Source of the DNA: Apostichopus japonicus
Lineage: Eukaryota; Echinodermata; Holothuroidea; Aspidochirotida; Stichopodidae
Reading direction: 5' to 3'
Length of the DNA stretch: 64,000 nt
NCBI RefSeq assembly: GCF_037975245.1
Contig: NC_092565.1
Span: 5,715,999-5,779,998 of the forward strand
In this document: one piece after another, positions 1 to 64,000 of the stretch
How positions within the stretch are numbered: position 1 is the first letter of the stretch
Layout: every line of letters starts with the position of its first letter
Translations under genes and position numbers: made by a program
Notes under the pieces: model-generated
The model's database searches: none
What the model was told of the DNA's origin: nothing
The model's input: the letters and a program-made list of their open reading frames with translations, nothing else

Positions 1-2499
1 GTTTAGAATGTTAAATGGAGATTTTCTTGATTGTTGACAGGGGACTGTTCTCCGAGTCAACAATACGCATGCGTCTTAATAAAAGCACTTACTTTCCTGA
101 ATGTACATGTATGTTATCGTCCAAACTAATGTTGTGTAAACAAAGACACTCATCTTCTCTAAGATGTGAACGCATACATGCGTCTACTGATATCAGACAT
201 TACTGCCAATTATTGTTGTGAACTCACAAGCCTTATTTCATTGGACAGCGAGTTCTTGTTACCTTACATATCAGGTACCATTTGACCTTTATATTTCAAT
301 GTCCAAAAATAAACAGCAGTAATGAAAGTTTGATACCGTAACCTTTTTGCCTGATCATTTTTTTCTTTTCCATCCTGTCTCTAGTCATTTCCGGGCAAAT
401 TGTTGGAGCGGTGCCAGCGGTGGTGCTCTTTTCAGAGTTTCATTAAACTACAGTTATCCTTATCATAAGCCTTTCCAGTCTACAACAGTCATTTTATATC
501 TAGTCAGGTTTAACCTTGAATAATCTAGGTCTATTATTTAGCCTTTTAGAGTGTATACGTATCTGGCATCCCCTAAACCATAATCTGACAGATCCAGTAA
601 AGCTCAAACAGCTCTGTTGATTTCTTCAATAGCTTTAAAATAAGGACTTAAAATATTAATAATCGATGAATTTCCGATGTCACGTCGGCTTTATCGATGG
701 TGAAGAAAGATGGCGCAGGTAGGAAAGGCAAATGTAATTCAAATGGAAGAACCTAGGTTTTGGATATAAAACGGGGTTGGGGAGAAGAGGAGGAGGAGGA
801 AAGGGGGGGGGGGGAATCCGGAAAAAAATCCAGAGCGGGGTGGGGGCAGGAAGCTTCGAGCTTGTGATAATCGGTTAACAGTTCATAGATTGGGTAAAAT
901 CAATTCCTGGCCAAAAATTAACCGCGTTTTGCCATCCACAGACTTGAACGTTTATCATGAAAGAGACCTTGTAAACATAACTGAAGAGAAAGTATAGTTA
1001 CCTACTGATGAAAAAAGCTGCCCTGTTGTTATTATATTATTTGGGAGGGGGGGGGGGGCTTTTCGATAAGATTTAGCAATAAATCCCATAACATTGTAGT
1101 GACTAGTCATGTTACATCTCAAATTAAGAAAAAGAAGAGAAATAAACAAGTTTTGGAAATGTCTCATTTTCATTTTTTAATAAAATTATGAAAAAAGAAA
1201 GGATACATATACCATGAATTCGTTAGTATATAATTTGAGTTACCATTCATAAGGTTACACCAATTAATGAAATGCATAATTAGTTTCATTAATTCCAGTC
1301 TTAGTGTGCATGAGTAACCATAATTTGGGAAGATAATTACCAGACGAAGTGATGTAACGAACTTAAAAAGTAAAATGGTTATTTATAACACTTACCTGAT
1401 GTGGATTTTACGAACTACAATCTCAGTACTAAAAAAAAAAGTTCGGAAAAAAAACAACTGGTTTTACCAGAGGGCGGTAGACAGGAATAGGTTGGTCACA
1501 GAGAGTGAATAGTTCTATTAAAGCTCACCAAGTGCTGTAGGGACGACTGGGCAGTTGTTGTGGATAGACAAAAATGCAGAAATTTTAATTCAACACAAAA
1601 CAGAACTCAACGATTGCATAATGTAAGGATATAAATTTATTTTTAAACATAATTTATAATATAACAATTTGAAGGAGATACTGCTGTGCACTAATTAACA
1701 GAAAGAACAGAGAAATTAAACAAGGTGCGACAACATTGCAAAGAAAACAGATCTATGATATATCTATTTTACATAACACGCAATGTGACAAAGCATATAT
1801 TATCAGCAATACTAAAATATAATAAATCACAAATGTAAAGCAGATAATCACCAACATCACACACACATACCAAAAAATCCAGAAAAAAACAAAAGAAATA
1901 TCAAACAAACAAACAAATCATAGCATACTTAAACTGACTTTCCCTTTGCGGGTTAAAAGCTGTACTTTGTGTCACAGATTTATTTCGCTCCTTGCTTACC
2001 TGTCTCAGTTCTACATTTGCACTCTCTCATCTACCTAAGACTACTAGAACCACAGACTAGTGTTTTTTATTATTCCATTGGTTTTTTTTTTCAATCTTTT
2101 GTGAAGCAAATCATCGGTATACTAACTTTGTGAGATTCTCTGTTTTTACTTAAACAATAATCCCGCTTTATGTTGGCAGTAACGAAGCTGGTATTAATTT
2201 CAATATAGTGAAAATGAGGGGCACAATGTCATGAAACAACGACTAAATTCATTCACAACTTTAAAGGATTCATTCAAAACTTGCCAAATAAAATAAAAAT
2301 ATAAACTGGGTCGGGGGGGGGGGTGGGGGGTGGAAAGATTTCCACGATAACTGTAGTAGGCACAAAGTCAATCATATTGATATATATATTTAATTCACAA
2401 GTGAGAAGATACGTTTCTTATTTGTAGGAATGGCTGCATATATGTTTGTATTACTGTATGTGTATCGCAGTCTATTGATACTTACACTATTGCTTCTTC

Positions 2500-2572
2500 T
2501 CTTTTTTTTCGTTTACGACCTGTGTAAACCGAATTTCGGAATGTGGACAATAAATTCAATTCAATTCATTCA
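2500..2572 (+). repeat. Retroposon 3' tail (AATTC-type)
   Basis: The text GTGTAAACCGAATTTCGGAA, then a short GTGGACAATAAATTCAATTCAATTCATTC-like tail, resembles the end of a SINE or LINE with a simple AATTC repeat tail. No 5' part or target-site duplication was identified, so the family is unassigned. Confidence 0.4.
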
Positions 2573-3121
2573 ACTTAAGAACCATTGCTATCTGTCCAGG
2601 TTGTACTTCTACAAAATGATTAATTATTGAAAAATGACCCCCCTTTAAATATCAGATGTACATCAATCAAAGTGGCTGGACTACCAAGTCTAGCATACAG
2701 ATCATTAGGTCAGCTCTTCAGAGCAATACCAAACTAAACAGGAAAAAAATAAAAGGAATTTTATTGACTCAAATAACATGGTAACCGATCAACACAGTAC
2801 TGTATATTGTGCCTCTTCACAAACTGAACATCTTAAAACAAAGCTGAATAAAATCTTGACTGAACACATTTTGTTTATTGAACAAAAAAGGAATGATTGA
2901 ATAATTGGTAAATATTGCTTTCAAAAACTTTAAATGACCTTTGACCTCCACCGACGCCAATAACAATTGCAAACAGGGAATGGAGCATCTACATACAGTA
3001 TGGGATTCATGTAAGGCTGACCTTACCCTGTTTTATTTGTTATTACCCGGTTTCATATGGCTTTTTTTTTTACCACAATGCTGACATTACATGAGCATTG
3101 GACCTTCACATTAACCCAAAA

Positions 3122-3127
3122 TTTATT
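3122..3127 (-). terminator. Candidate LHPP polyadenylation signal
   Basis: AATAAA reads on the minus strand 127 bp past the LHPP stop codon. It is the nearest canonical signal in the right orientation, so it is the likely cleavage signal. Its use is inferred. Confidence 0.45.
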
Positions 3128-3253
3128 AAATCAACTTTCTTGAGTAAATTTTGATGAACAGCATCTAAACACTCTCTCAAATACTGAGGGGGGAGGGGGA
3201 AAGGGGGGAGGGTGGGGAAGGGGGTGATAAGGCACAACAATTGTATCTCAATG

Positions 3254-3350
3254 TCAAGATGATGAACAGGACAGCAGACGGTTTACTGCATCAGAGAGGT
3301 CATCCACATAACAGTCTGGTTTGACCTCTGGGTGGTTCTCATCGGAAGGC
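3254..3350 (-). CDS. LHPP: LHPP coding exon 7 (terminal)
   Basis: Acceptor CTGCAG|G. It encodes [18 protein letters not shown], then a serine-rich C-terminus ending in TGA at 3256-3254. It lies 7.8 kb from exon 6, the longest intron of the gene. Confidence 0.93.
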
Positions 3351-6300
3351 CTGCAGAGGGAATGAGAAAGAAAAAAGATTGACGTTTACTATTAACTGTT
3401 GCCAGATGCTTCGTTGGCCTGATGTGTTGTCTTCAAACACCCAGTGTCTAACCCAACGCCAGCTGAGGGCTGACAGCACGACATATTGATTTGTCGATTT
3501 TATAGTTGCCGTCAACTTTTCTTCCCCTCCCCAACCTATTGGACCCCCCCCTTCCCCTCATATGAAACAGTTATTGTGCTAACTGAAGTGGATTCACTAG
3601 ACAAAAAGATTTTCAAAATGTCCAGAGTACGAGAACAATTGAGGCCGACAATACGATTACAGGCAATACCGATAGAATTGTGGAACGGTAAAAATTAGGT
3701 GTCTCGACTCGACACAAGTCCGCCAAGTGTGCAGAAGAACTGCAGTGCATTGCCTTAGTCAATCCTAGTTAACAAGCCACAATGACTCATTCATATAGCC
3801 ACACAGACAGGATAGGACATACACATCTGAACTTTCAATAGATTCTGTAAAAGCTTCTGGGTAATGAATCCAAACAATATTGACTGTTAAAGCTTCCCTG
3901 AGTGAGAGTGGACAAAAAAAAAGGGTTCTCTTTTCACCAATTTATTCCTAGCGGTCTTGTAAATAGTATTTTTTTCTTTAACCGTATATCACTAGGATGG
4001 AATTTCACATGGACCAGTTTTGTTTTACTTTCAGTACCTTCCCATATATATATGTTCACTGACAACACTATTTATTTTAGGAGGAATAGCTTGAATTTAC
4101 CCTAAATTCTGTCTTTCCGAAGAAAGTAGACGCTTGTCAATATTGATTAGCTTCGCAGACGAAGACAAATGGGACCAAAGGTCGATGGACATTTGCTCTG
4201 CGTTGTCAACAGACAGGAACATTTTATTACCAGAGCAAAAAGGTATCTACTTTATTTCTTCACTTTTTATCCATTTTTGGGAGGTTTCACTGGAGAAAAG
4301 TAGACTGATGTCACAAAATTGGTTGATTTCACAGACAGTGATCTGTACAAAACCAGACCCACTCAGAAAAAGGGGTTCAGAAGTCAAAGCCACCAAGACC
4401 CCCAAAAAACACAAAGAAAAGCATGGAAAGTTTGAAATGAAGACAGAACTGCAAAACTTAATGTTCAATGTAAACATTGTTCTTTTTAACAAAATAGTCA
4501 AAAGAGAAAAAAAACATTGAAAAAAGCCAATTTACATAAACAAATAGCTCTGTGTGGGAACTACGGGAAATATCTTAATATACTGTACATTATATTCCTC
4601 AAATACAACCCGTTGTCACAGGGTCCTTTAAATCGTTAAGTACCTAAACTGGACGATCCCAGCTATGGTACTCTTGGGACTCAACTGACTATGAATGTCC
4701 TACATTATATGGGCAACTGGGAAGATAGATACACTGAACAAAACCTAGTTCAGTGATCTCTTTATCTAGTAATTTCCTTTCGGAAAAAAGAGTACGATGG
4801 AAAAAGAGTACGATCGGCACACGGAGGAATTGTAAATCAGCACCGATGGTAAAAGGAGGTCAAACATTTGCGACGTGAAAAAATTGGGAAAGAAAGTGCG
4901 AAATTGGTTTGCTTAAAAGAAAACCTCTTTCTCCTAACTCATCCTCTCCAATCCCCACCCCCCCCCCCCCCATCTTGCTAGAGTCCAATGCATGCTGTCC
5001 TTAGCAGTTCATGCATTGTTTTGCTCAAATCACATAGAAATTCAGCCAATAAGTTAGTTCAGCCCATGAGATGACCAAGAGAAATAATCAAACGTGGCAA
5101 GTTTTAGTTTGTATCTATCCTTGAATAGGACATACTCATTAGTAAACATATAGAGATTCTAGACTGAAATTTTTTTATATTTTTTTACAACTTTAGAATG
5201 GAATCACAAATACCTAGCTACTGAACTTTATGTTCATTTGAGGAAACAAAAATTCACAAGGAAATCTTAGATTGATAGATTTTTAAGATTCAATTCAGTC
5301 ATTTTTCTCCAACAGATTTTTGGGAGTTAGTGACTTCCAGTGCAGGACGAAACAATTCTGTGTTGCACACATTTTAATGTAATCTATTTTCGTCCCATTT
5401 TTGGCAAACCTTTTGAATGTTTATGTCGTTTAATACTTTGTCTTCCTGGTGGGATTTTGAAAGACTACAGTAAAAAATTTTTCTTTTTTTCAAGTCCCTA
5501 AAATTTTCTTTCTAAATGGTTGCATAAATTTGTGACTAAAAATCTTGATCGTAAGCCGCACTACATTCTGTGACCTTGTTTTGTTTCTTTAAGTTACAAT
5601 CACAGATAAAAATGCTCGTAAGATTTCCAATTTATCCTTTCCCTTCTCTCCTTATCTCTTCTTTTATCCTTCCTTAAATTCATCCATTCAGAGATTACAA
5701 CCATTAATCAAACATCTTATCAAAAGCACAAACATTTTCTTTGCAGGAATACTCATTATCCACAACAACCCTTTACATATTACCCTTATTTGTTACACAA
5801 ACTAATTTTAACAGATCACTGAAGAGTTGTAAGCTAACCTGACAAGCATAATTAGAAATGTTTAGAGAAATATTTAGCAGCATTTGAAGTGCTTCATCAA
5901 AATTCACTCGAAACTATGTCGACAAAAATGTCTGGATGAACTTTCCATCCATGGGCTAAAAGTTTATAAATTTGTTTGCATTTCCAATAGAATATATCAA
6001 TTTGATTATTTTATAGGGTAGGTAGGTAAGTACTTGCACTGGGAAACAATAATATTGAACCAGTTGGCTGCAAATGCAATTACTTGTCATATAATTTGCT
6101 CAAAATTCTACATATCTGACTTATGCCTTGTGCAAGGAATCAAAAAGGTTATTAGATGAACAACAGCATTGAGAGGAAACCATAATGTTTGTTCCTTATA
6201 TTTGTCTGAACCTTAATCACTTCAACTCACAAACGTTGGTGATTATTTACATTAAGGCAGCTTTTAGAATTGACTTGATCAATTTTTTTATGCTAGCCAA

Positions 6301-9300
6301 TAGTAAACTTCTTTTATGTTGCCTATTGTGGTAATTAAAAGCACTTGAAACTATGTCGGACAAAGGGGAGAAGAGAAAAAACCCCAGAAGGAAATGAAAT
6401 ATTCCACTGTTTTTCCTAGATTTTGCGCATTTCTTAAAATTTCAACTTCCCAGACAATTTTGTGACCATTAACATCATGGCAGCTTCTTGAGTTGAATTA
6501 TATCGAGTTTCTATACTAGTCAATAGTAAAAAAAAAAAAAACCCATTTACTATGCAGATTATAGTTTAGATCGATTAATCAAGTTTTGTTACAGCAAAGA
6601 AGAAATAAAATAATATTTTGGGAAACTGTTTATTTGCACTTTTGCACCTGATCCTCACTAATGAAAACAAAGCCTCCATGTGATAAAACATTAGCACCCA
6701 ATTGATGGACTCATTAATTATTCGAAAAGGAATAAATTATTTGGTGATTAGTATTCAAAGTATGCAAATATCGACACCAGTGTCCAATCTTGATTGATCG
6801 CCATTCTGCTCAGAGTGAAAAACTGGCGAACACATGTGAAAGACGCTGCTTTGATGCACAAAACATTGTTCCTGGCAAAGAATGACACACAGGATCGACT
6901 AATAGTGTCCTACATTAAGAGACTATCTTTTACGAAACATGTTCTTCGATGTAGAAACCGGAAAGCATAAAAGGAGAGACATTTCAAAGAATTGATACGA
7001 GAAAAATAAAAAAGACAGATGATATATAGTTTGAATTAAACTTGCCTGGAGGTATACAGTTTTCGATTGAAGGTGATTTTTTTCTTTTTTTACTCTCCTT
7101 TTGGCCGAGAGAGCTTCCGTTACGGGCACATTGTACGAAAGCTATCGAGCAGTCACCCAAAGCTACTCATTACAGACATCAACAGATGTCTATCAACTAA
7201 CATCTGATATGTCATACAAATTTAAACCTACTCCAATACCCTAGAAACATGATATCTTAAAGTGGTACCATCATCCATAAGATTGATTATCTCCAATATT
7301 TCGCTATTTGACCGATGCTGTGTAGGCAGGGATTATGTCATTTTCCTGATGACAATCAGTTCATTTATGCAAAAATTAAAATAAGGGGGAGGGGGGGGGC
7401 AGGGTTATCTTTGCTACTCAAGCAGTCATGAGTAAACCCTTCAATATGGCATAATTAGATGACATCATCGGAGGAACTCGGAGCATACATGTCACTTCAC
7501 AAAAACACACAACTCTGAAGGGAATGATCTTAGTTGCAACAGCACTTTAACAACAACTTTTCAAACCACTTTTTCCTCACTTAATCAACATAATTTGGCT
7601 CTTCGCAAGAAAATGTGCCAAATTTTCTTTCAGGAACGAAAGGAAATATGGTTTCTAAAAGACAAAATGTAGCCCACTCCTCTATACATACATTCTAAAT
7701 CCATGAAGTCTTTTGTCACATGACAAGACTTAATCCTTGTTACTGTGGTAACACAATGCAAGCAATGTGAGTGCTTGGACCCTACAATTTCGCCGATTCT
7801 GTGCGATTGAAAAGGGTAAACACACGACAATGACGTAGATGACAACTTGTACATGTTCATGATCAACAATCATAAACTTCCTTTGAGTTCCTTACACCGC
7901 CCCCCCCTCCCCCACCCCCCAATCTATGGAAAAATAATTCAATATTTTGATGTTCCTACTGAGAACATTTAACAATGTCTACATTGTATGGTATTTAACG
8001 CATTGTTTCACTTTAACACCAAATGAAAGCCAAAGTGTGTCATGTCAACACTTTATACTGATGATCAAGGGAGCATGCTACCTCTCACCAATGCCCTATA
8101 GGTATTACAGTTTTACTATGCACCCCTAGCAAGAATTTCATCATCAATGGTAGACAACTCTTTGCAATAATGTAGTCGAGAAATAAGAGAAAGAACAAAA
8201 TATGTCTCCTTCCCTACTGGGTAACTTCTGTTAGCCTCCTCTGAGGATCCGCGGTAAAAAATATAAAAACGGTGATTTCTGACTCATATTGACATCTAAT
8301 GAGGCTTTGAAGAGTGTTTAAGTTTTGATAAAGAGATTTGTCAAGGAGCATGTTTACTGGCTGTTTAATGTCTCACATTAGTCTCGATAGAATTTAACTT
8401 TACATGAATATCCTGAGACTGTAACAAAAAAAAGAGTTAAAAACTTTACTTTTAGAAATATTGTACACTCATCAACAGAGACAAAAATATTATCCAGAGA
8501 TTTACATGGAAATCTGAGGGCAGGAATATGACAAGCTAAAGGATTCCAGCATCTTTTTAAGACTTTCAGATGTCAGTCAAACAAGATATTTCTCATTTTG
8601 GCACTCCAGGAAAATGTTGCATGGAGCAATCATAAGCGATAATTTGATACCGTGGAGTGAATGAGTTATATCATATGGTTTTGCACCTGCCCATCAAACA
8701 TAGGGCGTTGACATGAAATTTGTTGGCAAACAGAAGACCAGAGATCGTGCTGAATTGCCAAATAATGGCATCTTCAATGATTTGGTCTGAAAGTAATAGT
8801 TTTAGACATTCAGCAAAATTCTTAAAGAAAGTCTGAGGTGCACTGAATTTCACAAGTAAAACTTTGCAACAGAAGGATAGCTTACGTGCAATGATGGATA
8901 AATGTTACATTTCTATGATGTATGACGTGAAGTATTGTCGCTGTTGTGTAATAACATATGCCAAAAATACTTTATGAGACATGTCACATAATGTGATGCT
9001 ACAGTACATTACTCTGACCCATGATGCGATGTAATAGTATAATGTGATAACAAATACAGTGATACCTTATGAGACATGTAACATAATGTGACTATGATGT
9101 GATGTGACATGTAGTACCTTATGAGACATGTCACATAATGTGATGCTATATGACTCCGACCCATGATGTGATGTAAAAGTATAACGTGATAACGTGATAA
9201 CACATACAGTAATACCTTATGAGACACGTTACATAATGTAATGTAATATGACTATGATGTGATGTGAAGTATTTCATGATAACACATGAAGTAAGTACCT

Positions 9301-12300
9301 TATGAGACAATCATAACACATACAGTATTACCATATGAGACATGTAACATAATGTGATGCAACATGACTATGACACATGATGTGATTTAAAGTTTATGTG
9401 ATAACACATACAGTCATACCTTATGAGACATGTAACATAATGTGATGCAACATGACTATGACACATGATGTGATTTAAAGTTTATGTGATAACACATACA
9501 GTCATACCTTATGAGACATGTAACATAATGTGATGCAACATGACTATGACACATGATGTGATTTAAAGTTTATGTGATAACACATACAGTCATACCTTAT
9601 GAGACATGTAACATAATGTGATGCAACATGACTATGACACATGATGTGATTTAAAGTTTATGTGATAACACATACAGTCATACCTTATGAGACATGTCAC
9701 ATAATGTGATGTAACATGACTATGACACATGATGTGATTTGAAGTTTATGTGATAACACATACGGTATTACCTTATGAGACATGTAACATAATGTGATGC
9801 TATATGACTATAATGCATGATGAGATGTGAGTATTACATGATCACACATGAAGTAGTACTTTATATGAAACATCATGTGATGTGAAGCATTGTGTGATAT
9901 CATACGACATAGCACCGTAGGTGATGTCTAACCTAGTGTGATGCAACATGATATCTGATGTGGTGAGAACAATATATAATTACTGTATGACATTTTGTCT
10001 GATGGGATGTATGACATGTGATATATCTTGTGATGTGAGATGCCATATTGTGACATGTTGTAACTAATCTGATCACAACAACATTCCCTTTCAGCTTCTT
10101 CTCAACAAAGGCTCTACAAGTTTGACTGCAACTTAAATTCTATCGGATGTTTACTAAGTGCTGTTGATCCACGATTTTAAGAGATTTAAGAGCAAAATTC
10201 ATGAACTACAAATGACCCATGTTCATAATAGCTACCAATGTTTTGCCCTCAGGAAGTTTGCTCCATATGCTACAACACGATTAAAACTTCAAAAGCAACC
10301 ATTTACTTCCCCAATCTTTGTGGAACATCTTAAACGCTGTCAATATAATTCTCAAACAGACATTGCAGTTTTTGTCCAATATTTGAGAGTAACGGAAGTT
10401 TTATGTTAAGCTAGAAGCTATAAATAGGAATGTGAAAGACAAAAACAGCTGTCTTTCTTCAAAAGTGTGAGGGTTGAAAAACCTGCCAGATCATACTGAA
10501 ACACTTTTGATGTCATTTATTTTGGGACGACTTTCTTCAGTACATTTTCTCTAGCACTACAAGACAATACTGGGCTATGTGTTTATTTTCTAGACCTGTT
10601 GCTGGGCGAAAAAGTGAAACTAAAAACTGGTCATTGGCTTAGTTTTACACAGATAGCATACTTTTTTTAATTAATTAATCTATATAATATCCACTCATTC
10701 ACTGTCATATTAATACTGGAACTACTATTCATGTTTGTTCACTTGACCACTGGTCAACTGTCACAACAAGTGTCACAACAACTGTCACAAATTTGTCACA
10801 GATAAGCAGAGTGACAGTAAACCATTTCTCACCCCACATCATTCAACACTCTCTCCTATTAAAAGTTCAAGGGCTCGTTCAATCAATGACACCAAACCTT
10901 TGCCCTACTATCCCCCAAAGCCTTTGCCCCTGGCCACCCTGGTAAGCTTCTACTCTGATATACTGAATTGCATTTTTTCTTGATCGCATTAGCTTTGTAG
11001 GGAATATCTCTTTTTAAAAACATTTCCAACACTGTCAGTAATAATTTGTATAACAGCTAATATCACAAGCAAAGCACAATTTAATTTTTATTTTTTTTTA
11101 TCATTTTCCTCTCACCTGAACTTTCCCGTTCTGACCTGGATACCCCGCATCCCACATTTCTGGGCACCTCCGACATCGTTGACTATATCGTCACCAATCA
11201 TAATTGCCTGAAGAAACGAGAAAGAGAGGGAAATGAAGGGGCAGGCTTGTCATGCTTGTGGTTACAGAATTATTAAGACAGCACGATATATTCTACGGTT
11301 CTAAGCATGGATCCTACTTTCAATTTATAACAGCAACATACATAAAAAATAAAGAAAGGAAAATATATTTCCTTGATATTTATGTGATTCCTCAAGGGAA
11401 TCAACGATAGAGAACAGTAAATTATTCAAATTTTTGTAGCATTTTAGTTGTACATAACTTTGCTTTACATAAAATGCTGATGATAGTATATTCTACATAA
11501 CAATGCAACTTTGCAGATTTGTGTAATGAGCATATTTTTATGGGTCGCTAAAAGATGATTTACTGAACGTTTAACATAATTTAAGCAGCTGTTATTTCGG
11601 CAACCCAAACATTTTGTGTGATTGTATAGGTATACAACTATATACCTTCACTAGTGTCAAGAAAATCTGAAAATTTTCAGAAAAACTGACTCAATTCTCA
11701 TATCAATCCATGCCATAGGGGGTGTGATAGAAATTGCAAAAATCTCTGTGGCAGGTTCTAGGATGTTTACAATGCATGTGATTATTTGATGATGAAAAGC
11801 AAACAGACTATCTCTTGGTCTTACATCTAAACAAGTATATTTAATTTGTAGAAATACCTACAGTATATGTACAAACTGGGAATACAGTAAACCGTACCAA
11901 ACCCTTTAGGCATATGTGGGACTGACTTTCCTCACCTTAGATGAATCTACGCCCATGTCTTTCAAGGCTGCCTGAAAGAAAGACGGCGAGGGCTTGCCAA
12001 CGATCTCTGCTTTACAATCAGCTGCATACTGAAACAAAGCAGTTACAAAAGAATACTAAAATATGTAAAAAGGGTTTGTTCAAACATAACACATGAAGAA
12101 TTCAACACAATGAACAAAAATAAAACAAAATAATATTGTATACATAATTCTGTTTGACAATACATTTGTATTGATACTGTACTGCATATTATGTCAATGT
12201 GAGCATTATGGTCATGGAGACATTTCTTGGCTCTGTCAGAAACCATGTCATGTCAATAAAAACCCCTCTTTTTTCAGGAAAGTGTACAACTCCCAGGAAA

Positions 12301-15300
12301 GAAAAAACAAACCAAACCAAACCAAACAACATCGCTTTCTCAGAAATTGTCTTACTTGATTAAATTGTGCTTTAATTTTGCAAATATGTAATAGCTGCTT
12401 TCAAAACAGAGGAATATAATGCCTACAAAGTGTTCTTATTCCTACAAAGTGTTGGCATTCCTAAAAAGTGTTGTCATTCCTAGAAAATGTTCTAATTCCT
12501 ACAAAGTGTTCTCATTCCTAGAAAGGCCTCTCATTCCCAGAAAGTGTTGTCATTCCTACAAAGTGTTCTCATTCCTAGGAAGTGTTGTCATTCCTCATAA
12601 GTGTTCTCATTCGCAGAAAGTGTTCTCATTCCTAGAGAGTGTTGTCATTCCCAGAAAGAGTTCTTATTCCTACATAGAGTTGTCATTCCTATAAAGTCCT
12701 CTCATTTCCAGAAAGTGTTCTCATTCCTACAAAGTGTTCTCATACCTACAAAGTGTTCTCATTACTAGAAAGTGACGTCATTCCTCGAAAACTGTTGTCA
12801 TTGCTCATAAGTGTTCTCATTCCTAATCTACAAAGCTCTTTACTTTTGTTTTTTTTAAAGTGATCTCATTCTTAAAGCTTATACTCTTAACTCTTACATT
12901 TATTCTATTTATTATTATTATTATTATTCATAAATCATAGTTTAGCTAAGCATTCCCATTCTCATTCAAAAATGCTGTCATTTTGGAAAGTTTTGAAACA
13001 GTACTGTACCACACTTTCATGAAGTAACATTAATATGGGAAATAAACATTTCATCTGAGCTCGTGCATTTGCTCATCTTCCAATATTAAAGTACTTTTTA
13101 ATTTTACTTTAACAACAGATATTTCATCGTCCATTTAATAGTCATGGAAGGCAAAGAGATTTCATCTCACATTTTTAAAAAAAATTAGACTCGAATCAAG
13201 AATTTGACACAACATTCATTGACAAAAAAAATACATAAACAGAAAGACAAAAAAACAGAGCTGAGCAGATGTTGATGAATTGAACACTATAGTTTCTGAG
13301 ACAATTCATCGTTAAAGGTTCCTCTAAAAGTTATGTCTGCAGCATGTTAAGTTATCATTACCAACTCCTTGTTGACATGACGATAATAGGACATTTTGTT
13401 TAAACATCCAAAATAATTTATTGTGTCTTATTTGTCATCTCCACGGTCACACTGCTGACGAATTTGAGGATATCATCTCAATTTAGGATTTCTTACTGGC
13501 CCAGCAGGAATTAACAAATATGAAAAACATATCCATGCCTGGATTTAGTTTATTTTGAGTTTTCCACATTAGTCAATCTTCTTTGTGACTCTCCCTCCCT
13601 TTGTTTTTCAAGAGACAACTTCAAACATTTCTGTTTGATTCCTAGTTTATTTTTTTTTCACTTGGTTTCCTTTATCTATTTCCTTCTTTGTAAAGCGCTT
13701 TGAAACACTGTATTAAGCGCTATATTAATGAAATTTATTATCATTATTATTATAATTAAGAAAGATACCCTGCTAAATATAATCCAGGTTGTGTACTCCC
13801 CTGTTGACACCAATCTTGAAGAGAACAGTGAATGAAACCAACAAACTCCCCGGTGCTCGAGAAACACATCCTGCGAGCAGCCCATGTAATCGCTAGGCAC
13901 ATACTGTACTCCCAACATAATGAATAGTAAATTTTCTTTTTTTTCCCCCAGCTGCCAGATGCTATAGACAGTTGACGTTTCAATGACATTTCGTTCATCG
14001 GGAAAATTGATCCAGAAAGTTCTGCTCCCCGAAGATAATTGTGACAGACGATCAATGAAGAAATTTATGACGTTTGCGACAATTTTTCGTTTTTCTACGA
14101 GTCAAACGCGTCGGATATTCTCAAGGACTTTTTTCTTCTGTCCCCGAGAGGGGAATCATACTTTCGCTTTTAATAGACTGTGGGAATGTTTCCATTTGCT
14201 AGTGTAACCGTTTTTGAAAGGACAACCACACATTCTGCTTTTTCTAAAATATTGTAGAAAAAACTTTCCACCCAACTATATAATATGAGTCTACATATTT
14301 GTTTTCTTTTTTTTCAACAGATATTGACTCGTATGTAAATATGTGAACAAAAATGCTTGAGGCTTAAGGCCAGAGACAGTCAGAAAACAGAGAAATTTAC
14401 ATAAATGCCAGACGCAAAAAAAAGTATCTATTATTAATTTAAGCAGATGTACTTTGAAGTATGTCAAGCTGGGTTTCGTAACGACCGACTCTTGATTCTG
14501 ATCAGTGATTGATAAAAAGAAAATATCAATACATATTAAAGTCATTGTATTTTGTGAAAAGATAAGTTGTAAACAGATTGCAAAAAGATAATTTAATGGA
14601 AAATAATTCAAATCACCCTCGACTGATTTAATCGTGAAACATGGGGAAAATCCCAATGAGGCATTCCTTACTTTTATGTTTCATAATAGACACCTGTACA
14701 AAAGACACCTCAGTGCTGTATTTCAATAAGGACAAAAATCAACAACATTGTATTGGGGAATAATAGATTTTAGAGAGGAATTTTATAAACTTTTTTTTAT
14801 ATCGAGGTATTGCAATGTGAAAAAAAAATGGGAAATCTTGAAAATAGGTTTAAGGAAAAATATAGTGTATCAGGATTCCACAAAATTATAGAAATAAATT
14901 GAAAAGCTGTTGTTTACAGCAAGACTTCTATTTTAGGATATTTATATCAAATTAAAGCTGCTAATCATTCTTTAATTTCTGATGATTTGCATATATTTGA
15001 GAATCCTTATTCCTGCCATAGTAGATAGTGGAAACCATCGGTCACTTAAAGCAGCATGCTGTGCTTTGCAACTTACTTCCTCTCACCATGTCGCTATTTG
15101 GAGTAGACACTGTCTTGTGTAAGGTTGTTGTATTTGAAATGTCACACAACGAATTAAAATTTATTTGTTGCTTTTCAGAACAAAAACTGACCATTTCGTC
15201 TAATCCCACCAAAGTTTCCTAGATGGGCGAGCCGAACCTTCATTACATATCAGAATTGAGGCTGAAGGATTCGCTATCATTATCTGTGGAGGTTGACTAC

Positions 15301-18300
15301 AGCTTAATATTGTCCTTTTTTTGGACAAAAGAGACAACTTTATACAGTAGACAAACGAAATGTGGTTATGAGACTTAAAAAGTGTATCTTTGTGCTATTC
15401 TTTGTTCTCCAAACTAGAAATGGCTTCAAATCTGCATTTTGCTTTAACCAATTAACCTTGTCACAGTCTGATAGCAAAAGGTATAAGACTGCATCAGGAA
15501 GTATAAGATACCTGTACTTTAGTCCAACACAAACAATGAAGTTAAGTATAATGTTCAAATCATCGCATAGATTTCGTGTAAGAGGAATTGACGCTACACA
15601 ATATGGGCGGATGCTTGCCTCCCATGGACTAACAAAATGTTGAAGTTATGCCAAGACATGTTGCTCATTCAATGCTAATTATTATTCTTTCAAATTCAAA
15701 AACATTTTCTTCTAGTTCAATAACTTGAATCTTGTATAATAATATTATATTTGCATTCATCTTGGGATTGATCAGCACTAATTGACTTTGTGTTATTAGA
15801 AGCAGAGAATTGAGATCTGAACATACCACAGCTTACTTTTTATATCATGATGTCATATATTACATGATTATTATTCACTGAGATAACTTTATAAACACAT
15901 CCCAGTATAGCCAACTGAACCAGAACTTTGGGCATGTGAGAACAAACCAGTGATTCGTACAGCACAAATGTGTTGCTGCTTGCGTACAGTGTATGTGAGA
16001 GAAATCTTCACCTTGCGTTCTCCTTTCAGCCTACCACGTTCTATACTGCATGCATACTCAGCCTAGCCATCAAAGACCAAATAATATATACATACCTCCA
16101 ATGCTTTTGTAAATGGGCCTACATCCATCATTAGTTCACCAGACTCTCTATAGTACTTCCTACAAAAAAAAATGAAAAAGTTTAAGATGGCTATCCTTCA
16201 ACAGTTAAAACTGTAACATTTGAAGGCTTAGATATGCTTTTCACTACACAGAAGTTAAATAACTCTTAATTTAGGTACAAAGCTACGTGTGATCAGTATT
16301 CGTTTCTTCTTTTCTAATGTCACAAGAGAGATTTCATAACTTCTGTAAGTCCATCTGTAGATATTTTATTTGTCTAACACTTTCACATGATATATATGCT
16401 TCACTGGTATTCAGCACTCACTAATATAGGATCTATTTAAACTGGCAGCTAACGTTTTCAACTTCTCTAAACTTCTCATCACACTTGCAAATATAATATT
16501 AAAAGAGGAGCCAACTATCTACACCTCTACAATTCATTGCTACTCTTCAGAGAAATTTATCTTTAGTGTAACCTCCTCAACGAGACTTAAATGGACTAAA
16601 TATTTCATGGATTATTTTAATCAATTTTTAGTTTTAATTAGTAGCAGGTTTTACTCTTTCATTTTTCATTTTGCTTTCTACGAAAATGAATTTCTAGCCA
16701 TGAAATGTTATTAACCTTTTCCTGATATATTTCTCTCCTTATTAAGGAAGGGCATCGCTCCTTATCTTGTCTTGTTCTATTTTGTTTAGTTTTTTTTTCT
16801 TGCCTCATAATTTATTTTGTACCAACTGAACTTGTCCTTTCTTGTCTTATTCACCAATTTTTGAAAAGACACAGAAAATAGAGACTTAAATGAGATTCCA
16901 TGTAGTGACCTCATGATCTGCTCTCGACCAACTGAACCATCCAGCAATCGGTAGCAATCACCGCTCTTTTGAAAAGCTTTAGCACAGATCAAATTCTAGG
17001 ATGTCCACAGGACAGCATTCAACATTGCTTTCTTACAGGAAAGAACTTTTCTATACACTTACCCACAGGGGTTAGGAAGCTTCCAAAAAGTGAAGGGAGG
17101 GGGGAACAACATCAGAGGGGCACTTTCTCATTCCACAACCACCACTCGTTATGCTATCAACCGATACACCGGCCATATCACTTAAATATATATGATGTGT
17201 TAGTATGCCTATCAATACTATTTATTGAGATTGTTCATTGTTAACCTTGCTACAAACAGATATGGGATGCCATTTTAGAAATAGCATGTCCAGACTCAAA
17301 ATAAATAATTAAAATAAAATATTAAACTTAACAAAGACTTAAGATATCCAAAATAAGGTTTTCATCAAAGGGGCACATTTTATTTGCCAGTAGGGCACAT
17401 TTGCTATTTTGGAAAAAGTGGGGGGGGGGGCACATTCTCCCAGTTCCCCCTGGCTCCTACCCCTGCTTACCCAATGCCTAGAGTTATTAGGAGGGGTTCT
17501 TCACTGGCAATTAAAACTCTAAATGCATCATTCAGGGTCTGATACGTAAATCTTTCCACTGCATCGCCGATGACGACACAGTTGGGGGTTTTCCCTTCAT
17601 CATCCTTGAAAGCATCAAATTCAGGAAGGATTTCTATGACCATGAAGAAAAAAGAAAGAGAAAATATTTAGGTGTCATCTTAAGTTCTTTTATTTTGGTC
17701 TTAATAAGTTCTGAACAACTTTCATGAAACATGATAAGTCATTCATTGTGAGGGCTAGTCAAATATCTTTTATTCCTTGTTTAGAAAGATACAAAGAGAT
17801 ACAAGTATTGTAGGGTGACATTCTTTGCCTGTCAATGTGGACCTTTTTTTGGCACAATTATTCTTAAACAATGCCACCTTCTCCTTCTTTTCTTATACTG
17901 TAAGTTGTTTCTTAGTTCCAGCTGTACATACTTTAAGCAAGCATATTTCCTGGTCTGGTCAAGTGATACAAGTACAGTACACAAATTACCACATACAGCC
18001 TGAGGAGAGGTGGGTGGAGTGGGGGGGGGGGGATTCTGAGGGCTATATGGGATATTGAGCAAGTTTTCTAATTGTCAAAATATACTTAAGGAATAATGAA
18101 GACTTCAAAAAGGGGGCAATGTAACAAAATTGTCCTTATGACTGACCTAACCTTCTGTGTACAAAAATATAAGTTGATACTATTTTAACTTTCACCCATA
18201 AATTTGTATAGCAGTTTGGCCATTTTTCCATCAATTTTCACAGGAAATACACCAGGAAGTAGTAATGTCTGTTCTGTATTACCATCATCCAAAACAGAAG

Positions 18301-19236
18301 TACTGTATGCTTACTTTTATGAATTAACTTACTGTCATCTACTAAGAGATGAGGAACAAGGCCTCTGTCTTTAACCAATTGGCAAGCTGCCGGTGCAGGT
18401 GAAAACACTTCGTGAGCTTCGACATCAAACCCAAGTCCTTGTAGCCTCTGGACCAGATGAGATCTTATGTGCTGAGATTCGTTAGTGCAAAATCGGACCT
18501 TCAAGTGAGAAGCTTTCAACCTGAAAACAAAAGTTGTTAACCATTTGGAATAACTTCAAAATGAGTCGGCTGTACGATGAAATGAGATTCCTACCGAGGG
18601 ATCACCGGTAGGAGAAAGATTATGAGCAGGATGGACGACCCAATCTGAACTCGTTATTGCCTTCATATGAACACCAATTACTTTTTCTAGTTCCTGAAAG
18701 GCATAGGGTATGATATTCCTTGTAAGGATGTCAGCATTGATTGGTTTTGTAAGGCTTTCAACAGAATTAGCTTGATTCCTTGATATAACTCCCTATATTT
18801 GAGACTTACTAGTTTCTTCATGGTAAATCCGATTGAATAAATGTATGACTATACTGTACTGTATATAGTAAATGAAAGGGAGGAAAATATTACTTTTTTG
18901 TACTTTGTAGGAAAGTCTTGTTGTGTTCTACTGTACCTGTCTGGTCAATTGTAATGTGTTCTCACATCAATACAAGGATAGTACTTAGTTACCATGTATA
19001 CCCAACTACACAAACATTTCCCAATGTACAGTATCTGCACGCAGTTCAGTTGAACAGACAGACATCATTAAGATCTAGACAAAAAAATACATATATGCAA
19101 AATACCTTTTCACAGCTTCTACTGAGCCAGCTATTGCTTTGCCTCCAGAAGCATCACTATTGTAAAGAACTCCGGATATATCCAGAAGGACTCCCTCAAT
19201 ATTCTTGTTTAACGAAAACCAATCAGTGACCGACAT
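3254..19236 (-). CDS. LHPP: LHPP: phospholysine phosphohistidine inorganic pyrophosphate phosphatase (7 coding exons)
   Basis: HAD-superfamily cytosolic phosphatase. The family removes phosphate from phosphohistidine and phospholysine proteins and hydrolyses pyrophosphate. Coding exons in order are 19106-19236, 18333-18520, 17471-17633, 16096-16159, 11936-12028, 11116-11207 and 3254-3350. All join in phase across GT-AG introns, giving 828 nt and 275 aa; human LHPP has 270. Visible motifs are HAD motif [11 protein letters not shown] (nucleophile D19, with Ser at the usual second-Asp place, as in LHPP), motif II FCTNES (T56), motif [11 protein letters not shown] (K194) and motif [13 protein letters not shown] (D219, D220, D224). 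Identity to vertebrate LHPP is obvious across every exon, for example [15 protein letters not shown] and [14 protein letters not shown]2, the closest paralogue, was considered and set aside because DISG and the C-terminus fit LHPP. The last intron is 7.8 kb. No damage is seen, so I infer a functional gene. Confidence 0.96.
3351..11115 (-). other. LHPP: LHPP intron 6 (7.8 kb)
   Basis: The intron is AT-rich with no further gene seen. It contains a 128-codon plus-strand frame at 4134-4520 that I consider chance, C/G homopolymers near 4960 and 7390, a diverged duplication around 6260-6570, and the 88-bp tandem array at about 8970-9850. Confidence 0.7.
8970..9860. repeat. 88-bp tandem repeat array
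   Basis: Near-identical units recur every 88 bp: the landmark AACATGACTATGACACATGA starts at 9361, 9449, 9537 and 9625. More diverged units extend on both sides. Each unit contains ACATGT, TGTGATAACACATA and TTATGAGACATGT words rich in short palindromes, so single strands could fold. It lies inside LHPP intron 6. Confidence 0.9.
11116..11207 (-). CDS. LHPP: LHPP coding exon 6
   Basis: Acceptor CTTCAG|GCA and donor TTCAG|GTGAG. It encodes motif IV, the acidic metal-binding loop [14 protein letters not shown], and then VRTGKF. Confidence 0.95.
11936..12028 (-). CDS. LHPP: LHPP coding exon 5
   Basis: Acceptor TTTCAG|TAT and donor AAG|GTGAGG, phase 0 on both sides, 31 codons. It carries motif III ([11 protein letters not shown]) with the conserved lysine K194. 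Confidence 0.95.
12419..12835 (+). repeat. 20-bp minisatellite in LHPP intron 4
   Basis: About twenty imperfect copies of a 20-bp unit of the form CATTCCTASAAAGTGTTSTC run head to tail. A 20-bp period shifts frame, so the long open frame through it is an artefact that repeats SYKVFSFLE-like words every 20 codons. There is no sign of a gene. Confidence 0.93.
13560..13760 (+). repeat. LINE/SINE 3'-end remnant with ATT tail
   Basis: Text around 13690-13760 (GTAAAGCGCTTTGAAACACT, then AAGCGCTATATTAATGAAAT and an ATT-type microsatellite tail) has the look of a widespread retroposon 3' end in marine invertebrates. The upstream part may be the eroded end of a reverse-transcriptase frame. Family not assigned. 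Confidence 0.55.
16096..16159 (-). CDS. LHPP: LHPP coding exon 4
   Basis: A 64-nt exon with acceptor TTTGTAG|G and donor GAG|GTATG. It encodes [20 protein letters not shown], the conserved cap segment of LHPP. Confidence 0.94.
17471..17633 (-). CDS. LHPP: LHPP coding exon 3
   Basis: Acceptor TCATAG|AA, donor ATTGG|GTAAG. It encodes ILPEFDAF, the NCVVIGDA strand, [14 protein letters not shown] and LLITLGIG, all matching the LHPP cap domain. Phase 1 in, phase 2 out. Confidence 0.94.
18333..18520 (-). CDS. LHPP: LHPP coding exon 2
   Basis: Acceptor TTTTCAG|G and donor GACA|GTAAGT. It encodes [16 protein letters not shown] and the substrate-cap start APAACQLV...LLVDD. Phase 2 in, phase 1 out. 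Confidence 0.95.
19106..19236 (-). CDS. LHPP: LHPP coding exon 1
   Basis: ATG at 19236-19234 starts [19 protein letters not shown] and reads through catalytic motif I DISGV to VEAVK. The donor is AAAAG|GTATT, leaving phase 2. Start chosen because it is the first ATG and gives an N-terminus of family-typical length. Confidence 0.93.
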
Positions 19237-19369
19237 CTCACTGAAAATGGACTCAAATTTCAGGTAATATCTAGTCAGTTCCTATGCAAAGTGCAATATA
19301 AGAATACAGAATTTACAAGCTAACATATAGTTTTACAGATGTTTCAAGTTGTAATATACCTACAGTATT

Positions 19370-19725
19370 TTAAAGGGTGTGAAGATGCCCACACAAAGAA
19401 ACGCCGGTAATCTGACCTAGTTTCGATGAGGTGTAACAGAAGTGTTAGACACCACCATCGATCCCAGCAAATACACACACAGCTTGCTACCGTCGGTAAT
19501 TAGACACTAGTGTACAATCAATACATACAGCTGCGGTCAATACCCACAACACAGTGTACATAGCAGCATGGACATCTCAGGTCTAGATAAAAGATAACAA
19601 GGTATCACGTTTCATTATTGTCTGCATTTTGTAGCGACAAGAAGAAAACGTCATTTGCAAGCAACAGATAGTTAACTTTTGCAGAGCGCGGCACGCAGTT
19701 TGGGGCGAGTCTTCAATGCCTTTAA
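19370..19725. mobile_element. TTAA-flanked MITE, copy 1 (356 bp)
   Basis: Terminal inverted repeats are TTAAAGGGTGTGAAGA on the left and, read inward from the right, TTAAAGGCATTGAAGA. The same family recurs in inverse orientation at 47989-49606. TTAA at both ends fits a TTAA target duplication, as made by Kolobok or piggyBac-type transposases. No coding capacity. It starts 134 bp upstream of the LHPP ATG, so it sits in or beside that promoter or 5' UTR. Confidence 0.88.
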
Positions 19726-21366
19726 GTGCTATTATTTAGATCATTTACAAATAGTGGTGCCACTTTGGTCTGTGCCAAATATTGTTTTTTTGCCATCATT
19801 GTATTGTTTGTGGCTTTCATTTCTTTCTATGGTCTAGATGATAAACAATGGGTGCCTTCACTTCCCTCAGTATTTGAAAATGTGGTCAGACATGCTGTTC
19901 ACTTTTATCTGGCGTATGATATGGATATCATGGGCAGGAATGGCAAGTGCAGGGAATAGGCTTGGTACAGAATATAAGCAGACCTCATCCAAGATCATTA
20001 AGTTAGATTGGGTTTTCAATTAAAAGTTTTTTGGCTTAACCCTTAGGACATACTAAACTGAACAGTAAATGAAAATTCTAGATGTACTACTGTCTCGTGT
20101 AAAAATTTACATACATATTCACAACAGTGTTATACACAGCCTACGGAATGACAATAGGAAAAATAAGCATACAGTGTGTCTTTCTCTCTCTCTGTCTCTC
20201 TATATAAGCAGGGCATAATTGATAGCTTTGCCAAGGTAACTAAGAGGGAAATGGCTGAAATGTACCCGAAAATGTTGCTGAGTAACAGTTCTGTCAAACG
20301 GGATAAGAAATACTTCAATTTTTTATCCTTTTTGTATTCTAATTTTTTCTTAGCTCTAACAGTTGTGCATATTAATGACTTAATTAGTCCCGCCGCTCCC
20401 TTTGTATAATGGAAACATTGCCTTGCATTTTAGAAAGCATGTCCTATCATGACCAATGGTACGTAAGGAACTTAAAAGTTAAATCTTGACGTGCCAATGG
20501 CATAGTGTTAGTCGTTCGATATCGCAGAACTAGACCACAATCGTGATAATGTGCCTAAGACTAATGTAAGAAGAATCCCTCTCAAGATTACGCTAAAGCT
20601 TATCAAAAAACAACGTTACAGAAAGTTTTAAAGAAAATATGCACAAAAATGAGATCAGAGTGTATACCACCCAGCCAAAACTTACGTTGAACGGTGTCCT
20701 AACTATCTCTGCAGCAACTAGTAAAGGAATTGTTTACCTTTTTTCAAGCACGAATTACTGTGGTTGGGGTTCCCAGTTAGGTATATTGAATAACTGCCAA
20801 ACTATACCTATCATTCGGTCACATTTTGGTATTCTAGTGCCAAGCGGTATGGAGGGCCCACAGCAATTGATATGGGCGGGCCATTACGGCGGGCCATCAG
20901 TCTCAAATCGTGGGAGATCGACTTAAACCGATTTAAATGGTATTATTAAACAGATGAAAAGCATTAAAAGGTTGGAATTTATTTATAGGAAGGAATGGAA
21001 AATATATACTACTTGTATACGATACATAGCGTAGGCTAGTCAGGGCTAGGCCGTAACTTCGTAAGTAGCTCGTGAACTAGTAGTAGTAGTGGGAACTTTT
21101 CGCAAACCACCACACTAGAGACAATGGTGGATGTGCAATAAACGATGCACAATTAGGCTAAGCCTAAGGTATGTTTAATGTATGTGAGTTGCATCACACT
21201 GGCCTAATTCGAGTTAACGTCTATGGGCAGTGCGGGTTGAAGTCACTTTTCGGCAGTCACCAGATTTTTGCCGGTGAGCACACACCAATCTACAGTGTAT
21301 TTCTGTTACTTGTTAAAACCCCTCACGGGTATCACAAAGAGGATGTTGTTACGCAGGGCAGCGGTG
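19726..21366. other. Intergenic region between LHPP and the LINE remnant
   Basis: No supported gene. A CT-rich stretch lies at 20177-20205. The 95-codon plus-strand frame at 20639-20926 has no recognisable domain, no clear splice partners and no homology I can name. Confidence 0.55.
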
Positions 21367-22310
21367 CTAGTAACACTTACAAACAATGAGTGGGCAGTCT
21401 AGTTTAACCGTTTTAAACACCTCAAGACTAGGGCTCTCCGTATCGGCCAAGGATTGCGTATTCCAGTCTTTTATAGTCCTAGGATAGAAACTATACTGAA
21501 TAGCATGATGATTATTTGGAATTTGAATATCGCGGCCACGTCTCCCTGGTTTCAAGAAGGGATTAGTCTCCTTTGGGACTGCAACTAGGTCATTAATAAT
21601 TTGGTACAATTATAGAATACAGGGCCATTCATTAACTCTTCCCAGCATCCGGATGCGCGGTGTGTCTGTACATGCCCGTACACGTATGACGCCCGCTAAA
21701 ATTCCATCACGTATTTCATTTTGACTCCGCATCAGCGCATCCACCACGGGAGTACTATAGAAAGGACTTAAATGTTATTTGAAAGTTTCCCTATATACCA
21801 TCACGTATGTCATTTTGACTCCGCATCCGCGCATCCACCCCGGGAGTACTAGGAATGGACTTAAATAATTTTCGACAAGTTTCAACCTATATGCCATTAC
21901 CATCACGTATTTCCAATACGGAAAGTCCCGTACGTACGAAGATATTCCACATCAATAGTGTGACGTTCTTAAAAGGCATCCGTACATGTGCGACGCCCTC
22001 TAAAATCCCACCACAGAAGTACTAGGAAAGGACTTAGGAAATTTTTGACTCCGCATCCACACATCCGCGCATCCACTCAAAAAGTAAGAACTTGGACTTT
22101 GACATTTTTTACTCACATACGTACTAGGGTGAGACTGAGCATCCGCGCATCCGGATGCTCAGATAGTATCATCGAGTGGCCCTGTATTCTATAATTACTC
22201 TGGACAATAATTTGATAAAAAAGCATGAGTCTGGCCCTTTTCCTTCTTTCTATGAGGGGTTCCAAATCTGAGCTGCATATTCAAGAGTAGAAGGACACAT
22301 AGACATATAG
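21367..22310 (-). pseudogene. LINE reverse-transcriptase C-terminal remnant, interrupted by a TIR element
   Basis: The frame at 21367-21609 reads YQIINDLVAVP, then RRGRDIQIPNN, QYSFYPRTIKDWN and SLEVFKTVKL. This is the hallmark end of a Jockey/CR1-type LINE reverse transcriptase, where families show a YSFFPRTI.WN motif. Beyond the inserted element, 22200-22310 continues upstream on the same strand in broken frames with LEYAAQIWNP and RARLMLFYQII. The LINE is therefore old, 5'-truncated or decayed, and was split by the element at 21607-22195. Confidence 0.85.
21607..22195. mobile_element. TIR element inside the LINE remnant (about 590 bp)
   Basis: Inverted termini read ATTATAGAATACAGGGCCA on the left and, at the right, its complement TGGCCCTGTATTCTATAAT. 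Internally it repeats short blocks such as CCGCATCCGCGCATCCAC and ATCACGTATTTCATTTTGAC, in both halves. It is non-coding and probably a MITE. The exact target duplication is unclear because AATAATTTG occurs on both flanks but not flush with the termini. Confidence 0.82.
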
Positions 22311-22549
22311 GCCAATTCATGTATATATCAATGTGTCGTAATAGTGTAGATAACGTACAGATAATGGCTCTAGCTAGTAAAAAGAGGTTTCTTGGCTTAC
22401 TTGTTTCTCAAACGATTAGTGTTTAGTAGCAAATAACAACTACACAATTATTTGAAGTTTAAACTTTTGAATAAGAGTATTTTAGCTCTGGCGATCAAGC
22501 TAGACCATAGTACTTAGTGAATGTATCTATCGTTTGTTTTCATTGGCTG

Positions 22550-23830
22550 ATACGGCTGGTTGGGTACAAATGTCCTGTAGGGCTACAGTGAGAGCTAGCG
22601 AGGCTAATGTCTATCCTCAACTAAAAATGTCCTGCAATAAAATGGTCCAATGACAAATTTTGTCTTAACTGTACGTTGGTGCATGCTCATGATCTACATT
22701 CCATTCATTCAGCTATATGCCTTTCTTTAACATATGTCCCCCTATTGTTGCCTATGTGTAAGTTGACACATAATGTTTAATTTGATATATGACGGTGGAA
22801 GCAATGTGTGTACATGATAATTCCTAAAACATGTACACACGTCTTCAATGGGTCTCTCCTACTCAGTAGCCCCCTCCCCTTCCAAACACACAAATCCATG
22901 TTGATTGTACATTGTGGGACCCTGTACAGAATGTAGTATATGGAATATGTATTCAAAGGTCATGGACACATAGGGCTACAGTGATCTAGGTAAACGTTTA
23001 GCATACTCAACTATAAATTCCCTGACAAAAGATGGACCAGTAACAAACTTTGTCTTACAGTACATGGCTGCTTGCTGAATGGCCTACCTACTACAGTATT
23101 CATTTAGCTGTATGTCTTTAACATATAAGGAATGTGGATTTAAGATGTCCCCCTAATGTTGTGTATTTGTAAGGTGACAAAAAATATTTCATTTTATATT
23201 TGAGAAGTGGAGGCCACATGTGTTCATGACACACACAAGTCTATGTTCATTCTATGTATAGCAGGAATTCTTTAGTCTATATGAGGTACAGTGGTGTATG
23301 GAAGATGTTTACAAAACATTCAAAGTTTGTGTAGTGCTTCAATAAGAGCTAGACAGGTTTATCATCCTTAACTAATAATTTCCCGAAATAAGATGGACCA
23401 GTAACAAGTGTCTCACCCTCATGTGTGAATGGTTGTATGCTGAATGTCCTACTTACCATTTATTGATCAGGTATAATTTCAACATTTCAATATTTTGAGG
23501 TATTGGAAATTTTGAATATCCAAATGTTACTAAAATGTTATGTTCGGTCTACCTAATGTTACTATATATGTAAAGGTGACACAAAATATTGTTTAAGATA
23601 GTGGAAATCACATGTATACCACCTCCTATTTGTTCATGTACATGTCTTCTCTCTGGTGGTAGATCCATAACTATATGAACTCCCAGGAATAAGATGGACC
23701 AGTGACAAGTGTCCTTCTATGCACATGCATGGATGGCTGCATGCTGGGTGTCATATGTACAACATTCAGTTTGTTGTAATTGCTGTATTTTCTTCAACAT
23801 GTTGCAAATTTTGATTATGTCTTGCATGCA
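22550..23830 (+). repeat. Diverged long tandem-like repeats (about 300-410 bp)
   Basis: A block with AAGATGGACCAGTAACAA followed by GCTGAATG..CCTAC recurs near 22640, 23030, 23390 and 23690. A further fragment lies near 27390-27540. The spacing shrinks, so the units have suffered deletions. No coding potential seen. Confidence 0.6.
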
Positions 23831-23849
23831 AAAACTCCAAGTAAGATCA

Positions 23850-23943
23850 GTGGCATAGTGAGCATTATCAGCACCCAGGGGCAGGGGGCCATATACCCTG
23901 CGCCTTGGGGAAAGTTCCCCTTGCTCTCCTCACTATGCCACTG
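23850..23943. mobile_element. Short hAT-like MITE
   Basis: 94 bp bounded by CAGTGGCATAGTGAG and its inverted copy CTCACTATGCCACTG. A CAGTGGC-type terminus is common in hAT-derived MITEs and resembles the right terminus of the element at 36260-36624. I find no clean 8-bp target duplication. Confidence 0.65.
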
Positions 23944-24611
23944 CAAAAAATAAAGGGTAGTTAAAAAAGTGTGCTTACTAAATCATTCTGAACAACACAT
24001 GTGTTGAATGACATAATAGTGAGGTGTCCAACAGTACATGGCTATGGGCTGAATATTGTAGATGGACTGATTAGCCTACAGTACAGTCCATGTAAGTCTA
24101 CCATTAGGGCTACTAGTCAGAAGAAATCACACTGTTGTAAATTAATTATTAGAATACAATATTTGTAGTAAATGTTCTTAAATATGGAGTCAAAGGATAC
24201 CTGAAATTCTTACATGCCAAACCATCAATATCTACCTATCAATTTCATGTTGAAAGAATTAATTTCATACTTTTAAAATTAAATTGTACATGGTTCTTTT
24301 ATTTTGGTTTGCAGGTACCCTGGATGAAGATAGTGAAAGTAGCGATCTTGACCAAGCATGTTCTTCCAGATCAACCCCAAAGAGAGTTTTTCCAACAAGG
24401 CCAAAAGCAAGATGTTGCTTGGTAAGGAAAATTATTATCCTTAAGCCAGGGACATACTGTATGCAGGGGTCCCCAAACGAAGTCAAATCTGAAAAAGGTC
24501 TCCTTTTGCGCTAATGGCACGCACACAGTCCCACACATTGCTGGACCTCTGTTGACCGCACATGGCCTTTGACTGCAAAAAAACTAATAGAAATAATTCA
24601 CTCACTATGGG

Positions 24612-24898
24612 GCATGGTGGCTTAGTGCTTTGTGCATTTGACTCGCAACACACAGGTTGTGAGTCTGAGTCCCACACGTGGCATGTTCAATAAGTTGAAT
24701 CCTTGTGCAAGACACTTTACTCCATTTGCTTCATTCCACTCATCTCTAAAATGTGTGCTAGCTTCGGCTAGGGGTTAGTTAGCAATGGATTGACGGGTTG
24801 GGGGAGTGTTTCACTCTAATTTCCCTTGCATCATGGAAACCAGGTTTAAGCACCGACCTTATGAGCCATCTGGCACAGAAGAAAGCATACCTACCTTC
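24612..24898 (+). repeat. tRNA-derived SINE with 10-bp target duplication
   Basis: The element begins GCATGGTGGCTTAGTGCTTT (an RNA polymerase III A-box-like TGGCTTAGTGC) and has a B-box-like GAGTCTGAGTCCC about 45 bp later. A conserved-looking body follows with CTTGTGCAAGACACTTTACT. The flanks are direct repeats TCACTATGGG at 24602-24611 and 24899-24908, the mark of LINE-mediated retroposition. Confidence 0.85.
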
Positions 24899-24939
24899 TC
24901 ACTATGGGTAAACTACCCACCAAGTACTGTATAAGCTCA

Positions 24940-25380
24940 ATTGAATTTTACCTCATCAAGATATTGTTTACAAGGTTTTTATGTTTGACCTCTGTTAACC
25001 TCCACATAAAACAATATGGATCATACAAACACTCAAAAGAATACACATACTAAGTATGAGCTCAATTGAAGTGTGTCTTGTCAAGAGGTGTTTACAAGGT
25101 TGTCAGTGTTTGACATCTGTTGACCTTTGAGAAAAAACAATAGGGACCATGTGCTCACTATGAATAATCTACATAACAAGCATGAATTTAATTGAAGTTT
25201 GTCTCAAATTACGATGATTAAAAGATTAACAGTTTTTTTTACCTCAAATGAACTTTGACCTCAACCAAAAGCAATAGGGACCATGTACTCACAGAAAGGT
25301 ATTCTACCTACCTAGTATGAGCTCAATTGAAGTTTGCCTTAAGTATCAAGTTATTATGTTTACAAGTGGCATCACATGCA
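24940..25380 (+). repeat. Diverged tandem repeat of about 110-115 bp
   Basis: Phrases such as GAGCTCAATTGAA, TGTTTACAAGGTT, TTTGACCTCTGTTAACCT and ACAATAGGGACCATG recur four or five times in the same order. Related wording on the other strand occurs at about 31060-31640. Its nature is unknown. Confidence 0.55.
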
Positions 25381-25998
25381 TGTCACTTACATATACACAT
25401 ATACATCCACACACACACACAAGAATGCGTGCATAGACCTGTTTCTTTTGCTTCTGCTCAAGTCATAGTTGTAGTCACACTAGAAAATACTCAGTAAAGT
25501 ACTGTATCTTAAATTGATGCTGAAGAATTAGAGATAGCTATATTGTGCTAACCACCATAGCTAGAGAAGAGCAGATTGGGATTTTTCAATACCTGCTTGC
25601 CAAAAAGATTACACTTCAGTAAAACTACTACCAGTGGCAATTCAATTACCTGTTGGGTTCATGTCTAATTCTGCAACAGATATCATTCATAGCATTTTAA
25701 TTTTTTTTGTTCCAGTTGATCTATATGAGGAGGACTAGGAATGGAATCTGATACAGAGTCTTGGGAAAACAGCAACAAACAATTGAAGAGATTACACAAA
25801 TCCTTTACTACAGGTAGGTTATTTTTACAATTTATTATGGAACAGTGTGTATAAATTTATGTCATAGCCTAATTTTGTTTGTTACGTACTAAATCCCTTT
25901 TGTTTGAAAGGCTACATCAATGCATTGCCAAACCACTGTACATGCTCGTAAACAAATAAAACGTTCTTGGAAAACCCAGTCCTACACTTTTAAATAAG

Positions 25999-26717
25999 GT
26001 CAATTCCATGGTGATTCGCGTGACATTTTTACTAAAATTCCTCTCTATTTAATATCATTAAACAAATAAAGAAAGTACCTGGGAGAAAAGCATTCATGTA
26101 GTCAGTGAAGGTACGCCTTAATGCTTACAACAATAGACAACAAATATTTATACCTCAAGTATTGGGGGTGAAATTGGCGAAAAACTAAACGTGACTAGCG
26201 TGACAGTTACTATTAGCAAAAATCAGATTGCACACACAAATGTTTGATTTCTTATGTCTTATTCAAATTTTTCCAATGACTTTTTATAATCATATCGAAG
26301 TTGAAAAACACCTCTACCTCAATTGCTATGTATGCAACTTTGAAAATATGTTGTAATGCATGAAAATAATGATGAAGATACATTACTATTGTCTAATGCC
26401 TTGATGTCGAAAAAAAATTGAAGCTATTTAGTGAGCACTATGCTATAGCAAATATAATTAGTCCAAAAAACTGATGATACTTATGATTACTATGTACAAA
26501 TCTGCACAAAATGAAATATCACTGTATTTTTCATAACTTAGTGACTACGGGAGCCATTTGTTATTACCGACCCCATAATCAAACATGTGATGTTTCAGGG
26601 GTGAAAAAATTATTTTTAGTAACTACAAGTATTCTTTTTATTGGAAACTTATACAATTTTAATGTACAATGATTTTAAAATTTTTGGTATGATGTTGACC
26701 TTATCATGGAATTGACC
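25999..26717. mobile_element. TIR element (719 bp), GGTCAATTCCATG termini
   Basis: The left end GGTCAATTCCATGGT and the right end, read inward as GGTCAATTCCATGAT, form a terminal inverted repeat of about 15 bp. The interior is AT-rich without a useful frame, with GCGTGAC and CGTGACTAGCGTGAC words near the left end. It is probably a non-autonomous DNA transposon. Superfamily and target duplication are unresolved. Confidence 0.7.
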
Positions 26718-27792
26718 ATACAGTCCAACCTTCTTTATTCCAATACTAATCCCATGTTTAAAAAATACTGTATTTGGAACTTATTTCTTCTTGTAGAACA
26801 GTTATCCAAAGTGGTATTTTGTGTACATATTAATAATATTTAATATTAATAATAATTTAAGAAAAACATCTCACTAAATATATCAGCTTCCTTCGTACGC
26901 ATTCTTTTGTTGATGTTAACACTATTAGTGTCTCCTATGGATTTTTTTTTTACAAAGTTTGTCTTTTATCAGGAAGTACTTGTACTGACAGAGAATAATA
27001 GATAACAAACAAAGAGGAAATATTCATTTAATAAGGTTAGTTTTCATAACTCATACACCCAGTTCAACACCCCAAAATAAAACACAGGTAGAGACATTAA
27101 TAAAAGTTGGGTCACATAAGGAATGTAAATACCAATTTGGATCACATAAAGAATGCAGATACACCAATGATATCTAGTAGTGGAGATATAAGCTAGCAGT
27201 GGAGATTCAAACTGAGCAATTTACAAAGTTAACTTGTCCAAGAACATACACCTGCAAAGGTCATTCATTGACTCTCCACTTTTTGTCAACAGGACTTCAA
27301 TTAACAAGCGTTTGAAAAAACCTGGTGAGTATGTTATAATTCTAATTTGTCTTTTTTTAACGATCCTTTAATACATGCACATATTTCTTGAACAGGTCTC
27401 TTCTACTTAGTAGCCCCCTCCCACCACATACACAAATACATGTCCATTATAAATGTATCAGAAATTCATTTGGTCTATGTGTGTCATGTGCATATGGTTG
27501 TATGCTGAATCTCCTACCTACTATTCATTTAGCTGTATATTTTAAATATGTCCTATATGTCCTAAACCAAAAAATATGTAGACTATAATGGGACAAATTT
27601 TAAATTAGAACTATGCAGTTGTTAAGGGACAAGTTCAAAGTTCATTGTAGATCCATTCCATCTTAGAAGAGATGAGATGCCATGGATTGCCATCTTGTCT
27701 TATGTTTTAATCGTAATAGATGCTAAGATCCCATAACAAGGGAGTTTTTTAGGCAAGTTTCATTCGTTTCTGTTTTTCTCGACAGGAAAGAT

Positions 27793-27870
27793 ATGATTGA
27801 TAAAGATGGCTACCTTCAAGGTATGCAAGGAATTAAGATGACTAATGAAGCAATCCATGACAGAATGAAG
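27793..27870 (+). CDS. Unknown coiled-coil gene, coding exon 1
   Basis: Acceptor CTCGACAG| at 27785/27786 and donor AAG|GTGAGA. It encodes 26 residues starting MIDKDGYLQGMQGIKMTNEA. The start is the first ATG in the only stop-free frame of this exon. Confidence 0.6.
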
Positions 27871-30800
27871 GTGAGATGACAAAACTATTAATTAATGGAT
27901 CATCCAACTGTTAATTTGAGTATAGTTTCATTAGTTTAATGTAAGTTTAACTGATTAGTTCAAGGGCTTCCCTAACATTGTTGGTGTTAAATATCATTAG
28001 ATGCAATGTTACATTTCAACTAACATGCAACATCATGTAACATGTTGAAAATTTCAAGTTTCATTGCTTACACTACATTTCGTGTTTAATAGAATGCTGA
28101 GTGAAACTACCCACTGCTGTACGTGATGAAACATTTGGTGTTTAATCCGCAAGCTCCAGCTCATTCATTGTGGCTTAAATTTCAACTCCTACCCAGAGCC
28201 CAACAAAGAGAGTAAGTGACGTCTGCTCCTGTAACGCGACAATAGCATAAGAGACGGTGGTAGGAACAGACCTTATGGGGAAAAAGTTAACACATCATTT
28301 AATGAAAGTGAAAATATTCCCCATCTTGGTGGGGTGGAATTCATTTCCCCTGTGGGTTGTACAACAAAAGAAAAATCTGTAAGCAATGATTATTAATGCA
28401 TCTTTGCGTGATTGATTACTAATCCATCTTTGTGTGATTGATTACTAATCCATGTTTGCGTGATTGATTATTAATCCATCTTTCTGCTTAGACGTTGAAG
28501 GACAGCGTAGTAAATTCAGAGGATTCCGTGAAGAGACTGGTAGCAGAGATCAAGATGCTAGGTCAAAGGGTCGTTGAATCTCATAAAGCCATACAGATGG
28601 AGGAAGAGCCAGGTACATTTTCAAGTTTCTTCCATTTGGGTTTGGTACGTTGAGAGTACAAGATGGATAGGATGCTCCCATTGTATAATATTATTGGTAG
28701 CAGTATGCTGGAGACAATGGGTTGTCGGACTATTGTTTGCGAGAGGGTCACAGATATGGTCATGTGCGAAGAAGGTTGGAATGAATTTCAAAACTAACCA
28801 ATGAGTACAAAGATTTTACTTCGCTGCTAAATAAACCTGAGCGCGTTTAGCAGGAGTGTCAAGCATAAATCAGGGACGTTTAAATTTGGTAAGAATGTTC
28901 TATTTATGGTAGTTCGCAAGCGAAGATGTTACCTAACTTATATGGAATTGATACCCAGTTTTTGTATTGAATGAGTGCAGTTGTTAAATTTGTTGTCCCC
29001 GCCAACCCCACCCCACCCCCGGAAAGAATTATCCCTAACTGTGATGAAATATCACTTAGTAATATTCAGTCTTACCGAAGGCGAGGGAGTACAACAGAGT
29101 TGAGGAGAGTGGAATATTCCGAACGTTAAAGTATACATCAAGTTTATTTCCTTCATCCTCAGATTTAGTGTAAAGTATTGTTTTTGGTTAACTCTGTTGC
29201 TCCATTTACCCGAGCGAATCTTGCTAAGAAATTGACTGACTTTCTACACAAGTGCAAAGATATTGGGCTTTTTTTTTTTCTCCATTAACAGAAACTCTAG
29301 TATTATCATCAATATAATGATAAACAAAATGGAGAAACTTTCAGCACATGTAATCAAAATGGTAAACACTTACTTTTTGCCTCCACTCCACCCTCCACTT
29401 TAATATTCTGGCTCTGCTTTCTGATTATGGGTAGGTTGAGATGTAGTACATTTCTCCATTCGTGTTGTTGTCAGATAATGAAATGAGAATAAGAATTAAT
29501 AAAATTGTAAAAGAAATGTTTCCTTCCTCGACAGCATGACTTCATATCCGATACTTCTTCAGTATCTACCTAAATGACAAATGTAGGCTGAATTTAGGCA
29601 CAATAATGTTGTAGTCCACCAGAACAAGGTTAATTTGAGATTTTACACTCATACACTGCTGATCCAGTTTCAAGCTATTCACCATTAAAATATGCTTAAC
29701 CTCAGGTATGTTCCTTTAAAGGCTAACTTGATGATGGTATCAGCTCTTCTAGTACAGGCTTTAATGTTAATGTTAACCCATTGCTTTACATAAATTCTAA
29801 TAACTCACTTAACTAAAGCATGTTCCTTTAACTTGATATTAAAACAACAACACCCTTGCACCCATTGAATGAAAATTAAACACCATCTGTCTAAAAGTTG
29901 ACAAATTTGTACTACCACTGTAAACATGTCATTTGAGACAGGTAAAACTCTTTTTGTGATTTTGTGGTGGATCTGAGCTAAATGGTTAAAGTATTAGACT
30001 AAATAGTCTTGTCACTCTAAACCGATGAACCTCGGCAAATTAAAGTGTCGTTCCCGTAAAAAATAAAAGTGGCGTAAAAAATCCAGACTGGCCTGATAGC
30101 ACTGTTTTTCAACGGTTCACAACAAATTAACTGAGGATTGTTTCTAGAGTCATCAATGGAAAGTCGTCTTTCCATTGTAATATACTGTAGCTTGTAAATA
30201 TATTGCAACTCAAACACTTTTGGCCTTCATGTTGTAATATATTTTTTTATTTTTTGTTACATTTTATAATATTCTGTAACTACTGTAGTTGATACAACAA
30301 TACTAGACAGTTTACTAGTAAATGGGTTATAAATGATTTTTTTTGTTGTTGACATTTCTGACATTACATAAGTTAGGGAAATCATTAAATGTTCTTACAT
30401 CTCTGTCTGTGGCACTGACCCCCTCCCACCAAGAAAGTGATACTCCCCCACCCCCTCCCATCACCCAAAGCAATCTGTGTTCGCCCTTAAAATTATTGGC
30501 TATCGTTGACTCATTCGAGTCTTCAAATGTAACATGCATGATCTACACTTTATGCAGAGTACTTTTGTCTACATGGCTTGTGTATTACTATCTAGTAATT
30601 TTCTTTCATACTCTTTTTTTGACAGAAACACCTATGGTGTCCACCACGGAACAGCTCCCTGAGAGACCTCCAGAAGACTTACATTTGGAAGAGACTTTGA
30701 AAGATAACGTAACATCAGACAGAGACAATAAATTGGAATCCCAAGCCCCTGTAGCCGATAGTCTCATTATGGACATGAAAGCCTCCATCTCATCTCCGAG

Positions 30801-31053
30801 TAAAGTACGGTCTAACTCAGAACAGATCAGGAAAGGCTTACCAGACGATAACCTCCTGAAGGCAGAAGAAGACAGAGGGATTAGAAATAGGACTAAAGTT
30901 GAAGAATCGGAAAGTGATTCGATCCAGCTAGTCCTGCCTGTCTCGAACTTTCAGGATCACAAACTTTTTGAGCCACTGATGTTGCAGCTTCTTAAAAGAT
31001 ATATGTATATATATTATATATATATATATGCAAGCTTTTCTACTTTTGTATGA
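27793..31053 (+). CDS. Unknown protein with a helical/coiled-coil segment (208 aa; 3 coding exons)
   Basis: I do not recognise this gene. Coding exons are 27793-27870 (ATG start), 28492-28612 and 30626-31053 (TGA). Splice sites are canonical and phases agree (0, then 1), giving 208 aa. Residues about 10-60 look amphipathic and helical (MTNEAIHDRMK, then SVKRLVAEIKMLGQRVV), suggesting a coiled coil. Residues 68-180 are acidic, polar and probably disordered, with possible phosphorylation sites (SISSPSKVRSNS, EESESDS). The last about 20 residues are read from a TA microsatellite (tyrosine and isoleucine-rich), so the C-terminus is odd. The exon opening at 27786 has seven nucleotides before the ATG that can be read in frame, so an upstream coding exon is possible. 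Candidate spliced exons at 24316-24420, 25716-25813 and 27293-27324 could not be joined without stops and may be 5' UTR. Confidence 0.6.
28399..28482 (+). repeat. 26-bp tandem repeat at an intron end
   Basis: Just over three copies of a 26-bp unit (ATCTTTGCGTGATTGATTAC, then TAATCC) end about 10 bp before the acceptor of coding exon 2. The units differ by one or two bases. Confidence 0.85.
28492..28612 (+). CDS. Unknown coiled-coil gene, coding exon 2
   Basis: Acceptor CTGCTTAG|ACG and donor CCAG|GTACA. It encodes 40 residues of predicted helix (VKRLVAEIKMLGQRVVESHK) ending in EEEP. A 26-bp tandem repeat abuts the acceptor. Confidence 0.68.
30626..31053 (+). CDS. Unknown coiled-coil gene, terminal coding exon
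   Basis: Acceptor TTTTTTTGACAG|AA, then 141 residues to TGA at 31051-31053. The body is acidic and low in hydrophobics until VLPVSNFQDHKLFEPLMLQL, after which it runs into a TA repeat. The open frame also extends upstream of the acceptor into the intron, which is probably not coding. Confidence 0.65.
30995..31030. repeat. TA microsatellite within the terminal exon
   Basis: An ATATATGTATATATATTATA-type run inside the last coding exon of the unknown gene. It is translated as Tyr/Ile repeats. Confidence 0.9.
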
Positions 31054-32090
31054 CCATGTGTGTAAATATTGAAGCACTAAGGATATGCAGTTTTTTGAAA
31101 GGTCAATTGAGGTCATCAGTGGCCAAAATACATAAAACCTTGTAGTCAAGTTTAGTGAACATCTGTAGCATCGGTAAAATGTCATAGTTAGGTGGTAGCT
31201 CCCCCTCACTGAGCATTACACTTTGAGCAGTTCTGTTAAGAGGTCAAATGTAAATTGGAGTCATCAGCTGCCAAAAGCCTGAAATTCTTGTCGACATATT
31301 TAGCTTCAAAATCAAAGCTGTGATTATCCACATGCTCAGAAATGTACAAGAACTGAATGTTCTATGAAGAGGGCAAAGGTCACTTAGGGTCAAATTCTGA
31401 CCACCTCGATAACTCCAAAAGTTAAGGTCGGATGAATAGCACACCTGGTATGATGGTGCCCCCACTGTGAGTTCTCCATTGCAATCATTTCCTTTTGGTG
31501 AACATAATTTGGTCAACTTCAGTTTTAGTTTGTGAAGTGGCTCAAGGTACAGATAGGTCTGAAGTAACCTTGAACAATGCATAAACAGTCAATCAGGTAA
31601 ATGATATCTGCTTCAGAAGTGATAATCATGTGTTGGATGATCTTGAAACACACCTCAAGTGATCCCTGGCAGTTGTCACTAGTTGAGTCTCAAGGGGGTA
31701 AACAGGCTGTCTGAAAAGTTGCCTTCTTCTGTGTAGTCTATATATACTAGATGGCTCTGGTATTAAAAATATTTTAGTGTATTGAAGGGGTAGGTTGGTG
31801 GCAGAGCTGATTTGCTAACTCAAAATGTCCATTTGCTCATACATATTCAACATCCATGGGTCTATATTTCACATAAAAGGAAGACTGTTCTTTCTGGATT
31901 TAATCCATTTGTGGCCATAAAATGTGCTGTAAAAACGTCATCAGTGACTGAATAGGTTGATTTCCAAAGAGTATTGACATATTGTGGTTATTTTTTTTTA
32001 CTTGTAAGCTGCAAAACAAGATGTGAAAAATCGGCGGCAAGTTTTTTTTTTTACTTGAGCTTTCACTGGAAGAATAAAAAGAAGAGCATG
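31054..32090. other. Intergenic repeat-rich DNA after the unknown gene
   Basis: The first 600 bp carry diverged repeats with GGTCAATTGAGGTCATCAGT-like wording. A candidate polyadenylation signal AATAAA for the upstream gene lies at 32073-32078, about 1 kb after its stop. No further gene seen. Confidence 0.5.
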
Positions 32091-32160
32091 AGCTGAAATT
32101 GAACCAGGAACCTTGTGATGCCTATTTTTTTTTATCTACCATTAGACCATAAGGTGAGAT
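32090..32160 (-). repeat. tRNA-like SINE head
   Basis: The minus strand reads CACCTTATGGTCTAATGGTA, an A-box-like block, and then GGTTCCTGGTTCAATTTCAG with a B-box-like GGTTCAATTTC. Poly-T interrupts the anticodon arm, so it is a SINE-type or decayed tRNA relative, not a working tRNA. Confidence 0.6.
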
Positions 32161-32244
32161 GCTACAGGAAGATGCATTTCAAATATTTAAAGATCTAGTT
32201 GTTGGGACTTGGGTGTTTTATAAAATATTTTCTCCTCCTCTGAG

Positions 32245-32435
32245 CCTTGTCAGGGTGAGGGGTAGTAGCCAACTCGCTTCACCTGCTTGGGAACCTTGTC
32301 AGGGAGAGGGGCGGCGGACAGCTTGAGTACCGCTTGGGAACCTTGTTAGATAGAGGGAGGCTGCGCAGCTCGCATGCCGCTTGGGAACCTTGTCAGGGGG
32401 AGGGGTGCCGGCGAACTCCTTTTACAGAATTCACT
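32245..32435 (+). repeat. 47-49 bp minisatellite, four copies
   Basis: CCTTGTCAGGG (TTAGATA in one copy) followed by a G-rich, CAGCTCG-like block and CCGCTTGGGAA starts at 32245, 32294, 32341 and 32388. It is locally GC-rich against the AT-rich background. Confidence 0.85.
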
Positions 32436-32444
32436 CACTCACCC

Positions 32445-32520
32445 ACCCAGGGCTTGAACCGAGCTGCTCAGTATCACCGCAGACGGAACTACCCATTACA
32501 CCATTTTGGTTCCCAATGAA
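32445..32520 (-). repeat. tRNA-like SINE head
   Basis: The minus strand reads AAATGGTGTAATGGGTAGTT (A-box-like) followed by CAGCTCGGTTCAAGCCCTGG (B box GGTTCAAGCCC). The internal promoter spacing is tRNA-like, but the cloverleaf arms do not all pair, so I call it tRNA-derived repeat. Confidence 0.6.
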
Positions 32521-32584
32521 ATAACCTTCGTTTCTTACCTTTATACTTCCACCTGCTTCAAAGAACAGAAAAGTAAAAGGCTCT

Positions 32585-33466
32585 GGTGGGGTCTTGAACT
32601 CATGACAGTGTGTTTGTCTGTCTCTCTTAGTGCAGAGCACTAACCACTGCGCCACAGCAACTGTTGAGAAATAATGCTCGTTTCTAATATTTCAACTTCA
32701 GAATGGATGGAGGAAATGGCAAAAGATCAAAATGTTCTCTGGGTTTTGAACTCATGACAGTGTGTTTGTCTGTCTCTCTCAGTCCAAAGCACTAACCACT
32801 GCGCCACAGCAACTGTTGAGAAATAATGCTCGTTTCTAATATTTCAACTTCAGAATGGATGGAGGAAATGGCAAAAGATCAAAATGTTCTCTGGGTTTTG
32901 AACTCATGACAGTGTGTTTGTCAGTCTCTCTCAGTCCAGAGCACTAACCACTGCGCCACAGCAACTGTTGAGAAATAATGCTCGTTTCTAATATTTCAAC
33001 CTCAGAATGGATGGAGGAAATTGCAAAAGATCAAAACGTTGTCTGGGGATCGAACTCATGACAGTGTGTTTGTCTGTCTCTCTCAGTCCAGAGCACTAAC
33101 CACTGCGCCACAGCAACTGTTGAGAAATAATGCTCGTTTCTAATATTTCAACCTCAGAATGGATGGAGGAAATTGCAAAAGATCAAAACGTTGTCTGGGG
33201 ATCGAACTCATGACAGTGTGTTTGTCTGTCTCTCTCAGTCCAGAGCACTAACCACTGCGCCACAGCAACTGTTGAGAAATAATGCTCGTTTCTAATATTT
33301 CAACCTCAGAATGGATGGAGGAAATTGCAAAAGATCAAAACGTTGTCTGGGGATCGAACTCATGACAGTGTGTTTGTCTGTCTCTCTCAGTCCAAAGCAC
33401 TAACCACTGCGCCACATCAACACTTGAGAAATAATGCTCGTTTCTAATATTTCAACCTCAGAATGG
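32585..33466 (-). repeat. 152-bp tandem array of tRNA-derived SINE units, six copies
   Basis: GAACTCATGACAGTGTGTTT starts at 32596, 32748, 32900, 33052, 33204 and 33356, an exact 152-bp step. Read on the minus strand each unit carries an A-box-like TGTGGCGCAGTGGTTAGTGC and a B-box-like GAGTTCGATCCCC, as in a tRNA head. The rest of the unit is TCTCAACAGTTGC on one side and a CAATTTCCTCCATCCATTCT-type body on the other. Copies are nearly identical, and late copies share substitutions, which indicates recent expansion by unequal crossing-over. Confidence 0.93.
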
Positions 33467-33469
33467 AAG

Positions 33470-35470
33470 TTTGGAATTGGGTGTTGTGTGGGGGCGTGTA
33501 GGGCGGCAAAAAATCTGATTTATGAAAAAAATAGAAATCATATAGACAAAAAGCCTTTCTCGGTCAAATAATTACACGAAATTGGTGTACAACAAAGACA
33601 AGAGTGTCTTCTACTTCACGTCTAAGTTTAATGTCGATGGGTGTTTCAGAGAGGACAAGAGAGGGGCTGAAAAGAGGGGGTTTTCCAAATTGTGCACTTA
33701 TAAAGAACACGTATTTCTATCTTGTACTTTGGGACCACGTATCTCCCGAACGGAAGCAGATATGGACCTGGGAGTTGCAAATTTGGGCTCCTGAGCATCG
33801 ATTACTCCCGGTTACGTCATTTGGGCGAAATCGATTTGGGGTAAATTTTGGCAAACACAGGTTTGGAAAAAAACAGACAAAAATCAGGTTTTTTGCCTCC
33901 TACGCCCCCACACAACACCCAATTCCAAAATAAACTTCAGATTCGTAATCAGCGTGTCGCGAACTACCAGAAAAGATACACATTTATCGCTTTTGCGACA
34001 ACAATTTTTTTCACCTCGATCAAGAAAAATGAAGAGCGAAAAACTTTTACGACGAACAAAGGGCTTAAACCTTTTGTTGTCCCGAAAAGTTTTTCGCTTT
34101 TCTATTGTTCCTCTGAAGTTGCAAACAGAGCGAAAAAAGCCTTTCCCGGTCAGATAATTACACGAAATTGGTGTATAACAAAGACAAGGGTGTCTTCTAC
34201 TTCACGTCTAATTTTAATGTCGATGGGTGTTTCAGAGAGGACAAGAGAGGGGCTGAAAAGATGGGGTTTTCCAAATTGTGCACTTATAAAGAACACGTAT
34301 TTCTATCTTGTACTTTGGGACCACGTATCTCCCGAACGGAAGCAGATATGGACCTGGGAGTTGCAGATTTGGGCTCCTGAGCATCGATTACTCCCTATTA
34401 CGTCTTTTGGGCTAAATCTATTTTGGGTCAATTTTTATTTGCGCCAAAAATAGGTTTTTTGTCTGAAAAGTTAAAAAAGTACCTCTTTTTGGTACCCAAT
34501 TCCAAAATAAACTTCAGATTCGTAATCAGCGTGTCGCGAACTACCAGAAAAGATACACATTTATCGACTTTGCGACAACAATTTTTTTCACCTCAAACTT
34601 GAAAAAGTAAGACGGAAAAACTTTTACGACGAACAAAGGTTTAAAATCCTTTGTTGTCCCTCAAAGTTTTTCGCTTTTCTATTGTTCCTCTGAAAAGTTG
34701 CAAACTGAGCGAAATAAAAGGGCGCTCGACGCATCTTGCCAGTGATACGTGATTTCAAAGCAGTCAAATCAAACCTCTGTTTGTCATCTTGAGTTTAATC
34801 TTGACATTTAGGAATAAATGGGTCAAATTTTGGCAAAAATTTTGGCAAAAACTGCTTACGGTTTTTTTAGGTGAAAAAAACTTTTTGTCGCAAAGGCGAT
34901 AAATGTGTATCTTTTCTGGTAGTTCGCGACACGCTGATTACGAATCTGAAGTTTATTTTGGAATTGGGTGTTGTGTGTGGGCGTTGGTGGGAGGGGGAGA
35001 CAAAAAATCTGATTTATGAAGAAAATGGAAATCATATAGACAAAAAGCCTTTCTCGGTCAAATAATTACACGAAATTGGTGTATAACAAAGACAAGAGTG
35101 TCTTCTACTTCACGTTTAATTTTAATGTCGATGGGTGTTTCAGAGAGGACAAGAGAGGGGCTGAAAAGAGGGGGTTTTCCAAATTGTGCACTTATAAAGA
35201 ACACGTATTTCTATCTTGTACTTTGGGACCACGTATCTCCCGAACGGAAGCAGATATGGACCTGGGAGTTGCAGATTTGGGCTCCTGAGCATCGATTACT
35301 CCCTGTTACGTCTTTTGGGCTAAATCTATTTTGGGTCAATTTTTGGTCAGTTTTGGAAAAACTGCAAATCCGCTTCCCCCCCCCCTCACGCCCCCACAAA
35401 CCTTCTGTTGTCCCTAAAAGTTTTTCGGTCGTCTATTGTTCCTCTGAAGTTGCAAACTGAGCAAAAGAAG
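33470..35470. repeat. Triplicated fold-back repeat complex
   Basis: A block of about 310 bp is present three times in direct orientation (33544-33850, 34130-34440, 35038-35350). Blocks containing GAATTGGGTGTTGTGTG and GTAGTTCGCGACACGCTGAT appear in both orientations between and around them, for example 33473-33535 against 33876-33935, and 34500-34590 against 34860-34970. All frames across the copies are carried by near-identical DNA, so shared open frames are not evidence of coding. It is probably a composite or fold-back mobile element. Confidence 0.8.
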
Positions 35471-35929
35471 TGTCATTAGAGAGGACGCTCGAGGCATAAT
35501 GCCAGTGATACCTGATTTCAAAGTAGTCAAATCAAACCTATCTTGATTTTTGTTTTGTTTATAAGGTTCTAATTCTTGACAAAATTGTTCTACTGAAAGG
35601 TGGGCTGTGTTGTATTATGCATTACAAAACACATTACAGAATGTTTCAATAGGCTTAAAAGGTGTAGTAGACCTATTGTTTTAGTAACAAGGCCGTTCAA
35701 AGGGCAAAACGATTATTGAGAAATATCATCTAGCTTTCATATCGACTGCAATATCCTGTCTTGTCAAAACAATTTTTTGGGCAAACTAGTCTGTCAGATT
35801 ATTCATAACATCCTGTTATATATATACGATATATGGGGATGTTAAGCCAGGTCAACTTCAAGACACATTTTTAAGGACCAGACAAGTTCTCAAATCGCTC
35901 TCTGTTTTTTCTTCTACACACTAGAAATG

Positions 35930-35950
35930 AGAGAGAGAGAGAGACAAGAA
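35930..35950. repeat. GA microsatellite
   Basis: A short (GA)n tract within intergenic DNA. No nearby gene element is seen. Confidence 0.9.
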
Positions 35951-36259
35951 ATAAATACGGAAAGAAAAGGAATTTCAGGACTGCCTGTTTATTTTTCCAC
36001 TTCTTTTGGGACACGATATTGCAACGTTATTATATAAGCAAAAGTGCAAAGAACCACATGTGTGAATCGCATACATAAAAAGGCAGTTGCCATGGAGACA
36101 ATGAGTACACAATAGAAACCAGTGGTTCCTGCAATTATTGAACGTGCATTGAAAATTGTACAGAGCTTCGTGTACTGTGATAGAAACGCTTCACCCCTTC
36201 TGCAAAAAACGTGACGAGACGTCGCGATGTCGGAGTGTCCCCTCCCATGTTGTACCTAT

Positions 36260-36624
36260 CAAGGGCGTAGGAACCGGGGGCTGGGGGGCGCCAGCCCCCC
36301 AGTGAAAAATATGGGGGCGGAAGTATCGTTCCGCCCCCCCCCGCTCCGCAAGTCAGAAAACCTCTTTTTCATTTCCAAATGAGAAAAAAAATCTCATTTG
36401 AAGCACCAAATTGCATCTAAGGCCAGGTGAAAATGCAAAATTCTTTACAAAATGGAGTGGGTGTTGAAGTGTGCTATATTGCACCAAATTGCATCTGAGG
36501 CCACCTGGAAATGCAAAAAAATTCCAAAGGGGAGGGGGACACCCCCTCCCCTTAGACCCCTCCCCCAGGCCGGCCATCAGTCTTCAGCCCCCCCCCCACT
36601 CAAAAGTACCTTCCTACGCCACTG
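36260..36624. mobile_element. hAT-type MITE (365 bp) with perfect 8-bp target duplication
   Basis: Termini are CAAGGGCGTAGGAACC on the left and, read inward from the right, CAGTGGCGTAGGAAGG. Both flanks carry GTACCTAT (36252-36259 and 36625-36632), an exact 8-bp duplication as made by hAT transposases. The interior is GC-rich with C/G runs and no gene. Confidence 0.9.
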
Positions 36625-36632
36625 GTACCTAT

Positions 36633-39231
36633 GTAGAGGTTACTTACAACAACGATGACATGGCGTGGGTGTTATCTGTGGTACAGGACTATGCGTATTG
36701 ACTAAAGCACCTAAAGAAGCCATTCCAATCCCACAAGCAATGATCAAGCCACATTATCTATAGTAAAGAAAGGAAACATATGCAAATGACTAAAAGGAAA
36801 GAAAAATCAGTATATATATAATCATTCCCCCATGCATTATGTTATTATGTTTGGTTTCCACTGGAACAAAATGTGTCAAGATTCTTTTACCCCCCCCCCC
36901 ACACCATTTTTGATTGAAAATTAATTCCGAGTTTAGAAAGGCTAGGGTAACAGTACCTTTTGTCCGAAAACTATAAATATTGGAAAAGAGAAGACCCTGT
37001 CACTCCCCTGCCTGGGATTAAGAATCGATCCAAAGTCTACTCTTCCAACCAACTAACCACTTCACAAAACAGAACCTCTTTTCTGAAAAGGAAAAAAAAA
37101 ACACTTCAGATCGACCTGGGTGATCTTGCCGTACAAATACAACGTCACGATTAATACCATGGCAATTTCTTTACAGCGTTTCTGACCGTCATCATTCACT
37201 CTTCGATAACCACTTATAGGTTTGTTATATCAATATTCACATTTGGTTACATAACACTAATTAACTATCATACAGGACATAAATTCAACTTTTTATCTCA
37301 ATTTAAACTTTTTACGAACTTTGTATCATTTTACAGCCTTGCAGTTATACCTCGCCTCACCTTCCAAATTTTTTTTGAGTCCATTCAAGAACTAAAATTA
37401 AAAAAAGTATGTATAAAAAGTGACGTTTGTGCTCCAATGTAATAAGATTACGAACGAGTGGCTTTCTCTCGATCATGAAGGCAGTTTGTATATGTCAAAG
37501 AGCTGTAGTTATCATGATTTCTATCACTGTGACCTGGCCTCGAAACAGAAACAAAAGACAAACTTTCTCTTCACAACATGCATGATATTAACAACAATGC
37601 AAACATTCAGATAGGTTAAAAAAAATACAAATGAGAATAACATTTCAGGGAAATACACAAACCGAACTGACACGTGGTCCGGTTACGGAAACCCGGGCAT
37701 GCAAGAAGGAAGGAAGGAGCCTTTATGTGCGCCATTCTCATTCATATCTACACAAAATACTAACCGAGGAAATTGATACGACTCCAATGCTTAAAATCTG
37801 TTCCGACAAATACATGATATTATATACTATACAAAAAAAGTTACATTATGCGACTGGAGTAAATAGACCGTGTACGCTCTGCAATCCTGTTAGCCTAAAA
37901 TTTAACAGAAAAGTAAGGGGGGAAAAAATAAAGAGAGGGAGAAAACTTCCCCTGGAACATAATGCTGATCCAGTCTGAGGTTAATTTCACTATTTTACAA
38001 TAACCCAATAAACTTATATAACGGAAGCCAACAAAAAAACACAAAAAAATCCGGACTTTTTATACCGTTGACCTCTGCCCTGACTACTTCCCGTCGCAAA
38101 CAATCCTTCAAAGACAATAATAGAGACAATGATTATTTCCAAAACAGTTTAATTTGTTTTCTGTTTTTTAATAGCTGGCCTACTCTTTCACATTCACATT
38201 TTTCAATCTCTGCTATGTCATTAAATCAATCAAGTTACAATAATTGATGAAAACAGTTTTTAGAAAATGTTAGTTTTTGATATCATTTGATTATACATTT
38301 CTGCAATACCACTGTAGTTTAAAACTGACCATGTTTGAAGACATCCAATGTAAAGCAAGTTAACATATCATATCAATAAATCAATCAATCAATCAAAGGA
38401 AGACAATAATCATATTAATCAGTTACATCAGTACAGTTGTGACAAGTCAAGTTAGATCGTCGAGTCTATCCAGTGACACCAATAACTGTACTATATATCT
38501 CTACCAGAAACACTCCATAATGTCATGCAAGTCTCTTGTCTTTTTGATGAATATGAGAAATTGTAAGGTAAACTTAGTCTTATAGCACTGAAAATTTAAC
38601 TCAATAGGCATGAGTAATATAAACATTAATATTATACACTACATTAGAGTTTGTAAATAATATAATTGAAAGAGATATTGAATTAAAAAAAAATGGTTCC
38701 ATGGAGAGAGAAGAAAAAATGGTTTATTGATATTAACTCTGTTCATTTCACAGTTACAGCTTCCCAAATTTTTCTTTGTATCATCATAATGCCCTTTGTT
38801 CAAACCTCAAGAAACCTCCTACTACTAGATTCTGTAATATTTCTAGTAGTTATGTAAGCAACAACATTAACATTAATCTTTCTGAAATTTATCTATTGTC
38901 CGATACTCTACTTTAGGATAAATAGCATACCACATGGAGAATGGACAGGGCTTAAAAATGGCATTTCATTTAACTGTAAAATAGAACTTCCAATAACTTT
39001 GTTATATGTTGCATGCCAGTTCAAACATCTCCAGCATAAGACACTTGTTGAACATAACAAACCAGCAGAGTCATACAGAATCAGAGTGTAAATCAATTCA
39101 CGTTGTTACATTGCAAGATAACTTAGCCACACTCTTATAGTTTACACTCTCTTCAAATCTTTTATGTAATATCTCTCAATCCTGCCCGAGAAAGCACTGG
39201 GTGTTAAGTAAACCTTATTAAAACAATACCC
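36633..39231. other. Intergenic region 3' of SIL1
   Basis: No supported gene. The 115-codon plus-strand frame at 37631-37978 has no recognisable features. The DNA is AT-rich single-copy-looking sequence. Confidence 0.55.
38723..38728 (-). terminator. Candidate SIL1 polyadenylation signal
   Basis: AATAAA on the minus strand about 500 bp past the SIL1 stop codon. Use inferred from position only. Confidence 0.35.
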
Positions 39232-39517
39232 TCATGATGAAATGTGACTCAAGATATTATCGACTAACAATGAGAGTTCGTACATATATGATTCGTCCAC
39301 GTCTCCACTCTCTTCCTGAACTAAATGATCTAGATTTGCTTTCAGCGTGGAGAGTCTTTCGACGACTGTCAGATCTCGACTGAAACGTTGACAGGGCTCT
39401 AAGAGAAACTCCATAGCGTGTAGCACCTTCTCTTGCACGTCACCGTCTGGGACGTCGAGTAAAGTAGGAACCAGATGGCACCAGTCCTGATCCAGCATTC
39501 TGGACAGGAGGTCAACT
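39232..39517 (-). CDS. SIL1: SIL1 coding exon 7 (terminal)
   Basis: Acceptor CTCATAG|A, stop TGA at 39234-39232. VDLLSRMLDQDWCHLVPTLL, EKVLHAMEFLLEPCQRFSRD and LSTLKANLDHLV match the SIL1 C-terminal helices. Its good conservation downstream of the exon 5 stop argues that the stop is recent or an error. Confidence 0.93.
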
Positions 39518-42500
39518 CTATGAGAAGAGAAGGCGTTAAGATTTAAATGACTTTTTCACAAAATAACCGTGTACAGAGATATACATTTTCTTATCTACTA
39601 TAAAGAGGTGTAATAGTGATAGAATGTGTTTAGTCCTTTCTAGCAAGATCTTATCTAGAGATTGAATCTGAAGTAAGATCCTGTTAGGCTCAAACTTTCG
39701 GGATTTGTAACTTCTATAGATCTGTCATAAAATCTATTAAATATAAGTATTCCTATCTGATTTCTGATTTTTTTTTGTGTGTGCGTCTTTTCTTCATACT
39801 GTATTAATTCATGTTTTGAACAAACAAAATATACAAAAGAAGAGAGCTACAGATGAAAAGGGAGAAAAACAAATCAAGCTTGCAGTTAGTTAGAAAGGCT
39901 TACATGTTTCAACTGAGGTAACTGAGGGAAGCTATATTTTTAACCCTTCATATTATTTTGACGAAAATCAGTCGGGTCTTTATTGATCGTATAGGGCTCC
40001 TGGATGGCAAAACCAGTCAGGACTCAAACCAGAAAGGCCTTAATGCCCTCTAAGCACAAGTTTATAATTACAAAATTATGTTTTCAGATTATGGCTACTA
40101 AATTAATACAGCTTTTTGACAACAAGGCCAGTATTTTAAACTTGACCATAAATGATTTTTATCAGTGGTATAACTTGAAATTAGATAGAGGGAATTGGAG
40201 GGCGAGGGGTCGGGTGAGTCAGGCCACTTTTACGTACTGATGGTTTACATTATGTGCCAATTAGAGTGGCCACTCTCTGATTTTGGCTGGGGAGATTGTG
40301 ATATTAATCTCACCTTCCATATTGCTGTTTTCTCATCTGATGAACAGTGTCTTCTTCATCGTCATACTCAATAGTGTTAGACTGAAGGCAAAGAATAAAA
40401 CAAAAGCTGTCACTGTCATACTCATTAAGTCATTATGATGCACCATCGGAAGAGATGAATGTAAAGTGTATAATTAACTTGCCTCATTATTTACCATTAA
40501 ATTGTTTCTTTCTAATAGACAATGTATTACTTCGACTGCTCAATGTGAAACATACTTCGACTATAAGTATAAGTATTAATAAATGAGATATTATGTCAAC
40601 CGCTACAAGAATTAAGTGGCATACAAACCTTTTCGACTAGAAGGTCATGGAGTAAGGTCACGGCTTTGACTTTAAGAGTTACTCCACTTGAATCCGTCTC
40701 TCTAAATAGACCAGAGAAGGTGCTCAGTCCACCCAGGTCTAAAAACTTCAGCTGGGCTTACGGAAACATTCGTAGCAGGCTGGATATCGCGTACATGGCC
40801 TTTTTTCGTAGAGGGGCTGACGTAGATGTGCTTAACAGCTGTAGTAAAGACTGTAGTGCCCCTCCGTCGATAGCTTTAACCTGGACATGTGGATTGCTTT
40901 GAGAGACAAAATTAAATGTTAGATAGAATTAGAAATGAAAAAAAAAAAAAACAGGGTTATGTACTTGTAGGACCATTATAAGTTATGTACATTTTAACTT
41001 GACATTTTAACAAGAGGCACGAAAGTGTTCTTGTAAGCTGAATTTTGTGCTGGATCTCAACATCCTGTAATTCTTTATGTCCGAAAATAGATTTTGACGA
41101 CATACCTCTAATTTACTGAAGAAATCTCTCTTTCATCCACTACAGAGATTTTGTGTCCTACAAATTTAATATTTCAGTATATAGATATTGCTTGATTTAC
41201 TTTGCAAACCTTTTAGGTTGATGGCTTATCTTTTTAAGTTATTTTGTTTAAATGAAAGAAATCCTTAGATAACTGAAAGGTTTCATAAAATATTGCTGAA
41301 GGAAAACAATACTTAACTGGAATTTTTTTTTTTTAATTTTTTTTAACTTTTTTGTGTAAATTGGCTAGGTATATTTTTAAGAGAAATTTTTTTAAGCTAA
41401 AATTTCAATTGGCCACAGGACAAACACTTATGTCAAAATTGGCTTAATTTTCTTACAACTTGGGAAGTCACAAACCTTTGAACTGCAGAACCCAAGACAA
41501 ATGCAGCCTCTAACTTGATTTCATCTTGTGTACTATTCAGGGCATCAATGAGCAGCTGTAAGCCTCCTGTCGTTGCTAAGTCCTTAGCATTATCAATCTT
41601 TCCAAAGGAACGAAATGGAAGATAAAAAAGAGAAGAACATTTTAAAAGAGAGAAAATATAGAAAACAGGAACTACAATAAGACTTCACGTTTGTCCCATT
41701 GTATTGCTGACTCACCATGATTTATATGTAAAATAAAACTGTTAGCAAACTGCTTATCCACTAGAGACCCTGTGTAAGAGAATGTGTAAAAGTAAGTTGG
41801 CCTGACGTTTCGATCCTAGCAGGATCTTCTTCAGAGGCTAAATGACAACATAATTCATCTACTGGTAGTTAGAGAAAAATATTATATGATATTAAAATAT
41901 CAAAATAAAATAAAACTGCTGGCAAACTGCTTATCCACTAGAGAGCCTGTGTAAGAGAATGAGTAAAAGTAAGTTGGCCTGACATTTCGATCCTAGCAGG
42001 ATCTCTTCAGAGGCTAAATGACAAGCAACAGTAAATGACAAGTAACAGTTTGTCCCTTCTGTTACTGTTACTTGTCATTTAGCCTCTAAAGAAGATCCTG
42101 CTAGGATCGAAACGCCAGGCCAACTTACTTTTACACATGATTTATATGGTGAGAAATGTGGATGGGGGAGATGGCACCTCCCCCCCCCCCCACAGTTATA
42201 TATGCAACCCATTGTATCTAGTTGACATGATCTGGAAAGTATCATAGACTTGAGACTGACTGTTAGTAACATGAAAAAACCTGTTCTGATGGCAGAAAAT
42301 AGGGGAACAAATTTACATCCATCATAAACACAAAGTTTACAGAGAATTGCAAAGAGGAAGATAGAAGAAAATCCTACTCTTTTAGCAGTCTTCTTACATC
42401 CTCTCAAATCTCTGCAAGGGGGCTGTCAAGGTCACCCACCAATATGTTAGAGTTAAAGCATGATATGGAGGGGGGGGGGGTCACAGACTCACAGACAGAA

Positions 42501-45500
42501 TTATCGTTGTATATCCTGCTTAAAAACTTCTGTAATCAGTCGCCATAACCACCAATGACACACAAGTAGACAAGAGACTTTTATAGTTTAGTCCAGTATA
42601 AAGTACTCAGTGAGAACTGCACCTGCAACATTGCAGCAGTGTTGCACGAGCAAGAGAGGGTGCATGGAATTTATATTAATTCTCCTTAAAGCCTGCTGCA
42701 GGATTTAAGTACTTGTCGTTGCTATGCAATCTACTTAATCAAGTAGATTCTTTCATCATCGACCCAAATACCTACCTGATGTACGTAATACTCCAAGTCA
42801 CGTAACGCCAAAGTCTTATCTTCCAACGTGGATTCCGTACTGTTGTACGTTTGTATCAGCTTGGTCATGACCTCCAGGTCAGTCTCAACATGTAAATTCA
42901 TAGCCTCATAGTCTTTCTTCAAATCTTCAATGGATCGGAAACTTTCTCGCAATTTTTTCTTAGCCTGATGATCAGAAAATGAAAAAAGCAGCCCTTTTAA
43001 TCACAATCCGCAAATTTCCACCAGAACACCCACTTGGGGTGTTAATTATCGTAATAGTCTGCTTCATAGCAGGCTATTGCCAGTTAGTTTCTTAAAAAGA
43101 GAAACAACAACAACAAATATTCTGCATCAAAATGGACAAATGGACTGAATTTTGTTTCTAACATGATATGCTTAATGCATTTGCCACCAGAATCTCTATT
43201 TTTCCATTTGATATTAATAGTGTTTTCATTCCATTCCCATGCTACAATTACTTTTAAGCCATAAAGGGGCAGGTCCAAGCTATTGTATCCCTAGAAGCCA
43301 AATTTCAAACTTTACTGAAACACCCTAAATGTGGTGTCATGTTAAAGCTGAATTATTGAAGTTTCAGATTTTCATAATTTTTTTGAATTTTTTTACCTAT
43401 TCAAACAATTACAGCCAGCTAATTTGCATAAATTCAAATTGCAGTGTGACGTACGGGACATTTGGAATCCTATTTCACTGCCAGCAATATGAACTTATTG
43501 AATATAAGTTATGTGGGACATAATGCACCCTTCCTTCCAATAATTTTGACATATTATGTTTGGGGGTTCATCAATTAAATATGCTAATTAGCTAGTGTCC
43601 AAATACTGATGTCCCGTACGTCACAATTTTCAGCACTTTTTTCAAGTTTTGATATGGAGGAACAATTTTTTTTTTGTGATATTCTATAAAGTTCTAATTA
43701 AGAACATTGCTCAACAATATCCATCCCAAAAAAATTGAAATAATATTCACTGCAAATCTAATTATCAAATTTAAAAATGTGACGTACGGGACAAAATGTG
43801 ACGTACGGGACATAGTGTGGTGGAAACCCTGTATAATAAACATGCATGGGCTCCAATGGAGACCACTACTGGAAACCTTCCAATGCTTACAAGTTTATTT
43901 TGTTGAAAGCTGGTAGTTGCAACTTATAATCTCTGCATGCCTGAAGAGCACATCATGGCACCATATAAACTATTGACTGATGACCACCAACAGCCCGGGT
44001 GTTGTTTGACTATTGGGAAGTCAATTGTGCGTGTGGGGGATACAGAATCATCTACGATGCTATTCAACATTGACATTGAATGAGGACGACTTCAAGAATG
44101 TTGAGTTTGCATTTCAAAATTTCGTAGGCCTATTGTGAAGTGTGACTATGATAATGTGCAACTATGTTCTTGTTTCCTGAACTTAGATAGTTGACATTGA
44201 GATTTTTAGTTACAAGTGTAGAGTTTCGCTCGCCCAATTTTTGCATAGGACAATCACTCATGAGTTTGTTCAATAACCAGTATTAGGTCTATAGAGTTTT
44301 CTTTGTTGAACTATGTAGTTTCATAGATGGACATTACGTGGCATTACTGTGGACATTTTGGTATGTTTTGAATGGGATGGATCATATTTCAACTTCAGGG
44401 TCATTAGTGGGGAGTATGATACAGTGTTGTACAGTATACATACCAAAACAGTTTTGCACCAAAACTTTGCATCTTGAATCATTTGTGGTCTAACCAAGCA
44501 AGAATTGATGTTCTGATTATTTGGTCTGGTAACCAGTATTAGGTCTATAGAGTTTTCTTTGTTGTACTAGTTTCATAGATGGACATTACGTGGCATTACT
44601 GTGGACATTTTGGTATATTTTGAATGGGATGGATCATATTTCAACTTCAGGGTCAATAGTGGGGAGTATGATACAGTGTTGTACAGTATACATACCAAAA
44701 CAGTTTTGCACCAAAACTTTGCATCTTGAATCATTTGTGGATAACAAAGCAAGAATTGATGTTCTGACTATTTGGTCTGGTAACCAGTATTAGGTCTATA
44801 GAGTTTTCTTTGTTGTACTAGTTTCATAGATGGACATTACGTGGCATTACTGTGGACAGTTTGGTATATTTGAATGGGATGGATCATATTTCAACTTCAG
44901 GGTCAATAGTGGGGAGTATGATACAGTGTTATACAGTATACATACCAACACAGTTTTGCACCAAAACTTTGCATCTTGAATCATTTGTGGTCTAAAAAAG
45001 CTAGAATTGATGTTATGAGTATTTGATGTATGTGTAGAGTAGATTAATACTTTACGCATTCCATGTTTTATGTGGAATGATCTCACAAGTACAGTCACTG
45101 CTCTTTTCCATATCCCAGAAAGAAGGAAATATGGCATGAAATTACCAATGACATTGTTCTGGCATATCCAAATTAATGTTTTTATGTAGAAATCAGCTTG
45201 TTATGGTATATTCAGGAATAAAAATATGAGTTTATATAGTCAATTTGTATATGGACAAATTGTCCCGTACTTCACATGTCCCGTACGTCACAGGACAATT
45301 TTCATTTGTGTAACCACTCTACTGGAATGGCTTCATATTTTTTTCTAATATGTTACAGCTTAGCCCTTGGAAGGTTAGGCTATTCACTAGTTATAACAGC
45401 TTGATCACTGCCCTCCTAATTTCAGAGCGGTTTCAGCTTTGCTCTTTAGTAAAAAAAACACAAAATTCTCTGGTCCCGTACGTCACACTGTACATTAATT

Positions 45501-47544
45501 AAGATGGGACCTAATTAAAGCAAGTGTAGGAAATTTTCATGAGTTTGTAATAAAGTAGCAGCAATAACAAATATGAAAACCTGAAAAAGTTTCTGGAAAA
45601 TAGATTTTATATAACTTTTAGACAAATTTATGTCTCTGAAATGTCCCGTACGTCACAGTGCAAATAGCTTGGACCTGCCCTCAGATGGTGCAATCAATCA
45701 ATTACCATTCTAATTATTTAAATTACAATATGACAATATCCACAGAGATTCTCACTTAAATGCAGAAATCAGCTAGGCCTGCTATGAAGTCCTTGCAGGC
45801 TACAGTAAACTGCTGGTAATTCATTTGGAAAACAAACAACTTTTTAAGGAAGCAGGTATCTTGTGTTACAAACACTCAAAAAGATAATTAACTGCTTTAA
45901 ACTGCCAATAGTTTAAGTGTGTTCACGTCTTCTAAATTGAGGAGAAATTTTACACGAGCAGCATAAAACTGTGGCATTAGACTTACTGCCTCATCCTCGA
46001 CATCGTCTTTATTTGCTCTGAAGTGTTTCATAGCCTTCTTCAATTCCTCGTGAGTAAAATATTTTTCCTTTGCATGGACGATTCCTTCCTTGTCTCCTTC
46101 TTTCCAATATTTGAAAGTGTCTGATACTTCCTGATCAAGTCCTTCTTCACAATCAGCCTGCTTAACCTCCTCACTCTGATCCAGTTTTTCATCTTGTGAT
46201 TGTTCCTCCTGAGTGGTCTCATCTTCATCCAGTAGCTTAGCTTCTCTAACGCCAGTCGTTAAATCCATTCTTACGTGGAGTCCTGCTGGAATAGCTTGTC
46301 CTGTAGAGTTTGAAATAAAGAACACAAGTCTAGCCATTGTATATAATGTTTTGTTAAATCTAAATAAGTAAGCCATGTCATTCATTCAGTTTATCTCCAC
46401 ATGCTTGTTATGAAATCTGAATTAAACAAAAAAAATGTCTGTAACAGTAATGTTAGGAACTTGACCATATCCTGAAATATCTTAATATTGTGTAGGCCTA
46501 TATCCTTTGCAATAGTTGCTTTATATACACACATTAATGTTGTGAATAAGTCTGTTTTTTTTTTTGTAAACAGATAAGATGTAAAGTCACCCATTCTAGT
46601 GCCAGAGCATTCTCAGCTGGGTGGATGGCAGGGGAAAGGAGGGAGATGGGGGTAAGAGGAAAGGAGGAAGAGAGGACCTGTAGGGGAGTCAGGTTATTTC
46701 ATAGTAATGCCCCCATATCAGACACTGCAACTGGGTGTAAGAAATAGGATAAGCCTACATCATCTCATCTCAAATTATTTCAACTAAAATCTTAAACAGT
46801 ACATTAACCCAACCATCATTTTTAAGCATATATAACACAGATCTTTATGAAGAACAGCTATCCAACAGTGGAGAAACAGTCTTGTTCCATTTGGGAGATA
46901 TCCTAGACATTTAAAAGTTGTGTCTGGGAGCTCCTTTTTTTTTCTTATTATTTTCCTTATTATGTTTTTCTTCATATTTTCAAGGCAAGTAGAATGGTTG
47001 ACACCGACAGGAATGCCGTCATTACATAATGTAAAGAGCTTCAATACAGTAGCTAAGATTCAACATTTGCAATGCTGATTTCAATACAGAAAATAAACAT
47101 TGTAATATAAAGAAAAATGTAAAAAGGTGGAGCACATGTTATTTAATGATTTTTCATATCTAGATTTGAGTCTTGAACAGTCTTGCATTGTCAAGCAACA
47201 TGAAATTGATCTCCCAAATGGATATAAGATTTTCTTTAGCTGTTTAGGGAAGTTTTTAATGACAGTTTTCTCTATCACATAGATCAATAATGATGGTTAG
47301 GTTTGTGTCTCCTTTAAACTACTTTACCTCGTTTGACAACTTGCCACTCATTAGTTGGCTGGAAGATGTCAGTGATCACCTCATAATCCTCCTCCACCTC
47401 TGTCGATATTTCACCATCTTCTTCACTAGAGTCAACAACAATTATATCCGTTGATTCTTTGCCATGGACATTTATGTAGCAAGATATCAGGAACAGGATG
47501 AGGGTAGCAGAGTGAAACAGCGTTAGTTTCTTCTTCAAATCCAT
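39232..47544 (-). CDS. SIL1: SIL1 nucleotide exchange factor for BiP (7 coding exons; in-frame TAA at codon 327)
   Basis: SIL1 is an ER-lumen armadillo-like protein that releases ADP from the Hsp70 BiP (HSPA5). Coding exons are 47328-47544, 45987-46300, 42776-42964, 41476-41597, 40629-40896, 40314-40381 and 39232-39517. All join in phase over GT-AG introns to 488 codons (human 461 aa). Residues 1-28 form a signal peptide (LKKKLTL, then a hydrophobic core and CYINVHG). Then come an acidic linker, FQPTNEWQVV (human FHPTHEWQAL), HVRMDLTTGVREAKL, LRDLEYYVHQ, DLATTGGLQLLIDALNST and KVLHAMEFLL, all family landmarks. The oddity is CCG TAA GCC at 40763-40755, where relatives have a Pro-Tyr-Ala. The frame then continues with AQLKFLDLGGL. 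The C-terminus SHISS lacks a KDEL-like tail. It may be a nonsense allele, a base error or an early pseudogene. Confidence 0.93.
40314..40381 (-). CDS. SIL1: SIL1 coding exon 6
   Basis: A 68-nt exon with acceptor CCTTCAG|TCT and donor GGAAG|GTGAG. It encodes the acidic linker SNTIEYDDEEDTVHQMRKQQ, matching the linker position before the last helices. Phase 2 out. Confidence 0.8.
40629..40896 (-). CDS. SIL1: SIL1 coding exon 5 with in-frame stop
   Basis: Acceptor CTCAAAG|C and donor AAG|GTTTGT. It encodes NPHVQVKAIDGGALQSLL, KKAMYAISSLLRMFP, then TAA at 40760-40758, then AQLKFLDLGGL and VKAVTLLHDLLVEK in the same frame. Relatives have Tyr at the stop position. No indel or alternative splice resolves it simply. 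Confidence 0.9.
41476..41597 (-). CDS. SIL1: SIL1 coding exon 4
   Basis: Acceptor GGAAAG|ATT (a weak polypyrimidine tract) and donor CAAAG|GTTTGT. It encodes IDNAKDLATTGGLQLLIDAL and EAAFVLGSAVQ, the first armadillo-like repeats. Phase 2 out. Confidence 0.9.
41799..41838 (-). ncRNA. Hammerhead ribozyme motif, Penelope type, copy 1
   Basis: The minus strand carries the whole type I hammerhead core: stem I GCCU/AGGC, CUGAAGA, stem II GAUCC with loop UGCUA and GGAUC, then GAAA and the cleavage triplet GUC. Stem III would be only AC/GU with no loop. This is the form described for hammerheads of Penelope-like retroelements, which are thought to act as dimers. The core residues are intact. Confidence 0.78.
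41976..42014 (-). ncRNA. Hammerhead ribozyme motif, copy 2
   Basis: A direct duplicate about 177 bp from copy 1. CUGAAGA, stem II GAUCC/GGAUC, GAAA and GUC are present. One base between CUGAAGA and stem II is lost, and the base after GAAA is U. Activity is less certain than for copy 1. Confidence 0.65.
42082..42120 (+). ncRNA. Hammerhead ribozyme motif, copy 3 (inverted, mutated)
   Basis: Opposite orientation to copies 1 and 2, forming a large palindrome with copy 2. The invariant G of CUGA is A (CUAAAGA) and the cleavage triplet is GCC, so it should be inactive. Stem II is unchanged. Confidence 0.65.
42776..42964 (-). CDS. SIL1: SIL1 coding exon 3
   Basis: Acceptor TCATCAG|GCT and donor CAG|GTAGGT, 63 codons, phase 0. 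FRSIEDLKKDYEAMNLHVET and LRDLEYYVHQ are close to the human protein. Confidence 0.94.
43266..45681. mobile_element. 2.4-kb TIR element with reiterated TGACGTACGGGACA motif
   Basis: Left terminus GGGGCAGGTCCAAGCTATT (from about 43266) and right terminus AATAGCTTGGACCTGCCC (to about 45681) are inverted. Inside, TGACGTACGGGACA or its complement occurs at about 43446, 43611, 43781, 43799, 45263 (one mismatch), 45280, 45474 and 45643, clustered toward both ends. The centre holds three about 253-bp tandem units. There is no convincing transposase frame. It lies in SIL1 intron 2 and is probably non-autonomous. Confidence 0.85.
44276..45025 (+). repeat. Three tandem units of about 251-256 bp
   Basis: ACCAGTATTAGGTCTATAGA starts at 44276, 44532 and 44783, each followed by the same 220 bp including TGGACATTACGTGGCATTAC and GTATGATACAGTGTT. 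The units differ by a few percent and sit in the middle of the 2.4-kb TIR element. Confidence 0.93.
45987..46300 (-). CDS. SIL1: SIL1 coding exon 2
   Basis: Acceptor CTCTACAG|GA and donor GCA|GTAAGT. It encodes QAIPAGLHVRMDLTTGVREA and a long Glu/Asp/Gln-rich stretch, then YFTHEELKKAMKHF as in SIL1. Phase 1 in, 0 out. Confidence 0.93.
47328..47544 (-). CDS. SIL1: SIL1 coding exon 1
   Basis: ATG at 47544. Signal peptide with hydrophobic stretch SATLILFLISCYINV, an acidic segment VDSSEEDGEISTEVEEDYE, then FQPTNEWQVVKR. Donor CGAG|GTAAAG, phase 1. Confidence 0.92.
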
Positions 47545-48133
47545 GACCTTTGTTTCTGGAAAGATTTAAAAAGGTTTAAAATATTTTACTGTTTGGAGTC
47601 TTATAATAATTATATGTTGAACAACTATTAAAAGAAATGTTCCGAAATTATTTGTCGCAATAGTAGATTTCGTTGCAAAGTTAGAAAGCTCATCTTCTTA
47701 GCCAGCTACACTGGCTGTTTTGTCCACCTTAAAAAAATCACTTGGCAACATAACCAATGATGTATTCCGACACTTTTCATAAAAAATTTACAGTATCATT
47801 CTTCAAACAATTCTATTACATCTGTCAAGTCATTTATCATGAAATTTGCTATTGATTTGATTGATTGTGAGGCCAATGTTTTGAAAGGGGTAGTTTTAAG
47901 TTAACAAGATGAGTGGTATTCTGCAGTTACTCTTCTTATTCCTATACAATGTGTATAAGTTGTATTAAAAAAGGATATTAATTCTAACTTAAAGGCATTG
48001 AAGACTCGCTCCAAACCGCATGCGGCCATCTGAAAAAGTTAACTTTCCGTTGCTTGCAAGTGACGTTTTGTTCGTGTCGCTACAAAATGCAGACAGTACA
48101 GTAATGAAAATTATGAAACGTGATACCTTGTTA

Positions 48134-48644
48134 CAGACCTGTCAACCTGTTTGACCCCAAAATAGGGAGAATAACATTTTTCAGGGCCATAAAATAGGGA
48201 GATCAAGGGGAAAATAGGGGGGTTGGTAATTTTCAACTGAAATGATATAAATACTCCTAAATAAGTATAGTAAATGCAATACAGTGAGAGAATCATCCAA
48301 TCAGTGTTTCTGGTTTAGTTTACAGCAGCTCGCTTCGCTTTCTACAGGGTTTCTTTAGTAGGCTTTCATTTGAAACAGGGAACAGTGGACTCTCGGTACT
48401 GTGACTTCATGGCTAGTATGCTAGATAGAGTCCCATCAAGCATGAGACTTGACCAACTGTCTGTCTTGTTCTTGCGAACTACACTGAATAGCCTTTCCTG
48501 TTCAGCGTAGGACTAATTGTTGGGTATTTTCAGAAATGTTGCAATGATGAAACATTAAAAAACCGGGAGAATAGAATATGAAACCGGGAGATTCAGGTAA
48601 AAACCAGGAGTCTCCCGGTAAAATCGGGAGAGTTGACGGGTCTG
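48134..48644. mobile_element. Nested TIR transposon 1 (511 bp)
   Basis: Termini CAGACCTGTCAACC and, inward from the right, CAGACCCGTCAACT. The target duplication TTGTTA flanks it at 48128-48133 and 48645-48650. MITE copy 1 shows the empty site ACCTTGTTATCTT. The inside has repeated AAAATAGGGAGA and ACCGGGAGA-type words. CAGACC-type ends suggest hAT-like origin, though a 6-bp duplication is atypical. Confidence 0.88.
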
Positions 48645-48739
48645 TTGTTATCTTTAGCTGGACCTGAGATGTCCATCGCTGTATTGTTTGTACACTGTGC
48701 TGTGGGTATTGACCGCAGCTGTATGGACTGACAATACAC

Positions 48740-49450
48740 GGGTACCGTTGTTTTCCGCACACGTTACTTTCCGCTGAAACAAAACAGTGTTTTCCGCAAA
48801 CAAATTTGTCAGCGGAAAACAACGTTTTTTTCAGCGGAAAGTAACGCTTTTTTTTTTGGAGGGACAGAATCACTTACTGAATTGATTAGGCACATGGAAT
48901 GATTTAGGAAGGTGGAGAAGATAGGATTTAACTGTAACAGGATAAATCGGCCATGATTTTAGATGTAACTCGTAAGAAAGGCGGTGCAAAATGCGTGTTC
49001 GACTATTAAAACAGCCCTTACTTATACAGCCATTTCCAGCGAAAATCAAAGATACCGCCTTTTACAACTTTTTTTTTAAACTATCATTACGCCGACCGCA
49101 GTTTTAATACTTTATTAGATAGTCAATCCTTCATAACGCGGGTGTCCCTTTGCCCTTTTATCGGCCGACCACCACATACTTCTTTAATAATCCCTAATTA
49201 CACACCCCCAAGCCTCTGTATTATAAGCAGCTTAACTTTCCTGACATGAACCTAGTCTAACCATCCTTTATCGACGTTCTTTGATACTTTCTCATGTTAT
49301 TTTAATCATCCTGCCTGAATTTGGTATCCTAAAATATGCGGAAAACATAGTATACAGGAAGGTGAAAAAAAAGGTGTTATCCGCAGAAGAATTTTTCAGC
49401 GGAAAGTAATCAGCGGAAAGTAACGTATGCGGAAAACAACTGAAACCACT
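48740..49450. mobile_element. Nested TIR transposon 2 (711 bp) with CAGCGGAAA repeats
   Basis: Long inverted ends share GTTGTTTTCCGCAYACGTTA and CTTTCCGCTGA. ATACAC at 48734-48739 and 49451-49456 looks like the target duplication, and MITE copy 1 lacks the insert. TTTTCCGC and CAGCGGAAA words recur about ten times near both ends. Superfamily unknown, non-coding. Confidence 0.83.
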
Positions 49451-50280
49451 ATACACTAGTGTCTAATTACCGATGGTAACAAGCTGTGTGTGTGTATTTT
49501 CTGCGATCGATGGTGTTGTCTAACACTTCTGTTACACTTCATTCGAAACTAGGTCAGATTACCGGCATAAGACGTTTCTTTTTGCGCGAGTCTTCACACC
49601 CTTTAACACTAACAAAGACAACAACAACATATATGCACACTTACCGTCTGTCAAACGTTTTCGCTGAATTGGTACACACGATATCTGTTCAATCGAATCA
49701 AATCAGATACACCAAACATTGGCTGATAACAATGATCTAATATGTTTTAACACCAAATTTAATCACGAGAGTCTAAAATATGGAGGAAGTCACATTTAGC
49801 GGAATGAATTTATAGTTAAAGTTAGCACACGTCGGATAACAAAGTTACATCATTGCGTGCTATGATTTCGTGTTGCCTTCAAGAAGCCCACGTCAGTTTA
49901 GCGCCCCTTATTATACGTGTTCGAATTTACGGAGCTGTTATAGTGACGTTACATTTCATTATGTATAGTGGTACTGAGATTAAATATTTCAAAATAAAAA
50001 AAATTGTGAAAAGCAGCTAGTAACAATGAGCTCATCCAACAACCATGTTGATGATGTGTTCCATTATCGAGAGATTGAATTACGACAATTGATTCATGTT
50101 TTATTGGGAAAGCACGTTGCGCAATAATTTGAGCTGTCCTGTCATACATAAATAGCTGTCATACAAAACAATAATACTTCAAATTGTGTTCTTTTGTCAT
50201 ATGATTGTTTTGCAGAGGAGCACTCTACATTTGAAATCAAGGTTCAAATGTTGATTAAATAAGTCACTTGCTTGATCATG

Positions 50281-50297
50281 ACCCCCCCCCCCCCCAC
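50281..50297. repeat. C homopolymer
   Basis: One of the longest of about eighteen G or C runs of nine or more bases scattered through introns and intergenic DNA. They stand out against the AT-rich background. Confidence 0.9.
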
Positions 50298-50662
50298 TCA
50301 ATCTCCCTCAGCTCGTAATTAGAGAAAGTAGTCTATATATTCAGCTAATAGAGTTGAAAATTCGACATATATACCGAAAGACTTCCGAAATAAAATGCAG
50401 AATTTTGAGTTCATTTTAATTTGGATACCAAATGGTAGACATTTGACACAGAATGTACGGGCATTGACATATCACCTAGACTTGACTAGACTCGCCGTCT
50501 CCCAGTCAATTCCCATTATTACACCGCCACAACCTCTCAATGTGGCGAGGGGTGGGGGGGGGGGTGACCTCAGTATAGCTTGTAATATTCCCGTGCCTAC
50601 GTGACTATAATTTGCTTCTCCATCCGTCAGTAACTAGAATGAGGGGGTGGTCGGGTGAAGCC

Positions 50663-51033
50663 CATAGGAGTAGGAGCCCAATTTGATTGGGGGGGGGGGG
50701 GCCGTAACGACTTGCCGAAAAAAATAATCAACATTTTTCGCGCGTCAACATGTTAATGTCCATATCATTTAGGCATGCATCGGCTATTACATCGCATGCC
50801 AAAAATATACAATCATTTTGCCGTGTTATTACCCTTCCATATTGGTTAGAATTATTGGGTAAGTCGTTACAATAATAATGATAATAATAATATCAGTGTA
50901 AACATTGAAAAACACATTGCAAATTATTTTTCTTTCAGTAGGTGCCGAAAAATTCTCAGCACATTGCCCTAATTTTCACAATTTTTGGGGGTTGGGGGCT
51001 GCAGTCCCCAGCCCCCCGCCTCCCACGCCTATG
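50663..51033. mobile_element. hAT-type MITE (371 bp) with perfect 8-bp target duplication
   Basis: Termini CATAGGAGTAGGAG and, inward from the right, CATAGGCGTGGGAG. Both sides carry GTGAAGCC (50655-50662 and 51034-51041). It contains G runs and AT-rich filler with no frame. It is related in terminus style to the element at 36260-36624 but not the same family. Confidence 0.9.
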
Positions 51034-51041
51034 GTGAAGCC

Positions 51042-52052
51042 TCTTCGTTCACCATATATATATCAGTAACCATCAGTCGTGCTGAGGGAGGGAGTATATC
51101 AAACTGAACGTGTGAAATTATTACGCCTAAATCCTTTGTAATCTTTCGAATTTTCCATTATTTTCTCACAATTTCGTCACCTTTGTCTGGAAAGTATTTT
51201 GTTATTTCGAATTCCAACTGATTTATCCCCAAATTTCTACAAGTTTTGGCGCTTCCTTTGGAAATTTCGACTTTCAATTGGTCCTCGAAATTTCGACTTG
51301 ACACCAATGATGTTTAGAAGAATACGGTACTGGTACGTGTTTCCGGTTTGATTGGCACATGGATTGACATGGATGTAACTACTAGTACCCACCACGCCCG
51401 CATCGTACTTGGCACACTTAATCAAACATCATTCAACCTAGCTATTAATTGATCTAATTGTGAGGACAGTAAGGCGGCAAGCATCACAGGGAAATGCGGC
51501 CATAGATTTGGAGAGACCCCCGTCAATAGTCGACAAGAGTTACACGCAGGCGCACTGTTGAAGTTTGTACAAACTTCTCAAGTATTGTATAGCTCATCAC
51601 TGAAGCGTCACAACAGATCTGATGTGAATCACATTGTCCGTACACGGTTGCTAACACCCTTGGTACCTGCCGCCGCCAAAGGATTCCCTAACAATACACG
51701 GATTAGAAGAAGATTACGCAGGCGCACTGTTGAATAGGTGTACTATGACTTATCTTCACATAGTGCCACAACCCACGAGAAATATAATGGTGAGGCAATT
51801 CCCATTGTATGGTCTCTACCGTCTGATTTCTATTATAATTTACCGACGGAGGGGCCAAAGGTCAGACTTACTAATGAGCAATGTGAATGGTATTACTGAC
51901 CAAGTTACAAATACATTTAAATTCAACTTGTCATACATCATTTAGTTCATTTCATATTATCGACGGTCAAAGTAAGTCACAAATCACACGAGTTGGATCT
52001 TACTCGTTCCCTTTTTCTGAGCCATAACATCGTACATTATACCGACTATACT
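51042..52052. promoter_or_regulatory. Upstream region of the homeobox gene
   Basis: The nearest kilobase to the homeobox start. It contains a direct repeat ACGCAGGCGCACTGTTGAA at 51544-51562 and 51716-51734; its TGCGCCTGCG core resembles the NRF1-type palindrome. A GTTTGTACAAAC palindrome lies just after the first copy. Promoter function is inferred from position only. Confidence 0.4.
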
Positions 52053-52486
52053 ATGGCTATCCCAAAGTTGGAAATTGAGAGGAGCGACTGCGTACGAGAA
52101 CTGTTCCCGAAAGATCACGACGAAATGACTTTATCACATGATCACTTCCCAGAGGAACATTGGATGGAACAAAATGTCCAGTATAAGACGGAACTGGATA
52201 GTTTTATTTTCAGCTGTGAAACTGTCGAGGATTTGATACCAGAACTTTCAATCCCATGTTTCGGAGAACCTTTAATTGCATCATCACCTGTTTTTAAACA
52301 ATATGAATATTCAAGTATAGACGAGAGACCGATCAGTCCTCTCAGCATCGAGATACCGAACCAAACAGTGAAACCACCGAATGTAACAGGGGGACTTGTT
52401 TCAGTTAATTACAACTTCAGTGATGGACCATGTCCGGGCTTACTGAGGGTTGCCAACACGAGTGAATATGACAGTACTTTTAGAAG
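52053..52486 (+). CDS. Homeobox gene exon 1
   Basis: Starts MAIPKLEIERSDCVRELFPK, with acidic and Ser/Pro-rich content, no domain recognised. Donor TTTAGAAG|GTAAGA, phase 2. Confidence 0.85.
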
Positions 52487-54977
52487 GTAAGATGAGACTT
52501 TTCTGTCCCCCTTTTTTGTAAAAAGCTAATCAAATGCAAATTTAATTTGTTATAATGTTAAATATTAAAAAAAAAAAAACGTGGAATTTCCGATAATTCT
52601 ACCAATACGTTACCGAAGGTATTGCCTGATTGTCAGTTTACTCATACCTGTTCACCCCTAAGGGCATTTCTCCATTTGGTTCTACCAATTCACACTTGAC
52701 GTGCTACCAGTTATATAACCAGTGTGACTATCTCAATATCGTCACCTTACTCAGAAACGAAACCTGTAAAATTTCAAGTTTTAATATGTTCATGTGTTCC
52801 TCTTGTCAAAAGAAACTTAGCTTAAGATGAAAAACTGACTGTAGCTGCATGGGAATATTAATGTCGGATAAATATTAGTATATAATTGTTAATGTCGTTA
52901 TGTAAAAACCGTATGTAATTACAAGCGTTTTACCACACTGATTATATATATATATATATTAATTCCCAGAATTTTCTGTATGCGTGTGAACTCAAATTGC
53001 GCGCACCGTACTTGTTTATCAGTGGGAATATTTGTAAAAGAATGTGCACATTTAGAGACACACAGTATTATGGTAATCTTTATTCCGCTTTTATAAACTC
53101 AGTTTTGCCATGGCGTCAGATTGTTTTCTTTTAAGAAAACACAAATTCTTTTTGTTGATGCTTAAAAATCTGTGTAAAAGAATGTGCAGATTATGATATC
53201 TTTTCTATGCATTTCCCTTATTTTTCGTTACAATTTTTATCTCCTTTTTTCCAGAAATAATCGACGTAGGACAAGAGCTTCGTGTGTGACTTCAGGAGGT
53301 GAGTGACTTTATGTTTATTCATTAGTATTTACTTGTTTGTGTGTGAGGAAGGTTGGTGGGGGGGGGGGGGGTGGTGGGGCGGATGATTACTTCATTTCGA
53401 TGTTGGTTTGCGAACTATAAAATTATTTTTGTAAGTAAAAATTTCTGATTTCATCTTTCTCTTGTATTAATGTTCTCAATTGTTCATAGATGATCACGTG
53501 AGTCCTTACTAAATATCTCCATTCAATTCATATGTGAGATCGAAGGTTTTTCAAATAAAAAAGTTGAGCTAATTATAAGTTCGATCAATCTTAACTTGTT
53601 TTCAGCAGTGTTTATGTAAAAAAATTGGTGGAATTGTCGAAGATTTTCTTATCATTGTAAACTTATTTCATATCTGTTAATTTTATTTTCTCATTTCAGG
53701 TCGTAGACAGAGGCGAACGGTTTACACTCAGAGTCAACTTGATGTGTTAGAGCATGTGTTTTCCTGCAATAGGTTCCTGAGCTATCAAGAGTCCGTTAGG
53801 TTGTCGTCACTTCTGGATATTTGTTCAGACAAGGTATGTCGTCTTCTCTTTGATTTGTCAGCAAATCACCCAAAATAAATCCTAGGCGTGAAGGCCCGAT
53901 AATTTGATCCACCGTAAGCTCAGACCCAGACTGTAATCACGTGATCAACACAGTAATACGTGAAGTTTATTTTTGTTGGTATACCAAGAGTCCATTCGAG
54001 AGGGAATGTTCAACACAAATTTAGGTGCTACTTTATCACCGGTCGAAGATATTTTAATCTTGATATGTCGTAATCTGAGAAAAGACTTCTGGGAATTCTG
54101 CTATGAGACGCAGCCGACGGCTCATTTGTGCAGTCTTAAAATTTTTGTCTTTAATCCATTGTTTTATAGATTATAATAATTTTACCAAAACGTATTACAA
54201 TTGAATTTCGTTCAACGCCATTGTTATTGTCAAATTTGGGTTGCGTTGTTATCATTTCACTTGAGGCCAACAAATTCTTTTGTGTTGTGTCGGAACTGAA
54301 CCAATGGGTGTGTGTGGTAGACCAGGGTCGAGCTGCTAGAGTAGCAAGTTCCTGGTTAGACTACGTAGTCCCACCACTCTTATTGTTGAGTCTCAGATGT
54401 GTAAAGGGGGGGGGGGGGGTCATCACTCAAACTTTAAACGTGGTGTAGATTCCGAAATATACAACTTGACCTGATAGAAGAGCTCTAATTTGAACCGTCT
54501 GCGATATATTAAAATTAATTTGGTGTCTAGTGTCACCCTTTAAGTCAAGTAGCAAGATCTAGGTGTCTTCAACTCATTGGTGTGTATTAAAAGGACGGCC
54601 AATTTAAAAGTTAAGCTTTGACTAACGAAAGTAGAACATATATGTTTGCTAAAAATTCTGGTGAAAGTTGCATGGAATTCCGGCATATCGTTTATCGAGA
54701 TCCTGCCGGAGGTGATTGGAATGGCCACAGTTTGTATCGTAAATAAAACTTGAAGCAAACAGAGGTATATATATGCTCCAAATGTTGTCAAGCTAATCTG
54801 CGACCATATACAATTTTTTTGACATTTTTTGTTATCCTATTTTCACAGCTCATGACCTGGTTCCAAAACCGAAGAGGGAGAGAGAAGCGGAGCGCTCGAC
54901 GCGCTGCCCAGATGTTAGACACAGCCGTAGTCAGAGGAAGTCCAACCGTAACAGCTCCTGGTTCATACTTCACTTAG
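52053..54977 (+). CDS. Divergent homeodomain transcription factor (4 exons, 246 aa)
   Basis: Exons 52053-52486, 53255-53298, 53700-53833 and 54849-54977 join in phase (2, 1, 0) with canonical splice sites to 741 nt. The homeodomain is residues 161-220. It keeps R5, L16, F20, W48, F49, N51 and R53, with Q50 in WFQNRR. Helix 1 is SQLDVLEHVFS, helix 2 SYQESVRLSSLL. The recognition helix reads LMTWFQNRRGREKRS, with G54 and E56 in place of the usual residues. An intron falls exactly between homeodomain codons 44 and 45, a position shared with several ANTP-class genes (PRD-class genes usually split at 46/47). Residues 1-144 are acidic and lack any motif I know; the tail is only 26 aa. I infer nuclear DNA binding but cannot assign an orthologue. 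ATG 52053 is the first in frame. Confidence 0.9.
52942..52962. repeat. TA microsatellite in homeobox intron 1
   Basis: A (TA)n tract of about 20 bp inside the first intron, far from splice sites. Confidence 0.9.
53255..53298 (+). CDS. Homeobox gene exon 2
   Basis: A 44-nt exon with acceptor TTTTTTCCAG|A and donor GGAG|GTGAGT. It encodes the basic segment NNRRRTRASCVTSG before the homeodomain, which could add to nuclear import. Confidence 0.82.
53700..53833 (+). CDS. Homeobox gene exon 3 (homeodomain helices 1-2)
   Basis: Acceptor CATTTCAG|GT and donor AAG|GTATGT. It covers homeodomain positions 1-44, including RRQRRTVYTQ, LDVLEHVF and SVRLSSLLDICSDK. Confidence 0.93.
54849..54977 (+). CDS. 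Homeobox gene exon 4 (recognition helix)
   Basis: Acceptor TTTTCACAG|CTC. It encodes LMTWFQNRRGREKRSARR, then a short tail ending GSYFT and TAG at 54975-54977. AATAAA signals follow at 55462 and 55484. Confidence 0.93.
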   Translation, partial: LMTWFQNRRGREKRSARRAAQMLDTAVVRGSPTVTAPGSYFT

Positions 54978-56581
54978 CTACAAACTCCATTGTTTAATGT
55001 CATGATAATTGCCAAAGGTCTACAAAGCATCTCTTTCTGTTCAATTGTATATATAAATGTTTGTATATATTGCGATAATTATATTATTTACGTGAATATT
55101 AGATGTAATACGATATTCTTCAAAATGACTTTTATACATGGAATTATGGTGCACAAGAAGAAAGGGCGTGTGTAGGGGGAGGGGGGGGGGGGTATTTATG
55201 AATACGTCTGCTAATCAATCGTGCATTTTTTATTTTATGTCAAGAATGCAATTATTCTAATTTGCAATGTGCGATTAATCACAAGAACCTGTATACCATT
55301 GGGATAACATTTTGATTGAGAGAGGAAGGGGTGGAGATGTGGTTGTTGCTAAAATGGGGGGGGGGGGGGTATTATCGACATGACGTGGAGGATCATGTTC
55401 ACTTTGCTGCGCATACAACCCTTGCCGACTATACTTTACCTTCAATTGTATGATAAATATAAATAAACATTGAAGTGCTGGAGAATAAACTGGAATAACT
55501 TTGATAATCTATATCTGTGTATTATGTATTTTGAACTCTCTTAGGGTAATATAAGATATAAAATGTTGCCTGATGTATTGAATTATGTCTTATATTTGAT
55601 ACAATGATGTCATCACTTATACATCATTTATATCAATACTGATAAAGTAAAACCTACATAGCTAACCGTTAATGGAGGGGTGGGTGGGGGATTGCTAATG
55701 GGACTTGTCCGGATGTCTCCCCAATTAAATTTACAACAGAAATCTATTGAACGATTGATCATTGCTTATATCATTGTGATCCTTCTTGCCACCTTTTGGT
55801 CAAAGATGATGGTTCACGTTTCGTGAATAAAATGATATGTATCTTCGATAAATGTTTAAATAATAGTCGGAGGTGGGGGACGGGGTGAAGGGGGGGGGTG
55901 ATGATGGGAGCCGAAATGGACGTTGATTCGAACGGTGTCATTATAAGTGACGTATACACTGTTATTGGTGATAGCACGAACAATAGGGGAGAGGACACAA
56001 GAGTCCCCTAGTCGCGGGGCGACTGTCATTACAAGGGGACACAGCCACATTGAGATTCATTTGCCTTTTAAACATATTTCGCGTGACAGTCCCTCGCATC
56101 TCAAGCAATACGGCAAATACAGGGATGAGCGTTCCCCAATATTGATTGTTATCTAAGTATAAGTGCTCATTGATATTTTCGGTTGGGGTGGAAATAGGGA
56201 ATTTCACAAAAGTGATACCTGAAAACATGAAACATTTCCCGACTTCTATATATTAGAATTAGGTCTATTGCAAAAAGAACTGGGCCCACTTTTCGAGAAG
56301 TTGAAGCGATTATGACGATATTATAGGGGCATGTATAGTGAACATGACGCACGGTTCCGTCAACAAATAAATTGGCTTGCCTGGTTCTGGAACAATCTCA
56401 CTGATTTATAGCAATTTCCATTGGCGATTTTATGGTCTACCACGTAGAAATGTTTGTTGAATTCGAGAAATTGCGCAATATATCTTTCCTTTCGATCCTT
56501 GCAGGTGCCTGAACCGGAGTCCCACGTGTGAAGAATCAGCACGATTTTCCCATATTTTCGAGAACGATCCATATTATCAAC
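54978..56581. other. Homeobox 3' UTR and intergenic region before NPM
   Basis: Candidate polyadenylation signals AATAAA at 55462-55467 and 55484-55489 suit the homeobox transcript. Long G runs occur at about 55179, 55356 and 55890. No further gene is seen; the NPM promoter should lie in the last few hundred bases. Confidence 0.55.
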
Positions 56582-56606
56582 ATGGCTGTCAGGGAGTATT
56601 TCTGGG
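56582..56606 (+). CDS. NPM1: NPM exon 1
   Basis: A 25-nt coding part, MAVREYFW plus one base, with donor TGGG|GTAAGT. ATG 56582 is preceded by ATTATCAAC. A short first coding exon ending in this motif is usual for the family. Confidence 0.85.
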
Positions 56607-59600
56607 GTAAGTGTAGAAGTTGCTTGTCCGAAAGTTGGTTGTTAAATCCGATTTCTGTCGAGGCTAACTTTGTATTAAGTTGGTTCATCAGGTTTCTGTT
56701 GCATCTTTTTTGGTTTCCAAACAATGTTTGAAGATAGCCTATCGTACATGCAATGTATTTTCTAAATAACACTAGGCGTAGGTCGTTTTGTGCGCACATG
56801 TTAAGTGCGGCGTACATGCATGTGGTTGTTAACTGATTGTCAATCTGTGTTGGTGCTGGTGACAAATGCAGCTGTAGGCTTAAGTTTAGGTATAATATTT
56901 CAACCTAATATCTCGCTAGGCTTGTCTTCATTTGATCATAATATCATTGAGCATTATGGAACATGATTAAGCCTCGGCCTAATGTCTTTTTGAATTCTGT
57001 GAAGAAATTGAGCTTGATTGAAGAAGCCTTCGACATGTGGGCTAAACTGCAGAATACCCCGCTACTTTAAAATATTTTTATAGATAGGCTACGAGGTACG
57101 CAGTGGACAAATATTTATAGATAGCCTACGCGTTACGCAGACCTTCATAGAAAATTTATAAACTTAAATTAAAACCTTTCCTTAAAACGTAAACCCAATA
57201 GTTGATGTTTAGTTCTTTATACTTCGAAAAATAATGTTTTTTGCTCAAATCACAGTGATCGTAACTTTACTATATACGTACCGCGTAGCAATCAATTATT
57301 TTTTTTAGATCAACCACGTACCACGTAGCCATTTATTAAACATATTATACTTCCATTGTGTACAATTAAAACAGTCACGACATACCGCGTACCACATGCA
57401 CATGATTTACATTAACCCTGATTTCACTACGTACCGCGTAGCCATCAATAAAAAATTACATTTCAACCACGTACCACGTAGCCATTTATAAAACATGTCA
57501 TATTCCCTTGTGTGCGATAATAACAGTCACGACGTACCACGTAGCCATCCAAAAAATTAATACGCTCTTAACTTGAAATCTATTCGGGCAACGTAGGCAA
57601 ATACTTTAAAATTACCCCACCAGAAAATACTCTGTCCAAGTACCACGTAGCCAAATCAAAGTACTGAATCAAAATACTGGAACATTTCCAAAAAATTTCT
57701 AAGTACAAAATAACTCTCACGCCCTCTATATAACTTACGACTGCGTACCGCGTATCCTGTTTTCACCAAAAAGGATATCCAAAAAATGGGGGGTATTCTG
57801 CAGGTACTCCGACATGTGTTAGTGAAGAACAATTGTCTATCAAGGTTAACATGAAAAACAATTACCTAGCAGCCTCTTCTACATCGCTAATTTGGCACAC
57901 CGTAGGAAATGACACAAATTTTTACATATCACCACACCACACTAGCAAAACATTGACTGTAGCCTTGTACTATATACATTACCACTGGCCCGTCGTATAT
58001 TATCAGAGTGGAAGATGAATAAGTCACAATGCACATACTCAATTATGCTTGCTGTAGGAGAGATAAATTGCTGTCTCTGAATTTATGATAAATTTCAATT
58101 TTTTGTTTTGCTATGCGACGAATAACTCACTTGAGAAAGTTTCCAAGCAAATTTTCACAAGTGAAAGAAACATGGGCTATGGTCCACCAGTTCATTTCAG
58201 TTGGTTGATGCTAAAGTTAAGAAAGTGTCTGAGTTTGACCAGTTGTTACCTCATTTGGTGTACCACACACAATTTGGAAAACCCAAATTAACAACCAGCT
58301 GCTAAAAGCTACATTTAGTGTGTTTATCATTTCTGTTCACTTTAAAAGGTATATATGTGACCTTTAAGGCAAGGAAGCAAAGTCTATCCTACATGGCCCA
58401 TGTGATCTGTGTCTGCTCTTAGCCTGCCAACAGACCTGCAGGCAACATGCTGTGTGATCTGTAGTGCAGCCTGCACAATTTTCTTTAATAGCACACACAT
58501 GTATGTACACATTTTGTACATGAATTCATGGTGAAGGACAGCAGTTTATATATTGTTTTCTTGCATCCTTAGGAGCTGAGCTGAGTGACAAGAAGAAGGA
58601 GATTGTTTGGGATCCAGACCAGGAGGACCAAGAGGATGACCTTGACACCTCTGGTCTCACTCACTTTCTGTTCCTCAAGCAGGTATGTAACTTCTCTTTG
58701 AAAGATAGTGATGTTTCTCACTGAAGGTACATGTGTCCAAGAAGAGCTCAATAATACTTAATAATACTGTTTCAATATAATGTATTCTATTGGTAGGCAA
58801 TGTACAAGTGCTGATGAGGAAGGCGACCTCATATACAACATCTCAAGGATACTGTGATTTCATATGGCTTCTATTGTTACGTGAGAATCTTGCACGGATT
58901 AAATTGGTTTCGCATTAAACAGGTTGGCTATTGCCCCTACTTGGGTAATGACTGGCCCAGGCTGCCTGGAAGGTAACAACATGGCTTGGTGGAGTAAAGG
59001 GAATCTGTCACCAGGGCTGTGACATCAGTGCAACATTTATTTTGCCCCAACTTTATAAACTAGTACTTAATATTATTAGCGAGTAACTAGACTAAGCTAC
59101 ACAAACAATACTAAGAAAGTAACAGTTATTTGCCCTACATGGAGAAAACAGAGCTGAAAACGGGGTTACGATTATTGACGGAGATTTCTCTACTCCTCAT
59201 TATAAGGCTTCGTACATTAAACTTGCTGGGTTGATTAAACAGTCCACAGTCTGTATACGCAGAAACAAGGCAAATGTCATTCAGTGAATAAATGCAATGA
59301 CAGGTCATGAAAGTCCTCCTCGTACACCAAAAATATTTGGGCGCTATTTTAGTCAGACGGGAGGGAAATTTCTAAGAAAGAGAATATTTGCAGAACAGTT
59401 AGGAGTTCTCCAATATAAAAAAAACACTCATGGAAGCAGTTGATACAAAGATCAAGATTTTAGAAATGGGGTTAGGTTGCAGTGCCTATCCTTCGGCAAA
59501 AGTTAATTTATTTGGAGGAAATTGAAAGAAAAGTCTACATTTCGGTGAGACAACTTTTTAAAAAAGCTATTCTGTACTGATCATGTACTGTATGGGAGTG

Positions 59601-60050
59601 ATGAGAAAGGATGAAACTCCTGGTCATATTTATGTTAATCTATATGACTTTTTTTCCCTCAATGTTCCCAATCTGGAATACATTTCATGTTTGTGGTCCT
59701 TTATTTCATATTTCCAAACATGAATGAAACTTCTCTGCACATTCAAAGCCGATCCATGTTCTTCAACGTTTGTTTTCCGTATTCGATACTTCCTTTGATA
59801 TTAAGAATATATCTGTAAAATGACTGTTGAGCTAGTATTCTAGTGGATGAATTGACTAACTGTACCTTACAGTATGCTAAATAGATGGTCAAAAGCTGAG
59901 TAACTTTTATGTTTGTCGTCTCGACAGGCTGTGCTGGGTGTAAAAGCCAAACCAGACGAGAGGAATGTGGTTGAAGTACAGGCAGAGGACTTTGATGGTA
60001 ACAGTGTCACTCAACCACTCTTTTCCCTGAAGTTGGGTCTGAATGAAAGT
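56582..60050 (+). CDS. NPM1: Nucleoplasmin/nucleophosmin (NPM) 5' part, three exons, runs off the window
   Basis: Nucleoplasmin-family histone chaperone; the core domain forms pentamers that bind histones, acting in nucleus and nucleolus. Exons seen are 56582-56606, 58573-58682 and 59928-60050, joining in phase to 86 residues. Landmarks are MAVREYFWGAELSDKKKEIV (compare the F-W/F-G-C-EL motif of the family), the acidic A1 loop DPDQEDQEDDLD, HFLFLKQAVLGVKA, and NVVEVQAEDFDG followed by FSLKLGL. The remaining core strands, the main acidic tracts and the C-terminus are not found before 64000, so they lie beyond, past the transposon in intron 3. NPM1, NPM2 and NPM3 cannot be told apart from this part; a single invertebrate NPM is likely. 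Confidence 0.9.
57040..57809. mobile_element. 770-bp TIR element with 9-bp target duplication and CGTACCRCGTAGCC array
   Basis: CGACATGTG flanks it at 57031-57039 and 57810-57818. Termini share CTGCAGAATACCCC in inverted orientation near each end. The interior carries about ten copies of a motif like ACGTACCRCGTAGCCAT, mostly in one orientation on the right and inverted at the left. A 9-bp duplication fits a Mutator-like (MULE) transposase. It is non-coding and lies in NPM intron 1. Confidence 0.85.
58573..58682 (+). CDS. NPM1: NPM exon 2
   Basis: Acceptor CATCCTTAG|GA and donor CAG|GTATGT. It completes the FWGAELS motif and adds the acidic loop and LTHFLFLKQ. Confidence 0.92.
59928..60050 (+). 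CDS. NPM1: NPM exon 3
   Basis: Acceptor CTCGACAG|GCT, donor AGT|GTAAGC, 41 codons, phase 0. It encodes VLGVKAKPDERNVVEVQAED and the next strand FSLKLGLNES. Confidence 0.92.
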
Positions 60051-61206
60051 GTAAGCAGTTGTTAGCATTATCTTTAGAACAGTTGGTTTATTGTTTAACA
60101 AATAAGACAAACCCTACAAGAAGTAAATCATCTTGTATCACATTTTAAAGTGCTATGCAATACGGTTGAATTGCTTCATAAATTCTCAAATAATATTTAG
60201 TAGTTTTTGTAGACGGTATGGTAGAAGTTTAAGTACTTTCGATTCTTTGCCGAAGACGAAAGGCATCTATGCGATGTGTGTCTGTAATGTGATTGACACC
60301 TCGGCGAGTAAACATGATAACACGTCGTGTGTAGCTTGTATGAACCTAGCACGTAGAATGTCCATGTCCCATTTTGATTTCTTGGTTGGTAAATGTTGTG
60401 GGTGGAGGTCAAACTCTTAAGATATAGCATATTTGAAAAATTATGCAAAAATGTCAAAAACCATAATATTTAGGAAAATATTAGTAGCACTCAATGTGTT
60501 GTGTTCTGTTGTGACAATGTAATGAAGACTAGACTTTGAACTTAGTCATCCGTTGAACAGTGAAGGTCATTGCAGAATATGTGCCACTATACATATATGT
60601 AGTAGTGAAATAGCACCCTCATACATCAAATGTACAGTAGCCAGTCTGTTCCTACAGTACATGCTACCCTTCACGTTCATTCCTCCCTGCTCATCTGTCT
60701 TGTCCTCTCAGTGTTGTATGATATATTATGGTAATAGGATTATTGAGTTCAAATGATCATATCAAAAATCTTGTGTGAAATGGTGCATGCATTCACTACT
60801 TACTTAAACGGTTGTTTGCAATAACTATAAATTGCATATTAATTGTTAAAGAGGCCATGACACGAAAAATCCAACTCATCGAGAGTAACTTCCTCTGAAT
60901 CTATGAGAAAATCTATGTTCAAAACTATCCTCAACACCTTGAAAACCTAAAGGACTAATTAGTAATTAACGTTTTAATATTCGCATCCGAAAATAGATAT
61001 CTGAGAATGCGATTTCACAACAAGACAATGATGACGTCATGTTAGGAACACACGTGCAAAGCTCAGGCATGTATCGGATGCGCGACGATCATACCGTTCC
61101 ATATACAGTACACGCACATTTACACTGAGAGAACAACCACTGTATTACGCTATATCGTTAGAAATTTCAAGTTTGTTTTACAACTGTTGTAAACTATCCG
61201 AGAGAA

Positions 61207-61420
61207 ATGCCGGTCCGTTGTGTTGTTGGGGCTGCATAAATATCATTACCCATGCAATTAGCCTTCATCCATGGCTGAAGGACGAAAAAAAACACGGCGA
61301 TTATGACCAAGTTAGTGCACAACACCAGCGCCGATTTCACTGGGCCTAGCCAGTATGCAGCTCCGAATGAAGCGAACACTTCACGGAAGCATACTACGAT
61401 CCCTCCTTTTTGTTATGAAA
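61207..61420 (+). pseudogene. Decayed THAP-domain exon of the transposon
   Basis: ATG at 61207 opens MPVRCVVGAA, the usual start of a THAP finger. Shifted frames then give SLHPWLKDEKKHGDYD, QRRFHW, VCSSE and EHFTEACYD, matching the later THAP landmarks (Cys-x-x-His within C.S.HF). In-frame stops and frame shifts occur within 40 codons, so it is inactive. THAP fingers bind the transposon ends in Kolobok and P-type elements. Confidence 0.65.
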
Positions 61421-63400
61421 TAAAACAAATGGACTTTAACGGTTCGACATAAAAGAGTCATTCTTTTGTCAAGTAATCCACAAAAAAACTACTCTGAAGA
61501 CCAGACCGGGGAACAGGAAACCTCCAATGGGGCAAGTGGCGATCCTTAGGAGGTAGCGCGCCGAGCACTAGTAGTACTATAGTATTAGCGTTACTACACT
61601 GAAGTCGCAATAGACGAAGAGATTTTACTGTATCATCTAAATTAACACCCCCTTCATTGCTCTATTGTATACTAATAAGCTATGAGGTTAGCTTCAGAAG
61701 CGATGGGTTACATCTTCAAGTGAACAAATCTCAGTGCCCCAATTTATTTCTGGAATATGCTGGATCAGTTAATTATAGCAATAATTTCTTATTCCTATTC
61801 CAGGAAAACCATTTATTATGTTGTGGAGGGAGGGGGGGTAATGGGGATGGGTCAAAATAGGTAGGTAAAAAGATTTTATTCCAAAGGTTGTTTAATTAAA
61901 TCTCAAAGCGATTTATTTTAAAGTCACAGAGCCAAAAATTCACACAACATAGTTCAAGTGTTAAATCATTGAACAAAATTTATTCAATATCAGTTCTAGA
62001 CAGTCATTCTGGTCAATCTGAACTAACATTAACAACAATCATTGTATTATATGACATAAAAGTAAAACTGTACTTTCCATAAACATTATCATTCTTAAAT
62101 TACACTAATGTAATTTGTGACATCAAAGGAGGTTAAAAGAAAACAACTTACATGAATTTTTTTGCTTTAAGCCTACAAAGCAGTTGCATGTCCATCGCTA
62201 TCAATCGTTGTTGTGACAAATTAATTAGAATAATCCAGAAGCAAATACAATACAGGGTTATTTAAACCAAGAAACACTGCACGACGCAACTCACATGCAA
62301 AAATGTTACCCACGCACGACTACACATACAACACTGATGGGCAATGTGAAACACAGCATCACACGCATTAAAACAATCGAAGACCATTAACAGGGTGTAC
62401 TGCTGAGTTTTTGAAGAAAGACTACAAAACAAACCAACTGCTGCTGAAGAAACAGTCTAAACATTCAAGAGTTCTGCTGCCTCCATTGGTCTTTATTATG
62501 ACTTTTCTGTCAAATATCATTGGTGATATGGATATTTTGGCTTCCAGATTAAAGGTACGAATCAAACGAGGTAAATGCCCCTAAAAAGGTCAATGCCCGT
62601 TCCCTTATGCACATATTATATGACATCACGGTCACGCCAATACTTGTGTCCAAATGAAAACATGCCTTTTCTTTTATTGTTGATGTTGGGTCTGGAAAAT
62701 AACCTTTTCATCCTGAATTAAAAGTCTTGAATTTCAAAATATCAACACTGAGGGAACCCTGACGGATTGATAATCCAACACAATCGTAGTTTAGAAAGGC
62801 TTCCTATACAATGAGTTTTCTCCTGGCAACTTGAATCCAGTGTAATGACCATTGGCTGGAAAATCACTTCTGATCCTTTGGACTGCACATGATGGTAGCA
62901 CAACCCTGACGTGTCTTGCTAGGAACCCCAAGTATCATTGAACCTGTTGACCGTAGGCTATGTATCTGTACTGCCTGGGAAAAAATTTATGAAAGTTCAA
63001 AATGTATTAATGTTGGCCATGATGTCCACAATAACAAGCAGGCACACAATGTACAGTTATGGTTACATTTGTTGTGATTTTACACCTTCCATGTATCATG
63101 AAACATTCTTTTGTTTCAGAAAATTGATTTGCAAAACTCCAGGCCAAAGTACTAGCCAAGTAATAATGAGTATGAAATAACACATATGCCTACCTAGCAT
63201 GGCTGCATAATGCAACTTACATCCCCGAGCCAAACTTTCAGTATGCAACCAACCCTACTAGTACTACACGCTCTACATATGGGTTGTAAGTTACCGTAAC
63301 ACAACGCACAATACGGTTTAGGGTGTTCCGCGAATTCCAACAACACATGCACAAAATGGACTGGATTTTGTTTTAAAATGCTTCGTTAATAAATTCTTAC

Positions 63401-63675
63401 CACGTTGTATGTTCCTTGCAATGGTTTCGAACGGATTTCTTCTTCGATATGTTGTGGAGCTTCAATTTCGGCTCGTTTAACAGGCTCGAACTGATACGGT
63501 TCTAACACCTCCGCTCCACCCTCAGCGTTCGGTTCAATATTGGAATGATCATCGCCTTCACTCTCTGCTTCGAATATGAGAAAGGGCACTCTAATTATAG
63601 ACCAATTTCACTGCCTAGTGAAGAACCATTATCACTTTGAACTTCGGTTGCCGCATTTGGCTCTGGATCCGCCAT
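63401..63675 (-). pseudogene. Transposon-associated first exon with PYQFEP motif, frame-broken
   Basis: ATG at 63675 gives MADPEPNAATEVQSDNGSSL, then TAA at 63597-63595. From 63589 another frame continues FLIFEAESEGDDHSNIEPNA and AEVLEPYQFEPVKRAEIEAP, ending at a good donor GTG|GTAAGAAT. The PYxFEP wording recalls the N-termini of invertebrate P2X7-like zinc-domain proteins that are common in repeats; this is recollection, not a search. One small frame shift separates the halves. Confidence 0.5.
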
Positions 63676-63808
63676 TTCACAGGAAATTTTGATTTGATAT
63701 CGCACTTGTGATCGGTGTTTTGTTTAGTAACTACTAGTGGTATGTGTACTTGTCTACTGTGTACGTGAATGGTACCGTAGCAGCGACAACAAATATGTGT
63801 TCAAAACG

Positions 63809-63826
63809 TGACGTCACATGACGTCA
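63809..63826. promoter_or_regulatory. Paired CRE palindromes in the transposon right end
   Basis: Two TGACGTCA sites (63809-63816, 63819-63826), ten bases apart, lie 134 bp upstream of the minus-strand ATG at 63675. A third is at 61032-61039 in the left end. TGACGTCA is the CREB/ATF site. Promoter use is inferred. Confidence 0.6.
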
Positions 63827-64000
63827 TGCGAATCGGAAAATTTTCGAGTAAACAAAGTTTCAAACGCCGAAAAGGGTAAATTCATTCTCAATTTTCGACT
63901 TGAAAAATCAAGTTTTAAACTGGCAGATTGGTTGATACATGTTTTAGAGAACATTCTTTGATGGATCCCAAAAATATAGGACTTTGAAATTTTCGTGTCA

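What the first reader, a model, noticed from the sequence alone, without database searches (positions are those of the whole stretch)
41799..42120. Cluster of three hammerhead ribozyme motifs in SIL1 intron 3
Three copies of CUGAAGA - GAUCC hairpin - GAAAC - GUC lie within 320 bp, two direct and one inverted. Copy 1 has every conserved core base and a matching stem I (GCCU/AGGC). The near-absent stem III matches hammerheads known from Penelope-like retroelements, which work best as dimers. Copies 1 and 2 are in tandem on one strand, so a read-through transcript (the SIL1 pre-mRNA sense strand) would contain both and could form the dimeric fold.
Basis: partly seen in the sequence, partly recalled or inferred. 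Interest (0 to 1): 0.72.

Follow-up and report, generated by a model that had tools for sequence, protein, structure and literature searches.

The report
Mobile-element fragment with hammerhead ribozyme motifs
A 407-base scrap that looks like the repeat ends of a Penelope-like mobile element sits in an intron of a host chaperone-helper gene and carries three copies of that element type's miniature self-cutting RNA motif, one of them broken; it appears to be an ordinary kind of genomic litter rather than a new host ribozyme.

Summary
The motifs are real but misdescribed. On the minus strand, copy 1 (41800-41838) and copy 2 (41977-42014) have minimal type I hammerhead cores; copy 3 (42082-42120, plus strand) has lost G5 and U16.1. 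Copy 1 has an extra A after A9; copy 2 reads GAAAU. The cluster is one 407-bp insertion (41729-42135) flanked by a perfect 13-bp direct repeat, taken as a target-site duplication: two direct repeats with a 177-bp period plus one inverted repeat joined head-to-head through a palindrome. Published Penelope-like (PLE) insertions show this layout, and PLE pseudo-LTRs carry minimal, dimer-acting hammerheads; here no ORF is present. The insert lies in a 1178-bp intron of a SIL1/Fes1-family gene, in sense. The proposed copy 1/copy 2 dimer is doubtful: in the predicted transcript the inverted copy pairs with copy 2 or copy 1, and the dimeric fold is not the predicted minimum. Rfam shows no hammerhead, even at E<=10 around the site. 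A retrozyme remains a rival, but the 177-nt circle folds no better than shuffles. No relative was found in the collections searched, so membership rests on anatomy. Cleavage is untested. New member of a known kind; low interest.

The parts
41729..42135 (-). The whole insertion (407 bp), sense orientation of the ribozymes = minus strand
   Evidence: Bounded by a 13-bp perfect direct repeat; homology between the direct units ends exactly at 41729; no further copy in the window (next BLAST matches E>=0.31)
41716..41728 (.). Putative target-site duplication, copy at the sense 3' end (CATGATTTATATG)
   Evidence: 13 of 13 identical with 42136-42148; the only 13-nt match at spacing 420 in the window
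42136..42148 (.). Putative target-site duplication, copy at the sense 5' end; its first bases (CAT) also continue the inverted repeat, i.e. a 3-nt microhomology
41729..41905 (-). Direct unit A (177-bp period), candidate pseudo-LTR plus tail, contains copy 1
   Evidence: Direct repeat D1, 95% identical, spacing 177; 5 differences in 119 aligned positions plus one gap against unit B
41906..42031 (-). Direct unit B, candidate 5'-truncated pseudo-LTR, contains copy 2; similarity with unit A clear over 41906-42024 (its inner edge in the palindromic junction is arbitrary)
42072..42135 (+). Inverted, truncated unit C, contains copy 3
   Evidence: Inverted repeat I1, 67 nt, 97% complementary to 41782-41848; 2 differences in 64 positions against unit A
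42032..42081 (.). Palindromic head-to-head junction (18-nt perfect arms, 14-nt gap)
   Evidence: I4 and the wider I3; printed
41800..41838 (-). Hammerhead motif copy 1: GCCU-CUGAAGA-A-GAUCC-UGCUA-GGAUC-GAA-ACGU-C-AGGC; predicted cut after 41804
41977..42014 (-). Hammerhead motif copy 2: GCCU-CUGAAGA-GAUCC-UGCUA-GGAUC-GAA-AUGU-C-AGGC; predicted cut after 41981
42082..42120 (+). Degenerate motif copy 3: CUAAAGA (G5 lost), GAAACGCC (U16.1 lost)
41598..42775 (-). Host intron (1178 bp) of the SIL1/Fes1-family gene holding the insertion
   Evidence: Exon reading frames; Pfam Fes1 E 1.4e-7; GT-AG ends read by eye

Best explanation
The cluster is one retrotransposed insertion made only of pseudo-LTR units of a Penelope-like element (PLE) or a non-autonomous derivative: an inverted truncated unit, a truncated direct unit and a longer direct unit, with no ORF, flanked by a 13-bp target-site duplication in an intron. 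Mechanism (inferred): an RNA spanning tandem pseudo-LTRs was reverse-transcribed into an AT-rich nick by an enzyme supplied in trans; the head-to-head inverted unit arose by self-priming or template switching at a palindrome, and its end joined the target through a short CAT microhomology. The hammerhead motifs are the element's own minimal type I ribozymes, whose stem III (ACGU, palindromic) can only become long by pairing with a second copy. At this locus activity is probably weak or absent: copy 3 is broken, copy 2's palindrome has decayed to AUGU, and the inverted copy competes for copies 1 and 2 in any read-through transcript. Shown: the repeats, the flanking 13-bp repeat, the core sequences, the competing predicted folds. 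Inferred: PLE origin, reverse transcription, ribozyme activity or lack of it.
For: 13-bp perfect direct repeat exactly flanking the unit array; two direct plus one inverted head-to-head repeat with a palindromic junction. Section 6 and passages of PMC3846280 describe this layout for rotifer PLEs: two direct pseudo-LTRs plus an adjacent inverted, shorter one, 8-10-bp TSDs, palindromes at the inverted junction attributed to self-priming, pseudo-LTRs sufficient for integration in trans. Passages of PMC7761336 and PMC6155905 and section 13 of PMC7229834 describe minimal type I hammerheads without helix III in PLE pseudo-LTRs; PMC11167929 passages describe tandem PLE copies, AT-rich targets and reverse-transcription start sites just downstream of the hammerhead. 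The TSD here has 10 of 13 A/T, and the sense 3' end lies 75 nt after the predicted cut of copy 1. The extra A of copy 1 has a precedent: the plus-strand hammerhead of a chrysanthemum viroid has an A between A9 and G10.1 with only a moderate rate decrease in trans (PMC3705267 passages).
Against: No PLE reverse transcriptase or GIY-YIG domain in the 19 stop-to-stop ORFs of at least 110 aa in the window (these are not the whole coding potential). No sequence relative found in viral contigs, prokaryote genomes, plasmids or phages, none of which is an animal collection; so PLE membership rests on anatomy, with no sequence comparison to a known PLE. No hammerhead in Rfam at gathering or at E<=10 around the site. 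The array shares unit size, GC content and TSD size with metazoan retrozymes. No start codon consistent with a PLE ORF was seen downstream of the hammerhead in the open frame.
Confidence: 0.8

Rival explanations
1. A metazoan non-LTR retrozyme: a non-autonomous tandem element whose 177-nt unit is cut out by the hammerheads and circularised, mobilised by PLE enzymes in trans.
For: 177-nt period, GC 0.34, TSD larger than 4 bp and tandem arrangement fit the features listed in PMC7229834, sections 13-14 (150-450-bp units, GC below 50%, circles of about 170-400 nt).
Against: Those retrozymes are described as highly self-paired circles; the 177-nt unit folded as a circle gives -25.8 kcal/mol against a shuffle mean of -25.2 (z -0.15; 84 of 200 shuffles at least as good). 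The hammerheads are of the minimal type that the same paper assigns to PLEs. The head-to-head inverted unit matches PLE insertions.
Confidence: 0.13
2. A functional ribozyme cluster that cleaves the SIL1 pre-mRNA through a copy 1-copy 2 dimer.
For: Both motifs are in tandem on the gene's sense strand; without the inverted copy each stem II hairpin forms with probability 0.43 and 0.70; in the full transcript one of them still does (copy 2 0.70, copy 1 0.12).
Against: Predicted: the inverted copy first pairs with copy 2 (about 64 of its bases) as the transcript grows and later mostly with copy 1; the minimum-energy fold of 42250..41600 keeps it on copy 2. The dimeric fold scores -19.7 against -32.3 for the best duplex. 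Copy 2's stem III palindrome has a U-G wobble. For one lizard PLE the hammerhead showed no cleavage without added element protein (PMC11167929 passages).
Confidence: 0.06
3. A DNA transposon (MITE) with long terminal inverted repeats.
For: 67-nt inverted repeat, 97% complementary.
Against: The inverted arms are not both terminal: the insertion runs 53 bp beyond the left arm; the flanking duplication is 13 bp; two of three units are direct.
Confidence: 0.02

Closest known systems
Penelope-like retroelement pseudo-LTRs with minimal type I hammerheads
   Same: Minimal hammerhead with near-absent stem III and short stem I; tandem direct units; inverted 5' unit with palindromic junction; TSD (compared with PMC3846280 section 6 and passages, PMC11167929, PMC7761336 and PMC6155905 passages)
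   Different: No ORF between or beside the units; TSD 13 bp rather than the 8-10 bp given there; no sequence comparison to a known PLE was possible; copy 1 carries an extra A
Metazoan non-LTR retrozymes
   Same: Unit size, low GC, tandem arrangement, TSD longer than 4 bp (PMC7229834 sections 13-15)
   Different: Circle not more structured than shuffles; minimal rather than canonical hammerhead; inverted unit
Newt/axolotl satellite hammerheads acting as dimers
   Same: Weak stem III, palindromic, dimer expected to be the active form (PMC7229834 section 15)
   Different: 330-350-nt units with loop-loop contacts there; 177 nt and a 5-nt loop II here; an inverted copy in cis here
Viroid hammerhead with an extra A10 (chrysanthemum chlorotic mottle viroid, plus strand)
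   Same: Extra A between A9 and G10.1, as in copy 1 (PMC3705267 passages)
   Different: Unrelated replicon; only a precedent that the insertion is tolerated

Membership tests
Hammerhead ribozyme (minimal type I) | Core C3-U-G-A-N-G-A9, G12-A-A, A15.1-U16.1, H17 | tested here: met
   Met by copy 2; met by copy 1 with an extra A after A9; not met by copy 3
Hammerhead ribozyme (minimal type I) | Stems I and II | tested here: met
   GCCU/AGGC and GAUCC/GGAUC in all three copies
Hammerhead ribozyme (canonical) | Score above threshold in Rfam covariance models | tested here: not met
   0 matches in the window at gathering; no hammerhead among 9 matches at E<=10 in 41500-42300; no positive control run
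Hammerhead ribozyme | Self-cleavage at the NUH site | not testable with these tools
   Needs in vitro transcription or RNA ends
Penelope-like element insertion | Two direct plus one inverted pseudo-LTR, palindrome at the inverted junction | tested here: met
   compared with PMC3846280
Penelope-like element insertion | Target-site duplication | tested here: met
   13 of 13 bp; no empty allele available
Penelope-like element (autonomous) | Reverse transcriptase, often with GIY-YIG endonuclease | tested here: not met
   Absent from the insert; none among Pfam matches of the 19 ORFs of at least 110 aa in the window. It is therefore at most a non-autonomous or deleted derivative
Penelope-like element | Sequence homology to a known PLE pseudo-LTR | not testable with these tools
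   No animal sequence collection; searches of other collections empty
Metazoan retrozyme | Tandem units of 150-450 bp, GC below 50%, TSD above 4 bp | tested here: met
   177 bp, GC 0.34, 13 bp
Metazoan retrozyme | Highly self-paired circular unit | tested here: not met
   z -0.15, 84 of 200 shuffles at least as stable; paired fraction 0.59 against 0.56
Metazoan retrozyme | Expression as circRNA | not testable with these tools
   No RNA data

The most novel reading that the evidence does not exclude
The locus is a self-silencing ribozyme array: an ORF-less PLE derivative that spreads as pseudo-LTR-only copies, whose inverted unit acts as a built-in antisense lock on its own dimeric hammerhead, so that it can sit in an intron in sense without cutting the host pre-mRNA, and unlocks only when the inverted unit is not co-transcribed.
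Probability: 0.06. Interest if true: 0.45.

Novelty: new member of a known kind. Interest (0 to 1): 0.15.

Why it matters
It shows how an apparent host-gene ribozyme cluster can be explained by one mobile-element insertion: the flanking 13-bp repeat and the inverted unit decide the matter more than the ribozyme core. If the lock reading were true, it would explain how sense-strand self-cleaving repeats can be tolerated inside introns.

Tried and rejected
Looked for relatives: exact hairpin-plus-core patterns in viral contigs gave 0 and in prokaryote genomes 0; blastn of the insert against plasmids and phages gave no match. A looser pattern in viral contigs gave 83 stretches (80 listed, all 83 scanned); only 2 of 83 matches have a stem of at least 5 pairs, against about 1.3 expected from shuffled inserts, so these are chance and were dropped.

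Paper searches for the literal sequence found 0 papers for five strings and one unrelated paper for CGAAACGTC with 'hammerhead'. Rejected: microRNA precursor (mir-268, 32 bits against a cut-off of 47, E 0.00047), which scores the head-to-head hairpin; CRISPR repeat matches (E 1.5 and 2.7); a MITE (see rivals). A 29-codon open frame after the hammerhead shared by both direct units was considered as a PLE ORF start; it is short, follows an in-frame stop and has no ATG, so I treat it as inconclusive. The dimer energies failed (a structure-format error) and were redone. From recall, motifs of the form CTGANGAA-stem-GAAACGTC are widespread in animal genomes; no call supports this.

Full report
What is there. 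The window holds three copies of a 16-base hairpin sequence at 41811-41826, 41988-42003 and 42094-42109, the last inverted. On the minus strand copies 1 and 2 read GCCU-CUGAAGA-(A)-GAUCC-UGCUA-GGAUC-GAA-A(C/U)GU-C-AGGC. Copy 1 has an extra A after A9; copy 2 does not, but its stem III is AUGU instead of ACGU. Copy 3, on the plus strand, reads CUAAAGA and GAAACGCC and so lacks two core positions. A relaxed descriptor written after the fact counts 2 sites in the window against a mean of 0.017 in 60 shuffles (maximum 1).

The unit is larger than the motif. The motif copies sit inside longer repeats: direct units 95% identical over 99 bp with a spacing of 177, and an inverted 67-nt arm 97% complementary. 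Aligned without gaps, units A and B differ at 5 of 119 positions, A and C at 2 of 64, B and C at 4 of 63. The inverted and direct units meet head-to-head in a palindrome with 18-nt perfect arms and a 14-nt gap. The whole is bounded by CATGATTTATATG at 41716-41728 and 42136-42148, the only 13-nt match at spacing 420 in the window; 2 of 200,000 random placements showed a 13-nt match at spacings 415-425 (I did not check whether these two hit the site itself). Homology between the direct units stops exactly at the inner edge of the left 13-mer. I take it as a target-site duplication of one insertion of 407 bp. No other copy is in the window.

Where it sits. The flanking exons translate to a protein with a Fes1 domain (E 1.4e-7; reading; the 39-aa downstream piece also matches armadillo-type repeat proteins in the PDB). 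The insertion lies in the intron 42775..41598, in the orientation in which copies 1 and 2 are sense to the gene. The intron number was not checked. The host species was not identified.

What it most likely is. Section 6 and passages of PMC3846280 describe Penelope-like insertions in a rotifer with two direct pseudo-LTRs plus one adjacent inverted, shorter one, TSDs of 8-10 bp, and palindromes at the inverted junction attributed to self-priming; they also describe unrelated sequence moved between pseudo-LTRs, so that the pseudo-LTRs suffice in cis. Passages of PMC7761336 and PMC6155905 and section 13 of PMC7229834 describe minimal type I hammerheads lacking helix III in PLE pseudo-LTRs, thought to cleave as dimers. 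PMC11167929 (passages) describes a lizard PLE with tandem copies, AT-rich targets, reverse transcription starting shortly after the hammerhead, and a hammerhead that did not cleave without added protein. The two primary papers on PLE hammerheads (Cervera and de la Pena 2014; Lunse et al. 2017) are not held; I saw only their titles in reference lists. The insert fits this anatomy without an ORF. The extra A of copy 1 is tolerated in a viroid hammerhead (PMC3705267 passages).

Evidence that limits this. No reverse transcriptase or GIY-YIG match among the 19 stop-to-stop ORFs of at least 110 aa in the window; the few weak Pfam matches are below cut-off. No relatives in viral contigs, prokaryote genomes, plasmids or phages; animal genomes could not be searched. 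Rfam shows no hammerhead, and I ran no positive control for the minimal type. A retrozyme shares unit size, GC and TSD length, but the 177-nt unit as a circle is no more stable than shuffles (z -0.15; 84 of 200 at least as stable).

Would it cut the pre-mRNA? Folding predictions (37 C, no tertiary contacts) give: dimeric hammerhead of copies 1 and 2 -19.7 kcal/mol, of copy 1 with itself -21.5, of copy 2 with itself -17.2; best duplexes -32.3, -32.8 and -31.8; two monomer minima together -24.5 for copies 1 and 2. As the transcript grows, the inverted copy pairs with copy 2 (63-65 of its bases) until copy 1 is complete, then at equilibrium mostly with copy 1 (about 50-59 bases) and partly with copy 2 (6-15). 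The minimum-energy fold of 42250..41600 keeps the inverted copy on copy 2 and the centroid puts it on copy 1; the fold is far more stable than 20 shuffles (z -12.2), because of the inverted repeat. In the full transcript the stem II hairpin forms with probability 0.70 in copy 2 and 0.12 in copy 1; without the inverted copy 0.43 and 0.70; each copy's own stem I is near 0 in both cases. So one hammerhead at a time may be free, but both together, as the dimer needs, is disfavoured. No known dimeric hammerhead was run as a control, so the energies argue only weakly.

Verdict. Observation partly confirmed, interpretation partly supported. A new locus of a known kind: a pseudo-LTR-only, PLE-like insertion with decaying minimal hammerheads. 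Interest low.

Noticed in passing
42002-42092: The head-to-head junction scores as a mir-268-like hairpin (32 bits, cut-off 47, E 0.00047), an example of how an inverted transposon repeat mimics a microRNA precursor.
   Followed up: partly
42180-42192 and 42472-42481: A run of C and a run of G of about ten or more bases each in the same intron as the insertion.
   Followed up: no
41785-41801 (minus strand), repeated in unit B: After the hammerhead both direct units continue with a G-poor A/C/T-rich stretch, reminiscent of the AC-rich stem loop in which a lizard PLE starts reverse transcription (PMC11167929 passages).
   Followed up: no
30337-31053: The longest stop-to-stop ORF of the window (238 aa, plus strand) has no Pfam match at E<=0.1.
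   Followed up: no
41848-41905: The 5' part of unit A holds a short AT-rich palindrome (GATATTTTAATATC) next to a TATA-like stretch, features also mentioned for rotifer PLE pseudo-LTRs.
   Followed up: no
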